Source of the DNA: an uncultured Actinomycetes bacterium
Lineage (GTDB): Bacteria; Actinomycetota; Acidimicrobiia; Acidimicrobiales; RAAP-2
NCBI GenBank assembly: GCA_903873775.1
Contig: CAIQPR010000053.1
Location: forward strand, 46,553 to 110,552
Reading direction: 5' to 3'
DNA length: 64,000 nt
The translations under genes were made by a program, and so were the position numbers. Under the pieces are notes generated by a model. That model saw only the letters and a list, made by a program, of their open reading frames with translations. It searched no databases and was not told the origin of the DNA. This document shows, in pieces, positions 1 to 64,000 of this stretch (position 1 is its first letter; each line of letters begins with the position of its first letter).

Positions 1-910
1 AACCGCCCACAGCACGTACGCCGTACTCTTCGACGAATCGTCCGAGGTGCTCGGCGAGTTGGTCGGGCGTGAGGTCGTAGTGCATTGCTCCGTCGACCAC
101 GCTCGGAAGTCCGGCGTTCGGGAGGCACGAGAGGAACATGGGTGCCGAGTCGGCCAGCTGACGAAGCGGTTCGTACATTTCCACTGGTCCCGTGGCGCAA
201 TTCAGGCCCATCACGTCGACACCCAGGGTCGACAAGGTGGTGATGGCGGCGCCAATTTCTGTGCCCGGCAGCATGCGACCGGTCAACTCAATCGTCACTT
301 GGGCCTGCACCGGCACGACGCGTCCGTGGCGGGTCATGGCGCGGTGGCACGCGTTGATGGCGGCTTTGGCCGACAGGAGGTCGTAGACCGTTTCCACGAG
401 GAGGAGATCGACGCCGCCCTCGAGTAGTCCGTACGCCAGCTCCTCGTAGCTGGCGCTCAGGTCGTCGTAGGTGATCTGCCCGAGCGAGGGGAACTTGGTC
501 CCTGGTCCCATCGAGCCCGCCACGAATCGCGGCGAGCCGGGTGAGGCGTATTCGTCGGCCACTTCCCGCGCCAGGGTCGCCGAGGCCAGCGCCAGTTCGA
601 AGGCGCGATCGGCAATGCCGTATTCCTGGAGAACCACCGAGAACGAGCCGAATGAGTCCGTCTCGATCGCGTCCACGCCGACATCGAGGAAAGAACGATG
701 CAGATTCCGGATGATCTCCGGACGGGTGACCGTGAGAATTTCGTTACATCCTTCGAGCACCGAACTCCCGAAGTCGTCGACGGAAAGGTCGAGTACCTGC
801 AGGTTCGTTCCGGTGGCGCCGTCGAAGATCACGGCCCCACGGCTCAGGGCCGCGAGGTAGTCGTCGTCGGCCTTCGGGCGATGACGTCGAAGGTTCGGCG
901 CGTGCTCCAT
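1..910 (-). CDS. metH: Methionine synthase / homocysteine S-methyltransferase N-terminal region (partial, runs off left edge)
   Basis: Minus-strand translation from ATG at 910 gives MEHAPNLRRHRPKADDDYLAALSRGAVIFDGATGTNLQ...GCNEILTVTRPEIIRNLHRSFLDVGVDAIETDSFGS...GSMGPGTK...VDVMGLNCATGP, characteristic of the homocysteine-methyltransferase domain. Missing from the ORF track because it has no stop in the window. Confidence 0.9.
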   Translation of the reverse strand, partial: MEHAPNLRRHRPKADDDYLAALSRGAVIFDGATGTNLQVLDLSVDDFGSSVLEGCNEILTVTRPEIIRNLHRSFLDVGVDAIETDSFGSFSVVLQEYGIADRAFELALASATLAREVADEYASPGSPRFVAGSMGPGTKFPSLGQITYDDLSASYEELAYGLLEGGVDLLLVETVYDLLSAKAAINACHRAMTRHGRVVPVQAQVTIELTGRMLPGTEIGAAITTLSTLGVDVMGLNCATGPVEMYEPLRQLADSAPMFLSCLPNAGLPSVVDGAMHYDLTPDQLAEHLGRFVEEYGVRAVGG

Positions 911-990
911 GAGTCCTCAAGGCTAGTGGTTTCCCAGAAATACCTTCATCGTCGCGGAAGGGTGAGGAGGGTGACCAGTACGCTGCCAAC

Positions 991-1533
991 GTGAAGATCT
1001 ATACGCGTGATGGCGACGAAGGAACCACCGGACTGTACTTCGGTGGCCGAGTGCCAAAGAGTTCCGATCCCATTGAGGTGAACGGCGCAGTGGATGAAGC
1101 ACAAGCCGCCCTCGGCTGGGCGCGTTCACTCACGGAGCCCGGAGCGCGCCTCAACGAATTGCTCATTTCTCTCGAACGCGACCTGTGGGTTCTGATGGCC
1201 GAGGTAGCGACTCTGCCCGAGAATCGCCACAAGCTCAAGCCCGGACTCTCTATGGTCACCCAGGAGATGATTGATCACCTCGAAGAGGAAATCGACGCAT
1301 TGTCGACGGAGATCGAGATGCCGAAGGAATTCGTGGTGCCGGGCGAAAATCAGTCGTCGGCCGCTCTCGACGTCGCCCGCACGGTGATTCGTCGCGCCGA
1401 GCGGGTCGCGGTGGGGTACCCGATCGAGGGTTCACTGGTTGTTCCCTACCTCAATCGGCTGAGTGATTTAGCGTGGACGATGGCTCGGTGGGCCGAGGGC
1501 CCACATCACCGAACAGCTCGACACTCCGCGTAG
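991..1533 (+). CDS. ATP:cob(I)alamin adenosyltransferase (PduO family)
   Basis: MKIYTRDGDEGTTGLYFGGRVPKSSDPIEVNGAVDEAQAALGWAR; GTG start 6 nt after TACGCT. Confidence 0.93.
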   Translation: MKIYTRDGDEGTTGLYFGGRVPKSSDPIEVNGAVDEAQAALGWARSLTEPGARLNELLISLERDLWVLMAEVATLPENRHKLKPGLSMVTQEMIDHLEEEIDALSTEIEMPKEFVVPGENQSSAALDVARTVIRRAERVAVGYPIEGSLVVPYLNRLSDLAWTMARWAEGPHHRTARHSA

Positions 1534-1557
1534 GACGCGGACACAACGGAGGACAAC

Positions 1558-3060
1558 ATGCAGCGCACGGCTCGATTGGGAACCCCCAGTGATCTGGAGA
1601 CAGTGACGGTGGTCGCGGTCATTGCTCGAGGAGATGACGACGCGTTCCGCGTGGCCGAAGCCGTCCCCGCGAGAGTGGGCGACGTCGAGATCCCGACGTC
1701 GGTCAGCACCGCGTGGGCGACGCGTCAGGGCCTCACGAGTTCGGTGGGCTCCTCGACCATTTTGCGGTCGATTGGCGGCACCGACGTCGTCCTCGTCTCG
1801 GGCGGATCAGAGTCGCTCAACGACCTCGACGAATGGCGCCGTATTGGCGCCGCCGTCCACAAGGCGGCGGGGGACCAGAATGTGGCGCTCCTGCTGGCGC
1901 TCGACGACGTCACCGAACCAGCGCGCGTCGCGCAGGCACTCGTCGAAGGAGCACTCCTCGCCTCCTATCGCTACCGCGACGACCGTGACGACGCCAGCGA
2001 GTTGGTCGTCATCCCGGTGGGTGCGCTGCCGACGGTTGAATTCCATGACGCTCTCGCCCGGGGTGTCGACACCGGTGAGGTCGTCGCCAATGCGGTGAAT
2101 TGGGCCAAACGGCTCATCGACACGCCGGCCGGCGATCTGACGCCGAAGGAGCTGGCCAAGCGTGCGGTGCAACGGATCGAACACTTGCCGCACGTCTCGG
2201 TGACGTCGTGGGCGGAATCAAAGATTGAAGACGAGCGACTGGGTGGACTCCTCGGCGTTAGTCAAGGCTCCGCGCAGCCTCCGCGGCTGGTGTACGCAAC
2301 TTACGACCCCTCTCCCGAGGCCAACCTTCCCCACGTTGTTCTCGTGGGCAAGGGCGTCACCTTCGACTCCGGCGGTCTGTCTCTTAAGTCGGGCGAAGGC
2401 ATGATGACGATGAAGACGGACATGACCGGCGCCGCCGTCGTGCTCAGCGTGTTGTCGGCCGTGGCCGAATTGCAGCTGACCGTCAAGGTGACCGCCATCG
2501 CGCCGATGACGGAAAACTTGCCCAGCCACCGCGCGGTGAAGCCGGGCGACGTGCTCACTATTCGCAACGGGATGACCATTGAGGTTCTCAACACCGACGC
2601 CGAAGGTCGCTTGATTTTGGCGGACGGTCTTTCACTCGCGGCGGAACTGGAACCCGACGCCATCGTCGACGTGGCGACGTTGACCGGAGCGCAAGCGGTG
2701 GCTCTCGGTGACGAGATTGGCGCCCTGTACGCATCGGATGACGACCTCGCCGAGAAGTTCCTTCTGGCGAGCGCGGCGTCGGGCGAGCCGCTGTGTCGCC
2801 TCCCCCTGTTCGACAACTACGAGTCCCACATCGAGTCCGATGTCGCGGACATGAAGAACATCGGCAAGGCGGGTCGCGCGGGTTCGATCTCGGCCGCGTT
2901 GTTGCTGCGCCGTTTTACCAACTCGCTGCCGTGGGTGCACCTCGACATTGCGGGTCCCGGTCGCGCGGATGCCGCACGCGGGTATCAGACCAAGGGTGCG
3001 ACGGCCTTCACGGCGCGCACGATCGTCGAATACATCGCCAATCTGTCACAGGACGCGTAA
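1558..3060 (+). CDS. pepA: Leucyl aminopeptidase (M17)
   Basis: VGKGVTFDSGGLSLK and NTDAEGRLILADGL signature motifs. Confidence 0.95.
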   Translation: MQRTARLGTPSDLETVTVVAVIARGDDDAFRVAEAVPARVGDVEIPTSVSTAWATRQGLTSSVGSSTILRSIGGTDVVLVSGGSESLNDLDEWRRIGAAVHKAAGDQNVALLLALDDVTEPARVAQALVEGALLASYRYRDDRDDASELVVIPVGALPTVEFHDALARGVDTGEVVANAVNWAKRLIDTPAGDLTPKELAKRAVQRIEHLPHVSVTSWAESKIEDERLGGLLGVSQGSAQPPRLVYATYDPSPEANLPHVVLVGKGVTFDSGGLSLKSGEGMMTMKTDMTGAAVVLSVLSAVAELQLTVKVTAIAPMTENLPSHRAVKPGDVLTIRNGMTIEVLNTDAEGRLILADGLSLAAELEPDAIVDVATLTGAQAVALGDEIGALYASDDDLAEKFLLASAASGEPLCRLPLFDNYESHIESDVADMKNIGKAGRAGSISAALLLRRFTNSLPWVHLDIAGPGRADAARGYQTKGATAFTARTIVEYIANLSQDA

Positions 3061-3642
3061 CACGCGGTCGCGTCGCGACGGCAGATCGCGGTCCAGTGAC
3101 GCGGATCGATGATCGCGACCGTCAGCGTGACCAATGATCACCGACCCGAACAAGCTCCAGGTAGACGGTGCGCCGGCCCAGGCGAGCACGTCACGGTCGT
3201 GTCGAAAATTCCCCCACAACGTCGCCTGAAGTCCCGCGTCCTCGAGGAGTAGGAGAAGGGACATGGTCGCCATGGCGGCGTCCGTGTGCCAATACGGGAC
3301 GGGCCACGCGGCCAATGACCCGAGGCCGGAATTTGCCTTGTCCGGCTCTTGGTAGCGCGCCACGTACGCCTCGGGGACCGAGGCCGCGAGGACGACGGCG
3401 CCGGCCCGTGACAAACCGGGGAAGCGCGCGGATCGCGCTCGCCACTCGGGGTCGGTGGCGACATCGAAATACTCGCTCACTCGTTCGTGCCCCACGGTCA
3501 GGAATCGGACGCCGCCCGTGTTGCCGGCCGTTGGACTGCGGAGCGCCTCGACGCAGAGATCGTCAATCAGGTCCGCATCGACCGCGGTGCCATCGAAGCT
3601 ACGACTCATGCGTCGACGGGAGAGGGCGTCACGTAGTTCCAC
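3046..3642 (-). CDS. Nitroreductase family protein
   Basis: MELRDALSRRRMSRSFDGTAV...EALRSPTAGNTGGVRFL; overlaps pepA 3' end convergently. Confidence 0.85.
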   Translation of the reverse strand: MELRDALSRRRMSRSFDGTAVDADLIDDLCVEALRSPTAGNTGGVRFLTVGHERVSEYFDVATDPEWRARSARFPGLSRAGAVVLAASVPEAYVARYQEPDKANSGLGSLAAWPVPYWHTDAAMATMSLLLLLEDAGLQATLWGNFRHDRDVLAWAGAPSTWSLFGSVIIGHADGRDHRSASLDRDLPSRRDRVLRVL

Positions 3643-3724
3643 TCTCGAGGTTTAGCAAAAGGAGCGTGCATCAATTCCTGACCAAACTGGTAACATTTAG
3701 GTCCCGCAGGTCTAGGAGGCTCAT

Positions 3725-4891
3725 GTGGCGACACCTCGAGAACTACTGAACGCAGCCAAGGCGGAGATCCGCGAAATCGACGGCCCCGACGTGGCCGCGC
3801 GGCTCGACCACTACCAACTGCTCGATGTTCGCGAACCAGATGAATACGAACAGGGCGCTCTCCCCGGTGCCGTTCACGTGCCGCGGGGACAGTTGGAGTT
3901 TTCGGTCGAGAGTCGTCTGACGGACAAGAACGCACCCGTCGCGGTGTATTGCGCCGGTGGCGTGCGCTCCGCGTTCGCCGCGCGCACGCTGCAGGAACTC
4001 GGCTACACCGACGTGGTCTCGGTGATTGGCGGATTCAACAAGTGGAAAGACGACGGGTTGCCCTGGACGACGCCGCGCACCCTCACCTCGGACCAGCGCA
4101 ATCGCTACCAGCGTCACCTCCTGCTGCCTGAAGTCGGGGAGAAGGGTCAGCAGGCGCTTCTCGACGCCAAGGTCTTGCTACTCGGCGCGGGCGGACTCGG
4201 ATCACCTGCCGCGCTGTACCTCGCGGCCGCCGGAGTGGGCACGCTCGGCATCATCGATATGGATGTCGTCGATGCGTCGAATCTCCAGCGTCAGATCCTG
4301 CACAACATGGACCGTATTGGCGAGCGCAAGGTCGATTCCGCGAAGAAGACGTTGACGGCGATGAACCCCGACATCAACGTCATCACCTACGACACACGAC
4401 TCGGTGCAGACAACATTCTGTCGATCATCGACGGCTACGACGTGATTGTCGACGGCACGGATAACTTCCCCACGCGCTACCTCGTCAATGACGCGGCTCT
4501 GCTCAAGCGCATCCCGGTCGTCCACGGATCCATCTTCCGCTTTGAGGGTCAGGTCACGGTCTTTGATCCCTACGTCGGACCCTGCTACCGCTGCATGATT
4601 CCGGAGCCGCCGCCGGCGGAACTGGCTCCGAGTTGCGCCGAGGCCGGCGTGCTCGGGGTGCTGCCCGGCATTGTGGGTTCGATTCAGGCTCTCGAAACCA
4701 TCAAGATGCTGCTGAAGCTGGGCGACCCCCTCGTGGGGCGTTTGTTGAGCTTCGATGCTCTGGACGAAAGTTTCCGCACGTTCAAGGTGCGACGGGATCC
4801 GTCGTGCCCGGCGTGCAGTGACAATGCGGGCGAGATCGTTATCGCCGAGTACGACGAATACTGCATGCCGCACGCCGTGCTCAAGGCCTAG
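3725..4891 (+). CDS. moeB: Molybdopterin-synthase/ThiS-type adenylyltransferase with N-terminal rhodanese domain
   Basis: N-terminal rhodanese (LLDVREPDEYEQGALPGAVHVP...VYCAGGVRS) then ThiF fold (LLLGAGGLGSPAALYLAAAGVGTLGIIDMDVVDASNLQRQILH); SD AGGAGG before GTG. Confidence 0.92.
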   Translation: MATPRELLNAAKAEIREIDGPDVAARLDHYQLLDVREPDEYEQGALPGAVHVPRGQLEFSVESRLTDKNAPVAVYCAGGVRSAFAARTLQELGYTDVVSVIGGFNKWKDDGLPWTTPRTLTSDQRNRYQRHLLLPEVGEKGQQALLDAKVLLLGAGGLGSPAALYLAAAGVGTLGIIDMDVVDASNLQRQILHNMDRIGERKVDSAKKTLTAMNPDINVITYDTRLGADNILSIIDGYDVIVDGTDNFPTRYLVNDAALLKRIPVVHGSIFRFEGQVTVFDPYVGPCYRCMIPEPPPAELAPSCAEAGVLGVLPGIVGSIQALETIKMLLKLGDPLVGRLLSFDALDESFRTFKVRRDPSCPACSDNAGEIVIAEYDEYCMPHAVLKA

Positions 4892-5560
4892 TTACTGCGC
4901 GACGAGGACCACGGTGCGCGCGACCATGTCGTGGAGCGTTTGCTTGCGTTGCGTCCACAGCGGGCTGAGGTAATCCGCGGCCAAATACACGAAGAGCAGT
5001 CCGAATCCCGCCACGGCGTCGTAGTACTCGCCACGCACGGTGGTGGGCCACTTCGACAACGGTGGTGCCGTCCCGTTCGTTGACGCGGCCTTGAGATAGG
5101 ACTGCACATCGAGAAATTTGGACCCGACGAGCGCGACCACGAGCAGCATTGGGATACCGACGAAGGCCCACCGCAGCAGTGCGGCGGTGACTTGAACGGG
5201 ATGTCCGTCATCGGCGCGAACAACTCGGGTGCCGCTCAACATGTTGCCGACTGTTTGTCCACGCGCTGACGTGATGAGGAGAATCTGATAGCCGCCGCCG
5301 ATGAGTGACGACAACATCAGCGAAATGGTGGTGTTGGTCACGTACGCACTCAACACAAAGGTCGGGATCAGGAGTACGAGATTGTCGATGACGGTGGCGC
5401 TCACTCGCCGCCACCACGTGGCCAGAGGGACGCGCATGACGGGATCGACGCCTCCCCGCCCTCGGGAACGCGGCGGGGTGGCGAAAAGTCCTAGCGGTGC
5501 ACCGCACGACGTGCAGACGGCGGCGTCGCCGACGTCGTGTCCACAGTGCCAACAGTTCAC
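4892..5560 (-). CDS. RDD-family membrane protein with N-terminal zinc ribbon
   Basis: MNCWHCGHDVGDAAVCTSCGAPLG zinc ribbon, then RDD-like membrane helices. Confidence 0.8.
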   Translation of the reverse strand: MNCWHCGHDVGDAAVCTSCGAPLGLFATPPRSRGRGGVDPVMRVPLATWWRRVSATVIDNLVLLIPTFVLSAYVTNTTISLMLSSLIGGGYQILLITSARGQTVGNMLSGTRVVRADDGHPVQVTAALLRWAFVGIPMLLVVALVGSKFLDVQSYLKAASTNGTAPPLSKWPTTVRGEYYDAVAGFGLLFVYLAADYLSPLWTQRKQTLHDMVARTVVLVAQ

Positions 5561-5635
5561 GTCATGTCTCCTCTACGCCGAAGGAAGGTCTCGGGATCGT
5601 CGCACCAATCTCTCACGTCGGTGTGCGACGTTCTG

Positions 5636-6703
5636 TCACCTGGACCCACACCTGTCGGCGTAGAGCTGCTCGTAGGCGGTGAGGACGACGGGAAGCTCGT
5701 GGAGAGCCAGAATCTCACGCGTGGTATCTACGTTCGTGGGACGGGACGTGGGATCTTTGCACCACTCGACGATCGTGTCGGCGAGGCCCGCCGCACCGCT
5801 CACGCGACGTCCGTTGACACCGTCGAGAACAAGATCTTCGACGCCGCTCTCGGTGGAGGTGACGACACTCAATCCGGCCGCGAGGGCTTCGAGAACAACG
5901 AGAGGCTGACCTTCCCAGCGAGAGGGCAGGATAAAGAAATCACAGCCGCCGAACCAGTGACTGGCGTCGGCCACGTACGGGCGGTAGTCGAGCAATGGTC
6001 GGTCTCCGGGTACGCGAGCGGCCGCGCATATCTCCGCGACCAACGGGCCGTCGCCGAAGCAGAGAACGTCGGGGGCGCGGTCACCAAGTTCGTGGCGAAC
6101 GGCGCGCAGCGCCGAGAGAAGCAGGTGGTGGTTCTTCTGTTCAGAAAAGCGTGCGGGCAAAATAGCAATGGGGCGGGTGCCGTCGAGCTCGAATCGGCGA
6201 CAGAGCTCGTCGCGCGTGCTCCACGTCGCCGGAGTAGCCACCGCATTATTGATGACGTGGGCGGTCACCCCGTGGCGCGCCATGACGCGACGTGGACCTT
6301 CGCCGCACGCCACAGCGAAGACGCCACTGAGGCGCACGGCCTCCAGTGTGCGCCGCGCGCGATCGGGGTCGATGCCGTGGCAGGACACAATCGGGTGCGG
6401 CGCACGGGCGAGGCGTAACAGGGGGGCCAGGCGAAGGCCGTGGCCGTGGGTGACGTCGGGACGCACGACGCGCAGTACGCGGCGTAATTCGCGCAAAAAG
6501 CGCCACGGCCGCCGAGGGGAGAAGGCCGGAAGTTGGACGAGCATCGTTCCCGGGACGGGAGCAAAGTCGCCGGGGCCTACGGCGATGGTCACTTCGTGAC
6601 CGCGCTCGGCGAGTCCTCCGGCGATCAGTCGAACCTGCGACTGCATCCCGCCACGGCCACCATTGGCGAGGACGAAGAGGAGGCGCCGGTGCGGGTCGGA
6701 CAT
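5636..6703 (-). CDS. GT4-type glycosyltransferase
   Basis: [43 protein letters not shown]...[27 protein letters not shown]. Start moved from 6808 to internal ATG at 6703. Confidence 0.88.
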
Positions 6704-6761
6704 GGTGCCATGGTGCCACGTTTGGTGCCCATCTGGGGCAAAACGCCTATCCTTTCGAGGC

Positions 6762-8345
6762 GTGAGTAACTCTGAGGAACGCGCCACGGACTCCGGCATT
6801 GTGATCAAGCCGGTCTACGACTCTTCCGACTTGTCGGACTTCGATCCGACGGGACAATTGGGGGCGCCGGGGGAGTATCCCTACACCCGCGGCGTGCACC
6901 CGACGATGTATCGCGGACGCCTGTGGACCATGCGGCAGTACGCCGGTTTTGGCACCGCCGAGGCCACGAACGAGCGATTCAAGTTTCTGTTGAACGCGGG
7001 CCAGACGGGTCTCAGTTGCGCCTTCGACCTGCCGACGCAGATGGGGTATGACGCCGACCACGCGCGGGCCGAAGGCGAAGTGGGCAAAGTGGGTGTGGCG
7101 ATTTCGTCCCTCGACGACATGCGTCTTCTCCTGAACGAGTTGCCCCTGGACACGGTGACGACCTCCATGACCATCAACGCCACGGCCTCCACGCTCCTGC
7201 TGTTGTACCAGTTGGTCGGAGAAGAACAAGGCGTGCGGGGCGACCAGTTGCGCGGCACTATCCAAAACGACATTCTCAAGGAGTACGTGGCGCGTGGGAC
7301 CTACATCTACCCGCCTCGCCCCTCGATGCGCTTGATTGTCGACACGTTCGCGTACTGCGCGAAGGAGATGCCGAACTGGAACACGATTTCGATCTCCGGC
7401 TACCACATTCGCGAGGCCGGGTCGACGGCCGTCCAAGAGATTGCGTTCACGTTGGCCAATGGCGTCGCGTATGTTGAAGCCGCGCTCGCCGCGGGGCTCT
7501 CACTCGACCAATTCGCCCCCCGCTTGAGCTTCTTCTTCAACGCGCACAACAACCTGTTTGAAGAAGTGGCGAAGTATCGCGCGGCTCGCCGCCTATGGGC
7601 GTCGATCATGCGGGACCGATTTGGCGCCACGGACGAACGCAGCATGATGCTGCGTTTCCACACGCAAACTGGCGGTTCGACGTTGACGGCGCAACAGCCC
7701 GTCAACAACGTTGTGCGCGTGACGGTCCAGGCGCTCGCCGCCGCTCTCGGTGGCACACAGTCGTTGCACACGAATGGATTCGACGAAGCTCTCGGTCTTC
7801 CCACCGAGCAGGCCGCCAAGCTGGCCCTGCGCACGCAACAAATTGTGGGCTACGAATCCGGGGTCGCGGACACGGTCGATCCCTTGGCCGGTTCCTACTT
7901 CGTGGAATCTCTGACCGACGAGGTCGAGGCCAAGGCGCGCGAGTACATCGCCGCGATCGATGCCCAGGGTGGAGCCGTCGCGGCCATTGAGGCGCGCTAC
8001 ATGCAGGACGAGATCGAGTCCGCGGCCTACGAGTTCGCGCGCGCGGTTGACCGTGGCGACAAGATTGTGGTCGGCGTCAATCGCTTCACGGAAACCGAGT
8101 CGACGAAAACTGACGTCTTCCCGGTGGACGTCGAGCAACAGCGCGCACAGGTGGCACGCGTCAAGGACCTGAAGGTCCGACGAGATCAGTCGGCGGTGAC
8201 GGCCGCCCTCGAGGACCTGGCGACCGCGGCGCGGGGAACGTCCAATGTCCTCTATCCCATGAAAGTGGCGCTCAAGAACATGGCGACACTCGGAGAAGTG
8301 GCCGACGTCTTGCGGGCGGAGTTCGGCGTCTACCAGCCCAATTGA
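6762..8345 (+). CDS. Methylmalonyl-CoA mutase family large subunit (no fused B12-binding domain)
   Basis: [64 protein letters not shown] start moved to GTG 6762. Confidence 0.92.
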
Positions 8346-8355
8346 TGCGCTGCGC

Positions 8356-8655
8356 CTAGGCGCGCGCGATGGGGGCGTCGAAGTGCGTCACCGTGGGCGT
8401 TTCCACGTAGAAATGATGGGTTAGCGCCCGCCATTGTTCAAAAGCTGGTGAGGTGCGGAACCCTTCCATGTGCGCTGCCACGCTCTCCCACTGCACGAGC
8501 AAGATGAAACGTTGAGGATTCTCAACTTGGCGTCGCACCTCAGCGCCGTGGCATCCCGGGGCACTCTCGATAATCGGTAGGGCCTCGCGCATGGCCGCCA
8601 TGAAGTCCTCTTCGCGACCGGCCTCGACGAGCAGCCACGCGTGTTCAATGATCAC
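8356..8655 (-). CDS. Antibiotic biosynthesis monooxygenase (ABM) domain protein
   Basis: [58 protein letters not shown]. Confidence 0.82.
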   Translation of the reverse strand: MIIEHAWLLVEAGREEDFMAAMREALPIIESAPGCHGAEVRRQVENPQRFILLVQWESVAAHMEGFRTSPAFEQWRALTHHFYVETPTVTHFDAPIARA

Positions 8656-9812
8656 GCCCGCGCCTCCATAAGTCGTTGCCGCAAGGGCTCATCTAGTGCT
8701 GCGTCGATCGCCGTGCGCGCGAGTGCGCGGGCCCCGTCGACAATGGCGACATCGGCCGACGGCGTCACGCACGCCGCGGTGAACTCGGGCTGGTGGTTGA
8801 CGGCGCCGTTCGTCTCGATGCGCAGGAGCGGGTGAATGGAGGGCACCACCAACGAGACATTGGCCATATCGGTCGAGATGGTGGGCAGCGGCGCGCCGGC
8901 GTCATCGAGGTCAAAGGAGCGACCCAATGCTTCGGCTTCGCGACGGTAGTGGGCGAGAAGACCCGTGTCGGACACCATGTGGGAGAACTGGTGACCGAGT
9001 TCTTCGATCCGCACGTCGCAACCCGTCGCCAGTGCGGCCGCGTCAAAACACTTGTTGACCCGTACGCGCAAGGCGGCGAGGCGCTCGGAGGTCACGGACC
9101 GGCACATGAACCGCACGACGGTCGAGGCGGGAATGATGTTCGCCGCGGAGCCGCCTTCGGCGAGGATGCCGTGGAATTGGTCTCCGGGCGGCAGCTGCTG
9201 GCGGAGAAGGGCCAGCGCCACGTTGGCGATGGTGAAGGCGTCGAGGGCGTTGCGCCCCTCCCACGGAGCGGCCGACGCGTGGGCGTCTTTGCCGGTGAAG
9301 ATCACGTCGAAGTGATCGACCGCGAGGCACGCGGCCTCGAGGCGTTCGGTCGGCCAGGGGTGGATCATCATCGCCGCGTGCACGTCATCGAAATAGCCGG
9401 CGTTGATGAGATCAATCTTGCCGCCACCACCTTCTTCCGACGGCGTGCCGAGCAGGACCACCCGGGCGTCGATCTCGTTCGCCACTGCGGCGAGCCCGAT
9501 GGCGGCACCGACGGATGAGGCCGCGATGATGTTGTGGCCACACGCGTGGCCGACGTCGGGCAGGGCATCAAATTCCGCGCAGAACGCAATGGTGAAACGT
9601 CCCGAGCCCGCGGTCGCGCGGAACGCCGTCGCGAGTCCGGCCGCCTCACGTTCGACGGTGAAACCCGCGTTTTCTGCCGCATCCGCCGTCGCGGCAGAGG
9701 AGATGAACTCTTCGTAGCCCAACTCCGGATTCGCGTGAATCGTGCGACTCAGTGCCAACAGCGCGTCGCGCGAGGCGTCAATCGCGGCGTCGGCGCGCTC
9801 GTGGGCACTCAC
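8652..9812 (-). CDS. M20 family amidohydrolase/peptidase
   Basis: GTG at 9812 overlaps the upstream TGA (GTGA). [46 protein letters not shown]. Confidence 0.9.
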
Positions 9813-11563
9813 TCGATGACCACAACGATGTCGCCGGCGCTCACCGAGTCGCCGGGGGCGACCTTCACGTCGGTCACCGTGCCCGTCTTGTCCGCGTTGA
9901 CGGAATTCTCCATCTTCATCGCCTCGAGGATGACGACCGCCGTCCCCGCTTCCACGGTGTCGCCCACGCTGACCATGACCTTGACAATGGTTCCCTGCAT
10001 CGGGACGGTCACGGAACCGGATCCAGTGGCCGCCGCACCACTTTGTGATCCCCGCTTGGCGGCCTTTTTCGGAGCCCCGCTGGCGGCTGCCGCGACTGCT
10101 GATCCCTCGGGCAGGTACAACGTGACGTTGACGCGGCGACCATTGACTTCGGCGGTGACGTCGCGGCGCACGCGCTCGTCGTCCGTGACCGCACCCGCGG
10201 TGGCGCTGACGCTCAAGGCGGAGAGGTCGAGGCGTTCTTCGACCCACTTGGTGGAATGGGTGCCATTGACAAAATCTTCGGACGTCAAGATCGCCACGTC
10301 CGCCGGCAGCGTCGTGGCGACACCTTCGATGACCGTTTCTTCGATCGCGCGCAGCATGCGACGACGCGCCTTCTCGCGCGTGTCACCCCAGACCACCAAC
10401 TTGGCAATCAGGTTGTCGTAGTACTGCGACACGGTGTCGCCGGCGGCGTAGCCCGCGTCCAAACGCACGCCCGGACCAGACGGTTGGTCAAAGCGGGTGA
10501 TCGCGCCGGGTGACGGCGTAAAGCGACCGCCCGAGGGGTCTTCGGCGTTGATGCGCACTTCGATTGCGTGGCCGTTGTGGGCGATGGTGTCTTGTGTCAG
10601 CGTGAGTTCTTCGCCCGCCGCAATACGCAGCTGCCATTCCACGAGGTCGAGGCCGGTGACGTATTCCGTCACCGGGTGTTCGACCTGCAAACGAGTATTC
10701 ATCTCGAGGAAGTAGAACTCGCCATCCTGGTAGAGAAATTCCACCGTTCCGGCGTTCACATAGCCGCAGGCGCGTGAGACCTTGACGGCAGCCTCACCCA
10801 TGGCGCGGCGAATGTCGTCCGGAAAATTCGCCGCGGGGGACTCTTCAATCAGCTTCTGGTGCCGGCGCTGGGCGGAGCAGTCGCGCTCGCCGAGCCACAG
10901 CGTGTTGCCGTGGGTGTCCGCGAGGATTTGCATTTCGATGTGGCGCGGCCAGGTGAGGTAGCGCTCGACGTAGCACTCGGAGCGACCGAAGTAGCTCAGG
11001 GCCTCGCGCTGCGCGCTCTCGAGAAGCTCCGCGGCCTCGTCGGGGCCGTTCACGACCTTCATGCCACGACCGCCGCCACCATAGGCAGCCTTAATCGCGA
11101 GCGGCCAGCCCACTTCTTCACCGAAGGCGACGATCTCGTCGGCGCTCTCAAGGGTCTGACTACGCCCGGGCACGCCCGAGACGCCCGCGGCTTCCGCGGC
11201 CAGGCGCGAGGAGATCTTGTCACCCATGACTTCAATTGCTTCGGGCGGCGGTCCAATGAAAGTGACCCCGCGTGACGTAATCGCTCGTGCGAAGTCGGTG
11301 TTCTCGGAGAAAAAGCCGTAACCCGGGTGGACGGCGTCCGCGCCCGATCGTTCAATGACATCGAGGATGGCATCAGTATTGAGGTAGCTCTCGGCGGCTG
11401 TCTGACCGCCCAAGGCGTAGGCCTCGTCCGCTAGGCGAACGTGCAGCGCGTCGCGGTCCAGCTCGGAGTAGACGGCCACGGTGGCAATACCCATTTCCCG
11501 GCACGTGCGGATGACGCGGACGGCGATCTCGCCCCGGTTCGCAATAAGGACTTTCTTCAGCAC
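9809..11563 (-). CDS. accA: Acyl-CoA (acetyl/propionyl) carboxylase alpha chain: biotin carboxylase + BCCP
   Basis: [25 protein letters not shown] start at GTG 11563 with SD GGAGG; C-terminal biotinylation motif EAMKME. Track start 12046 is spurious. Confidence 0.95.
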
Positions 11564-11626
11564 GATTCCTCCGCCTTCGATGACCTTCTTTTCTACCACC
11601 GTCGTCAGAACTCTAAGGTTTAGCCC

Positions 11627-12391
11627 GTGGAACCCATTCGCTGGCAGGTTCAAGAATTCGAGAGTCTCGACTCCACGAACACGTGGCTCGTCGATCAAGC
11701 ACGGGCGGGTGCCGCCGAGGGATTGGTAGCGAGGGCCGATTTCCAGACATCCGGCCGAGGCCGTCTGGATCGTCGCTGGGAGGCGCCCGCGCGCTCCGCG
11801 CTGCTCACCTCCATTCTGTTGCGTCCCACTCTTGATGAATCTGATCGTTTTCTCGTGACCGCCATCGTGGCCTTGAGTGCGCGCGCGGCTCTGGTCCGCC
11901 TGTGCGGCGTGCGTCCTGACGTCAAGTGGCCCAATGACTTGATCGTGCGCGAGCAAAAACTGGGCGGCATTCTGGCGGAGTTCGTGCCGGCGACCTCCGG
12001 ACCTCCCGCCGTCGTTGTTGGCATCGGACTGAATCTCTCGAGTCATCCGGCTCAGGTGGCATCAACTGACATCGTAGAGATTTCGGGACTGCGCCTCGAC
12101 CCCGTGACGGTCCTTGACATCTTGTTGGAGGAACTCGAGATTCGGCGCGCTCTATTGGACTCGTCGGAAGGTCGTTCGGAGATTCGACGCGAACTTCGGC
12201 GGTCACTGGTGACGCTGGGACGAGCTGTGCGCGTCGAGCGTGTCACCGACGTCGTCGAAGGCGTCGCGGTTGACGTTGACGACGCGGGTCGCATTCTCTT
12301 GGAGAACGACGACGGCGTTGTCGCCATTCCCGTCGGTGACGTTGTGCACCTGCGTACTCTGGCCCTGCACGCCGTCGAGGATGCCTCATGA
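11627..12391 (+). CDS. birA: Biotin--[acetyl-CoA-carboxylase] ligase
   Basis: [45 protein letters not shown]...VKWPNDLIV. Confidence 0.93.
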
Positions 12392-13290
12392 GCACGCGCG
12401 TTCTCGTGACAGGCGCCGCCGGCCAAGTGGGCGTCGATCTCGTTGACGTGTTGAGCGGACGTGTTCCTCCCGGGGGCGATCCCTCCTGGCTGCCGGACGG
12501 ACGAGTGGTGGCGTCGGACGAATTCGAAGTGGTCGGCGTCACGCACCACGAGCTGGATATCGCCGATAGCACCGCCGTCGAGAAGGCGTTCGACATGGTG
12601 CGACCTGATGCGGTGGTCAACCTCGCCGCCTACACCGCAGTCGACCGTGCGGAGAGCGATCGCGAGACGTGCTTTGCCATCAACGATGAAGGAACGGGTC
12701 ACCTGTCTCGCTCGGCCGAGCGCGTCGGCGCCCACTTCATCACCGTGTCCACGGACTACGTCTTCGACGGTCTCAAGGGTGCCGCCTACGAGGTGGACGA
12801 TACGAAACATCCGCAAAGTGTGTACGGCGCATCGAAGGCGGCCGGGGAGGACCGGTGTCGCCCCGACGACACCATCGTGCGCACATCGTGGGTCATGGGG
12901 GTACGCGGGAGGAACATCGCGCACGTCGTCGCTGCGCGCGCGACCGCGGGTGAGACGTTGCGTTTCGTGAACGATCAACGAGGAACGGTGACCGCGGCCG
13001 CCGACCTCGCGCGCGCTCTCGCGACATTCGTCCGCGAACGTCCGGGCGGGATCTGGCACGTCGCCAATACTGGTGACGCCACGTGGTTCGAAGTGGCGTC
13101 CTTCGTTGCGGAAAAATCTTCCGGGCGTCGCGACGCGGTCGTTTCGATTGCCACCTCGGAGCTGTCGCCGGCGCCGGCCGCCGTGCGTCCTCCGCGAAGC
13201 GACCTGTCGCTGCGAAAGTGGCTCGCGGCCGGCTACGGCGCCCCGCCGACGTGGCAAGAGGCTCTCGAGAGGCTTCTGTCCAACGGCTAG
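12388..13290 (+). CDS. rfbD: dTDP-4-dehydrorhamnose reductase
   Basis: VLVTGAAGQVGVDLVDVL...ELDIADSTAVEKAFDMVRPDAVVNLAAYTAVDRAESD. Confidence 0.9.
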   Translation: MSTRVLVTGAAGQVGVDLVDVLSGRVPPGGDPSWLPDGRVVASDEFEVVGVTHHELDIADSTAVEKAFDMVRPDAVVNLAAYTAVDRAESDRETCFAINDEGTGHLSRSAERVGAHFITVSTDYVFDGLKGAAYEVDDTKHPQSVYGASKAAGEDRCRPDDTIVRTSWVMGVRGRNIAHVVAARATAGETLRFVNDQRGTVTAAADLARALATFVRERPGGIWHVANTGDATWFEVASFVAEKSSGRRDAVVSIATSELSPAPAAVRPPRSDLSLRKWLAAGYGAPPTWQEALERLLSNG

Positions 13291-13301
13291 TTTTGGGGGT
13301 C

Positions 13302-14627
13302 ATGGCACGCCCCGGTGAACACGAAGGCGCAGTACAGACCCCGCGACGCGTCGCGGTGATTGGAGCCGGCTACGTCGGTATTCCGACCGCGGTGCTCCTC
13401 GCGCACTTCGGACACACGGTGGTGATCGCGGAGCGCGATGAATACCGCCGCTCGATGCTCCAAAAGGGCCTGTCGCCAATTCTGGAAGAAGACCTTGAAG
13501 GTCTTCTGGCGGCCTGTGTGTCGAGCGGGCGCTTGACCATCGTGGAAGATGCCGCGATCGCCGTCAGCGACGCGGAATTCGTCTTCCTCTGTGTCAACAC
13601 GCCCATGGGTATCGACGGGCACGCGGACCTCAGTTATGTCGATGCCGTGTGCACGCAGATTCACGCGGCCCTGCCGCACGGCGCAATCGTGATCAATAAG
13701 TCGACCGTGCCGGTCGGCACGAGTCGCCGCGTGGCGGATCTCTTGGGCCGTCCCGACGTACCCGTCGTGTCGAATCCCGAATTCCTCCGTGAAGGAACGG
13801 CCGTACGCGACTCCTTTGCGCCCGACCGCACCGTTGTGGGTGGTGACAACCAGGAAGCTGCGGCGGCCGTGGGCAGTTTGTTCGCACTCACCGGGGCGCC
13901 GCTCGTGGTCACGGACGCACCCACCGCCGAATTGATCAAGTACGCGGCGAACACGTTCTTGACGACGAAGTTGTCGTTCATCAACGCCATGTCGCAACTT
14001 TGCGATGCGCTCGGCGCGAATGCCGTCGATCTCGTGAAGGGGATTGGCTACGACCCTCGTATCGGATTTTCGTTCTTGAATCCCGGTCCGGGTTGGGGAG
14101 GGCCTTGCCTGCCCAAGGACTCCCACGCGCTTCTCGCGATCGCGGGCACCGTGGACGAAGAGATCCCCTTGATCGCGGCGGCGATCGAGACCAATGATCG
14201 ACAGCAGCGCCACATCGTGTCGAGAATCCAGGAATTGGCCGGCGGATCACTTTCCGGAGTGCGCGTCGGTGTGCTGGGCCTGACGTTTAAGGCCAACACC
14301 GGTGATCGTCGAGACTCGCCGGCTCTTGTCATTACCTCTCTCCTGCGTTCCGCGGGAGCAGAGGTGGTCGCCTACGACCCCACCGTGCCATCAAGTGAGA
14401 CGTCTGACGATCTCGAGGGGCTCGTCATCGTGGAGACGGCGGAAGAGGCCGCGCGCGGGGCCAAGGTCCTCGTTCTTCTTACCGAATGGGCCGAGTTCAC
14501 GACGTTGGACTTCGGTGCGTTGGGTGACGTCATGGAGCAACGTGCATTCTTTGACGGTCGCAACATTGTGAACCTCGATGAGGCGCGCGCCCATGGTTTC
14601 ACGGCATGGGGTATTGGTCGCTCGTAA
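13302..14627 (+). CDS. UDP-glucose/GDP-mannose 6-dehydrogenase family
   Basis: VAVIGAGYVGIPTAVLLAHFGHTV...NKSTVPVGTSRRVADLL...GPGWGGPCLPKD. Start set at ATG 13302. Confidence 0.92.
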   Translation: MARPGEHEGAVQTPRRVAVIGAGYVGIPTAVLLAHFGHTVVIAERDEYRRSMLQKGLSPILEEDLEGLLAACVSSGRLTIVEDAAIAVSDAEFVFLCVNTPMGIDGHADLSYVDAVCTQIHAALPHGAIVINKSTVPVGTSRRVADLLGRPDVPVVSNPEFLREGTAVRDSFAPDRTVVGGDNQEAAAAVGSLFALTGAPLVVTDAPTAELIKYAANTFLTTKLSFINAMSQLCDALGANAVDLVKGIGYDPRIGFSFLNPGPGWGGPCLPKDSHALLAIAGTVDEEIPLIAAAIETNDRQQRHIVSRIQELAGGSLSGVRVGVLGLTFKANTGDRRDSPALVITSLLRSAGAEVVAYDPTVPSSETSDDLEGLVIVETAEEAARGAKVLVLLTEWAEFTTLDFGALGDVMEQRAFFDGRNIVNLDEARAHGFTAWGIGRS

Positions 14628-14660
14628 TTCGTTCGTCGCACGGCGTGCGAGACTGGGTCC

Positions 14661-15500
14661 ATGGTGAGCGCTTCTGATCGCGTGGTGGCGGTCATTGTGG
14701 ACTACCACGCCGGTGATGCACTGACCGCGTGCGTCGCGTCGTTGCAACGTACGGGACTTCGGGACATCGTTGTTGTCAACAACGGCACCCCCGGCTCGTC
14801 GCTCGTGTCCTCATCAGAGGTAACCGTGGTGGAGCCTCGTGTCAACCTGGGCTACGGACGAGGCGTGAACCGCGGCGCCGCGGCGGCGCCGCGGCGGGAA
14901 TTTCTCCTCGTCTCCAATCCCGATGTCGTTGTGCACGACGCCGCCGTCGAGACGTTGGTGGCGTATCTTGACGAGCACCTCGACGTCGGGCTCGTCGGTC
15001 CGACGATCTTGACCACGACCGGAGAGGTGTACCCGTCGGTCCGCGTCTTTCCCAACCCGGTACTCGCCGCACTGCACGCGGTCTTGTCGCCGTGGTGGCC
15101 AAACAATCGATGGTCGCTCGCGTACCGCTCGCCGGCTCGCGATGGTCGCGTCGATTGGGTTTCGGGAGCCTTTTTTCTCGTGCGCCGTGACGTCTTCGAG
15201 GCCGTGGGGGGATTCGACGAGAGCTACTTCATGTTTGCAGAAGACATGGACCTGTGTTGGCGGGTCGGCCAGCAGGGAGCCCGAGTGGCGCTGTGTCCCG
15301 CGGCGACAGTGACCCACGCGGAGGGCGTCTCCCGTCAGCGGGAACCTCGAGCGATGGTTATCGCGCACCATCGCAGTGCCATGCACTTTGAGTGGCAAAC
15401 CGCACGCAGTTGGCGTCGCGTGCTCGCACCCGTGGCCATCGTGCTACTCGCCGTGCGTTTGGGAATTGTTCTGGTGCGGCCGCCGCGGACTAGCGACTAA
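14661..15500 (+). CDS. GT2 (rhamnosyl-type) glycosyltransferase
   Basis: VVVNNGTPGSS...RVNLGYGRGVNRGAAAA...WVSGAFFLVRRDVFEAVGGFDESYFMFAEDMDLCWR. Confidence 0.9.
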   Translation: MVSASDRVVAVIVDYHAGDALTACVASLQRTGLRDIVVVNNGTPGSSLVSSSEVTVVEPRVNLGYGRGVNRGAAAAPRREFLLVSNPDVVVHDAAVETLVAYLDEHLDVGLVGPTILTTTGEVYPSVRVFPNPVLAALHAVLSPWWPNNRWSLAYRSPARDGRVDWVSGAFFLVRRDVFEAVGGFDESYFMFAEDMDLCWRVGQQGARVALCPAATVTHAEGVSRQREPRAMVIAHHRSAMHFEWQTARSWRRVLAPVAIVLLAVRLGIVLVRPPRTSD

Positions 15501-15846
15501 CGATCGCGAAGGCCAGCGCCATAAGAAAGATGAATACCGCGGGAGCGGTCTGGGCAGCTGAATCTCGGGCGCGCACGTGAAATCCAATCGCGATCGCGAA
15601 GTAGAGCGTGAGGCAGACCGCCGTCACAAAGGTAAGTCCGCCGTAGCCGTCACCGATCGTGAGTCCCAGAATGAGCCCGAACGCCGCGATGTTCTTGACG
15701 GCGCCCGCCACGACTTCAAAGCCGACCGGAAGGCGGAATCGAGCCATGGTGGCGACAATTTCGGGGTGGTGGCGATAATCCGTGAGCGCCGACGACAGGC
15801 ACACCAGGATGAAGATCACGCTCAAAATCTCTGACGCGAGATGCAC
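15490..15846 (-). CDS. DoxX-like membrane protein
   Basis: Reassigned start VHLASEILSVIFILVCLSSALTDYRHHPEI at GTG 15846, preceded on the minus strand by TACGCT-N6. Confidence 0.7.
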   Translation of the reverse strand: MHLASEILSVIFILVCLSSALTDYRHHPEIVATMARFRLPVGFEVVAGAVKNIAAFGLILGLTIGDGYGGLTFVTAVCLTLYFAIAIGFHVRARDSAAQTAPAVFIFLMALAFAIVSR

Positions 15847-15989
15847 GACGTGAGCGTAGTGGACCAGTCCTAGACTGTCGTGGGGCTGCGGGCGGGTCTG
15901 TGGTTGAAAGTCGAGGCCAGTCGCGGGCAAAACGACCCACGTAAGGCGTCTTTTGGACGCTGAGCATGGCGCGGTTTAGAAGTAAGACC

Positions 15990-16150
15990 TGCCCCGCGCT
16001 GATCAAAGTGGTCAGCGGGGGAGCCGGTGAAGTGTGCGAGAAAGACGCAGGGAGAGCGCAAGCTGCCCGGCGTCCGCACGGACACCGCTGCAGGCAAGTG
16101 TGGGGTCAAAGACCAGGTCAGCCGCCCGCCGCCCCGAAGACCCGTCTCGA
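15990..16150 (+). ncRNA. Candidate structured leader RNA upstream of secA
   Basis: Hairpin 15992-16020 (CCCC[GC]GCTGATC/GGTCAGCGGGG) and nested helix 16026-16086 (GGTG/CACC, GTGCG/CGCAC, GACGC/GCGTC, GGG/CCC, AGC-GCAA-GCT). Confidence 0.45.
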
Positions 16151-16172
16151 CGACCGGTAGGGTAAAGGACTC

Positions 16173-18869
16173 ATGAGCGTTTTCGGAAAGCTACTGCGAG
16201 CGGGCGAAGGCAAGCGTGTTCGCCAATTGACGGACCTCGTCACGCCCATCAACGACTTGAGTGACGCCATGGCGGCGCTGACCGACGCTGAACTTCGCGC
16301 CAAGACGGACGAGTTCCGCGCACGCCTCGCCGAGGGAGAGGACCTGGACGACCTCGCGATTGAAGCGTTCGCCGTCGTCCGCGAGGCGTCCTCGCGCGTT
16401 CTGGGGCAACGGCACTACGACGTCCAGCTCATGGGTGGGATGGCGCTGCACTTCGGGTGGATTGCGGAAATGAAGACCGGAGAAGGAAAGACTCTGGTCT
16501 CGACGCTCCCCGTGTATCTCAACGCGCTGAACGGACGTGGTGTGCACGTGGTGACGGCCAACGACTACCTCGCCACCCGCGACTCCGAATGGATGGGACG
16601 ACTCCACCGATTTCTCGGCCTCACTGTCGGTCGCGTCGGTCCGGACATCTCTGACCCCGAGTTGAAGAAGGCCGCCTACGCGGCGGACATTACCTACGGC
16701 ACGAACAGCGAGTTTGGTTTCGACTACCTGCGCGACAACATGGCTCGCTCGGTGGAGGGTCTGGTCCAACGCAGTCACGTCTTCGCCATCATCGACGAGG
16801 TCGACTCGATTCTCATCGACGAAGCGCGTACGCCGTTGATCATTTCTGGACCGGCGACGAACACATCGCAGATGTACTACCAATTCGCGTCAATCGCCCG
16901 AGCCCTCATCAGGGACGTTGACTACGAAGTGGACGAAGCGAAGCACACCATCGTGCCGACCGAGTCGGGTATCGAAAAGGTGGAACGCGCTCTCGGGGTG
17001 GTCAATCTCTACGACCTGGTGGCCGCCAACTACGTACAGCAGCTGAACCAGGCCCTCATGGCCAAGGAGCTCTACCTGCGCGACCGCCACTACCACGTGG
17101 CCGACGGAGAAGTACACATCATCGACGAGTTCACCGGGCGCGCCCTCGCGGGACGTCGTTGGGCCGACGGACTGCACCAAGCGGTGGAGGCTAAAGAGCG
17201 CGTCAAGATCAAAGACGAGAACCACACGTGGGCCACCGTCACTCTGCAGAACTACTTCCGCATGTACGAGAAGTTGGCCGGTATGACCGGTACCGCCGAG
17301 ACCGAGGCCGCCGAGTTCTCGAGCACGTACGGCCTGTCGGTGGTGCCCATTCCCACCAATCGTCCGAGCCAGCGACTTGATCAGCCCGACTTGATCTTCA
17401 AGACGGAACCGGAGAAATTTAACGCCATCGTTGATGATGTCCGTGAGCGCCACGAGAAGGGTCAGCCGATTCTGCTCGGTACCGCGTCGGTGGAAAAGTC
17501 GGAAATGTTGTCCCGCGCGTTGTCGCAGGCGGGACTACGTCACGAGGTGCTCAACGCGAAGCAGCACTTCCGCGAGGCGGAAATTGTCGCCCAGGCTGGC
17601 CGCAAGGGCGCCATCACGGTGGCCACGAACATGGCCGGTCGTGGTGTGGACATCATCCTTGGCGGTAACCCGGAAGCGCTCGCGGCTCGTGACGTGCGCG
17701 CGTCGGGCCTGACTCCAGGGACCGAAGAATTCGACGCCGAGTATCGACGCCTTCTGCCCACCTTTGAGGCGGCCTGCGCCCGTGAAGGTGAGGACGTTCG
17801 CGCCGTTGGGGGGTTGTACGTTCTCGGAACGGAACGACACGATTCTCGACGCATTGACAATCAGTTGCGCGGCCGCGCCGGTCGTCAAGGCGATCCCGGT
17901 GAGAGTCGCTTCTTCTTGTCTCTCGAAGACGAACTCATGCGACTGTTCGCGACCGGCGCTGTCAGCTGGGTGATGGACCGGGCCATGCCCGAGGGTGAGC
18001 CCATCGAGGCGAAGATGGTCAGCAAGGCGATCGAACGCGCCCAGAACACCGTTGAAGGACGCAACGCCGAAATCCGTAAGGAAGTCCTCAAGTACGACGA
18101 TGTTCGCAATGAGCAGCGCAAGGTCATTTACGCTCGACGTCAAGACATCCTCGCCGGTGACGACCTCTACGAGGCCACGCTGGAATTGATCGACACGTTC
18201 TTTGAGAACTTGGTGGAGACCTTCTGTCCCAGTGAGTTCGCCGAAGAGTGGGATCTCGAGAAGTTGCACCTCGAAATCTCCACAAACTTCCCGCTCACTC
18301 TCACCGAAGAGCAGTTGCTGGCGTGTCACGAACTTGGCGACTTGATTGAGCTCGTCCAGACCAATGCGCGTGAGGTCTACGACGCGAAGTGTGCCACGTA
18401 TCCCGGAGGGGAAACGCAGGCGCGCATCATTGAGCGTGACGTGATGTTGCAGCTCATCGACCAGCTCTGGCAGGAACACTTGTCCGAGATGGACCGTCTC
18501 TACGAGGGCATCGGGCTGCGCCAGTACGCGCAACAGGATCCCCTCGTCGCATGGCAGCGCGACGGGTTCGCGATGTTCGAGCAACTTCTGGGCAGCATCG
18601 ATTCGTATTACGTGCGCCACATCATGAATGTTCGCCTCGAATTCCAGCCCGCCGAGGCCGAGCCCGACATGGCGCAGGCGCAGACGAATGTCGAACAAGT
18701 TGTCGAACAGTCCGACGGCACCGTGTCCGAATCACGCTTCAAGGCCACACCCGTGAGTCAGAGCGATCCCCGGACGGTCACCAAGGGCGACAACGAGAAA
18801 ATTGGTCGTAATGACCCGTGTTACTGCGGCTCGGGCCGTAAGTACAAGCAGTGCCATGGCCGACCTTAG
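16173..18869 (+). CDS. secA: Preprotein translocase ATPase SecA
   Basis: HFGWIAEMKTGEGKTLVSTLPVYLNAL, C-terminal SEC-C motif NDPCYCGSGRKYKQCHG. Confidence 0.98.
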   Translation: MSVFGKLLRAGEGKRVRQLTDLVTPINDLSDAMAALTDAELRAKTDEFRARLAEGEDLDDLAIEAFAVVREASSRVLGQRHYDVQLMGGMALHFGWIAEMKTGEGKTLVSTLPVYLNALNGRGVHVVTANDYLATRDSEWMGRLHRFLGLTVGRVGPDISDPELKKAAYAADITYGTNSEFGFDYLRDNMARSVEGLVQRSHVFAIIDEVDSILIDEARTPLIISGPATNTSQMYYQFASIARALIRDVDYEVDEAKHTIVPTESGIEKVERALGVVNLYDLVAANYVQQLNQALMAKELYLRDRHYHVADGEVHIIDEFTGRALAGRRWADGLHQAVEAKERVKIKDENHTWATVTLQNYFRMYEKLAGMTGTAETEAAEFSSTYGLSVVPIPTNRPSQRLDQPDLIFKTEPEKFNAIVDDVRERHEKGQPILLGTASVEKSEMLSRALSQAGLRHEVLNAKQHFREAEIVAQAGRKGAITVATNMAGRGVDIILGGNPEALAARDVRASGLTPGTEEFDAEYRRLLPTFEAACAREGEDVRAVGGLYVLGTERHDSRRIDNQLRGRAGRQGDPGESRFFLSLEDELMRLFATGAVSWVMDRAMPEGEPIEAKMVSKAIERAQNTVEGRNAEIRKEVLKYDDVRNEQRKVIYARRQDILAGDDLYEATLELIDTFFENLVETFCPSEFAEEWDLEKLHLEISTNFPLTLTEEQLLACHELGDLIELVQTNAREVYDAKCATYPGGETQARIIERDVMLQLIDQLWQEHLSEMDRLYEGIGLRQYAQQDPLVAWQRDGFAMFEQLLGSIDSYYVRHIMNVRLEFQPAEAEPDMAQAQTNVEQVVEQSDGTVSESRFKATPVSQSDPRTVTKGDNEKIGRNDPCYCGSGRKYKQCHGRP

Positions 18870-19998
18870 GGCGGAGAATCTCCTTCGCGACGCGACGGCG
18901 CAACTCGGTGAGCTCGAGGAGCGGTGGACGGCTGCGCGCACGTATTTGTCAATTGACGCTCGACGTGCGCGTCACCAGGAGTTGACCGCCCTCGCCGAAG
19001 ATCCGCACTTGTGGGACAACGTGGACCACGCGCGTGACGTCACGACGGAATTGGGCCGGCTGACGAATGATTTGGAGCAATTCGACGAATTGCGTTCCTT
19101 CCTCGATGACGGCGACGTCCTCGCCGAATTCGTGCGGGAATCCCTATCCACCGGACCGGTCGACCCGTCGCTGCTCGAGGAGCTGTCGTCGGTCGTCTCC
19201 CAACTACGCACGTCGCTCGAAACGCTCGAGCTACAGAGCTTGTTGAGTGGTGAGTACGACGAACTCGACGCCATTGCGGAAATCCACGCCGGAGCGGGTG
19301 GCACGGACGCCCAAGACTGGGCGGAGATGATGCTGCGGATGTACGTGCGCTGGGCCGAACGACGGGGCTTCGGTGTCGAAATCGATGAAGTCACCGAAGG
19401 TCAAGAAGCCGGCATACTTTCCGCCACGGTGATCGTCAAAGGTCGCTTCGCGTACGGGTGGCTCTCCGCAGAACGCGGCGTGCACCGACTCGTGCGCATT
19501 AGTCCTTTCGATTCTCAAGCGCGACGCCAAACCAGTTTTGCGAGCCTCGAAGTCACGCCGTTGCTCGTCGATGACACGGCGGTCGAGATTGACGAGAAGG
19601 ATCTGCGGGTCGACACGTACCGGTCCTCCGGCGCGGGCGGCCAACACGTCAATAAGACCGATTCCGCGATTCGCATCACGCACCTGCCCACGGGGATCGT
19701 GGTGAGTTGCCAAAATGAGCGCAGCCAGCACCAGAACCGCGCCCGCGCGATGCAGATTCTGGCGGCCAAGTTGGCCGAGCGAGCACGCGTGGAGCGACAG
19801 GCCCAAATGGACGCCCTGAGTGGTGACCGAAGTGACAACGCGTGGGGATCGCAGATCCGCAGTTACGTGCAAGCGCCGTACCAACTGGTCAAGGATCACC
19901 GCAGCGACTTCGAGACCGGGAACGTCGAGGCGGTTCTCGATGGAGATTTGGACGGATTCATGGAAGCCGAGCTGCGTCGCCAGCGGGCACGGGGCTAA
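18856..19998 (+). CDS. prfB: Peptide chain release factor 2
   Basis: GGQ motif (SSGAGGQHVNKTDSAIRITH) and SPF motif (RISPFDSQAR); ATG 18856 overlaps the secA end by 14 nt; ORF is in-frame. Confidence 0.96.
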   Translation: MADLRAENLLRDATAQLGELEERWTAARTYLSIDARRARHQELTALAEDPHLWDNVDHARDVTTELGRLTNDLEQFDELRSFLDDGDVLAEFVRESLSTGPVDPSLLEELSSVVSQLRTSLETLELQSLLSGEYDELDAIAEIHAGAGGTDAQDWAEMMLRMYVRWAERRGFGVEIDEVTEGQEAGILSATVIVKGRFAYGWLSAERGVHRLVRISPFDSQARRQTSFASLEVTPLLVDDTAVEIDEKDLRVDTYRSSGAGGQHVNKTDSAIRITHLPTGIVVSCQNERSQHQNRARAMQILAAKLAERARVERQAQMDALSGDRSDNAWGSQIRSYVQAPYQLVKDHRSDFETGNVEAVLDGDLDGFMEAELRRQRARG

Positions 19999-20114
19999 AT
20001 CTCCACGAAATCGTGGTGGCACTCTCCTCGGGGAGGCCGCAACTACAATGATGTAATTGATGCTTTGCCGGCACCTCCGCTGCGCTGATGGACCAGACCC
20101 CAGGGGGGTGAACC

Positions 20115-20819
20115 ATGATTCGTTTCGAAAACGTCTCGAAGACGTATAAGAACGGGACCGTGGCGCTCCGCGACGTCTCGCTGAATATCGAAAAGGGCGA
20201 ATTCGTCTTTCTCGTGGGTTCGTCCGGTTCGGGTAAGACGACCTGTCTGCGGCTCCTACTGCGCGAAGAAACTCCTGATTCGGGGCGGATTCTTGAGCTT
20301 GGTCGCGACATCGGGTCCATGAGGAAATCCCGCGTGCCGTATCTTCGCCGCAACATTGGCTGCGTGTTCCAGGACTTCCGACTTCTCCCGACCAAGACCG
20401 TCTTCGAGAATGTCGCCTTCGCCCAAGAGGTCATCGGCCGACCGCGTTCGACCGTGGACGCTCAGGTGCCGCAGATTCTGGAACTCGTGGGCTTGGCCGA
20501 CAAGATGAACAATCTTCCCAGTGAGTTGTCAGGTGGTGAGCAGCAGCGCGTGGCCGTGGCCCGTGCGTTCGTCAATCGGCCCCTGGTCCTGCTGGCCGAC
20601 GAGCCCACCGGAAACTTGGACCCGACGAACTCCGAGCAGATCATGAACCTGCTGGACCGCATCAACAAGACCGGGACGACCGTCGTCATGGCGACGCACG
20701 ACAAGGGACTGGTGGACCGGATGCGCCGTCGTGTCATTGAGCTCGACGGCGGTGAATTGGTGCGTGACCAGTTGCGTGGCGTCTACGGCATTGATGACCC
20801 CACAGGTGGCCACTCATGA
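20115..20819 (+). CDS. ftsE: Cell division ATP-binding protein FtsE
   Basis: [43 protein letters not shown]...[14 protein letters not shown]; followed by ftsX. Confidence 0.96.
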
Positions 20820-21676
20820 GAGTCTTCATCCGCTACGCCATTCGCGAGACGTTTACGAATCTCTGGCGCAATCGCCTCATGACGCTCGCCGCCGTGCTGA
20901 CGGTCGCGGTGTCGTTGTCCTTGGTGGGCGCGGCGCTCATGTTCAAACAGAGTGCGTCCCAAGCGTCGGTTGTCTGGGAGCAGCAGACCAAGGTCACCGT
21001 GTGGATGAGCCCGAAAGTGGATGCCGCCGAACTGAGTGCGGTGCAGTCGCAGCTATCAACCTCGCCCTACATCCACGGCACGTGCACGTACCAAACGCAG
21101 CAGCAGAGCTACCAGCAGGCGCTCTTGCTCCTGCCGGAGGCGGAATCTTCGGTGCTGCGACCACAGGACATGCCGAGCGCGTATTTGTGCGTGCCGTCGG
21201 TACCGACGGACGCGTCCATTCTTATTTCGACCTTCTCGGGCCAGCCGGGCGTCTACAAAGTGACGGCGCCGACGAACGCCATTCACCACATGCAGCAGAC
21301 CATTCGGGTGATGCAGTTCGTCGCGATCACGCTCGCCCTCACGCTCCTGGTGTCAGCCATTGTGTTGATTCTCAACACGATCCGACTCGCCATTTTCTCG
21401 CGACGTCGCGAAGTGTCGGTCATGAAACTGGTCGGCGCCACCAACTGGTTTATTCGTATGCCCTACATTTCGGAAGGCTTCATGCAGGGCCTCCTCGGCT
21501 CGGGTGTGGCCGTAGCGCTGCTGACGGCCTTGCACACTTGGTATCCACTGTCGGGCAATGAATTCCATTTGTCGACGTCGGACCTCGTGGGGACGAGCAT
21601 CGTGGTCGTCCTCGTCGGCGTGCTGATTGGCTCCCTCGGATCGGCCTTCGCTATCCGTCGATTCTTGGACGTTTAG
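20816..21676 (+). CDS. ftsX: Cell division permease-like protein FtsX
   Basis: [43 protein letters not shown]; overlaps ftsE stop. Confidence 0.95.
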
Positions 21677-22071
21677 TCCTCGGCGCGGTCGAAGTCGATC
21701 GAGAGCGAATTCACGCAGTACCGAAGGCCCGTGTCCGTCGGACCATCGTCAAAGACGTGACCCAAGTGCCCTCCGCAGCGTGAGCACAGAATCTCTGTTC
21801 GTTCGCGCGACAGGCTGTGATCAGGTCGTTCCACGATGGTTCCCGGTTCGCACGCGTCGAAAGACGGCCACCCACAGTGGGCCTCAAATTTCTGCTCGGC
21901 ACGAAAGAGGACCTGGCCACAACCACCGCAGGTGAAAACACCCCGACCGTCGACCGACAGGAGGCTGCCGGAGAACGGCGCTTCCGTCCCGGCTTCGCGA
22001 AGAATCGCGTAGCGCTCGGGGGAAAGTTGTTCACGCCATTCCTCGTCAGTTTTCGTTACGTCGAACTCCAT
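21673..22071 (-). CDS. msrB: Peptide-methionine (R)-S-oxide reductase
   Basis: FTCGGCGQVLFRAEQKFEAHCGWPSFD...CSRCGGHLGHVFDDGP...LRYCVNSLSI. Confidence 0.96.
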   Translation of the reverse strand: MEFDVTKTDEEWREQLSPERYAILREAGTEAPFSGSLLSVDGRGVFTCGGCGQVLFRAEQKFEAHCGWPSFDACEPGTIVERPDHSLSRERTEILCSRCGGHLGHVFDDGPTDTGLRYCVNSLSIDFDRAED

Positions 22072-22109
22072 GGCGCCACGCTACCGGCACCATCCCCGGC
22101 GAGCAGCGT

Positions 22110-24035
22110 CTAGTAGTAGTGCGCGCGAGGAGCTTCGGGAAGTGCCCGAGGGAATTCCGGCTCGTCGCGTAGCGCCCGGGCGAAGGCGGCCGCGAGACCG
22201 GCGTCGTCGAGACCGAGCTCGGCGAGAAGCGCGTCGGGCTTGTGTTGTTCGAGGTACGCACGCGGAACGCCAAGAATGCGGGTCGTGGGGAAGGGTTGAG
22301 CCAATTCCTGCGCCCGCGAGCGCACCGCTGAGACCATGAGTGCGCCCGCTCCACCGTGTCGCGTGCCGTCCTCCACGGTAATGATGCGCTCGTGCGTGAG
22401 GGCGTCTTCAATCATGTCCGGGTCCGGCGGGAGCACGCGAACGTCATAGAGCGTGACCTTGCTGGCGTCCTCACCCAAGAGAGCCAGTGCGTGGAAGGCG
22501 TTGGCGGCCATTTTGCCCACGGCAAGGACACAGAGGGAGCCGTCTCCTCGTCGCACCTGTCGCGCGTGAAGTCCTTCACCGACCAGTCCGTCCATGGGAC
22601 GGGGCAGAGTCTTTGGGAACCTCAATGCCGTCGGCGACGTGAGAGACAGCGCGGTCGACATCATGCCGGGAATTTCTTCGGCCGTCGAGGGCGCAAAAAT
22701 CGTCACGTTGGGAATGGCCAAACACAGTGCCATGTCGAGGATGCCGTGATGACTCGGGCCATCGTCGCCCGTGATGCCGGCACGATCGAACACCATGAGA
22801 ACCGGCAGGTTCAGGAGCCCCACGTCCAAGTTGGCTTGGTCGAACGCGCGCGCAAAGAAGGTGGAGTAGACGCAGACCACCGGTTTGAGGCCGCCCATCG
22901 CCATGCCCGCGGCCGCGGTCATTTCGTGCTGTTCGGCGATGCCGACGTCGAAGAACCGACCGGGAAAGCGCTGTTGAAATCCGAGCAGTCCCGTCGGACC
23001 GGCCATCGCTGCCGTGAGGGCCACGATGCGGTCGTCGGCGTCCGCGAGGGAAATGAGAGATCGAGAAAAGGTTTCCGTGAAACTCAGCGGCGCGACTTGT
23101 TCGTCATCTAAGCGTGCGGGCAACTTAAAGTCGTGCAGTTTCAAGGTGTCGTTTTCGGCCGGAAGATACCCGCGACCTTTTTCGGTCAGCGCGTGGACGA
23201 CGATGGGTCCCGGCCAGTCGGCCGCGTTCTGCAGCGCGGATTCGAGGGCGGCGATGTTGTGGCCGTCAATGGGCCCGACGTAGCGCACGCCCAGATTCTC
23301 AAAGAACGTATGGGGTGTGACCATCTCGCGAACTACGGACGTCACGCCATGAACGCCGAGGTAGGCCAAGCGGCCAATGCCGGGAACCTTGCTCAAACTC
23401 TCGCGCAGTCGGGCCCGGGTGGAGACGTACGTGGGGTGCAGGCGCAGTGACGTGAGGGATTCGGACAGCTTGGAAATGGTGGGTGCGTAACTGTGCCCGT
23501 TGTCATTCAGCAAGATAATGACGCGCTGACCCGAGTGACCGAGATTGTTGAGCGCTTCATACGCCATGCCCCCCGTAAGCGAACCGTCACCCACGACGGC
23601 CACAACGCGACGATTGCCGCCGAATCCGACCAGCTCCTTGCGATGTTGGAGCGCGACCGATAGACCGTGGGCGTACGACAACGCCGTTGAGGCGTGTGAG
23701 GACTCGATCCAGTCGTGATCGCTCTCGCTGCGACTGGGGTAGCCCGAGAGACCACCACGCTGGCGAAGTTCACGAAATCCGTAACGACGTCCGGTGAGCA
23801 GCTTGTGGACGTACGTCTGGTGCCCGGTGTCAAAAAGAAGAATGTCGTTCGGAGATTCAAAGACACGGTGGAGCGCCAACGTGATCTCCACGGCACCCAA
23901 ATTGCTTCCCAGGTGGCCGCCTGTGCGGGTCACGGCGTCGATGATGAATTGGCGGATCTCTCCCGCGAGAAGGTCGAGATCCTCGTACGAGAGTGGTCGC
24001 AGGTCCGCGGGCGTCTCGATGGAGGGAAGAATCAC
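22110..24035 (-). CDS. dxs: 1-deoxy-D-xylulose-5-phosphate synthase
   Basis: GGHLGSNLGAVEITLALHRVFESPNDILLFDTGHQTYVHKLLTGR; GDGSLTGGMAYEALNNLG. Start set at GTG 24035. Confidence 0.96.
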   Translation of the reverse strand: MILPSIETPADLRPLSYEDLDLLAGEIRQFIIDAVTRTGGHLGSNLGAVEITLALHRVFESPNDILLFDTGHQTYVHKLLTGRRYGFRELRQRGGLSGYPSRSESDHDWIESSHASTALSYAHGLSVALQHRKELVGFGGNRRVVAVVGDGSLTGGMAYEALNNLGHSGQRVIILLNDNGHSYAPTISKLSESLTSLRLHPTYVSTRARLRESLSKVPGIGRLAYLGVHGVTSVVREMVTPHTFFENLGVRYVGPIDGHNIAALESALQNAADWPGPIVVHALTEKGRGYLPAENDTLKLHDFKLPARLDDEQVAPLSFTETFSRSLISLADADDRIVALTAAMAGPTGLLGFQQRFPGRFFDVGIAEQHEMTAAAGMAMGGLKPVVCVYSTFFARAFDQANLDVGLLNLPVLMVFDRAGITGDDGPSHHGILDMALCLAIPNVTIFAPSTAEEIPGMMSTALSLTSPTALRFPKTLPRPMDGLVGEGLHARQVRRGDGSLCVLAVGKMAANAFHALALLGEDASKVTLYDVRVLPPDPDMIEDALTHERIITVEDGTRHGGAGALMVSAVRSRAQELAQPFPTTRILGVPRAYLEQHKPDALLAELGLDDAGLAAAFARALRDEPEFPRALPEAPRAHYY

Positions 24036-24040
24036 GGAGA

Positions 24041-25267
24041 TCAGCCTACCGGCGCACCCACGGGTCTTTCCGGGGCGGAAGGAATCGTGCCAGAGCTCAC
24101 CGCAGCAACGACGACCAGGCACAACGCGGCCATAAAGAGCAATCCGGCCTTGGCGCCCCACGCGTCGGAAATGACTCCGACGACCGGGGCGCCCGCCACC
24201 CAGCCGGCGTAGCCGGCGGCAGTGAAACCTCCGACGGCCCGCGCCGGTGTCGCAGAGATACTCGCCACCGTTGACATGACGAGGGGCCAGAAGAGACTCG
24301 TTCCCGCGGTCGCGAGCGTGAGTCCGGTGGCGGCCAACCAAGGGGAGCTCACCGAGACTTCGAGAACGATGCCCCCGGCGCAGATGATGGCACCGGCGGC
24401 GAAGGCGCGCGTGACCGGAAAGTTCCGCAAGAGATGCCCGCCGAGCCCTCTCGCCGCCGCCGCAACGGCGTGTCCCACGACGTACGCGCCCGTGCCGACC
24501 AGCACGCCGGCACTGAGGTGATGACGAAGGTACAAGATGCCCCACGTGAAGGCACCCCCTTCGGTAACTTCCGCCAGCGCGAAGACAAAGAGGAAGACCA
24601 GTAATCCTTCGTCACGGAAACTCTTGTCGATATGAAGCTCTCGCGGCGATGATTCGCCGACGGCGGACAATGTTGGTGAATGGGGGAGATTCTCCGCGTC
24701 GAGAGCGACACCGGGATCGCCCCGAAATCCAATGATGCCGGCGCACACGACGAGGCACGCCACGCCCGGCCAGAGCCATCGCCACGATCCTCCTGACGCC
24801 AGCACCACCGACGCCACGAGCGCACCGGCGATGGCGCCGAGGTTGAAGATGGCGTGAAATCGCACGAGGCCCGTCGGGTCATCGCGGAAGGCCACGGTGG
24901 CCGGAGCGTTCATGCCCGCGTCCACACACCCGGCAGCGATCTGTGCCCCGGCGAAGGCGAGCGCAAACAAGAGCGTCGAGTGCACTAATTCCGGTGGAAC
25001 GGTAAGGATTGCCCAACCCACCATGAGGCCCGACAGCAGCCACAGTGATCGAAACCTCTTCGCGAGACGACCCACAATGGCGCCGGCGCATCCGGCGGTG
25101 CCGACTGCGGCCGCGAGGAGGATCCCGAGACCCGTGTTCGACAGGTGGAAGTAGCGTTGAATTGTCGGCAGCGACATGTTCCAGCACCCCCAAAACGCCC
25201 CCAAGAGAATGAAGGCGGCCACTATCAGTCCGGCGGGGCGGCCCACCGGTGATCGTGGAGGTCGCAT
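24041..25267 (-). CDS. MFS transporter
   Basis: Multiple hydrophobic helices, MRPPRSPVGRPAGLIVAAFILLGAFWGCWNMSLPTIQRYF; SD GGAGG before ATG 25267. Confidence 0.85.
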   Translation of the reverse strand: MRPPRSPVGRPAGLIVAAFILLGAFWGCWNMSLPTIQRYFHLSNTGLGILLAAAVGTAGCAGAIVGRLAKRFRSLWLLSGLMVGWAILTVPPELVHSTLLFALAFAGAQIAAGCVDAGMNAPATVAFRDDPTGLVRFHAIFNLGAIAGALVASVVLASGGSWRWLWPGVACLVVCAGIIGFRGDPGVALDAENLPHSPTLSAVGESSPRELHIDKSFRDEGLLVFLFVFALAEVTEGGAFTWGILYLRHHLSAGVLVGTGAYVVGHAVAAAARGLGGHLLRNFPVTRAFAAGAIICAGGIVLEVSVSSPWLAATGLTLATAGTSLFWPLVMSTVASISATPARAVGGFTAAGYAGWVAGAPVVGVISDAWGAKAGLLFMAALCLVVVAAVSSGTIPSAPERPVGAPVG

Positions 25268-25291
25268 AATCCTCCACGGTACGCTACGGGA

Positions 25292-26692
25292 ATGAGCACA
25301 CAAGAGTTGGTGGACCGGGAAGTGATCGAGCGCGTGCTCGCTCTCTCGTTGTCAAAGGGCGGAGAGTTCGCCGAAGTCTTTGTCGAGGACCGACACACGT
25401 CGTCGGCGATGCTCGATCAGCGCCGCGTCGAAGAACTGTCGTCGGGCCGGGACCGCGGCGCGGGCATCCGCGTGGTCATTGGCGACACCACGGGCTTCGC
25501 GCACACGGCGGATTTGAGCGAAGAAGGCCTTCGGGCCGCCGCACTCGCCGCCGCGATGGTGGCGCGCCGTGGTGAGGGCGGCACCATCACGGTGTCCCTT
25601 AACACCCTCTCGACATTCGACACGACGGCACGCGAACCTCTCGGCACCGTCGACAAGAGTCGCAAGATCGAAGCACTGCTGCGCGCCGACGACATCGCTC
25701 GCTCGACCGGCGCGGAAATCACGCAAGTCATGGTCGGACTCGGCGAGTCGTCGCGCCGCATTCTCGTCGCCAATTCGGACGGCCTGTTCGCCGCCGATCA
25801 CCAGGTGCGCACGCGATTCAATGTCCAGTGCGTGGCCATGGGCGACACCGGCATGCAAACGGGATATCGACCGATTGCGGGTACGGCCGGCTTTGAGATC
25901 TTGACCGACGAGGCCGTGACCGAAGCGGCTCGCGGTGCCGCGAGCGCCGCCATTACCAAGTTGGCGGCGCGCCCCGCACCGTCGGGTGACCTCCCGGTCG
26001 TCCTGGCGGGTGGATCCGGCGGGATTCTGTTCCACGAAGCGTGCGGTCACGGACTCGAAGCCGACGCCGTGTTGAAGCAGGCATCGGTATACGCCGGCAA
26101 GGCCGGTCAGAAGGTCGCGAGCGATCTCGTCACGCTCGTCGACGACGGGACAACAACCGGTGAATGGGGATACTTGGCCATGGACGACGAAGGTCGTCCC
26201 GCGAGCCGCAACGTCCTTATCGAAGACGGCGTGTTGACCGATTACATGTGGGATTTTCTCTCCGCACGTCGCGAAGGTCGTACGTCCTCGGGCAACGGCC
26301 GTCGCCAGAGCTACCAACATTTGCCGATGGTCCGCATGACCAATACCTATCTGGTCGAAGGATCCGAAACTCCCGAGGAGATCATTGCTCAAACGCCGCG
26401 TGGGGTGTACGTGGCGCAGCTGGGTGGTGGACAGGTGAACACGGCAACGGGTGACTTCGTCTTCGGAATGACCGAAGCCTTCTTGATCGAAGACGGGAAG
26501 ATCACCGCGCCGTTGCGTGAGTGCAACCTGATTGGGAATGGTCCGGAGATTTTGCAGCGTGTCGACGCCGTGGCGTCGGACTTTTCGATGACGCCGGGGA
26601 CGTGCGGCAAAGACGGTCAGCAGGTTCCCGTCGGTACGGGTCAGGCCACGATGCGCCTGTCGGGAGTCACCATTGGAGGAACGGCGGCATGA
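25292..26692 (+). CDS. tldD: TldD-type metalloprotease subunit
   Basis: GSGGILFHEACGHGLEADAV (HExxxH-type), EDGVLTDYMWD. Confidence 0.93.
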   Translation: MSTQELVDREVIERVLALSLSKGGEFAEVFVEDRHTSSAMLDQRRVEELSSGRDRGAGIRVVIGDTTGFAHTADLSEEGLRAAALAAAMVARRGEGGTITVSLNTLSTFDTTAREPLGTVDKSRKIEALLRADDIARSTGAEITQVMVGLGESSRRILVANSDGLFAADHQVRTRFNVQCVAMGDTGMQTGYRPIAGTAGFEILTDEAVTEAARGAASAAITKLAARPAPSGDLPVVLAGGSGGILFHEACGHGLEADAVLKQASVYAGKAGQKVASDLVTLVDDGTTTGEWGYLAMDDEGRPASRNVLIEDGVLTDYMWDFLSARREGRTSSGNGRRQSYQHLPMVRMTNTYLVEGSETPEEIIAQTPRGVYVAQLGGGQVNTATGDFVFGMTEAFLIEDGKITAPLRECNLIGNGPEILQRVDAVASDFSMTPGTCGKDGQQVPVGTGQATMRLSGVTIGGTAA

Positions 26693-28044
26693 GCGACTTA
26701 CTGAGCATTGCGGATGGAGTGCTCGCTCGCGCCACCGGCGACGAGCACGTCGAGGTCTACGTGTCGAGTGGCACGGACACCGACGTGCAGGCGTATCAGG
26801 GCGAGATCGAGAAGTTGACAACCGCGAGCAGCGCCGGCATCGGCATCCGTGTCCTCGTGGACGGGCCCGGCGGCGCGCGCATCGGCACGGCATGGGCGGG
26901 GTCCCTCGACGATGACGCCATCGCGGACGCCTTGCGTGACGCTCGTGACAACGTTCGTTTTGCCACCGAGGACGAGTTCTTGGCCTTCGCGGCACCCGAC
27001 GGTGTGGGCGCGGCGGATCTCGCGCTCTTGGATGACGGCGTGGCCGGTACGGGGCTCGACGACAAGATCGCCCTGGCGATCGATCTCGAGCGTCAGGTGC
27101 GAAGCGCCGACCCCCGCATTCGCCAGGTCGAAGCGGCGACGTATTCGGATTATGTGGCCCACGCGGCGATTGTCTCCACCAACGGAATTCGGGCGACGTA
27201 CGCGCGGTCTGGATCGTATTTGTCCGTGGAGGCCATCGCGTCCGATGAGTCCGGCGACCAAACCGGATGGGGTCTGTCCGTCGGTCGAGCTCCCTCGCAA
27301 CTGAACCCGGACCAAGCGGCCGCGGATGCCGTCCGACGAGCGACAAGGATGCTCGGCGCCGTCAAGCCCGCGTCCATGCGCGGCGTCGCGGTCTTTGACC
27401 CTCGGACCACCTCGACCTTGTTGGCGATCATCGGCGGCGCGCTGTCGGGAACGTCCGTGGTGCGGGGACGTTCGTTCTTTGCCGATCGTCTCGGCGACGA
27501 CGTCGCGGCGTCGACGTTCACGCTCGTCGATGACCCCACCGATGACCGTCACTTCGGCGCATCGACCTATGACGGCGAAGGTCTCGCGTGTCGTCGCAAT
27601 GTTCTCATCGAAAACGGGAAGTTACGCGGGTTTGTCTACGACACGGAGTCGGCGCGTCGCGCGGGCACGGTATCGACGGGCAGTGCGTCGCGCGGGGGGA
27701 TTGCGGGATCACCGTCCGCTAGTTGCCGCGCATTGCAATTGGCACCCGGATCGCTCTCTCAGGAAGAGATCCTTCGTGCCGTCGGCAATGGCGTCTTCGT
27801 CGAATCACTCACTGGCGTGCACTCTGGCGTCAACCCGATCTCCGGAGACTTCTCTGTGGGCATCACCGGGCTGATGATTCGCGACGGTCAGTTGGCCGAA
27901 CCGATTCGCGAGGTCACCGTGGCGTCAACGCTCCAGCGCATGTTGTTGGACATCCAGCATGTGGGTGGCGACGTGGAGTGGTTGCCGGGGGTTGCCGCCG
28001 GACAGACCATCGCGATCAGCGACATCGCGCTGTCGGGTTCCTGA
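26689..28044 (+). CDS. TldE/PmbA-type subunit
   Basis: MSDLLSIADGVLARATGDEHVEVYVSSGTDTDVQAYQGEIEKLTTASSAGIGIRVLVDG; overlaps the tldD stop. Start moved from 26521. Confidence 0.9.
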   Translation: MSDLLSIADGVLARATGDEHVEVYVSSGTDTDVQAYQGEIEKLTTASSAGIGIRVLVDGPGGARIGTAWAGSLDDDAIADALRDARDNVRFATEDEFLAFAAPDGVGAADLALLDDGVAGTGLDDKIALAIDLERQVRSADPRIRQVEAATYSDYVAHAAIVSTNGIRATYARSGSYLSVEAIASDESGDQTGWGLSVGRAPSQLNPDQAAADAVRRATRMLGAVKPASMRGVAVFDPRTTSTLLAIIGGALSGTSVVRGRSFFADRLGDDVAASTFTLVDDPTDDRHFGASTYDGEGLACRRNVLIENGKLRGFVYDTESARRAGTVSTGSASRGGIAGSPSASCRALQLAPGSLSQEEILRAVGNGVFVESLTGVHSGVNPISGDFSVGITGLMIRDGQLAEPIREVTVASTLQRMLLDIQHVGGDVEWLPGVAAGQTIAISDIALSGS

Positions 28045-28045
28045 T

Positions 28046-28333
28046 CTAGCTATCAGACGTGGTCGTGCTCGGCGCGGGCGTGCTCGTGGCGCTCGCCGTC
28101 GCCGCAGGGGTTGCCTCTGGAGTTTTTGAGGTCGACGTGCTCGCCGCTGAACTCGTGCCGCGGGAGTCTGTCTTGTAGAAACCGCTGCCCTTAAAGACGA
28201 CACCCACGGCGGAATAGACCTTTCGCAGGTCGCCCCCACACTCGTCGCACGTGGTCAACGCGGCGTCAGTGAACTTCTGGACGACTTCGGATCGTTGTCC
28301 ACACTTGGTGCACTCGTATTCGTAGGTCGGCAT
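28046..28333 (-). CDS. FmdB-family zinc ribbon protein
   Basis: MPTYEYECTKCGQRSEVVQKFTDAALTTCDECGGDLRKVYSAVGVVFKGSGFYKTD. Confidence 0.92.
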   Translation of the reverse strand: MPTYEYECTKCGQRSEVVQKFTDAALTTCDECGGDLRKVYSAVGVVFKGSGFYKTDSRGTSSAASTSTSKTPEATPAATASATSTPAPSTTTSDS

Positions 28334-28391
28334 TCCTCACCACTCCTGTTGCATCTACGCGTCGCAGTGTACCGGCCCTAGATGACCCACC

Positions 28392-28916
28392 ATGCCGCAG
28401 TTCACTAGCATGACCGACGTGGACGACTTCCACCAGATTCGACTCACGCCTCCTGGAGGGGCTTTTCCCCGAGAAGTGGGGGCGTCCGAAGTCGGACCGC
28501 GCCGCGCCCTTGCGCGAGGTCGCGTCATCATGAAGCCGGAAACGACGGCCATGGTCGCCGCGAATACGGTGAACAAGGGCGACGTTCTGGCGACGGCTCG
28601 CGTCGCGGGAATTCAGGCCGCGAAGAACGCAGCACTCGCTCTACCCATGAGTCACCAAGTCTTGGTGGGCAATGTCCACATCAACTTCACGATTGGCGAT
28701 GTGTTTATCGAAGTTGAGGCCAGCGTCGACACGGTCGACCGCACCGGCGTGGAAATGGAAGCCCTCAGCGCGGTGACTGTGGCGGCGCTCACGATTTACG
28801 ACATGTGCAAGTCCCAAGATCGGTCGATGACGATTGAAAATGTCGCGCTCTGGGAAAAATCTGGGGGCCGTTCGGGCACGTGGCGCCGCGAGGACCTCAC
28901 CTCTCCGGAATATTGA
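28392..28916 (+). CDS. moaC: Divergent cyclic pyranopterin monophosphate synthase (MoaC-like); start may be GTG 28419
   Basis: NKGDVLATARVAGIQAAK, RTGVEMEALSAVTVAALTIYDMCKSQD, WEKSGGRSG; the usual LCHP motif reads MSHQ. Confidence 0.88.
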   Translation: MPQFTSMTDVDDFHQIRLTPPGGAFPREVGASEVGPRRALARGRVIMKPETTAMVAANTVNKGDVLATARVAGIQAAKNAALALPMSHQVLVGNVHINFTIGDVFIEVEASVDTVDRTGVEMEALSAVTVAALTIYDMCKSQDRSMTIENVALWEKSGGRSGTWRREDLTSPEY

Positions 28917-29235
28917 GCTGCTCCATAAGTTCTTTGAATCGATTCGGGTGCGCCGGCGCGAAGCCGAATTGGTCGCCGTTGTCAAGAATGATCTCAATTG
29001 AACGAGCTCGTCGCCAACGTCGGGGATCTCTCGTGTACCACACACCCCGGTCGTCCTTGCCCCAACTCGGAAGTTCGCCGTCGGGAAAGTCCGCGCGCTC
29101 CCGTACCCGGAACGCAACGATCTGCCCCAGCGCAAGTCGCCGCGGGCGACCAAGAATCTTGGTAAAACCGCGCAACACGAGGGCATCGTCCATCAGCGCC
29201 GCGGTGCGGTCCTGATAGAGGATTTTCTTGGACAT
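28897..29235 (-). CDS. Hypothetical protein
   Basis: MSKKILYQDRTAALMDDALVLRGFTKILGRPRRLALGQIVAFRVRE; start moved to ATG 29235. Confidence 0.65.
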   Translation of the reverse strand: MSKKILYQDRTAALMDDALVLRGFTKILGRPRRLALGQIVAFRVRERADFPDGELPSWGKDDRGVWYTRDPRRWRRARSIEIILDNGDQFGFAPAHPNRFKELMEQLNIPER

Positions 29236-29344
29236 TCGAGTGTTCCCTTCGGGGTTCTCGTACTCCGATGGCTCAACAATCGCCAGCGTAGTCTGCACAG
29301 GTAAACGTTGAGAAAATTCGCGAGGCAAAAGTTAGGAGAGTGTC

Positions 29345-31291
29345 GTGGTGCAAACCCCCCGCGCGGGAACCGAAGAGAGTCGGGAGCGCAAGATCGCGTT
29401 GTTCTGGACTTTGGTGCGCGCGTTCGAAACGGGTCAACCCATTACGCAACAGGAAATCATTTCCAGCCTGCGCATCGATGATGTCACCTCCCATAAGCGC
29501 ATTCCTCCTCGCAAATTGGCATACGACGGCAACGAAAATGCGCATCGTCAGAAGTTCGAACGCGACAAGGCCGCCATTCGCGATTTGGGTTTTGAAATCT
29601 CGACGACGAAGACTCCCGACGGTCTTGACGCGTACAGCATTGATCCGACGTCCGTCTTTGCTCCTCCGCTCGGGCTCACCGACGATGAGCGCGCTGTTGT
29701 GGAGTGGGCGGTCGCTCTCTTAGGCATCGGTGCTACCGGCGTGGCACGCCTCTTTGTCGATGGTCCCGCCACGGCCGCGGGCGTCGAATTCTCACCGATT
29801 CTTCAGCCGTTGACCCGCGCGATCGCGCTACAGCGGGTCGTGCGTTTCAAATACCGCAAGGACAACGACAAAGTCCGTGTCCGCGAACTCGCCGCCTTGG
29901 GGATCACGATGTGGAGGGGCGTGCCGTACGTGGTGGGTGTCGAGCTCGATACCGAAACTCTCAAGGGCTTTCGCGTTTCACGTATTGCGTCCACGCCGAC
30001 CGTCACGAAGGACGTGTTTGATGTCACGCCGACTCTGCGCGACCAGGCGCGCAGCTGGGAACCGCGACTGGGCGCGAAGGATGAGGATATTGAGATTCGC
30101 CTGACGACAAGTTCCGGGTTCGCTCGCGTGCTCGCGTCCGATCTTGACGTCGAGATCAGTGAACTTGACGAACCGGACGCGGTGGAAGTGTCGTGGAAGA
30201 GTTCGGACCTGGCCTCCGCGCGACGCGCCGTCTTGGCTTGCGGCGCAAATGTTCGCCGTGTTCGACCCAAAGAATTGAGAGATGACCTCGTGTCGTGGCT
30301 GGCCAAAGTGAATCGGCCGATCGATCATGAGGTGCCGGCCCACGCGTTCGACCACGGCGCGACACGTCCAGACGTCCTCGGTCAGACCCTGCAACTCATT
30401 GCCGCTGTCTACGAAGCACCGACGGCAGTGCGCGCCAGCGCACTCGCGGCCCGCACCGGCATGGATCTTGAACTCGTTCGATCCGTCATGAGTCGCATCA
30501 TGGCGCTGCAGTACGTACGCGACACGACGTCGTACCTGGTCCATATCGAGCCCGGAGACGATGTGGATGACGAGCCGGTCGACCCGCTCTATGTGCGTGC
30601 GGCGAGCTACGACGATCACGCCGACCACTTGTCCGCCCTCACGTGGCGTGACACTTTCGAACTCGTGGTGGCTCTGAAGGAGGCGTCAAAGTTGTACCCC
30701 GGTTCGACACTCGAACGCATCGTCGACAAAGTCGAGTCGGTTCTGAACGGCGCGGTGCGCGTGGTTGATGTTGAACCGGAGTACTTGTCCAAAGTGCGCG
30801 ATGCGATCGACAACCGCGAGCAAATCAAGATCGATTACTGGTCGGCGGGACGCGACGAGATCACGACACGTTGGGTGGAACCTCGGGCGATGGCGTCAAG
30901 AAACGGGCGTTGGTACTTTCGGGCCTTCTGTGCGACACGCCAGGAGTGGCTGACGTTTCGCGTGGATCGCGTCTTTCATATCCACGCCGCGTCCCCCGTC
31001 GGGTCGACGCTACCGCCGGACCCCATCGACAATTGGGCCGACCAGCAGAGTGATGAGGGGCACGACGTCGTTATCTCCCTCGAGCCGGAGTTGCGGTGGC
31101 TGTTTGAGCCGCTCCCGACGGCGACCTGGGCGCCCTTTGATGGTCGTCGCGAGTTGGTGAAGTTACGAGTACGCGACGAGAAGTTCCTCGACCAACTCAT
31201 GGTGAATGCGGGTCCCGGTGCGTCGGTCGTGTCGGGCGACTTCATGACCGCAGGGCGAGCACTGGCGCGTCGCATGACGGACCTCTTGTAG
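29345..31291 (+). CDS. pafBC: Fused PafB-PafC-type WYL-domain transcriptional regulator
   Basis: N-terminal WYL regulator with WHTH (ERKIALFWTLVRAFETGQPITQQEI) and a second C-terminal WYL half (IKIDYWSAGRDEITTRWVEPRAMASRNGRWYFRAFC). Confidence 0.85.
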   Translation: MVQTPRAGTEESRERKIALFWTLVRAFETGQPITQQEIISSLRIDDVTSHKRIPPRKLAYDGNENAHRQKFERDKAAIRDLGFEISTTKTPDGLDAYSIDPTSVFAPPLGLTDDERAVVEWAVALLGIGATGVARLFVDGPATAAGVEFSPILQPLTRAIALQRVVRFKYRKDNDKVRVRELAALGITMWRGVPYVVGVELDTETLKGFRVSRIASTPTVTKDVFDVTPTLRDQARSWEPRLGAKDEDIEIRLTTSSGFARVLASDLDVEISELDEPDAVEVSWKSSDLASARRAVLACGANVRRVRPKELRDDLVSWLAKVNRPIDHEVPAHAFDHGATRPDVLGQTLQLIAAVYEAPTAVRASALAARTGMDLELVRSVMSRIMALQYVRDTTSYLVHIEPGDDVDDEPVDPLYVRAASYDDHADHLSALTWRDTFELVVALKEASKLYPGSTLERIVDKVESVLNGAVRVVDVEPEYLSKVRDAIDNREQIKIDYWSAGRDEITTRWVEPRAMASRNGRWYFRAFCATRQEWLTFRVDRVFHIHAASPVGSTLPPDPIDNWADQQSDEGHDVVISLEPELRWLFEPLPTATWAPFDGRRELVKLRVRDEKFLDQLMVNAGPGASVVSGDFMTAGRALARRMTDLL

Positions 31292-31319
31292 CGACCGTTG
31301 GGCCTCGTGGGGAGGTCCA

Positions 31320-32387
31320 GTGATTCGAGTGATACCCCGTCGGTCGACGGATCTCAGTTATCTCACGAACGATCCGGCGTACGAAATTGCTGATTGTCGT
31401 ACCGGTCCCGCCCAGTGGTGGTGGCGCGACGCGACCGCGGATCGGGATCCGTCAAAGGTGCTGAGCCCGACCGCCCGTTCGCACACGGTGGGGTGGGACA
31501 TCATCGTCGCTGCACCCCGACCGGCGTCGTGCCTTCTCGCGTTCGGGGATCATCGCGATCACGTCGGTGTGGTGCGCGCACACCACGCAGCGGTCATTGC
31601 GACATTGACATACCTGGACGAACATGCGCTCGGCGTGCGACGCACGGTCCTCGGTGAGACGGACTTCTTACCCGCCCACTTTGACAACGTGGTGAGTTTC
31701 ACCCACGGTATGAACCGTCAGGGTGAGCCACACCTGCATGATCACGTCATTGTCCCGTCGCACTCGGCGGCCTATCGACGTAGTTTCGACGCGCACGTCT
31801 TTCGTCAGCACGTGGCGGCCGCGGACGCGGTGTATCGAGCGTCGCTACGCGCCGGGATTGAAGAACACACGGGTCGGCGGTCGTGGCGCAGCTTTAGTGA
31901 TCGCGACTACGTCGAAGGCGTCGATGAGGGAGTGCGCGCTCTGTGGAGTGGTCACGCACCTGAGCGTGGTGTCAAGAAGTTGTGGGGCCAAGACGAGGCG
32001 CGTCGCCACTGGGCGAGTGACCTCGAGAGATACGAACCAGGGCCACTGATCACACCGCCCCATCACGACCTTGCACTGGTCCATGAGCACACATTCCGCT
32101 CGGTTCTTGATGGCACAGAGAGGGTGCGATACGCCGACGTCATTGAGGCGGCGGCGCACGCCAGCGTCTTCGGGGCGTCGATGCAGGACATCACGTCGTT
32201 CGTCGACCGTCACTACGCGCATCACTTCGATCCCCGTGACCCTTCTCGCTGGATAACGCTGCGTGAGGCTCGCGACATTGCTGTCGTGGAACGCCAGGGT
32301 CCGCGCCGCGTGCGTGATGTCCCTCAGCGCGATCGTTCGGTCCCGTCGCGCGAGCGGGAGAGTGTGTCCCGCGACAGGTCTCTATAG
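31320..32387 (+). CDS. Stand-alone MobF/TrwC-like HUH relaxase domain protein (no helicase domain)
   Basis: SYLTNDPAYEI N-terminal Tyr region; VVSFTHGMNRQGEPHLHDHVIV matches the H...HxH metal-binding signature of MobF relaxases. Confidence 0.8.
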   Translation: MIRVIPRRSTDLSYLTNDPAYEIADCRTGPAQWWWRDATADRDPSKVLSPTARSHTVGWDIIVAAPRPASCLLAFGDHRDHVGVVRAHHAAVIATLTYLDEHALGVRRTVLGETDFLPAHFDNVVSFTHGMNRQGEPHLHDHVIVPSHSAAYRRSFDAHVFRQHVAAADAVYRASLRAGIEEHTGRRSWRSFSDRDYVEGVDEGVRALWSGHAPERGVKKLWGQDEARRHWASDLERYEPGPLITPPHHDLALVHEHTFRSVLDGTERVRYADVIEAAAHASVFGASMQDITSFVDRHYAHHFDPRDPSRWITLREARDIAVVERQGPRRVRDVPQRDRSVPSRERESVSRDRSL

Positions 32388-33634
32388 GCCGCGAACCTCT
32401 CGTCCGAATGCGCCGGTGTCAAGCGAACCCAGCGCATGGTCTTTGACTCATCGAGGCCGAGGGCGAATCCAGGCCGACCGTGCGCAACATCTGCGAAGGT
32501 CACTCGCGGTCGTTCCCGCCATGACCGCGACACGCCTCGTTGCCGACCTCGTTGGTCGCGCTGTTCCGAGGGCGAGGCGACGAATTCCTGTCCGGCGAGT
32601 GACGACAACATCTCGAGAGTTGTGCGATCGGCGATGCCGGGAAGAACCATCGTCGTGGGGAACAAGGAGAGGAAGCCGTCCGCCGCGGACCCCCATCGTT
32701 GCCGGGCTTGGGATAAATCCTGGAGGCACGCCAGCGTCACAACGCCCTGTCCACCACCCTCCGAGACAATCGAGGGTAAGCCGGGCAGTGGGGCCACGTT
32801 GGCCATTTCGTCCAGGGCCAACAAGAGTTCTGCGCCTTTGGCGTGCCGTTGATAGGTGGTCGCAACGATGTCGTCGACAAGTCCCACGATGAGTGGCGTC
32901 GCGACACTCTGGTGCCGACTCGGCGACACGATGTGCAAGTGGTGACCACCCGCGAGAAATTCGCCGATGTCGAGGGGGGCTTCGCGACTCGATTGTCGCG
33001 CGCTTTCGGTGCGCAGGCCCGAAAACAAGCCGGACGCAGTGGACCAGATCCCCGACTGTTCTCGCGCGTCCGTCGCGAGAACTCCCGAGAGCAAGGATGC
33101 CGCAGGGTGAGCATCGCCGTAGCGCTCACGGAGCAGATCGCGTTCTCGCTCGGCCTCGTGACGATCCACGCGTGAGGCGAGCTCGGCGATCGACCGGTTC
33201 TCGAGAGCGGCAGCGTGCAGGAGTGGCGCCACGAGCGCGCTTGCGCGTTCGGTCCAGTGATCAACGGCGCGATCATCTGCGATACGTCGCGTTGCCAGTA
33301 CCAAACTGCGTGCGGCTAACACGGCCCCATCCCACGTGCGCGCCGCCTGCAGGGGGGAGTAACCCACGCGGTGAACGCCGAAGGGAGTGGGAACCGATCC
33401 ACTCGGATCAAACATCAATGTCGCGCGATCTCGTCGTGCGGATGCGAGCGCGCGCACGACATCATCCTTCGTCGACGTGGCCACAACGGCGCGTGACGTC
33501 GTTAAGAGATTTGGAATGATGAGTGATGTTGTCTTGCCGCTTCGCGACGGACCGAGCACTAAGACGGAACGTTGCGACGACGCACGAGCGACGTCACCGT
33601 GTGATGCGCCGAGGTAGATGCCAGGCGATGTCAT
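32324..33634 (-). CDS. TraG/VirD4-like type IV coupling ATPase, apparently lacking N-terminal TM helices
   Basis: Walker A LVLGPSRSGKTTSLIIPNLL; Walker B LLLALDEMANVAPLPGLPSIVSEGGGQGVVTLACLQDLSQ; DKT-like RTTLEMLSSLAGQEF region. Confidence 0.83.
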   Translation of the reverse strand: MTSPGIYLGASHGDVARASSQRSVLVLGPSRSGKTTSLIIPNLLTTSRAVVATSTKDDVVRALASARRDRATLMFDPSGSVPTPFGVHRVGYSPLQAARTWDGAVLAARSLVLATRRIADDRAVDHWTERASALVAPLLHAAALENRSIAELASRVDRHEAERERDLLRERYGDAHPAASLLSGVLATDAREQSGIWSTASGLFSGLRTESARQSSREAPLDIGEFLAGGHHLHIVSPSRHQSVATPLIVGLVDDIVATTYQRHAKGAELLLALDEMANVAPLPGLPSIVSEGGGQGVVTLACLQDLSQARQRWGSAADGFLSLFPTTMVLPGIADRTTLEMLSSLAGQEFVASPSEQRDQRGRQRGVSRSWRERPRVTFADVAHGRPGFALGLDESKTMRWVRLTPAHSDERFAAYRDLSRDTLSRSRDGTERSR

Positions 33635-33929
33635 GTTGCATCACAACCGTCGGTGTTCGAAATGCTTGACATTGGTTTGAAAACCGAGTGAACTTTTCAA
33701 TGTACGTATTAGTGCGGATCACTGTTGCGTGTTCTTCTCTCGCGGAAGATCGCACAACACCGTGACTGACGCGTGCCGTGCACTGCGTTCGGAAGTGACA
33801 CAGCCGGGTGGTTGGGTCGTTCACGATCGAGTTCATGTCGTATCAATGAGGTGCCGCAATGCGGAAGACATCACGGTGGTGTCTTCCAGGTTCCCCAATT
33901 GATTCAACGTTGAGTCCCAAGGAGGGAAA

Positions 33930-34187
33930 GTGGCTACTGCCGCGAAGAAGGCCCCGGCCAAGAAGGCCCCGGCTAAGAAGGCTGTAAAGAAGGCTGTCAA
34001 GAAGGCTCCGGCCAAGAAGGCTGTCGCCAAGAAGGCCCCGGCGAAGAAGGCTCCGGCCAAGAAGGCTCCGGCGAAGAAGACTGCCGCCAAGAAGGCTGTG
34101 AAGAAGGCTCCGGCCAAGAAGGCTCCGGCCAAGAAGGCTCCGGCCAAGAAGGCTGTTGCCAAGAAGGCTCCGGCCAAGCGCAAGTAG
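33930..34187 (+). CDS. Histone H1-like AKKAP-repeat basic protein
   Basis: [25 protein letters not shown]...; strong SD AAGGAGGGAAA before GTG 33930. Confidence 0.88.
33936..34183. repeat. Degenerate 15-bp tandem repeat (gccaagaaggctccg) encoding AKKAP
   Basis: Repeated gccaagaaggctccg/gcgaagaaggctccg units within the H1-like gene. Confidence 0.9.
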
Positions 34188-34213
34188 TACCAAGTGTCCC
34201 TTCGGGGAACGTG

Positions 34214-34243
34214 ATGAGAGGGGGCCGCACGGCCCCCTCTCAT
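34214..34243. terminator. Bidirectional intrinsic terminator-like hairpin
   Basis: ATGAGAGGGGGCCG-CA-CGGCCCCCTCTCAT perfect 14-bp stem between the convergent H1-like gene and cofC. Confidence 0.85.
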
Positions 34244-34246
34244 GCT

Positions 34247-34804
34247 TTACTCCGTGACGTCGAGGTCCTCAGGCTCGTCGACGTCAAATCGCCAGGGGCT
34301 GTCGGAAATGATCTCCACTGCAAGACCGAGTCTGTGTGCTTCGGTGGCGTGGCGCGATGCGGAGTGTTCGCCAAAGGAGAAGTGAAAGCCCACACCGGTG
34401 GGCACGGAGAGAACATTCGTGCCTCGCTCGTGTCGATCGCTCACAATCGTGACGTCGCAAGGCGCATTCCAAGCCCCGAGTCCGCGGGGGAACCGTAGAT
34501 CTCCATGCACCACAGTGACGCGAGCGGCATCGGCGGTGAGGTCCTGGTAGGCCGTCTCAATAGCCGCATTGAGTCCCGGTGGCGTGTGGAAAAAAGCTAC
34601 GCCGAGCCCCAGTGCGAATGCGGCCGTGTCGGACGTGTCACCTAGAACGATGACGGTCCGAGGCGCGCACGCGGTAATGACATTGGTCGCGAGCTCGGCG
34701 ACGAGATCATTGACGACCACGTCGCCGAGTCGGGCCCGGAGTCGTGACTTCGCTACCTGAAAACTCTTGAGCGGAACGAGGACGATGTCCCGCTGCGAAC
34801 TCAT
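34247..34804 (-). CDS. cofC: 2-phospho-L-lactate/phosphoenolpyruvate guanylyltransferase (F420 biosynthesis)
   Basis: DIVLVPLKSFQVAKSRLRARLGD...VVHGDLRFPRG...VSDRHERGTNVLSVP...FHFSFGEHSASRHATEA. Confidence 0.9.
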   Translation of the reverse strand: MSSQRDIVLVPLKSFQVAKSRLRARLGDVVVNDLVAELATNVITACAPRTVIVLGDTSDTAAFALGLGVAFFHTPPGLNAAIETAYQDLTADAARVTVVHGDLRFPRGLGAWNAPCDVTIVSDRHERGTNVLSVPTGVGFHFSFGEHSASRHATEAHRLGLAVEIISDSPWRFDVDEPEDLDVTE

Positions 34805-37452
34805 TGACTCTCGTGGAGTCGGAATGTCGCAATACCGTGAGGGCGGAGCACGAAGGATCCTTCGAACATCTCGATCCCGCGTCCACGCAGATCAACAAGC
34901 CAACCGGATCGACCGGGGGTCTCCACGGTGGTCACGTCGTTGGTGGGGTTGAACACGCGGACTTCGAGAACACCTTCCACGCGACGAACCGATGACACTT
35001 GGGCTCCGCGGATGTCCAACTGCGATCCTGAGGACGGCAGGTGACCGCCACCGGGCGCTCCCAGAGACTCGAGAGGAACGAGAAGGTCATCGGCCAACGT
35101 GTACCCGTCATTGTCGTCGAGCGTCAGCGCGTAGCGAAGAGTGAGCGGAAGGCCGACGAGCTGGAGTCCGTCGACGGGCGTCAGCGGGCCCGCGGGCAAT
35201 GGACGGTAGGTCATTCCGAGTCGGGAGAGCATGCCCGTGGCGCGCAAGAGGGTGAGAGCAATCGCTGTCGCCTCACCGTCAACGAGGTCGATTAACTCGA
35301 ACTCGTGCAGACCCTCGTGCGCCACCGTGAGACCACCCGCACGAACGAAGCGGCGTGACGGGAATGTCGGGAGGCCAAACTCTTCGGATCGGCCTTCCGC
35401 CGTCAAGCCACGTTCGACCACAGTGAACGCGCACTCGGCGAGGGACGCCGACGCCGGCGTGACGAGCGGGAGACGGACCCGGAGGCGGTGATCGCGTGCG
35501 GAGTTGACAAAGGATGTCTCGACGCGCACTGCAGCGTCATCGGCACGCACTTCGAGAATCGTCGTTGTTACGAAGGGTACGGAACCCACCCGCTGCTGCG
35601 TAAAGCCGTCAACGTGCGTGGGCAGGTCGTAGGTGCTCGTGATGCGAATTTGACCGCGAATGGGGCCGTGCTCGACCACCTCGACGTGGACGGTCACTGG
35701 GGAATCGATCACACGGTCGCCAGCCGGGGGCGAGTAGTTGTAGGAGTCGCCGAGATCGCCCTCGTCAATCAATTGTCCGAAGCCGTCGACGTCGTTGAAG
35801 CGGAACGTCCCGGTCGTGGGGTCGACCACGACGCTGACGAGACCGTTGGTCAAGCCTGAGGCACCTTCGGCCCGCACGGGGTGAGAGGGTCTCGCCGCGA
35901 CGAATGGCGTCCAGCCAAATCCCGGCACATCGTTGACGCGAGACACGACGCGACGAATCGGAGGTTGGGTCAAGGTGACGCGCGTGCGCAATGAAGGGTC
36001 GGCTCCCAGCATGCTCAGGAGTTCGAGACGGGATGGTGCGAGCTCGACGCCGGGCACTTCGTAGGCGCCGATGGTCACGTCGAGCGTCACGATGTCGCCG
36101 TCGCGTCCCAGGGTCGCCTCATGCACCCACGCGTTGTCGTCAATGCGCGTGTCCTGGATGATGGACAGAATCGCCTTCATAGCGTCAGCGTCCAGCAGCA
36201 TTGATTCGGGATACTGGCCTCGCAGCTCGACGACCTGCATCGTCTCCTCATTGAAGTCGTCGCCGGTCACGATGGTTTCTACAAGGCCAGAGCGCGCCGC
36301 GGAGGTGGCATTCACGACAACTACGCCGCGGGCGGCGATGGACCGACCAAGGTCACCGAGTGCGCGCGTGGCGACGCCGGTCGCAATTTGGCGCGCCTCC
36401 TGGAAGCGGTGCAGGACGGCGTCGACAGTTTCGTCCACGGAGCACGCGCAGATGGAGTCGTGCGCCGCGTTGCGAATGATCTCGCGCCACGCGATGCGCA
36501 ACAGGGAGTCGGGGTAGCGCTCGGGGGAGGTGAACAAGGCGGAGTACACCTCGGCCCGGCGTTCAATAGCGCGTTCGGTCTGTGACGCCAACTGTTTGAC
36601 GTCGACGCGATTCGACAGAACACCCATGAGTATGTTCGAGCGAAAACCGCTTCGCAACTCACCGTGCCACGTTTCGAGATTCTCGCGCGGTGCGCGGGCG
36701 ATGTATTCCGCCAAGGATCTCACTTCGAAGTGCAACTCGTCCTGGAGCTCGTTGGCTTCGGCGAGAACACGTCCGAGGTGTCGCTGGGGCATCAGGTGGT
36801 CGGACCCGTTCATGAAGAGCAAGTCGTCAAAAAGAAACGATCCGATGTCGGAGAGATGGGCGCGTGTGCGGTCGAGGACCGCCTTGGCGTCGGTTGGCAG
36901 GGACGCGCCATTGCCGTAGCCCTCGATGAGGTACTCCGCGCGAATGGACGTGTTGTCCGGGGCCACCCACGTAAAACCCGTCTTGGTAATGGCGCTCGGA
37001 ACTCCGCGCCAAAGCACGGTGTCGTGAAAACCGGCCTGGGCGAGAATCTGCGGCATCTGGGCGATGTGTCCGAACATGTCGGGCAGGTACCCCACGGAGG
37101 TGACGCCACCGAATGCCGCACCCTTTTCGATGCCGAGTTGGAGGTCACGGATGATGGTTTCGCCGGAGACCAAGAACTCGTCAACGAGGATGTACCACGG
37201 ACCCATGGCGACGCGTCCCGACGCCGCCAGACGTCGAAGTCGATCCTCCATCTCCGGACGCACTTCGAGGTAATCGTCGACCACGGCCATCTGTCCGTCG
37301 AGGAGGTACCGCGCGTACGAAGGGTCCTCTTCGAGCAGGGGAATGAGCTCGTCGAGAAGGTCCACCAAGCGGAGGCGGAAGGTCTGAAATGGCTCGTACC
37401 ATTCACGGTCCCAGTGGGTGTGAGGAACGACGGCTACGTGGCGCGGTGACAT
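34801..37452 (-). CDS. GH38-type alpha-mannosidase
   Basis: VPHTHWDREWYEPFQTFRLRLVDLLDEL; NAAHDSICACSVDETVDAVLHRF. Start ATG 37452 (GTG 37461 possible). Confidence 0.92.
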   Translation of the reverse strand: MSPRHVAVVPHTHWDREWYEPFQTFRLRLVDLLDELIPLLEEDPSYARYLLDGQMAVVDDYLEVRPEMEDRLRRLAASGRVAMGPWYILVDEFLVSGETIIRDLQLGIEKGAAFGGVTSVGYLPDMFGHIAQMPQILAQAGFHDTVLWRGVPSAITKTGFTWVAPDNTSIRAEYLIEGYGNGASLPTDAKAVLDRTRAHLSDIGSFLFDDLLFMNGSDHLMPQRHLGRVLAEANELQDELHFEVRSLAEYIARAPRENLETWHGELRSGFRSNILMGVLSNRVDVKQLASQTERAIERRAEVYSALFTSPERYPDSLLRIAWREIIRNAAHDSICACSVDETVDAVLHRFQEARQIATGVATRALGDLGRSIAARGVVVVNATSAARSGLVETIVTGDDFNEETMQVVELRGQYPESMLLDADAMKAILSIIQDTRIDDNAWVHEATLGRDGDIVTLDVTIGAYEVPGVELAPSRLELLSMLGADPSLRTRVTLTQPPIRRVVSRVNDVPGFGWTPFVAARPSHPVRAEGASGLTNGLVSVVVDPTTGTFRFNDVDGFGQLIDEGDLGDSYNYSPPAGDRVIDSPVTVHVEVVEHGPIRGQIRITSTYDLPTHVDGFTQQRVGSVPFVTTTILEVRADDAAVRVETSFVNSARDHRLRVRLPLVTPASASLAECAFTVVERGLTAEGRSEEFGLPTFPSRRFVRAGGLTVAHEGLHEFELIDLVDGEATAIALTLLRATGMLSRLGMTYRPLPAGPLTPVDGLQLVGLPLTLRYALTLDDNDGYTLADDLLVPLESLGAPGGGHLPSSGSQLDIRGAQVSSVRRVEGVLEVRVFNPTNDVTTVETPGRSGWLVDLRGRGIEMFEGSFVLRPHGIATFRLHESQ

Positions 37453-37496
37453 AAGCGACACTCTAGAACGGCCCCTTCGACCGGTACGCTCGTTCC

Positions 37497-38174
37497 GTGG
37501 TCACTGAGGAACGTCCCTCCTTACTCCTGGAGCGTTCCGTAGTTTCACCTGGCTCACTCGTGGTTGGCCTTGACGAAGTCGGCCGTGGATCCCTCGCGGG
37601 CCCCTTGGTCGTCGGGGCGGTTGTCGTGGATCCCTGGGGCGAAGAGCCGCCGCCTGGACTGGACGATTCCAAGCGTCTTTCGGCGTTGCGGCGAGAACGC
37701 CTTGTGCCTCTACTGACGTCGTGGTGTCACGCGTGGTCGCTCGGATGGGTCGGCGCCGACGAGATAGATCAATGGGGCATGCGATGGGCGCTGGCCGTGG
37801 CGGCACAGCGCGCGCTCGAATCTCTGAGCCGGGAGCCGGACTTCGCTCTGGTCGACGGGAGTTTCAATTTTCTTCGGGGGCCCGCCGCGCAGCCATTCTG
37901 CGAGACGTCTCCTCCGCAACTCACATTTGAAAATCTCCCGGCGCGTTGTGTCGTCAAGGGAGATCGGGTCAGCGCCGCGATTGCCGCTGCGGCAGTTCTC
38001 GCCAAAGTTGAGCGTGACGAGTACATGACGGCGTTGTCACCGACGTTTCCCGACTATGGATGGGCCGCCAACAAAGGATACGGATCAAGTGACCATATGG
38101 AGGCCCTCGCCGCGACCGGTCCGAGCCCGCATCACCGGCTGTCGTGGGCGCTGCCCGCGCGTCGACGTCCCTAG
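37497..38174 (+). CDS. rnhB: Ribonuclease HII
   Basis: VVGLDEVGRGSLAGPLVVGAVVV; DDSKRLSALRRERL; AAVLAKVERDEYM; GYGSSDHMEAL. Confidence 0.95.
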   Translation: MVTEERPSLLLERSVVSPGSLVVGLDEVGRGSLAGPLVVGAVVVDPWGEEPPPGLDDSKRLSALRRERLVPLLTSWCHAWSLGWVGADEIDQWGMRWALAVAAQRALESLSREPDFALVDGSFNFLRGPAAQPFCETSPPQLTFENLPARCVVKGDRVSAAIAAAAVLAKVERDEYMTALSPTFPDYGWAANKGYGSSDHMEALAATGPSPHHRLSWALPARRRP

Positions 38175-39082
38175 GCCGCGAGGGCGGAAGCGAGGACGGC
38201 GTCGAGCGTCGCGTCGTCAAAAACAAAGCCCGCGTCGAGCAGGCGAGACGGCAGGACCCGCTGGCTAGCGAGCAGCGCGTCGTTGGTGAGATCTGAACCC
38301 AATGCCAGACGGAGCGCGAAAGGCGGCACCGTCGCACGACCCGGCCGGTGGACGGCCGCGGCGAGCCGCGCGGTGAAGTCGCGGTTCGTGACGGGTTCGG
38401 GGCTCGTGAGATTCACGGGACCAGTCAGGTCACTCTCCAATAGGAACAAGATCGCGCGTACCTGATCACGCAAGGAAATGGGACTCGTCCACTGGTGACC
38501 CGATCCGAGACGACCACCCAGTCCCGCACGGAAGAGGGGGAGTTGCTTCTTCAGCGCTCCGCCTCGCGCACTCATGACAATGCCTGTTCGTAGCCGCGGA
38601 ACCAAGATCCCGGCGCTCTCAAGTGGTTGTGCCGCGTCTTCCCACTGACGGCAGACGTCGGCGAGGAAATCTCGTCCCGGGGGTGAGTCTTCCGTCAAGA
38701 TCTCGTCACCGCGTGAACCGTAGATGCCGATCGCGGACCCGCTCGCCACGACTCGCGGCGGGTGCGACATCTGGGGCAGCGCACGAGCGAGCAGAGCTGT
38801 CGATGACGTGCGCGACTCGAGAATTTCATTTCGCCGAGCTGCCGACCACCGCTTATCCGCAATGCCCGCTCCCGCGAGGTGCACGACCGCGTCAAGGCCG
38901 CCGACCGACGCCAGGTCGGCCTCGTCGATCTCGTCGCGTTCTGGGCGCCACCGAATCATCGCGCCCGACGTCGACGGTGACTCCGGACGAACAAATCGCA
39001 CCACGGCGTCACCGCGTGCCTCGAGCGCCTCGGCGAGCGCAGTGCCAATCAGCCCGTGAGAACCAGTAATACCTACTCGCAC
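38171..39082 (-). CDS. TIGR01777/YfcH-type NAD-dependent epimerase
   Basis: MRVGITGSHGLIGTALAEALEARGDAVVRFVR...VHLAGAGIADKRWSAARRNEILESR. Confidence 0.9.
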   Translation of the reverse strand: MRVGITGSHGLIGTALAEALEARGDAVVRFVRPESPSTSGAMIRWRPERDEIDEADLASVGGLDAVVHLAGAGIADKRWSAARRNEILESRTSSTALLARALPQMSHPPRVVASGSAIGIYGSRGDEILTEDSPPGRDFLADVCRQWEDAAQPLESAGILVPRLRTGIVMSARGGALKKQLPLFRAGLGGRLGSGHQWTSPISLRDQVRAILFLLESDLTGPVNLTSPEPVTNRDFTARLAAAVHRPGRATVPPFALRLALGSDLTNDALLASQRVLPSRLLDAGFVFDDATLDAVLASALAA

Positions 39083-39876
39083 GTCGACCTCCAGGCGTCA
39101 CGTACCACCGTCATCAATTGATCGGGACTCGAGAGGTGCGCACCGTGAGACGCCCCCGGCACTACGCGCACTGTCACCTGCGGAAATTCTCGTCGGAGGT
39201 GCGAGGTCAATTCGTCGTAGTACGCGGCGCGTTCACCGTCCCCGTGGGAGTAGACCCATGCGGAGTCCAGGGTCGAAAGAGTGAAGGGCGCGGGAGCGCG
39301 TAAGGTCCGCAAATCATCGAGCAGGGCCGGCCCGTCGCGGCGGCGGGAGTCTTGCTCCGCGTCGGACAGCCGCGCCCACGCGGTGGGGGAGACCATGCGT
39401 TGAAAGAACTTCTCGGCTTCCACCGCAGGATCACTCCCTAAGTCATTGGTGAAGCCCGGTCGACGGTAAATCCAAGGAAGGGGAGTCTCAAAGCAGACCA
39501 ACGCGTCCGCTACGTCGGGTGCGGCAATTTTGGCGGCGAGCGCAACGACACCGCCGTAACTGTGCCCGAGCAGAATGACCGGACCTCGTGCGCGGTAGGC
39601 ACTCGCGAGCGCGAGCAGGTCGTCGCGGTGCGCCGCAAGGTTGATCGGCTGAAGATCCCTCGACGCTTGGTATCCGCGTCGGTCGTAGGTGACGACGTCA
39701 AAAAGGGAAGATCTCCGCGCGAGTCGGGCGAAGGATCCACCTCGGTCGAGTCCCCCGTGCACGGCAATCAGGGTGGCCTCGGGTTCCGCGACACGACGTT
39801 CGTAGAGGACGAGCCCCGGCACCGGCGAGTGGTCGATGGCGTGCAGTCCGCTGTCGGTCGTCCTCGGCGTCGTCAC
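39073..39876 (-). CDS. Alpha/beta hydrolase
   Basis: VILLGHSYGGVVALAAK nucleophile elbow; LIAVHGGLDRGGSFARLA. Confidence 0.87.
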   Translation of the reverse strand: MTTPRTTDSGLHAIDHSPVPGLVLYERRVAEPEATLIAVHGGLDRGGSFARLARRSSLFDVVTYDRRGYQASRDLQPINLAAHRDDLLALASAYRARGPVILLGHSYGGVVALAAKIAAPDVADALVCFETPLPWIYRRPGFTNDLGSDPAVEAEKFFQRMVSPTAWARLSDAEQDSRRRDGPALLDDLRTLRAPAPFTLSTLDSAWVYSHGDGERAAYYDELTSHLRREFPQVTVRVVPGASHGAHLSSPDQLMTVVRDAWRSTCE

Positions 39877-39949
39877 GTAGTGAACCTACCGGGACGAGGG
39901 CCGGCCGCAGCCACTCGGAACGGCCTCAAATCCCCCTAGGCTTGAGGCC

Positions 39950-42900
39950 GTGACGCCTCCCTCTGACAGTTCAGTGACGACCAGCAAAGGTTCCTTCGGG
40001 CCGAACGCGTGGCTCGTGGATGACATGTATGACCGTTTTCTCGCGGACCCCGCATCCGTGTCGGCCAGTTGGCGGGAGTTTTTCGCCGACTATCAGCGCT
40101 CGCCGGTCCCGACCGTGGTCGCTCCGTCGACCGGTTCCGCCGTCGTCACCGCCCCGAGCGCTGCGGCCACCATCGACAGCACCGCCGCGCCTCTGCGCGG
40201 TTCCGCCGCTCGCATTGTCTCGAACATGACGGCCTCACTCGCGGTGCCCACGGCAACGTCGGTGCGGACCGTGTCGGCGCGTTTGCTCGAGATCAATCGC
40301 ATTGCGCTCAACGAGGCGCTGTCGCGTTCGACCGGTGCGAAGGTCTCCTTTACCCACTTCATTGCGTACGCCATGGTGCAGGGGTTGAAGCGCGTACCGT
40401 CGCTGAACGCCACCTTTGTCGACGCCGTCGACGAGAAGGGCACGCCCGGCGTGCACCGCAACGAACACGTCGGGCTCGGTTTGGCCGTCGACGTAGAGAA
40501 GAGTGACGGATCGCGAAACCTCCTCGTTCCGGTGATTCGGGACGCCGACACGTTGGACTTCCGCGGATTTGTCCTGGCGTACGAAGATCTCGTGCGCCGG
40601 GTGCACTCCGCCACCGCCACGGCGGACGATTTCGCGGGGGCGACCGTGTCGCTCACCAATCCGGGCACCATCGGCACCGTCCAGTCCGTACCCCGACTCA
40701 TGCCCGGACAAGGTGCCATTTTCGGTGTCGGCGCCTTGGGGTGGCCGGCCGGATTTGAAGCGGCGGACCCGCGCGCGTTGGCCGCCATGGGCGTCGGCAA
40801 AGTGCTGACACTCACCTCTACCTACGATCACCGCATCATCCAAGGCGCCGAGAGTGGCCTTTTCCTCAAGTACGTGGCGGAGTGTCTGACGGGTGCTCAC
40901 GGGTTCTACGACGACGTGTTTGCCGCGATGGGTGTGCCCTACGAACCGGCGCGGTGGGCGACGGACAACAACGCGCACGTAGCCGACGCCGATGAGGGCG
41001 TTCTCAAGCAGATTCGCGTGCAGGAACTGATCAACATGTATCGCGTGCGCGGTCACCTCAATGCGCACCTCGACCCCCTGCACTCCGACCCGCCGCCGCT
41101 GCATCCGGAGTTGGATCTCGCAACGTACGGGCTGACGATCTGGGACCTCCCGCGCACATTTGTCGTTGACGGTCTGGCGGGTCGAGACCACGCCACGTTG
41201 GAACAGATACTCGCGATCCTTCGTGACGCCTACTGCCGCACGATCGGCATCGAGTACGGACACATCATGGATCCCGCGCAGAAGAAGTGGATTCAGGAGA
41301 AGGTCGAGGGCGTCAAGTTCTCTCCCACATCCGAACAACAGCGCCGCATTCTGGAGCAGTTGAGTGCCGCCGAAGTCTTCGAGCGCTTCCTGCACACGCG
41401 CTACGTGGGTCAGAAGCGGTTCGGTCTCGAAGGTGGTGAGTCGACCATCGTCATGCTGGACATGATCCTCGGTGCAGCCGCGGACCGCGGTCTATCTGAG
41501 GCGGTCATCGGCATGGCCCACCGCGGGCGACTCAACGTCCTCGCCAATGTTGTCGGTAAGAGCTACTCGGACATCTTCTCGGAGTTCGAGGGCAACCTCG
41601 ATCCGGAGAGCGTCCAGGGCTCGGGTGACGTGAAATATCACAAGGGTGCGGCGGGAACCTACGCCAGTGCTTCTGGTGCGCGCATTGACGTCTCGATGGC
41701 CTCGAACCCTTCGCATCTCGAAGCGGTGAGTCCGGTCGTGGAGGGCATCGTGCGCGCCAAGCAGGACTTGGTCCTGACGCCCGGTGACGGTACCGAGACG
41801 ATGGCGCTGCCGGACCTGTTCCCGTACCTCGCCATTCTCATTCACGGTGACGCCGCTTTCGCGGGCCAGGGTGTGGTGGCCGAGACGCTGAATCTCAGCC
41901 AACTTTCCGGCTACCACATTGGTGGTGCCATTCACTTGGTCATCAATAACCAGGTCGGCTTTACCACTGCGCCCGAGTCCTCGCGGTCGAGCTTCTATCC
42001 CACCGATGTGGCCAAGATGATCCAGGCTCCCGTGTTCCACGTCAACGGAGACGATCCGGAAGCCTGCGCCCGCGCCGCGCAACTCGCCTTTGAGTATCGC
42101 GAGACGTTCCACCGCGATGTCGTCATTGACCTCGTGTGCTACCGACGTCACGGACACAATGAAGGCGACGATCCGAGTTACACGCAGCCGCTGATGTACA
42201 AGATTATCGATCAGACACGCTCGGTGCGCAAGCTGTACACCGAAACGCTCGTGCGACGTGGCGACTTGACGCTCGAGGAAGCCGAGGCGTCCCTAGACGC
42301 ATTCAACGCACGCCTGCAGAGCGTTCTCGACGAGGTGCGCACGGTACCGAAGCCGGTACTCGACGGCGTGCCCGTTGCGGAGATTCCGGCAGACCCCCCG
42401 GCGCCGGCGACGGGTGTTCCCGAGCCGTCGCTTCGGGCCATTGCCGACGCCATCGGGCGCGTTCCCGACGGCTTTACGATGCACCCGAAATTGGAGCGTC
42501 AATTTGCGCAACGAGCGCAACTGGTCGAGACCGGCGACGTCGATTGGGCTCTCGGCGAAGCCTTGGCGTTCGGGTCCCTCGTTCTTGACGGCACGAATGT
42601 CCGACTCATGGGGCAAGACTCCCGACGAGGCACGTTCTCGCACCGTCACGCTGCATTCATCGACTACGCCAACGGTGATGAATGGGTCCCCCTGTCGCAC
42701 TTGGACGGAGCCAAGGGATTCTTCACGGTGCGCGATTCGTCGCTCAGTGAATACGCCGCACTGGGCTTTGAGTACGGCTACTCCGTGGAGTCGACACGAT
42801 CGCTAGTCGCCTGGGAAGCGCAATTTGGTGACTTCGTCAATGGCGCAGAAATCATCATTGACAACTTCCTCGTCGCCGCGGAAGACAAGTGGGGCCAATT

Positions 42901-43561
42901 GGCCTCGCTAGTGATGCTTCTGCCACACGGCTACGAGGGCCAGGGTCCTGAACACTCCAGTGGACGCATTGAGCGATTCCTCTCACTGTGCGCGCGGAAC
43001 AATTTGCGCGTCGCGCAGCCGACGACGGCGAGCCAGTATTTCCACCTTCTACGCAGTCAAGTGCGTCGCGATCACCCCACGCCGTTGGTGGTGTTCACGC
43101 CGAAGTCAATGTTGCGCGCGGCCGCGTCACGTTCGCCTCTCTCGGAATTTGTGACGGGCGGCTTCCAGCGAGTGCTCGACGACGCGACGGTCGCGCCGGA
43201 GGGTGTGCGCCGCGTCGTGATGGCGTCGGGCAAGGTGGCGCACGAGGCCATCGCTCGACGAGACGAGATTGGTGCGTCGCACGTCGCGATCGTGCGTCTC
43301 GAGCAGCTCTACCCCTGGCCCGAAGACGACCTTGCGGTCGTCCTCGGGCGGTATCCCGACGCCCACGAAATCGTGTGGCTCCAGGAAGAGCCCGAGAACA
43401 TGGGTGCGTGGCCCTTCGTCCATCACCAGTTCCACAAATTGTTGCGCGATGGTCGTCAATTGGTGCACGTTGCCCGAGCCGAGTCGGCGAGTCCGGCCAC
43501 CGGTAGTGGTCTCGTGCACGCCGCGGAGCAGGCTGACCTCATGACGCGGGCGGTCGGGTGA
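39950..43561 (+). CDS. kgd: Multifunctional 2-oxoglutarate decarboxylase/dehydrogenase E1 with acyltransferase domain (KGD)
   Basis: N-terminal NAWLVDDMYDRFLADPASVSASWREFF, E2o-like catalytic domain (TYDHRIIQGAESG), E1 domain (GMAHRGRLNVLANVVGK). Confidence 0.95.
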   Translation: MTPPSDSSVTTSKGSFGPNAWLVDDMYDRFLADPASVSASWREFFADYQRSPVPTVVAPSTGSAVVTAPSAAATIDSTAAPLRGSAARIVSNMTASLAVPTATSVRTVSARLLEINRIALNEALSRSTGAKVSFTHFIAYAMVQGLKRVPSLNATFVDAVDEKGTPGVHRNEHVGLGLAVDVEKSDGSRNLLVPVIRDADTLDFRGFVLAYEDLVRRVHSATATADDFAGATVSLTNPGTIGTVQSVPRLMPGQGAIFGVGALGWPAGFEAADPRALAAMGVGKVLTLTSTYDHRIIQGAESGLFLKYVAECLTGAHGFYDDVFAAMGVPYEPARWATDNNAHVADADEGVLKQIRVQELINMYRVRGHLNAHLDPLHSDPPPLHPELDLATYGLTIWDLPRTFVVDGLAGRDHATLEQILAILRDAYCRTIGIEYGHIMDPAQKKWIQEKVEGVKFSPTSEQQRRILEQLSAAEVFERFLHTRYVGQKRFGLEGGESTIVMLDMILGAAADRGLSEAVIGMAHRGRLNVLANVVGKSYSDIFSEFEGNLDPESVQGSGDVKYHKGAAGTYASASGARIDVSMASNPSHLEAVSPVVEGIVRAKQDLVLTPGDGTETMALPDLFPYLAILIHGDAAFAGQGVVAETLNLSQLSGYHIGGAIHLVINNQVGFTTAPESSRSSFYPTDVAKMIQAPVFHVNGDDPEACARAAQLAFEYRETFHRDVVIDLVCYRRHGHNEGDDPSYTQPLMYKIIDQTRSVRKLYTETLVRRGDLTLEEAEASLDAFNARLQSVLDEVRTVPKPVLDGVPVAEIPADPPAPATGVPEPSLRAIADAIGRVPDGFTMHPKLERQFAQRAQLVETGDVDWALGEALAFGSLVLDGTNVRLMGQDSRRGTFSHRHAAFIDYANGDEWVPLSHLDGAKGFFTVRDSSLSEYAALGFEYGYSVESTRSLVAWEAQFGDFVNGAEIIIDNFLVAAEDKWGQLASLVMLLPHGYEGQGPEHSSGRIERFLSLCARNNLRVAQPTTASQYFHLLRSQVRRDHPTPLVVFTPKSMLRAAASRSPLSEFVTGGFQRVLDDATVAPEGVRRVVMASGKVAHEAIARRDEIGASHVAIVRLEQLYPWPEDDLAVVLGRYPDAHEIVWLQEEPENMGAWPFVHHQFHKLLRDGRQLVHVARAESASPATGSGLVHAAEQADLMTRAVG

Positions 43562-44754
43562 CCTCGTCACGAACTGTGCCGAAGCACCGCATTGTTGTCG
43601 ACGGGTCGAATTTGGCGACCGAGGGACGCACCACGCCGAGCCTCGACCAGCTCGACGAAGCGGTGCGCGCATACGTTGACGAGCATCCGAACGCCGAAGT
43701 GATCGTGGTCGCGGACGCTACATTTGAACATCGTGTGGCCCCGACGGACCGGGCACGATTCAAGGAAGCCGAACTCGCGGGCGAGATTGTCACACCGCCC
43801 GCAGGAGCAATTGGTCGAGGTGACGCGTTCATTCTCAAGATCGCCGCCCGTATCGGCGCTGTTGTTCTCAGCAACGATTCGTTTCAGGAATTCCACGAAG
43901 AGCACGCGTGGCTCTTCGAGCCCGGACGCCTTGTCGGTGGCAAGCCCGTGCCGGGTGTGGGATGGGTCTTTACCGACCGTCTTCCGGTGCGAGGGGCGAA
44001 GTCACCGCGCGCCGTGAAGAAGCTGACAGTCGCCCTGCCCGACGGTTCGACACCAGTCATCGGGGCCACGATTACGCCCGCCAAGACGTCCCGGGTGACC
44101 AAGTCACCGCTCAAGTCGTCGCCGAAGGCGGACAAGTCCGAGAAGCTCGATAAGCCCATGGAGAAACTGCCGGAGAAGGATGCCTCCAAGGCATCTGTGA
44201 AGCCCGCGACCACGAAGCGCGCGCCACGAAAGGCGGCGACGCAAAAGGCGACCTCACCCAAGGTGACGGGAACCAAGGCCCCGGCCGGAAAAGTGGCCAA
44301 GGCTGTTAAGTCCGACGTCGTCCCGGCCGCAAATCCACCTCGCGCAGCCAAGGCGGTAAAAGCGGTCAAGGCCGACAAGGCGGCAAAAAAGCCTGCGTCG
44401 CGCCGTGCAACCAAAGTCTCTGAGAGTCCGGCGATCCCGACGCCCGAGCCCGCGGTCGCGTTGCGTCGAGGGCGTCACCCCGTCAACCCCGAATCGTCCT
44501 TTGACGCCTTCGTCGGTGCTCACAAGCTGCGAGCGCAGGTCTCGGGAGAAGTGGTTGCGTTCACGTCACACGGAGCGATCATTGCCGTCGACGCGCCCGA
44601 TGGCTCACGCGTGGAGTGCTACGCACCCACGACGTCGCTCGGATCACCCGCCCCCGCGCGCGCCCGTGACGTCTTGAAGCGCGGCGACCACCGGACATTC
44701 CGTCTTGTCAGTGTCGATAGAGATCGGCGGATCGCGGAGCTCGCGCTGTCGTGA
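43558..44754 (+). CDS. NYN (Zc3h12a-like) RNase domain + basic low-complexity linker + C-terminal S1-like domain
   Basis: HRIVVDGSNLATEG, VVADATFEHR, GRGDAFILKIAARIGAVVLSNDSFQEF resemble the Regnase-type NYN core; K/A/P/T-rich middle; C-terminal LRAQVSGEVVAFTSHGAIIAVDAPDGSRVECYAPTTSLG S1-like. Confidence 0.78.
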   Translation: MTSSRTVPKHRIVVDGSNLATEGRTTPSLDQLDEAVRAYVDEHPNAEVIVVADATFEHRVAPTDRARFKEAELAGEIVTPPAGAIGRGDAFILKIAARIGAVVLSNDSFQEFHEEHAWLFEPGRLVGGKPVPGVGWVFTDRLPVRGAKSPRAVKKLTVALPDGSTPVIGATITPAKTSRVTKSPLKSSPKADKSEKLDKPMEKLPEKDASKASVKPATTKRAPRKAATQKATSPKVTGTKAPAGKVAKAVKSDVVPAANPPRAAKAVKAVKADKAAKKPASRRATKVSESPAIPTPEPAVALRRGRHPVNPESSFDAFVGAHKLRAQVSGEVVAFTSHGAIIAVDAPDGSRVECYAPTTSLGSPAPARARDVLKRGDHRTFRLVSVDRDRRIAELALS

Positions 44755-45185
44755 CCTCGTTTCCGGCGGACCCCACCATCTGGTTGCCGCATCGAGCACC
44801 CTTTTTGTTGTTAGACGCGGTCACCGAAGTCTCCCCAGGGGTGTCGGCACGAGCAACGTGGCATCTTCGCGGCACGGAAGATTTCTTCGCGGGGCACTTC
44901 CCGGGTCACCCCATCACACCCGGCGTCCTGCTTCTTGAATCCATTGCCCAGTGCGGAGCGGTGGCGGTTCTCGATGACCCTCGGTACGCGGGCAAACTTC
45001 CCTTGTTCGGAGGAGTGGAGAAGGCACGCTTTCGTAAGGCGGTCGTTCCCGGTGACGAGGTCGAACTGTTCTGTGAAATGACGCGACTGTCGGCCCGAGG
45101 GGGCAAGGGTGTCGGGACGGCGTCGGTCGATGGCGTCGTCTGCGTGGAAGCCGAACTGCTCTTCGTCGTGATGGACCGTCCGTGA
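44751..45185 (+). CDS. fabZ: 3-hydroxyacyl-ACP dehydratase FabZ-like
   Basis: LPHRAPFLLLDAVTEVSPG, FFAGHFPGHPITPGVLLLESIAQCGAV. Confidence 0.92.
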   Translation: MTSFPADPTIWLPHRAPFLLLDAVTEVSPGVSARATWHLRGTEDFFAGHFPGHPITPGVLLLESIAQCGAVAVLDDPRYAGKLPLFGGVEKARFRKAVVPGDEVELFCEMTRLSARGGKGVGTASVDGVVCVEAELLFVVMDRP

Positions 45186-45949
45186 AAGTTGCGACCTGGA
45201 ACGTCAATTCTTTGACGGCCCGTTGGCCGCGGGTGGACGAGTGGCTCCGCACGCGAGACGTGGACATCGTGTTGGTCCAGGAGACCAAACAAACCGACGC
45301 CAAGTTCCCCTTCGACGCATTGCGGGACCTGGGCTATGACGCCGCCCACTACGGGCAAGGGCAGTGGAATGGCGTGGCCATCTTTTCGCGAGTGGGTCTC
45401 GAAGATGTGACGAGAGGATTCGGCGACGACGACCCTGAGGCGCGCGTCATTGGTGCGAGGTGCGGGGGACTGCAGGTGTACTCCTGCTACGTACCCAATG
45501 GGCGGGCGCTGGATGACCCGCACTACCAGTACAAGTTGTCGTGGCTCGAGAAGTTGCGCGAGCGTCTCGCCGCGCGACCGAGCGACCAACGGATCGTGGT
45601 GGGCGGCGACTTCAACGTGGCCCCTACCGACCTCGACGTGTACGACCCCGAAGCCTTCGTCGGCGCCACCCACGTCAGTGAGCCCGAGCGCGGCGCGATA
45701 CGCGCACTCCTCGCGACGGGTCTCGTGGACGCGGCGAGACAGCACAATCCTGACGATCCGTGTTATTCGTGGTGGGACTACCGCAACGGGTCGTTTCGCC
45801 GTGGGTGGGGCTTACGGATTGACCTTCTTCTGGTCGACGACGTCACGGCGGGTCGCGTCATTGACGTGCACGTCGACCGCGAAGCCCGCAAGGGCGAGAA
45901 GCCGTCGGATCACGCGCCGGTGGTGGTGGAGCTCCGCGACGAGATCTAG
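45182..45949 (+). CDS. xth: Exodeoxyribonuclease III
   Basis: MKVATWNVNSLTARWPRVDEWLRTRDVDIVLVQETKQ...GGDFNVAPTDLDVYDP...SDHAPVVVEL. Confidence 0.95.
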   Translation: MKVATWNVNSLTARWPRVDEWLRTRDVDIVLVQETKQTDAKFPFDALRDLGYDAAHYGQGQWNGVAIFSRVGLEDVTRGFGDDDPEARVIGARCGGLQVYSCYVPNGRALDDPHYQYKLSWLEKLRERLAARPSDQRIVVGGDFNVAPTDLDVYDPEAFVGATHVSEPERGAIRALLATGLVDAARQHNPDDPCYSWWDYRNGSFRRGWGLRIDLLLVDDVTAGRVIDVHVDREARKGEKPSDHAPVVVELRDEI

Positions 45950-47505
45950 CTCAAACCCTTCGGCAGCACGGCCTCAATGAAACTCGGACCGGGGGTGGCG
46001 AAGGAACGTTCCAGTGCCTCGGTGAAGTCGTCCGCGGTCGTGGCGCGCGTCGCCGGAACGCCGAAGGCGCGGGAGAGACCGCTCAAGTCCAGCGTGGGAT
46101 CATCCAAATCCAGCATCCGCCGCGACTGTGCGCCCTCGGCGGTGGCGCCCACGCGCTGCAGTTCGAGATTCAAGATGGCGTACGAGCGATTCGAGAGACC
46201 CACCACCGTGACATCAACGCCTTCACGCGCCATTGACCACAGCGCCTGCGGGGTGTACATCATGGACCCGTCGGCCTCGAAGGCGAGGACGCGTCGGCCC
46301 CCTCCTCCAATGGCTGCTCCCAGCGCGGCCGGCAGACCGTACCCAATGGCCCCGCCCGTCAGCGTCATCCACTGGTGTGGAGGTGCGAAGCGCGTCGCAC
46401 CGAAGAGGTGCACGCCGGCGGTGTTGGATTCGTCCACCACGATGACGTCCTCCGGCATCGTGGCGCCCACGGCCTGCGCCAGCGCCGCCGTCGTCAAGTC
46501 ACCGTGCGGCTTCTGGGGTCGCTCGCCCGTGGCAACCGCGACCTCCGGAGCGTCGAGGGCCGCGGCGAGGAATTCGAGAGCGCCGATGACGTCGGATCCC
46601 GGCGGGGCAACATTGACCACGCGGCAGCCGCTGTGAACGAGTCGGCTCGGAATGTCCGGGTACCCAAAGAAGCCGACGGGTTCCGCGGCACCGAGGAGAA
46701 CGAGCGTGTCCACGTCTTTGAGTTGGCTGATCGCGAATTCGCTTAAGTAAATCAGTCGTTCGGGTGCCTCGACGCCCGCGCCGTGATCCTGCAGGGTCGG
46801 GAAGGTTTCCGTAATCACGCGCGCGTTGACGGCCGCAGCGACACGGGTCGCGAGGGCGAGTCCTTCGGCGGACACGGCCGCGCCACCCAAGAACAAGGCC
46901 GCGCGCGGCGAACGCAACGCTGCCAATCCGGCGTCGAGGTGTTCGTCAGCAGGGACGCTCGGACGGCGTCGATCGGCGAGGGGCCAGTGCGCCGGTGGGG
47001 ACGAGAGCTCGCCCCACGAGACGTCAGCGGGGAGAACGAGCGTCGCGACCTGACCGGGAGGTCCGTAGCTTGCGGCCACCGCGGCCGCGACATCCCCAGG
47101 GAGGTCATCGGGACGCGCGCTGCGGCGATACCAGGCCGACGCGCCACGGGCGATCGACGCGATATCGCTGTCGAGCGGGGCGTCGTAACGGGAGTGGTAC
47201 GTGGCGTGGTCGCCGACAATATTGATCACCGGCACCCGTGCGCGCCGGGCATTGTGCAAGTTGGCGTGGCCGTTACCAAGCCCCGGTCCGAGGTGGAGCA
47301 GCGTGGCCGCCGGTCCGCCCGTCACACGGGCGTACCCGTCCGCGGCCCCAGTGGCCACACCCTCGAACAAACACAAGATCCCTCGAACATCGCTCACCGC
47401 GTCGAGTGCGGCGACGGCGTGCATTTCACTCGTTCCGGGGTTGGAGAACCAGACGTTGACGCCGTTGGCGCCAAGGGTGGAGAGAAGGGATTCGGCGCCG
47501 TTCAT
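45946..47505 (-). CDS. Thiamine-pyrophosphate enzyme, acetolactate synthase/benzoylformate decarboxylase-like
   Basis: NVWFSNPGTSEMHAVAALD, GGAIGYGLPAALGAAIGGGGRRVLAFEADGSMMYTPQALWSMAREGVDVTVVGLSNRSYAIL. Confidence 0.88.
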   Translation of the reverse strand: MNGAESLLSTLGANGVNVWFSNPGTSEMHAVAALDAVSDVRGILCLFEGVATGAADGYARVTGGPAATLLHLGPGLGNGHANLHNARRARVPVINIVGDHATYHSRYDAPLDSDIASIARGASAWYRRSARPDDLPGDVAAAVAASYGPPGQVATLVLPADVSWGELSSPPAHWPLADRRRPSVPADEHLDAGLAALRSPRAALFLGGAAVSAEGLALATRVAAAVNARVITETFPTLQDHGAGVEAPERLIYLSEFAISQLKDVDTLVLLGAAEPVGFFGYPDIPSRLVHSGCRVVNVAPPGSDVIGALEFLAAALDAPEVAVATGERPQKPHGDLTTAALAQAVGATMPEDVIVVDESNTAGVHLFGATRFAPPHQWMTLTGGAIGYGLPAALGAAIGGGGRRVLAFEADGSMMYTPQALWSMAREGVDVTVVGLSNRSYAILNLELQRVGATAEGAQSRRMLDLDDPTLDLSGLSRAFGVPATRATTADDFTEALERSFATPGPSFIEAVLPKGLS

Positions 47506-48896
47506 GGCAGGGGCCTTTCGTCGAGGAGTCGATAGGGATTCAGCAGAAAGTGGGGATCAAAGACGCGCTTAATGGCGCGCTGAAGTTCGAGTGACGCCGG
47601 ATCGCTCAAGGCGAGAAAATCACTTTGCTTGTCGCGACCGATGCCGTGCTCGCCCGAGATGGCGCCTCCCATGGCGACACCCGTGGCGAAGAGTTCGCGC
47701 AAGAGGGCGGCGCGAGTGACGTCGTCGGGTTGGTAAATCGATAGGTGAATATTGCCGTCACCAACGTGACCACAACCAACGAGGAAGGTTTGGTGGCGCG
47801 CGGCGATCTCGTTCGCTCGCTCAAGAAATGCCGGGACCGCGGAGCGGGGAACGACGATGTCGATGATGTCGTGGGCTCCCGCCGCTTTGGCGACCCAGAA
47901 GGCCCGCTCGCGCGCTTCGATGAGCTGCGTGGCCGCGTGGGGAGGCAGCACGTAGACGTCCAATGCGCCGAAGTCGTCGACGTGAGAGGCCAACGCGGCG
48001 AGATCCGCGTCGAGGGCTTCTGCCGTCCGTGTTTCCAAGACGATCACGAGGTACGCCACAGTGCGTTCGGCGACCTCCGGGTCCACACCGAGCTCGAGCG
48101 ACGCCGCCGCCGTGACCGACGCCATGGTGAGGACGTCGAGGTACTCCAAGATCGACGGCGCCAAGCCCTCCGAGATGATCGAGGGCACGACGCGCGTGAC
48201 GTCGTCCAGGGACGCGAACGGGATCAACATCGTGGCCGCGTGGGGAAGTGCGGGGGAGAGCTTCAGCGTGACTTCGGTCACGATGCCGAGAGTGCCTTCG
48301 CTCCCGATGATGAGCTGCGTTAGGTCGTAGCCCGACGAGACCTTGACGACGGGTCCGCCCGTTCGCAGAACGGTTCCGTCCATCAGAACTACTTCGAGTC
48401 CGAGGACGTGATGACGCGTCACGCCGTGGCGCACCGCGCGCATTCCGCCGGCATTGGTGTTGACGTTGCCGCCGAGAGAGCCCGACAGTTCCCCCGGGTA
48501 GACCGGGTACCGCAATCCCGTGGCGGACAGGGCTTCATCGAGCTCGTGCAGAGTGATGCCGGGCTGGACGACGGCGACGTGGTCGCCCGCATCAATGCGC
48601 ACCACCTCATTCATCCGACTCATGGCGACCACCACACCACCGGGCACCGGCGTGGCCCCGCCCGAGAGGCCGGTCCCCGAGCCTCGCGGCGTGAGCGGGA
48701 CCTGGTGCCGCGTCGCCCAGCGCACGATGGTGACGACATCATCGGTGGAGCGGGGGTGGACCACTGCGAGGGGCGTGACGTGTGCTGCGTGCAGCGATTC
48801 ATCGTGAAGCTCATCAGGGTTGATGGCGTCACCGCTATCCACTACGTCGGCTCCGAGGAGCGTTACTAGTTCGTCGAGAATCTCATTCGTGCCCAC
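47502..48896 (-). CDS. FAD-linked oxidase, GlcD/D-lactate dehydrogenase type
   Basis: VPLTPRGSGTGLSGGATPVPGGVVVAMSRMNEVV; GHVGDGNIHLSIYQPDD; GEHGIGRDKQSDFL. Confidence 0.92.
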   Translation of the reverse strand: MGTNEILDELVTLLGADVVDSGDAINPDELHDESLHAAHVTPLAVVHPRSTDDVVTIVRWATRHQVPLTPRGSGTGLSGGATPVPGGVVVAMSRMNEVVRIDAGDHVAVVQPGITLHELDEALSATGLRYPVYPGELSGSLGGNVNTNAGGMRAVRHGVTRHHVLGLEVVLMDGTVLRTGGPVVKVSSGYDLTQLIIGSEGTLGIVTEVTLKLSPALPHAATMLIPFASLDDVTRVVPSIISEGLAPSILEYLDVLTMASVTAAASLELGVDPEVAERTVAYLVIVLETRTAEALDADLAALASHVDDFGALDVYVLPPHAATQLIEARERAFWVAKAAGAHDIIDIVVPRSAVPAFLERANEIAARHQTFLVGCGHVGDGNIHLSIYQPDDVTRAALLRELFATGVAMGGAISGEHGIGRDKQSDFLALSDPASLELQRAIKRVFDPHFLLNPYRLLDERPLP

Positions 48897-50493
48897 TGTC
48901 GCGCAACGCTACCGCCGCCTGAGCCTTCGCGAGGTCCTCGCGAATTGCCCGTATCCGCGCACGCCGTTCGTCGCCCTCCAAGGGGGCTAACTCTTGGGTT
49001 CTCACGTAGACGGCGGCCTCAATGGGCGTCAGGAATCGTGACGCCACGCGTTCGGGTCGACGCGGATCATCGCGACCCCTGCTCCACGTCATCAGCAGCG
49101 ACGTCTCCGCTCGCGTCAGGGCCACGTAGGCCAAACGCTGCTCTTCGGCGATCTCCGTCTCCGTGGTGGCGTTGTAGTGGGGAAGAAGGCCTTCGGCCAT
49201 TCCGATCACCGCGACGTGCTGCCATTCGAGTCCCTTGGCGCGGTGAATGGTCGAGAGAGCCACCGCGTCGGGAACATCCTCGTGGGTCCATCGCGTCGGC
49301 GCGTCGCCCGAGACGAGATCCGACGCGGGTGAATGCTCCGAGCCGAGTCGAGTGAAGGGGATGTCGGCGGCCTGCAGCGCACTCGCCACGCCCTCCAATT
49401 GCGCGTTGGTTCGCGCGAGCACGGCCATCGCTCGCCACGGGGATCCCGGCTGCCGGTGTGAACGAAGCCACTGAGCAACCTTTTCCGCCTCCACCGTGTC
49501 GGTGTCGTAACTGCGCACGAGCGGCAGTTCGCCATCTTCTTTGGCGGGCGTGATGCCCGCGGCTCCCGGTTCGAGCAGTGTGTTCGCGATGGCGACGATG
49601 TTGGCCGTCGAGCGGTGATTGCGCGTGAGGTCGAGCACATCCATGTCGGGCCACGTGTCCAGCAGGCTCGTCAGCAACTGTGGGGCGGCCCCATTGAATC
49701 CGTAAATCGATTGGTTGGGATCGCCCACGCAGAACAAATCGGGATCATCACCCGCCATCTGGCGCAGAAGATCAAATTGCAGCGGGTTCATGTCCTGGGT
49801 TTCGTCCACGAAGAGCGCTCGCGTGCGGTGACGGAACGAAGCGAGGACCGCAGGCTCGTTCTTCAGCAACGTGATGGCCTCATTGAGAAGAAGGTCGAAG
49901 TCAAGGATGCCGCGCGACCGACAGAGTCCCACGTACCGGTCCAGAACATCAGCAAACGTGGATGGTGGGAGTGGCCCCTGTCGAAGCACGAGACGCGCGC
50001 GTTTCGCATAAGTGGCCCCGGTGAGTCCCTGGCTGAGCGCCCAACCGATTTCGGCGTCGAGGCGGGGCAACTGCCAGTCCTCGAGTTTCACCACGCCGTC
50101 CTCGCGCAGGTGGGTGGCGAGCGACGCGACGAGGCGCCGGCGTTGGGATTCAATCGTCAAGGGCTTGAGACCATGATCGTCGCGGTACTCACTCACAATC
50201 GTGAGTGCGGCACGGTGGAAGGTTCCCGCACGGACATCACGAATGCCGGCCCGAAAGAGGCGCTGACGCAACTGGTCGCCCGCCTTACGGGTAAACGTCA
50301 TGGCGAGAACGTGATCGGCGTCGAGCTCCCCGAGCGCGATGCGTCGCTGTATGCGGAGTGTGAGGACGTGCGTCTTTCCTGAACCAGCCGTTGCGCGTAC
50401 GAGGAGACGCCGGCGCGTGGAGGTCACGGCGTCGCGCTGTTCGGGCGTTAGACCCGCCAGCAACTCCTCGGGGAACGTCGACTCTTCACTCAT
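48883..50493 (-). CDS. Short UvrD/PcrA-like SF1A helicase (536 aa)
   Basis: VRATAGSGKTHVLTLRI Walker A; LFVDETQDMNPLQFDLL; VGDPNQSIYGFNGA; STIHRAKGLEWQHVAVIGM. Start set at ATG 50493. Confidence 0.92.
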   Translation of the reverse strand: MSEESTFPEELLAGLTPEQRDAVTSTRRRLLVRATAGSGKTHVLTLRIQRRIALGELDADHVLAMTFTRKAGDQLRQRLFRAGIRDVRAGTFHRAALTIVSEYRDDHGLKPLTIESQRRRLVASLATHLREDGVVKLEDWQLPRLDAEIGWALSQGLTGATYAKRARLVLRQGPLPPSTFADVLDRYVGLCRSRGILDFDLLLNEAITLLKNEPAVLASFRHRTRALFVDETQDMNPLQFDLLRQMAGDDPDLFCVGDPNQSIYGFNGAAPQLLTSLLDTWPDMDVLDLTRNHRSTANIVAIANTLLEPGAAGITPAKEDGELPLVRSYDTDTVEAEKVAQWLRSHRQPGSPWRAMAVLARTNAQLEGVASALQAADIPFTRLGSEHSPASDLVSGDAPTRWTHEDVPDAVALSTIHRAKGLEWQHVAVIGMAEGLLPHYNATTETEIAEEQRLAYVALTRAETSLLMTWSRGRDDPRRPERVASRFLTPIEAAVYVRTQELAPLEGDERRARIRAIREDLAKAQAAVALRDSGHE

Positions 50494-50553
50494 GACACTC
50501 AGGACGCTACCGGGAGCCGGTGACACGGCCCCGGCGTCGGTAACCTTGGAACC

Positions 50554-51312
50554 GTGCTGCAGGCCTTCGCGAACGGAACGGTCTTTGGCGAATCCTACGG
50601 CGACGGTGCACCGCAGGTGCTGTGGCTCCACGGTTGGCAGCGATCGAAAGCTGATTTCGCTGCCGCCGCCACCACGCTCGCCCACCGAGGAATTGCGTCG
50701 GTGGCCCTCGATCTCCCCGGATTCGGGAGTTCGCCACCTCCACCCCACGCCGGTGGTGCGAGGTACTACAGCGACCTCGTGGCGACCATTCTGCGCGACG
50801 ACCTGCCTCGACCGGTCGTTCTGGTCGGACATTCCTTTGGAGGTCGGGTGGGGGTCGTCCTCGCGGCGCGACACCCCGATCACGTGACGGGACTCGTTCT
50901 GACGGGCGTGCCCTTGTTGCCGCGCGAAGGGCGCTCGACGTCACCCCTCGCCTACCGGGTGATTCGCTCGCTGTCGCAGCGGGGACTGGTGTCCACGGCA
51001 CGCCTCGAAGCGGCGCGACAGAAATACGGCTCGGCGGATTACCGTCAGGCCCAGGGGGTCATGAGAGACGTTCTCGTCGCGTCGGTGAACGAACGCTATG
51101 ACGACGAATTGCGTCAGTGGCGGGGACCGACGGTGCTCCTCTGGGGTGACGGTGACAGCGATGTTCCGGTCGATGTTGCATCTCGCGCGGCGGAGCTTCT
51201 TCCCTCTCATCCGCACGTCACGGTGCTGGAGGGGGTCGGACATCTCACACCGACGGCGGCGCCCGACGCGGTGGCGTCGGCCGTCGCGGCCTTGTTGGGG
51301 GATGCGGCGTGA
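50554..51312 (+). CDS. Alpha/beta hydrolase
   Basis: VLWLHGWQRSKADF; VVLVGHSFGGRVGVVLAARHPDHVTGLVLTG. Confidence 0.88.
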   Translation: MLQAFANGTVFGESYGDGAPQVLWLHGWQRSKADFAAAATTLAHRGIASVALDLPGFGSSPPPPHAGGARYYSDLVATILRDDLPRPVVLVGHSFGGRVGVVLAARHPDHVTGLVLTGVPLLPREGRSTSPLAYRVIRSLSQRGLVSTARLEAARQKYGSADYRQAQGVMRDVLVASVNERYDDELRQWRGPTVLLWGDGDSDVPVDVASRAAELLPSHPHVTVLEGVGHLTPTAAPDAVASAVAALLGDAA

Positions 51313-52865
51313 CGCGCGTTGTCGAGATTCTTATTGCTCTGGGTCTCGTCGCGGCGGTCGTTCTTCAGGGCCTGCGGTGGCTACGCGTACTCCAGCGCGA
51401 GCATTACGAACCGGGTTCCGTCAGCCGCTTCGCGTGGCGGTGGTCCACGGTGTCCTTTGTTACCTCCCGTCGACGCACGATCTCCGCGGCACCCCTGACA
51501 GCGAGTGTCATCGTCGTTGTTGCCACGCTGTTCGTCCTCCGACGGGACGTGGGCGCCGCCTGCGTCGCACTCGTGGCGGGATGGTACTTACCCCTCGGTC
51601 TGTCCGTCCGCGGACGTACATCGAAGCTCTCCTGGACCCGTCGACTGCGAACCGTGGCGCTCGTGGCGTCACTCGTGACGGGTGCGCTGGCCCTTGTCGC
51701 ACTCGTATTCCCGCGACCCTGGATTGTTGGCGTCGTGGTCGTGGCGCTGGTGCCGTTCATTGTTGATGCTGCCGCGACACTGACGAGACCCTTTGAGAAT
51801 CGCCTCGCGCAAAAGTTCGTAGACCGCGCGCGTACCCGGCTTCATGATGTTGACCCCACGGTGGTCGCGATCACGGGTTCCTACGGCAAGACGTCGACGA
51901 AGCACCACTTGGCGGAGCTCCTCGGGGGTCATCGCGGTGTCGTCCCGTCGCCGCGGAGCTACAACAATCGCGCCGGATTGTCGCGTGCGATCAACGAGAA
52001 TCTCGCCGACGGGACCTCCATCTTCATCGCCGAAATGGGAACCTACGGACCCGGAGAAATCGCCGATCTGACGGCGTGGTGCCCCCCGGATATTTCGGTC
52101 GTGACAGCGATTGGCCCCGTCCACCTGGAGCGTATGAAATCGCTCGACGTTATCGAGGCGGCCAAGTTTGAAATTACTGAGGCCGCGCCCGTGGTCGTGC
52201 TCAATATTGACGACGAACGACTCGTCGGTTGGGTGGAGCGACTACGAGCATCGGGCAAGACGGTCCTGACGGCGGGGAGCGACAACACGGCCGCCGACGT
52301 TCGCGTGGTAACCGTGGCCGAGAGGTGGCAGGTCTTGGTGCACGGCACGGTCGTGGCGATCTGTCCTCCCGTGGTTGGCGTGCGCGAATCGAATCTGGCG
52401 TGCGCGATCGCCACGTGCGTGCACCTGGGACTGACGATCGACGAGATCGTGGGTCGGTTCACGCATCTGACGAGTGTGCCGAATCGGATGGTCGTCGTGA
52501 CGGCTCCGTCGGGCGTGATGGTCATTGACGACACGTTCAACGCCAACCCCGCGGGTGCTCGTGCCGCCCTCGCGGCGCTGCGCGATCTTCCCTTGCACGG
52601 CCGACGCGTGGTGGTGACGCCCGGGATGGTCGAACTGGGTACCGAGCAGAACCGGCTCAATCACCAATTGGCCGTTGATATTCAGTCGATGGGCGCCACC
52701 ATGGTCGTCGTCAGTCGCACGAACGCGCGGGCTCTCTTGGCGGGGAGTGGCACGACGGCGATGTATTTCGCTCACCGGGAACAGGCCGTGGAGTGGGTGC
52801 GCGCCAGTCTCGTCGCCGGGGACGGCGTGTTGTACCTCAATGACTTGCCGGACCACTACCCTTGA
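51309..52865 (+). CDS. Mur ligase (MurF-like) with N-terminal membrane segments
   Basis: Hydrophobic N-terminal ~160 aa, then ITGSYGKTSTKHHLAELL, YNNRAGLSRAINENL, AEMGTYGPGEIADLT, FNANPAGARAAL. Confidence 0.88.
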   Translation: MTRVVEILIALGLVAAVVLQGLRWLRVLQREHYEPGSVSRFAWRWSTVSFVTSRRRTISAAPLTASVIVVVATLFVLRRDVGAACVALVAGWYLPLGLSVRGRTSKLSWTRRLRTVALVASLVTGALALVALVFPRPWIVGVVVVALVPFIVDAAATLTRPFENRLAQKFVDRARTRLHDVDPTVVAITGSYGKTSTKHHLAELLGGHRGVVPSPRSYNNRAGLSRAINENLADGTSIFIAEMGTYGPGEIADLTAWCPPDISVVTAIGPVHLERMKSLDVIEAAKFEITEAAPVVVLNIDDERLVGWVERLRASGKTVLTAGSDNTAADVRVVTVAERWQVLVHGTVVAICPPVVGVRESNLACAIATCVHLGLTIDEIVGRFTHLTSVPNRMVVVTAPSGVMVIDDTFNANPAGARAALAALRDLPLHGRRVVVTPGMVELGTEQNRLNHQLAVDIQSMGATMVVVSRTNARALLAGSGTTAMYFAHREQAVEWVRASLVAGDGVLYLNDLPDHYP

Positions 52866-52904
52866 TCTCTTGAGTGGGGCCGAAGTACTCGATAGAGGAG
52901 TGTC

Positions 52905-54008
52905 GTGACAACTGCAGTCTTGTTTGGCGGACCGGCGCCCGAGCACGATATTTCGATCTTGACGGGCCTTCTCGCGCTGCGGGAGCTCGCTCGGTCCAGC
53001 GACGTCATTGGCATCTACTGGACCAAGACCGGTGCCTTTGTGCGCGTGCCCACCACGACGGAAGCCGAACAATTTCTTGACGGGGTGCCGAAGGGCTCGA
53101 GCGACCTGTCCTTGCGTCTCGGTCCCGACGGCGGTTTTTACGAGACCGGTGGCCGTCTAGGACGCGACCGTCGCGTCGACACTGACGCCGTGATTCTCGC
53201 GACTCACGGAGGCCCGGGCGAGGACGGCACGCTCCAGGGCGCGCTCGACCTTGCGGGCCTGCCCTATACGGGCCCGACCGTGGCTGGCGCCGCACTCGGC
53301 ATGGACAAGTGGGCCTTCGGCACAGCGGTCACGGCGGCTGACCTGCCGAGCTTGCCGCGCGTTCTCCTTACCGCTGACGTCGCCGCACTGCCGTTTGATG
53401 GTCCTTATATTTTGAAGCCGCGTTTTGGCGGTTCGTCCATTGGGATCGATGTGGTCGCCGACCTCGCCACCGCGAAAGCGCGTCTGGCAACAAACGGCCA
53501 TCTTGAAAACGGGTGCGTGGTCGAGCCCTATCGACCCGATCTCTACGATTTGCAAATTGCACTCCTCAGCTACCCCGAGGTGACGCTGTCTGCGATCGAG
53601 AAGCCGTTGCGACGCTCGACGGGGGCGGAAATCCTCGACTACCGCGACAAGTACGTGGGCGGCGAAGGCATGGTCTCCGCGCCGCGTGAGCTCCCCGCGC
53701 AGCTTCCTGAGGCGACCGCGACAAGGATTCGCGAGATTGCTCACACCCTGGCGCGCGTGGTCGGCGTGCGCGGGGTGGCGCGCATTGACTTTCTTGCCAA
53801 CGACACCGAGCTCTACGTCAACGAGATCAACACAATTCCCGGTTCGTTATCCAAGCACCTCTTCGTCGAACCACCCCTTGGTTTCTCGGACATCCTTCAG
53901 CGCTTGGTGCGCGAGGCCCGCGAGCGCCCCGCGCACCGCTACAGCTCAGCGGGCGCGGACGGTGTCGTCCTTCGTTCGGCCGGTTCCATCGCCGCCAAAC
54001 TCGCGTAA
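52905..54008 (+). CDS. ddl: D-alanine--D-alanine ligase family
   Basis: VLFGGPAPEHDISILTGLLAL; THGGPGEDGTLQGALDLAGLPYTGPTVAGAALGMDKW; VNEINTIPGSLSKHLF. Confidence 0.92.
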   Translation: MTTAVLFGGPAPEHDISILTGLLALRELARSSDVIGIYWTKTGAFVRVPTTTEAEQFLDGVPKGSSDLSLRLGPDGGFYETGGRLGRDRRVDTDAVILATHGGPGEDGTLQGALDLAGLPYTGPTVAGAALGMDKWAFGTAVTAADLPSLPRVLLTADVAALPFDGPYILKPRFGGSSIGIDVVADLATAKARLATNGHLENGCVVEPYRPDLYDLQIALLSYPEVTLSAIEKPLRRSTGAEILDYRDKYVGGEGMVSAPRELPAQLPEATATRIREIAHTLARVVGVRGVARIDFLANDTELYVNEINTIPGSLSKHLFVEPPLGFSDILQRLVREARERPAHRYSSAGADGVVLRSAGSIAAKLA

Positions 54009-56018
54009 GCGCGGGATGCGGTGGAGGGCCGCGGTGAGCAGATCGCTGTAGGGATCGAGCAGGCGACCCCGTTCAATCGCCCAGAACGCAAGGTCCCAGT
54101 CGCCTCGTTCACGGGCCAGGTGCGCACATCGCAGAGCGGCCCATTCGCCGTCGCGCTGGAGCCGCGCACAATGGCCCTCGGCGAGAAACCACTCGAATCC
54201 TCTCAGCGAGGTGGCGAGAGGCTCTCCGCGAACGAGCGTTAACGCATCGACCAGAAGAGACTCCGCGGTGGCGTCGTCGGCGGCGCGGGCGTTATCAACG
54301 AGCTCGTGAAAGTCGCGGAGGTCACAACCCACATCGGCGAGTTCGTAGAGTCCGGCCGACGACACGGGGCGCAGTCGCGTGTCCTTCTCGTCGCGTCCCA
54401 ACGCGCGACGCACCGCCGAGGCGGTATTGCTCAACGTGCGAACCGATGCGTCGTGTCCGTCGTAACCCAAGACACGGGATCGGAGTCGCTCGCCCGTGAT
54501 CCGGTGTCCGTGATGAACGCTCAAGTAGGCCACGAGTTCGATGCAGCGCCGACGCAATGAGGCGTCGAAGACAACGCCGGAACCCACCACACGCGGCTCG
54601 TCACGGAGTAGCTCCACGCGAATGTCGGACGAGGTCGCTGGGGGAGTCCGCAGCACTGGCGGGGCGACGACGTCACGCACAAAGTGTGAGGGCTCGGGAC
54701 CACGTCGCACACGGGTGAAGAGACGATTTTCGAAGTGAATCTCGTCGCCCTCTTCCAACGTGTCCGGCCCAATCGTCACCGTTCTCGCGGCAACGTCAGG
54801 ATCAAGGAGTTCGCGCGGACCGACGAAGACGATGACATCCTCGAAGGAGTCCCGCAAGGCGAGGGCACGCAAGGTCTCGGCGTCAGTCGTGGTGACGGTC
54901 ACCCGCACGTGGGTCGACAGGGCCACCACCGACGACGCGACCACGTGGGCTCCGTGGGTACCAACGGGCAAGGACGACCCCGGGCGGGCGAACGCCAACA
55001 ACACGGCCTCGTCGTCGTGGGCCAGCGGAACGACCACAACCGGCTCACTGCTGTGACCTGTCGATTGTTGGACCACCAACACAGCGGGGTCGATGACAAC
55101 GAATCCACATTGGCGATGATCGACCATGACGTCAATCGACGCGAGAAGTTCGGGGTCGTAGTGGCGGAGGAGGTAAATATCGGCCTCGACCTGCTGGTCG
55201 TCTCCCTGGTCACCTTCGTGGCGAGACTGCGTCAAGAAGTCACGGCGGCGCTTGGCCATGAGTGCGAGAGGAACTCCTCCCGCCCCCGAAACCCACCACG
55301 GGTGTGATTCGCCGCCGGGATGGTTACGCCCCGTTGGGGACGCAGCGGCATGCGCGTGGTCGGCGACAGTTCTGTCCATCGGCGTTTTCTCTTCGTGCGC
55401 TGCGACATCGGTCGTGGGAGCGGTACCGGTGCGTTCGCTGGGCGAGGGCCGGCGCGCCATCGTGTGATCGTTGTGCTCGGGCACCTCTCCTGGACTCGCC
55501 GTCGGAGGAAGGGGAGGAATCACGAGGCGCCAACCCGGACGAATGAGGGAAGGGTCGTGAACCGCAGCCGTTCCTTCGTGCGCAGTGGCATTGGCGTGGG
55601 CGATGACGCGCCACTGGCGGCCGTCCCCGTACATCGTGTCCGCAATCCGCCAGAGGGTGTCGCCGGGTTGGACCACGTACGTCGCCGCCGCCGGAACATC
55701 GTGTCCGGTGTGCGACGAGCGGACAGCGGCGCTCGCCGGCCACGCCCACGACAAAACGCTCACGATGATCGACGCCATCCACACGATGCCGGGCGCCACG
55801 GATGGCGCGAGGTTGGTGCGACGAAGTTGGCCCACTGTCCGCATGACAGCGGCGATCACGTAGAACCAGATCAACGAGAGAGCGCCCGCAGCGTACGTGG
55901 CGATGTTGTTATGGGGAATGACCCCGAGCGACAGCATGCGCCACGCGACCGCGGGATACCCGAGTGTCCACGCGGCGACGAGGACACCGGTCAGGGCGAC
56001 GGGATCTCGACGAGTCAT
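53946..56018 (-). CDS. Membrane protein with LysM domain and C-terminal SARP/BTAD-type regulator region
   Basis: N-terminal TM helices, LysM (TYVVQPGDTLWRIADTMYGDGRQWRVIAHAN), C-terminal winged-helix and BTAD-like region. Start moved to ATG 56018. Confidence 0.78.
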   Translation of the reverse strand: MTRRDPVALTGVLVAAWTLGYPAVAWRMLSLGVIPHNNIATYAAGALSLIWFYVIAAVMRTVGQLRRTNLAPSVAPGIVWMASIIVSVLSWAWPASAAVRSSHTGHDVPAAATYVVQPGDTLWRIADTMYGDGRQWRVIAHANATAHEGTAAVHDPSLIRPGWRLVIPPLPPTASPGEVPEHNDHTMARRPSPSERTGTAPTTDVAAHEEKTPMDRTVADHAHAAASPTGRNHPGGESHPWWVSGAGGVPLALMAKRRRDFLTQSRHEGDQGDDQQVEADIYLLRHYDPELLASIDVMVDHRQCGFVVIDPAVLVVQQSTGHSSEPVVVVPLAHDDEAVLLAFARPGSSLPVGTHGAHVVASSVVALSTHVRVTVTTTDAETLRALALRDSFEDVIVFVGPRELLDPDVAARTVTIGPDTLEEGDEIHFENRLFTRVRRGPEPSHFVRDVVAPPVLRTPPATSSDIRVELLRDEPRVVGSGVVFDASLRRRCIELVAYLSVHHGHRITGERLRSRVLGYDGHDASVRTLSNTASAVRRALGRDEKDTRLRPVSSAGLYELADVGCDLRDFHELVDNARAADDATAESLLVDALTLVRGEPLATSLRGFEWFLAEGHCARLQRDGEWAALRCAHLARERGDWDLAFWAIERGRLLDPYSDLLTAALHRIPRLREFGGDGTGRTKDDTVRAR

Positions 56019-56569
56019 GTCACGGGCTCCAAGGTCCATGTCGTGTCGGCCCCGGTCGTGGCGACGATGTCGAGGCTGCAGTCGGATTCGTCGGGTACGT
56101 CGATGGGTGACGGATTCGCGGCCACCGTCTCGCTCCCGCAGGCCAGTGTCCACTGGACCGGTGCGTTGGCGCTGAGACGCCACGCGGACTGCGCTCGCAG
56201 ACTTTGTTCGGTGTCGTCGAAGGGTGCGACGAGCACGCCCGTGAGAGGCGCCGTCGTGCGACTCGCGGCGAGCTCGGAGGGCGTCGCGTTCGATCCGTTC
56301 CCGTTCGAGGATGATCCGTCGTTCGCGCTGGTCGTCGTCCGTGACGGCGACGCGTCGTGTCGGACGACGGGTGGTCGGTTGACGAGAACGGTACGCGTCA
56401 CCGTTGTCGTCCGAGGTCGAACCACGACCACGGTCGTCGTCACGCGACGAATGCGAACGACGTGGTCGATCCGGGTCGAGCGGTGGGTGGGGAGGGAGAT
56501 CAACATGATCAACAGAAGTGGGGTCGACAGGGCGACGACCTGACTCATCGAGAGGCGTCTGTGGCCCAT
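56015..56569 (-). CDS. Hypothetical secreted/membrane-anchored Thr/Arg/Ser-rich protein
   Basis: N-terminal hydrophobic segment QVVALSTPLLLIMLISLP; overlaps the start of the LysM-SARP gene by 4 nt. Confidence 0.6.
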   Translation of the reverse strand: MGHRRLSMSQVVALSTPLLLIMLISLPTHRSTRIDHVVRIRRVTTTVVVVRPRTTTVTRTVLVNRPPVVRHDASPSRTTTSANDGSSSNGNGSNATPSELAASRTTAPLTGVLVAPFDDTEQSLRAQSAWRLSANAPVQWTLACGSETVAANPSPIDVPDESDCSLDIVATTGADTTWTLEPVT

Positions 56570-56591
56570 GGTGGAATGAGGGTACTGACAT

Positions 56592-57293
56592 TTAGAGCAA
56601 AAATCTGGTCGCGAAGTGTTGGAGCTCGGCCTGGAGGGCTCGCGGGGCGCTGCGATCTGCGGCGGCGAGTTCCTTGAGCGACGTCCCTTGATAGACCCGT
56701 GCGTAGGTGAGACGCGCGAGGCGTTGTTCGGGTCCCTGAGCGAGTGACGTCAGACGGGCGAGGATGGGATCACCGTACGCGCCGCTGTCACCATCGAGAA
56801 GCTCCATCGACGTCGCTGCGCGCGCGTCTTTCTCCTTGAGCAACCAGCGTCGTAACCGACCTTTCAAAGCGGAGAGCAAGTCGGGCGCCGCATAGGTGCG
56901 CTCCTGACCGGCCCAGTCGCTGATCAATTCGCTCATGAGGCCGAGGGCTTGGTCGAGGGCTTCGTGCGGCGCGTCCACGATGCCATTGCCAAAGCGAAGT
57001 TGTCGAGTGACCGACACCACGCCGGGCAAGAGCGTTTGGAGCAGAGCACGATGGATCATCGGGTCTGCGGCGTCACGGAGGAGAGCCGTCACCAGGACGG
57101 CTCGCTGCTCCACTCGCAGTCCGCCGCGGGGCTCGAGATATCGGATGACATCTCCGAGGTCGTAGGCGCGCAGCGGTGGTAGTTCAGGGTGTTGTGCGAG
57201 GAAGCGACTGCAGGCAAGGCGGGACGCGGCCGATCGTGCCGTGCGCTGCCATTCCGTGCGAAGCCCCCCGAGGAGGTCGTGTTGTGGTTCCAT
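56592..57293 (-). CDS. Hypothetical sigma-factor-like protein
   Basis: C-terminal LARLTYARVYQGTSLKELAAADRSAPRALQAEL looks like a region-4-type HTH; same-strand operon with the LysM-SARP gene. Confidence 0.5.
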   Translation of the reverse strand: MEPQHDLLGGLRTEWQRTARSAASRLACSRFLAQHPELPPLRAYDLGDVIRYLEPRGGLRVEQRAVLVTALLRDAADPMIHRALLQTLLPGVVSVTRQLRFGNGIVDAPHEALDQALGLMSELISDWAGQERTYAAPDLLSALKGRLRRWLLKEKDARAATSMELLDGDSGAYGDPILARLTSLAQGPEQRLARLTYARVYQGTSLKELAAADRSAPRALQAELQHFATRFLL

Positions 57294-57380
57294 GGCGACA
57301 TATCACCAACGGGTGGTCCCTCAACTGCTCCCAGGTGCGCGCACACCCGAGCGCACAGGCGGCTCACCTAGGCTGGGGTC

Positions 57381-57728
57381 ATGAACATCGAAGAGTTCTA
57401 CGACGAAAATGAGGCCCGCCGCGAGAGCGCGGAAATCGAGTTTGGCAGCGACTGGACCGACAGCATCGGCAATATTTATGAATTGTCGTGGGTCGAGGCC
57501 ACCGGTGAGCTCTATTTGATGCTGAGCCCCACAGCGACGATGCACGCGGACGTGTTCTTTGGCGATGTCCTGAATTTCAATGAGCCTGTAGAGAGCCTCT
57601 TGATCAAGATCATTGGGACCATTCCCACGGAGGCGGGTGTGCACGCTGCGCTCGAGGGTTGGGAAGCAGCGATGCCCCAAGAACACTCACTGAAGTGGCT
57701 GGCCGAACGTTTTCCCTCAGCCGACTAG
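57381..57728 (+). CDS. Hypothetical protein
   Basis: ORF preceded by TAGGCT-N6-ATG; 115 aa acidic protein. Confidence 0.65.
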   Translation: MNIEEFYDENEARRESAEIEFGSDWTDSIGNIYELSWVEATGELYLMLSPTATMHADVFFGDVLNFNEPVESLLIKIIGTIPTEAGVHAALEGWEAAMPQEHSLKWLAERFPSAD

Positions 57729-58282
57729 CTCAGCCAGCTCTCCGCAGCCTGCAGTAGGAAATCACTGACCTGACGTCCTCGCTCAAACAGATCGCAGAGA
57801 GGGTCTTCACCCTTCGCGACGCGGGCGAGAGACACGGGGTGACGCGCCACGATGGAAATGCGACGTTCGGCGGCTTCGGTCGCGGACGCGAAAGTGTCCG
57901 TGGCGGTCACCTCGAGAGGCATCTCCAAGCCGCCGACGGGAGCGAGATCGATGGCCAAATTCAAAAGGTCGGGTCCGTGGGGAAGCGGCGGTAGAGACCA
58001 GGTCAAGACCAACGGGAAGTGAAACTCGTCGGGCGGATCCACGTCATCGGGAAGTCCGAGGAGGGCGTCTTCGAAGGCGAGGAGCGCTCGAGGGTCGACG
58101 TCGAGTGAGAGGTGCAGGTCGACAGGTCCCCCGCAACCATCCTCGGGATGAAGATCTACTTCCCAGGCTTGACGCAGTGAATAGGTTTCCACGAAGTGTC
58201 GCTCGTCGTGGACGTGGAATCCGTGGTCGACGGCGTGGTCTTTGAGGTCGGCAACGAAACCGGCTACGTCGATGGCGGCCAT
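57725..58282 (-). CDS. Hypothetical protein
   Basis: MAAIDVAGFVADLKDHAVDHGFHVHDERHFVETYSLRQAWEVDLHPEDGCGGPVDLHLSLDVDP; good coding character. Confidence 0.65.
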   Translation of the reverse strand: MAAIDVAGFVADLKDHAVDHGFHVHDERHFVETYSLRQAWEVDLHPEDGCGGPVDLHLSLDVDPRALLAFEDALLGLPDDVDPPDEFHFPLVLTWSLPPLPHGPDLLNLAIDLAPVGGLEMPLEVTATDTFASATEAAERRISIVARHPVSLARVAKGEDPLCDLFERGRQVSDFLLQAAESWLS

Positions 58283-58320
58283 TACCTTCAGGTTACTCGG
58301 CACGGCGTTAGCGTGGCACC

Positions 58321-59055
58321 GTGAACGACACCGAACTCTTCGCCACCCTGAACACCTGCGTCGACGGTATTGCCGACGCCATTGTCGCGTACCGGGGCCA
58401 GGGCTATTCCGGCCTCCGTGACACGCAGTACCACTTGGATTTGGCGGCGGACGCCGTCGCCCTCAAGGTTTTGGGAGATGCGGGATTTCGTGTGGTCAGC
58501 GAGGAGTCTGGCGTCACCGGTGAGAGCGCGTGGACCGTCGTTGTCGACCCCATTGACGGCTCCACCAATTGCGACAAGGGAGTGCCTTTTTTCGCGTCGA
58601 GTCTGGCAGTTCTGCGAAACGGAGAGCTCTACGCGGCCCTCGTCGCAAATCTCGCTACGGGCACGCGCTTTCAGGCGGTGCGCGGCGGAGGCGCGACGCG
58701 TGACGGTGAACCTATTTCTCCGAGTGGAACAACGGATCTCTCACACGCGATCGTCGCGTATTCGGGGTATCCAACCAAGTACATCGGGTGGTCGCAATTT
58801 CGAGTGCTCGGTGCGGCTTCGCTCGAGTGTTGCCTCGTGGCCGACGGTTCGCTCGACGTTTTCACGACAGCGAACAAATCAACTCTCCGCTCGTGGGACT
58901 ACCTTGGCGGTCTCCTCGTCGCGCACGAAGCCGGTGCAGTCACGGCCGAATGGGACGACTTGAATCTGGTCATCGACTCCGACGAACCCCGACGTCCGAT
59001 CTTCGCGGCGTCTGCAGAATTGCTCTCAACGATTCAGGAGATCGGGGAGATCTAG
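58321..59055 (+). CDS. Inositol monophosphatase family protein
   Basis: VVSEESGVTGESAWTVVVDPIDGSTNCDKGVPFFASSLAVLRNGEL. Confidence 0.92.
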   Translation: MNDTELFATLNTCVDGIADAIVAYRGQGYSGLRDTQYHLDLAADAVALKVLGDAGFRVVSEESGVTGESAWTVVVDPIDGSTNCDKGVPFFASSLAVLRNGELYAALVANLATGTRFQAVRGGGATRDGEPISPSGTTDLSHAIVAYSGYPTKYIGWSQFRVLGAASLECCLVADGSLDVFTTANKSTLRSWDYLGGLLVAHEAGAVTAEWDDLNLVIDSDEPRRPIFAASAELLSTIQEIGEI

Positions 59056-59068
59056 GCTGTTCTTTAAA

Positions 59069-59142
59069 GGGCGCTTAGCTCAGTTGGTTAGAGCAGCTGG
59101 CTTACAACCAGCAGGCCGGGGGTTCGAGTCCCTCAGCGCCCA
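59069..59142 (+). tRNA. tRNA-Val(UAC)
   Basis: Full cloverleaf: GGGCGCT/AGCGCCC acceptor, GCTC/GAGC D stem, GCTGG-CTTACAA-CCAGC anticodon arm (TAC), GGGGG-TTCGAGT-CCCTC T arm. Confidence 0.97.
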
Positions 59143-59418
59143 CTCGTTGACACATTTACAACGTCTCCCCTGGTAGCGATGGAGGTTCGGACGAACTTCG
59201 CTTACCGACCCAAGAGGCCTTGTTCGAACCCCCTCGGATGTTTGAGCCTGCTCGCTGCATTCGGCCGAGGGTGGTTGCATCGAGATCGACTGAGCTCGTG
59301 AACCATTCAGGCTTGCGCCTCCTTGCCGAGCTCGCAGGAAGTCCATCGTTCGTCCGCTCAGCCACTCGTTGCGATCGGGCTTGTAAGTGCTTCTGCGGTT
59401 GCAGTATTACGATGAGAA

Positions 59419-59447
59419 TTGACTCACTAGTGATTGAGTGATATAAA
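59419..59447 (+). promoter_or_regulatory. Sigma70-type promoter with palindromic operator for the arsR-phosphatase fusion
   Basis: TTGACT-N17-TATAAA, TCACTAGTGA palindrome in the spacer, GTG start 6 nt after the -10. Confidence 0.75.
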
Positions 59448-59453
59448 TCGACT

Positions 59454-60128
59454 GTGACGAAAATTCCGACAGTCGACGATCGAGCGGCTCGGTTCGCTGC
59501 GCTCAGCGATCCAGTGAGACTGCTCATCGTCGATGCGCTCTCGACTTCGGATCGAGCTCCGATGGAGTTGCGTTCCATTGCGAGCATTGAGTCGAACCTC
59601 CTTGCTCACCACCTCGACGTGTTGGAGAACGCCGGGTTCATCACGCGATCACAGTCGAGCGGAGACGGTCGGCGACGCTACGTCCGCCTCCTACGATCTG
59701 CGTTGGACGGTCTCTTGCCAACGTCCAATGTCTCGCCGCAACGCGTGTTGTTCGTCTGCACGGCCAACTCCGCTCGCAGCCAGATTGCGGCCGCGCTCTG
59801 GCGACGTGCCACCGGTCAAGAGGCGCTCTCGGCGGGTACCCATCCAGCGCGATCGGTGCACCCTCGCGCCATCGAAGCCGCCGCTCGTGTAGGTCTCGAC
59901 CTCTCCACTGCCTCGCCAGTTGCACTCGACACGATCAGCGACCGCCCCGAACTCGTGATCACCGTGTGCGATCGAGCGCACGAGGAGCTCGGCGACGAGG
60001 ACCACCACCTCCACTGGTCGATCCCTGATCCCGTAGGGGACAGGAGTCGCCGTGCGTTCGACGAGGCGCTCGCGGAGATCAGCCGGTGGATTGATGCAGT
60101 GACAACGAAAGACCTGGAGATGGCATGA
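59454..60128 (+). CDS. ArsR-type HTH fused to low-MW tyrosine phosphatase/arsenate-reductase-like domain
   Basis: ArsR half RFAALSDPVRLLIVDALSTSDRAPMELRSIASIESNLLAHHLDVLENAGFI; LMWPTP P-loop VLFVCTANSARSQIAAALW. Confidence 0.9.
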   Translation: MTKIPTVDDRAARFAALSDPVRLLIVDALSTSDRAPMELRSIASIESNLLAHHLDVLENAGFITRSQSSGDGRRRYVRLLRSALDGLLPTSNVSPQRVLFVCTANSARSQIAAALWRRATGQEALSAGTHPARSVHPRAIEAAARVGLDLSTASPVALDTISDRPELVITVCDRAHEELGDEDHHLHWSIPDPVGDRSRRAFDEALAEISRWIDAVTTKDLEMA

Positions 60129-60871
60129 CCGATTCGCAACGCGTCGAAGAGTTCAGCGACCTGCCTGAGACGGGGACCGGGGTGCTTCACCTCGACCTCA
60201 CTCGGCGCCTCGTCGCCGAATGCCTCGGAACGGCCTTCTTGCTCTTGGCGGTCGTCGGATCGGGCATCATGGCCCAGCGCCTCTCCCCGGGGGACATCGG
60301 TCTCGAGCTCTTGGAGAACGCCGCCGCGACCGCGGGTGCGCTGATCGGTCTCATCCTCATGATGGGTGCGGTCTCCGGAGCTCACTTCAATCCAGTGGTC
60401 ACCCTCGTCGACCGATTCCTCGGAACGATCTCCACGCGTGACGCTTCCCTATACGCCGTCGCTCAAATTGCCGGTGCGTGCCTCGGGACGATCGCCGCCA
60501 ACGTCATCTTCTCGCTCCCGGCCGTGCATCTCTCCACCCACGTCCGTTCGACCTGGGCGCTGTGGCTCTCAGAAGTCATCGCGACAGTGGGACTCCTCCT
60601 CGTGATTCACGGCTGCGTGCGAACTGGGCGTGCCAACGTGGTCCCTTTCGCGGTCGGTGTCTGGATTGGTGGCGCTTACTTCTTCACCTCTTCGACCAGC
60701 TTCGCCAACCCCGCTGCGGCCATCGGGCGCTCGCTTACCGACTCCTTCGCCGGCATCAAGCCGTCTTCGGTGCCGATGTTCATCGTGGCGGAGCTCATCG
60801 GCGCGCTCGTCGCCTACCCATTGATCCGCCTCCTCTACCCCCACAACCTCTCGGAGATCTCCCATGACTAA
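60125..60871 (+). CDS. MIP/aquaglyceroporin family channel (AqpS-like, putative arsenite channel)
   Basis: GAHFNPVVTLVDRFLG (NPV) and FANPAAAIGRSLTDSFAGI (NPA) half-helix motifs; six hydrophobic segments. Confidence 0.88.
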   Translation: MTDSQRVEEFSDLPETGTGVLHLDLTRRLVAECLGTAFLLLAVVGSGIMAQRLSPGDIGLELLENAAATAGALIGLILMMGAVSGAHFNPVVTLVDRFLGTISTRDASLYAVAQIAGACLGTIAANVIFSLPAVHLSTHVRSTWALWLSEVIATVGLLLVIHGCVRTGRANVVPFAVGVWIGGAYFFTSSTSFANPAAAIGRSLTDSFAGIKPSSVPMFIVAELIGALVAYPLIRLLYPHNLSEISHD

Positions 60872-61286
60872 ACACATCCCTGAAGTCCTCTTCGTCTGCG
60901 TCCACAACGCGGGACGATCGCAGATGGCCGCTGGCTTCCTCGCGCACTACGGCGGGGACCGCGTGGCGGTGCGTTCGGCGGGAACTGCTCCCGCTGACTC
61001 GATCAACCCGGCCGTCGTTGAGGCCATGGCCGAGAAGGGGATCGACCTCTTGGCCAGTGGCGCAAAGCCGAAACGACTCGAAGACGCGGCGGTGCGCGCG
61101 TCCGACGTGGTCATCACGATGGGCTGCGGCGACACCTGCCCGGTGTTCCCTGGCATCTCCTACCGCGACTGGGTGCTCGAAGACCCTGCGGGCCAGGGGC
61201 TCGAGGCCGTACGACCCATCCGAGACGAGATTGAGGCTCGGGTCCTCGACCTGCTCGACGAACTCACTTCAGACAAGGAGGCGTGA
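60864..61286 (+). CDS. arsC: Arsenate reductase, low-MW phosphatase type
   Basis: VLFVCVHNAGRSQMAAGFL P-loop; VVITMGCGDTCPVFPG Cys pair. Confidence 0.92.
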   Translation: MTKHIPEVLFVCVHNAGRSQMAAGFLAHYGGDRVAVRSAGTAPADSINPAVVEAMAEKGIDLLASGAKPKRLEDAAVRASDVVITMGCGDTCPVFPGISYRDWVLEDPAGQGLEAVRPIRDEIEARVLDLLDELTSDKEA

Positions 61287-61942
61287 CCAAGATGGAACAC
61301 CGCAAGCTCAGTGACTTGCCACTTGACCAGCAGACGGTCGTTCGAGGGGCCGCAACTACCCTCGAACGCGAGTTCAAGGGCATTTTCAGCCGAGAGACCA
61401 TCGAACAGTTCGTGATTGACTCCCTCGAGCAGCTCGTGGCGACCGCCAAGGTGACCAGTTTCCTCTCAATCTTCGCCGAGCGCTTCGCCCGTGAACGCCT
61501 GACCGCGGTGGGCAAGACCCAAGGCACGATCCCCTCAGACCTGCCTTCGGTGCTCTTCCTCTGCGTGCACAACGCTGGTCGTTCTCAGATGGCGGCCGGT
61601 TGGCTCCGCAAGCTCGCTGCGGGCAAGGTCGACGTCTACTCGGGTGGCTCCAAGCCTGCCTCGCAGATCAATCCTGCAGTCGTTGAGGCCATGGATGAGG
61701 TTGGCATCGACATCCGAGCTGAATTCCCGAAGCCTTGGACCGATGAGGTCGTCGGAGCCGTCGACGTCGTTGTGACGATGGGGTGCGGCGACGCCTGTCC
61801 GGTTTTGCCGGGCAAGCGGTACGAGGACTGGGAGCTCGCCGACCCGGCTTCACGAACGGTGAATGAAGTCCGACCGATCCGAGACGAGATTCGGGCTCGC
61901 GTCGAACGGCTCATGACCTCGCTGAACGTCAGCCCCGTCTGA
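61283..61942 (+). CDS. arsC: Arsenate reductase with N-terminal helical domain
   Basis: N-terminal EREFKGIFSRETIEQFVIDSLEQLVATAKVTSFLSIFAERFARERL then VLFLCVHNAGRSQMAAGWL and TMGCGDACPVLPG. Confidence 0.92.
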   Translation: MTKMEHRKLSDLPLDQQTVVRGAATTLEREFKGIFSRETIEQFVIDSLEQLVATAKVTSFLSIFAERFARERLTAVGKTQGTIPSDLPSVLFLCVHNAGRSQMAAGWLRKLAAGKVDVYSGGSKPASQINPAVVEAMDEVGIDIRAEFPKPWTDEVVGAVDVVVTMGCGDACPVLPGKRYEDWELADPASRTVNEVRPIRDEIRARVERLMTSLNVSPV

Positions 61943-61944
61943 TC

Positions 61945-62289
61945 TCAGGTCCCACCGAGCACTCGGCGGACCCGCGCCAACTGGTCTTCTTCAATGCGCC
62001 ACCAGGTCCACTTTCCTCGCTTCTCACCGACGATGAGGCCCGCGTCGGCCAGGATCTTCGTGTGGTGCGAAATAGTGGGCTGGCTGCGCTCCAACGGGCC
62101 CTCAAGCCTGCAACTGCAGGACTCGCCCTCGGCTGCGACCAGTGAGAAGAGCCTGAGTCGGACGGGATCGCTGAGTGCTGCAAGGACCTTGGCGAACTCG
62201 GTCGCCTCATCGTTCGAGAGCGCCGACTCCGTCACCGGCGCACAACACGGCACGGTCGACTCCAGGGTCCTTGTAGCAGTCGCAGCCAT
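61945..62289 (-). CDS. arsR: ArsR-family As(III)-responsive repressor
   Basis: N-terminal CC (VPCCAPV) and GESCSCRLEG Cys cluster; SQPTISHHTKILADAGLI HTH. ATG 62289 with SD GGGAGG. Confidence 0.92.
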   Translation of the reverse strand: MAATATRTLESTVPCCAPVTESALSNDEATEFAKVLAALSDPVRLRLFSLVAAEGESCSCRLEGPLERSQPTISHHTKILADAGLIVGEKRGKWTWWRIEEDQLARVRRVLGGT

Positions 62290-62299
62290 GAATCCTCCC

Positions 62300-62315
62300 A
62301 TTGACAAGTCTCAAT
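62300..62315. promoter_or_regulatory. ArsR operator candidate between divergent arsR and arsI-like genes
   Basis: ATTGA-N6-TCAAT inverted repeat. Confidence 0.6.
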
Positions 62316-62363
62316 ATAAGTGTAGAGTACGTATTGACGAACACCAATCTATAGGAGGTCCAG

Positions 62364-62837
62364 GTGTCACGAGTGCAACTAGCCCTGAATGTGAGCGACG
62401 TCGACGAAGCCGTCGCCTTCTACTCGAAGCTCTTCAACGCCGAGCCGGCTAAGCGTCGACCCGGGTACGCCAACTTCGCCATTGCAGATCCGCCGCTCAA
62501 GCTCGTCTTGATCGAGAACGCAGCTACCCGTGGCCACGGCACGAGCGCCGCGCTCAACCACCTCGGTGTCGAAGTCGAGTCGACCGATGAGGTTTCGGCA
62601 GCGACCACGCGCATTAGCGAGCAAGGGCTCGCCACCACGACAGAAGAGGCGACCTCCTGCTGCTACGCGGTGCAGGACAAGGTGTGGGTCGAAGATCCAA
62701 ACGGCGCTCCTTGGGAGGTCTACACGGTCTTGGCTGATGGTCCCGATGCTGGTCCGAGGAACATCGACGTCACAGACGGCATGGCGTGTTGTGCCTCAAC
62801 ACCCACCGGAAATGCGGTTGCAATCGCCTGCTGTTAG
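62364..62837 (+). CDS. ArsI/CadI-like vicinal-oxygen-chelate (glyoxalase) protein
   Basis: MSRVQLALNVSDVDEAVAFYSKLFNAEPAKRRPGYANFAIADPPLKLVLIE; vicinal Cys pair EEATSCCYAVQDKVWVEDPNG; Cys-rich C-terminus. Confidence 0.88.
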   Translation: MSRVQLALNVSDVDEAVAFYSKLFNAEPAKRRPGYANFAIADPPLKLVLIENAATRGHGTSAALNHLGVEVESTDEVSAATTRISEQGLATTTEEATSCCYAVQDKVWVEDPNGAPWEVYTVLADGPDAGPRNIDVTDGMACCASTPTGNAVAIACC

Positions 62838-63066
62838 GAAGCCTCCGTCTCAGACGTCCTACTGGCGGCTCATCGCTGCCGGGAGGTCGTCTTCGAGAAT
62901 CGCGTGAACTGAACGTTGCCGTGCGTGCGGTCAGCAGGGTTTCACCTGGTGAACAGGGGTAGATGGGGGTTCGAACAAAGTCCCGTTACCTCCACTTCGT
63001 TGTTGCCTTTACAACACGCTTTCGTGCCGACCTACGAAGTTCGTTCGTTTGAGGTTGCAGTGCCAT

Positions 63067-63100
63067 AACGCGTTGCGTTCATAACGCAATGGGATATACT
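63067..63100 (+). promoter_or_regulatory. higBA promoter/operator
   Basis: AACGCGTT palindrome, TTGCGTT-CAT-AACGCAA inverted repeat (63073-63089), -10 TATACT (63095-63100), GTG 6 nt later. Confidence 0.7.
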
Positions 63101-63106
63101 CCAGTC

Positions 63107-63388
63107 GTGCTGCAATCGTTCGGCGATAGGGACACCGAACGCGTATGGCGAAGAAAGGTGGTTCGCAAGTTCCATGGAGATCTTCAGCGGGTCGCCTTGC
63201 GCAAACTGGCGATTCTTGACGCCGCAGAAGTTCTTAACGATCTTCGCGTACCACCTGGAAATCGCCTAGAGAAATTGAGCGGCGATCGTGCCGGACAGCA
63301 CAGCATCCGAATAAACGACCAGTGGAGAGTCTGCTTTCGCTGGACAAAGGCAGGACCGGAAGATGTCACGATCGCCGACTACCACTGA
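63107..63388 (+). CDS. higB: HigB/RelE-type toxin
   Basis: VLQSFGDRDTERVWRRKVVRKFHGDLQRVALRKLAILDAAEVLNDLRVPPGNRLEKLSGDRAGQHSIRINDQWRVCFRW; ATG 63089 possible. Confidence 0.92.
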   Translation: MLQSFGDRDTERVWRRKVVRKFHGDLQRVALRKLAILDAAEVLNDLRVPPGNRLEKLSGDRAGQHSIRINDQWRVCFRWTKAGPEDVTIADYH

Positions 63389-63399
63389 GAGGAACTGAC

Positions 63400-63702
63400 A
63401 TGACCACCACAGTCGCACCGATACATCCGGGCGAGATCTTGCTGCTCGACTTTCTAGAGCCACTCGGAGTTACTCAACACCGCCTCGCGGTGTCCATCGA
63501 CGTTCCGCCGCGTCGCATCAACGAGATCGTTCACGGCAAGCGTCGAATTAGCGCCGATACCGCTCTAAGGCTTGCTCGATTCTTTGGCACGAGCGAGCGC
63601 TTCTGGATAAACCTTCAGGCCCGGTATGACCTCGAACTCGAACGTGACCACCTCGGCACATCTTTGGACTCCATTAGACCTCTGGCGCCAGCGAGAAACT
63701 GA
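63400..63702 (+). CDS. higA: HigA-type antitoxin (XRE family)
   Basis: IHPGEILLLDFLEPLGVTQHRLAVSIDVPPRRINEIVHGKRRISADTALRLARFFGTSERFWINLQ. Confidence 0.95.
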   Translation: MTTTVAPIHPGEILLLDFLEPLGVTQHRLAVSIDVPPRRINEIVHGKRRISADTALRLARFFGTSERFWINLQARYDLELERDHLGTSLDSIRPLAPARN

Positions 63703-63740
63703 CTCTCTTGACTCCCGATCTACGTGATGAGAAGTGCGAA

Positions 63741-64000
63741 GTGAATAGTCTCGAGCGGCGTTGCCGGTGGCTGCTGCTCGCCTATCCCGCCAGGTACCGG
63801 CGTGAGCGGTCCGAGGAGATGCTCGACACACTGCTGGAGGCCAGCCCGCCCGGTCGGAGATGGCCGTCCATCCGGGACGCTCGGGCTTTGATTATTGGGG
63901 GCTTGCGGGTTCGCGGCTGGGTCTGGTTGCTCTCGATGCTGTGGGTGGGTGCGGGAGCCGTCTACGCCGGCTACTTCTTTTACGTCTCCACCAAGCCGTA
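63741..64000 (+). CDS. Actinobacterial membrane protein of unknown function (partial at right edge)
   Basis: VNSLERRCRWLLLAYPARYRRERSEEMLDTLLEASPPGRRWPSIRDARALIIGGLRVRGWVWLLSMLWVGAGAVYAGYFFYVSTKP, open at window end. Confidence 0.7.
   Translation, partial: MNSLERRCRWLLLAYPARYRRERSEEMLDTLLEASPPGRRWPSIRDARALIIGGLRVRGWVWLLSMLWVGAGAVYAGYFFYVSTKP

Follow-up and report, generated by a model that had tools for sequence, protein, structure and literature searches.

A chromosomal MobF-type relaxase and a soluble coupling ATPase conserved across a family of Acidimicrobiales: possible parts of a split, domesticated conjugation-type system

The relaxase and the coupling ATPase

The window analysed here is a stretch of 64,000 nucleotides from an uncultured Acidimicrobiales bacterium (GenBank assembly GCA_903873775.1, contig CAIQPR010000053.1). 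It harbours two convergent genes encoding a relaxase and a coupling ATPase. The relaxase ORF (31320-32387, plus strand) starts with a GTG codon and its product is a MobF-type relaxase domain protein of 355 amino acids. Its sole Pfam match is TrwC (2.7e-20, residues 48-210, above the curated cut-off), and hence the protein is described as a relaxase without helicase: the C-terminal helicase domain of canonical TrwC/TraI is absent by Pfam profile. The NCBIfam MobF model matches at 3.8e-18 with 66 bits, under the equivalog cut-off of 100 bits. A hydropathy scan of the protein found no transmembrane segment.

Y14 is the putative nucleophile, H129, H140 and H142 are the predicted metal ligands, and D60 is the equivalent of the TrwC active-site aspartate. 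Among 49 genus-level sequences, no variation is seen at Y14, H129, R133, H138, H140 or H142, and D60 is conserved in at least 90%. Across genera, the Asp and His motif positions are invariant, and the Tyr of the N-terminal motif is present in the full-length relaxases inspected. The AlphaFold (AF2) model (pLDDT 92) has the HUH relaxase fold: Foldseek matches it to the TrwC/TraI relaxase domains of the PDB with a best E-value of 6.2e-10 and a probability of 1.00. The His motif aligns by profile with TrwC/TraI; the Tyr is the putative counterpart of TrwC Y18. The preliminary description of this DNA had recognised a MobF signature lacking a helicase, which the single Pfam match and the invariant Tyr and His residues bear out; the likeness of these residues to those of TrwC holds at the level of fold and profile alignment.

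The protein thus shares with MobF relaxases (TrwC of R388; TraI of F, pKM101 and pCU1) the HUH fold, the H..HxH metal site, the N-terminal Tyr and the Asp within a D-[LI]-x-x-[AS]-A-P motif. It differs from TrwC/TraI in consisting of the relaxase domain alone, in being chromosomal and vertically inherited, and in its position behind pafBC. Across the host family (f1), relaxases are about 330-470 residues long and carry at the C-terminus a short helical part peculiar to the family. The ORFs of related families in the order encode 392-939 residues, one of them with a remnant of an AAA_30 helicase domain, so that the f1 form has the appearance of a trimmed relaxase-helicase. Judged from their lengths, the sister-family relaxases (L195 7197-9932, minus strand; L189 2940-5756, minus strand; L192 8695-10743, plus strand) look like a reductive series toward the 355-residue form. 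Extra MobF copies, as long relaxase-helicases, occur in the larger genomes of family f1.

The facing gene (32324-33634, minus strand) encodes a soluble TraG/VirD4/TrwB-like coupling ATPase of 436 residues, matched by Pfam T4SS-DNA_transf (2.7e-20), TraG-D_C (5.8e-19) and also TrwB_AAD_bind. Its Walker A (GPSRSGKT) and Walker B (LLLALDE) motifs are invariant in 36 genus-level sequences and conserved throughout. Its AlphaFold model (pLDDT 78) is matched by Foldseek to TrwB-deltaN70 (E 9.6e-14) and to Cag-beta (E 2.1e-14). Profile, alignment and Foldseek results together delineate a complete motor with its all-alpha domain. A hydropathy scan of the 436 residues found no transmembrane segment that could serve as an N-terminal membrane anchor, and conserved residues begin at position 7-9 of the genus-level alignment. 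An anchorless TraG/VirD4-like ATPase with intact Walker motifs, as originally proposed, is therefore supported by Pfam, by the 36-sequence alignment and by hydropathy, and the predicted structures of both proteins match the folds of TrwC/TraI and TrwB/VirD4.

Motor, all-alpha domain, Walker motifs and TraG-D_C domain are common to the ATPase and the T4SS coupling proteins TrwB, TraG, VirD4, the CD1115-type and Cag-beta. It departs from them by the missing N-terminal membrane domain and by its phylogeny: the pair ATPases group together to the exclusion of the VirD4 encoded at the T4SS locus described below (support 0.79). An anti-phage defence role was also considered and rejected, since a PADLOC search returned no match for the relaxase and, for the ATPases, nothing beyond motor matches of the HerA-like/mad8 kind.

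Organisation of the locus

The 3' ends of the two genes overlap by 64 bp (32324-32387). Such an overlap is found in 86 of 93 loci, its commonest length being 49 bp. Within the genus the length is very constant (mostly 46-64 bp) and the overlapping ends encode Arg/Ser-rich tails of both proteins; an antisense or co-evolution effect is possible.

Directly upstream of the relaxase gene, co-directional and separated by 28 bp, lies a gene for a fused PafBC-like double-WYL regulator of 648 residues (29345-31291, plus strand), whose best PDB match is PafBC (6sj9, 1e-16). The two genes probably form an operon. Wherever it is detectable (92 of 92 loci), pafBC is located upstream on the relaxase strand, in most cases with a gap of 22-35 bp. 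On the other side, a gene for a Lys/Ala-repeat, histone-like (HC2/H1-like) protein (33930-34187, plus strand; matched by Pfam HC2 at 3e-8, short of the curated cut-off) is situated between the ATPase gene and cofC (34247-34804, minus strand; Pfam CofC 3.8e-13), which occupies a conserved position as the right-hand boundary of the locus. A K/A-rich ORF is found at the place of the histone-like gene in most genera checked. Many assemblies break at this gene, its repeats being the probable cause, and the contigs run on for only a few hundred bases beyond the ATPase start.

The flanks comprise dxs, tldD/pmbA, moaC, pafBC, cofC, GH38, rnhB and a kgd-like 2-oxoglutarate dehydrogenase gene. All flanking proteins tested are housekeeping proteins and no integrase was found in the flanks examined; profile and PDB matches of these proteins confirm the initial view of a housekeeping neighbourhood (pafBC, cofC) without conjugation genes.

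Distribution, synteny and selection

The named relatives are metagenome-assembled members of the Acidimicrobiaceae/Acidimicrobiales, and the isolate names of many refer to bog, palsa or fen; nearly all genomes in the comparison are metagenome-assembled. In family f1, the relaxase is present in 97 and the ATPase in 100 of the 101 sampled genomes, and each is present in all 21 genera. Loci fetched from many genera show that the pair mostly occupies one chromosomal site, in the order pafBC, relaxase, ATPase, histone-like gene, cofC. The two genes are convergent in all 93 loci carrying both, a few of these loci being the same genome counted twice. In three sister families the ATPase gene has relocated: the relaxase gene is still near pafBC and cofC in f22 and f24, and in f23 it adjoins pafBC, the pafBC-relaxase and ATPase-cofC halves being on different contigs.

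Both genes are under purifying selection: closely related pairs give low dN/dS values, about 0.09-0.23 for the relaxase (a few exceptions apart) and mostly 0.04-0.14 for the ATPase. The pairwise distances measured for the proteins PafBC, relaxase and ATPase correlate with r of 0.86-0.88, as expected for vertical inheritance.

These data bear on the first suggestion made for the pair, that of a relic or a domesticated system. The missing helicase domain, the short ORF and the distance to any T4SS would suit a decaying relic of an old integrated plasmid. Such a relic would hardly be present family-wide with dN/dS of about 0.1-0.2, invariant active sites and a conserved architecture, and this reading is given next to no credence. 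A pair confined to one strain within a decayed plasmid is contradicted by its presence in 21 of 21 genera; a relic or a strain-specific element was thus rejected on distribution, synteny and selection. Domestication is the part of the suggestion that stands, the genes being family-wide, syntenic, selected and invariant in their catalytic residues.

A related reading holds that the genes are kept as parts or helpers of mobile elements, either as a fixed ICE/IME remnant or as a host relaxase and T4SS exploited by such elements. The long relaxase-helicases present as extra copies in larger family genomes would fit it, as would a further T4SS of mobile appearance, with a TM-anchored VirD4, that two of the genus's genomes carry. 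The features by which an ICE or IME is recognised (integrase, att sites, sporadic distribution) do not describe a locus with housekeeping flanks and family-wide fixed synteny. The constancy of the chromosomal site across many genera, the lack of an integrase in the flanks examined, purifying selection and distances congruent with those of PafBC (r about 0.88) make this explanation improbable.

A type IV secretion system at another locus

The pair had been termed an orphan, devoid of conjugation machinery. This does not hold for the genome as a whole: a second TraG-like gene lies on another contig (G000:C34), within a five-gene T4SS core encoding a VirB2-like pilin, a VirB6-like protein, a VirB3/B4-N-like protein, VirB4 and a second VirD4. 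The products of locus L062 are a VirB2/TrbC-like DUF6112 pilin, a 7-TM protein, a partly hydrophobic protein, a VirB4-like ATPase and a VirD4-like ATPase. VirB1 and VirB8 parts were not recognised in the core. Genes of the SCO6880/SCO6881/DUF6112 type form an actinobacterial T4SS set; the SCO6881_fam and SCO6880_fam (2.7e-79) models match homologs of these membrane proteins in other genomes. The SCO6880-like protein is reduced in the host genus, where it has no Pfam match.

The T4SS locus is syntenic across family f1, beside a histidine kinase gene and ROK/P450 genes, and its VirB4 is found in 95 of the 101 genomes. It has the same gene set as SCO6880-type systems elsewhere and differs from them in being fixed in the family by the histidine kinase gene, the relaxase and a further coupling ATPase being encoded at a different site. 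The pair is syntenic family-wide, and the T4SS is absent only from its flanks. A relaxase, a coupling protein and a VirB4-containing MPF are found together in one genome, though as separate loci and not as one cluster.

Two side observations concern this class of genes. SCO6880-type proteins at L066 (6140-7642, plus strand) and L063 (5797-7239, plus strand) match weakly to EccE of ESX/type VII secretion (Pfam and NCBIfam; 4.8e-5 and 8.3e-5). The second, mobile-looking T4SS, with a TM-anchored VirD4 of 599 residues, occurs at L063 (G086:C18) and L069 (G099:C15), and its proteins are 74-96% identical in two species that stand much further apart in their core genes.

The T4SS could be a protein-secretion or contact-dependent system, the relaxase being a secreted protein or a scaffold instead of a nickase. 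Protein export is the presumed role of many chromosomal T4SSs (PMC3158045). The Patescibacteria provide another lineage-wide monoderm T4SS kept on the chromosome, mostly without a relaxase and judged to be co-opted for other roles (PMC12102498). The T4SSs invoked as precedents are mostly devoid of a relaxase, whereas here the active-site Tyr, Asp and His vary little or not at all from genus to genus, and this explanation appears even less probable than that of mobile-element parts.

Co-occurrence and a closed genome

Strong orthologs of the pair ATPase (E<1e-90) were detected in 34 of 296 genomes of the class. VirB4 is present in all 34, compared with 19 of the 262 others (Fisher 2e-31), and a MobF relaxase in all 34, compared with 44 of 262 (Fisher 3e-23), both tests treating genomes as independent, with no correction for phylogeny. 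The cut-off was picked from the data; at 1e-80 two more genomes count, both without VirB4.

The closed genome G114, taken as Acidimicrobium ferrooxidans, is a single contig of 2,158,157 bp. The T4SS locus is found at about 206-212 kb (VirB4 at ~210 kb), the relaxase gene at 581 kb and the ATPase gene at 610 kb. This relaxase is 683 residues long with YY and HLHTH motifs. The published A. ferrooxidans genome is of the same length, 2,158,157 bp, and without extrachromosomal element (PMC3035218). Three separate loci in a closed, plasmid-free genome indicate that the system is complete but dispersed, and that its dispersion is not a binning artefact.

The main competitor to a transfer function is a role of the pair within the cell, on its own chromosome: for instance the nicking or restart of damaged forks, repair strand transfer, or segregation together with the histone-like protein, regulated by pafBC, the T4SS being an unrelated secretion system. 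The operon-like layout with pafBC, the histone-like gene adjoining that of the ATPase, the motor without membrane anchor, the VirD4-like ATPase that the T4SS locus has of its own, and the separate contigs of the two halves in f23 all speak for such a role. Against it stand the VirB4 found in every one of the 34 class genomes that have a strong ATPase ortholog and the membership of the motor in the conjugative TraG/TrwB class. Motors of this class are known to couple to a T4SS channel. The intracellular role is considered unlikely.

A proposed conjugation-type system

The reading that we favour, as reasonably likely, is that of a split conjugation-type system, domesticated in the distant past and encoded on the chromosome, in which the pair forms the half that processes DNA and the T4SS serves to export or exchange chromosomal DNA. 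Every part of this system belongs to a known family, and by analogy with these families the following steps are proposed. The MobF relaxase would nick a chromosomal site using Y14 and stay on the 5' end. The soluble coupling ATPase would then hand the relaxase and the attached single strand to the T4SS encoded elsewhere, and single-stranded chromosomal DNA would leave the cell. This minimal actinobacterial T4SS (pilin, VirB6-like, VirB3/B4-N-like, VirB4 and second VirD4-like ATPase) would export or exchange chromosomal DNA between cells. Nicking, coupling of motor and T4SS, and transfer itself are inferred here from sequence families; the direction and substrate of transfer and the control by DNA damage are likewise putative. 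The conservation and fixed synteny of the pair, its intact active sites, purifying selection and folds, its co-occurrence with the T4SS and the dispersed loci of a closed genome speak for this reading. The fruitless oriT search, the T4SS core without recognised VirB1 or VirB8, the reduced SCO6880-like protein of the genus, the VirD4-like ATPase that the T4SS has of its own, the unenriched PafBC motif and the predominance of metagenome-assembled genomes speak against it.

The relaxase gene being directly behind pafBC, its product is possibly made together with PafBC, and the operon layout suggests DNA-damage control. The relaxase would perhaps be co-produced with a DNA-damage regulator in an exchange-for-repair comparable to archaeal Ced, with a relaxase of its own. 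The mycobacterial PafBC/RecA-NDp motif (TTGTCRGTG-N8-TAnnnT) was searched upstream of pafBC and found in 3 of 91 cases, compared with 0-2 in shuffles, which is no enrichment. Control via this motif was rejected, as it is not enriched upstream of pafBC or of the ATPase gene, and the damage-control part is accordingly held weakly.

The archaeal Ced and Ted systems are the closest parallel, being chromosomal, domesticated and T4SS-derived, with DNA transfer here only proposed. They import DNA and have no recognised relaxase; Ced is damage-induced and serves repair (PMC9905601). The system described here differs in being bacterial and in having kept an intact relaxase, the retention of which points to export, unlike the import by Ced. 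A conjugation machine inherited vertically throughout the lineage, equipped with a relaxase and moving chromosomal DNA between cells, possibly under PafBC control, would be a bacterial counterpart of Ced; we advance this broader proposal tentatively, as about evenly balanced and leaning slightly to doubt. No paper in the literature searched deals with a relaxase/T4SS encoded on the chromosome of Acidimicrobiia.

The machinery of bacterial conjugation has been called proprietary to mobile elements (PMC9905601), a view to which this system, if real, would be an exception. Every enzymatic part of conjugation is encoded here by core genes of one actinobacterial family and of several related families, and the pair is a permanent, intact gene set in these soil and acid-water actinobacteria. 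The split also bears on a puzzle of actinobacteria, in which relaxases are many and T4SSs and coupling proteins few (PMC3158045). Surveys of that kind cluster genes within 60 ORFs, and parts split between loci would be filed as a "mobilizable element" and a "protein-exporting T4SS". Since a cultured relative, A. ferrooxidans, seems to have every part, the exchange of chromosomal genes by domesticated conjugation is directly testable.

Search for an oriT and a conserved leader hairpin

No oriT was found among the conserved intergenic elements near the pair. The sole strongly conserved element there is a hairpin of ~65 nt (33775-33850, plus strand), which lies in the 5' leader of the histone-like gene and is shared throughout the genus. 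It was considered as an oriT and rejected, being of a G-U-rich RNA type, present in one copy in the genome and strongly matched only in the genus. It has no match in Rfam. Of its 21 pairs, 11 display compensatory changes, and the frequent G-U pairs argue for an RNA rather than a DNA hairpin. It is a candidate for a new RNA leader element.
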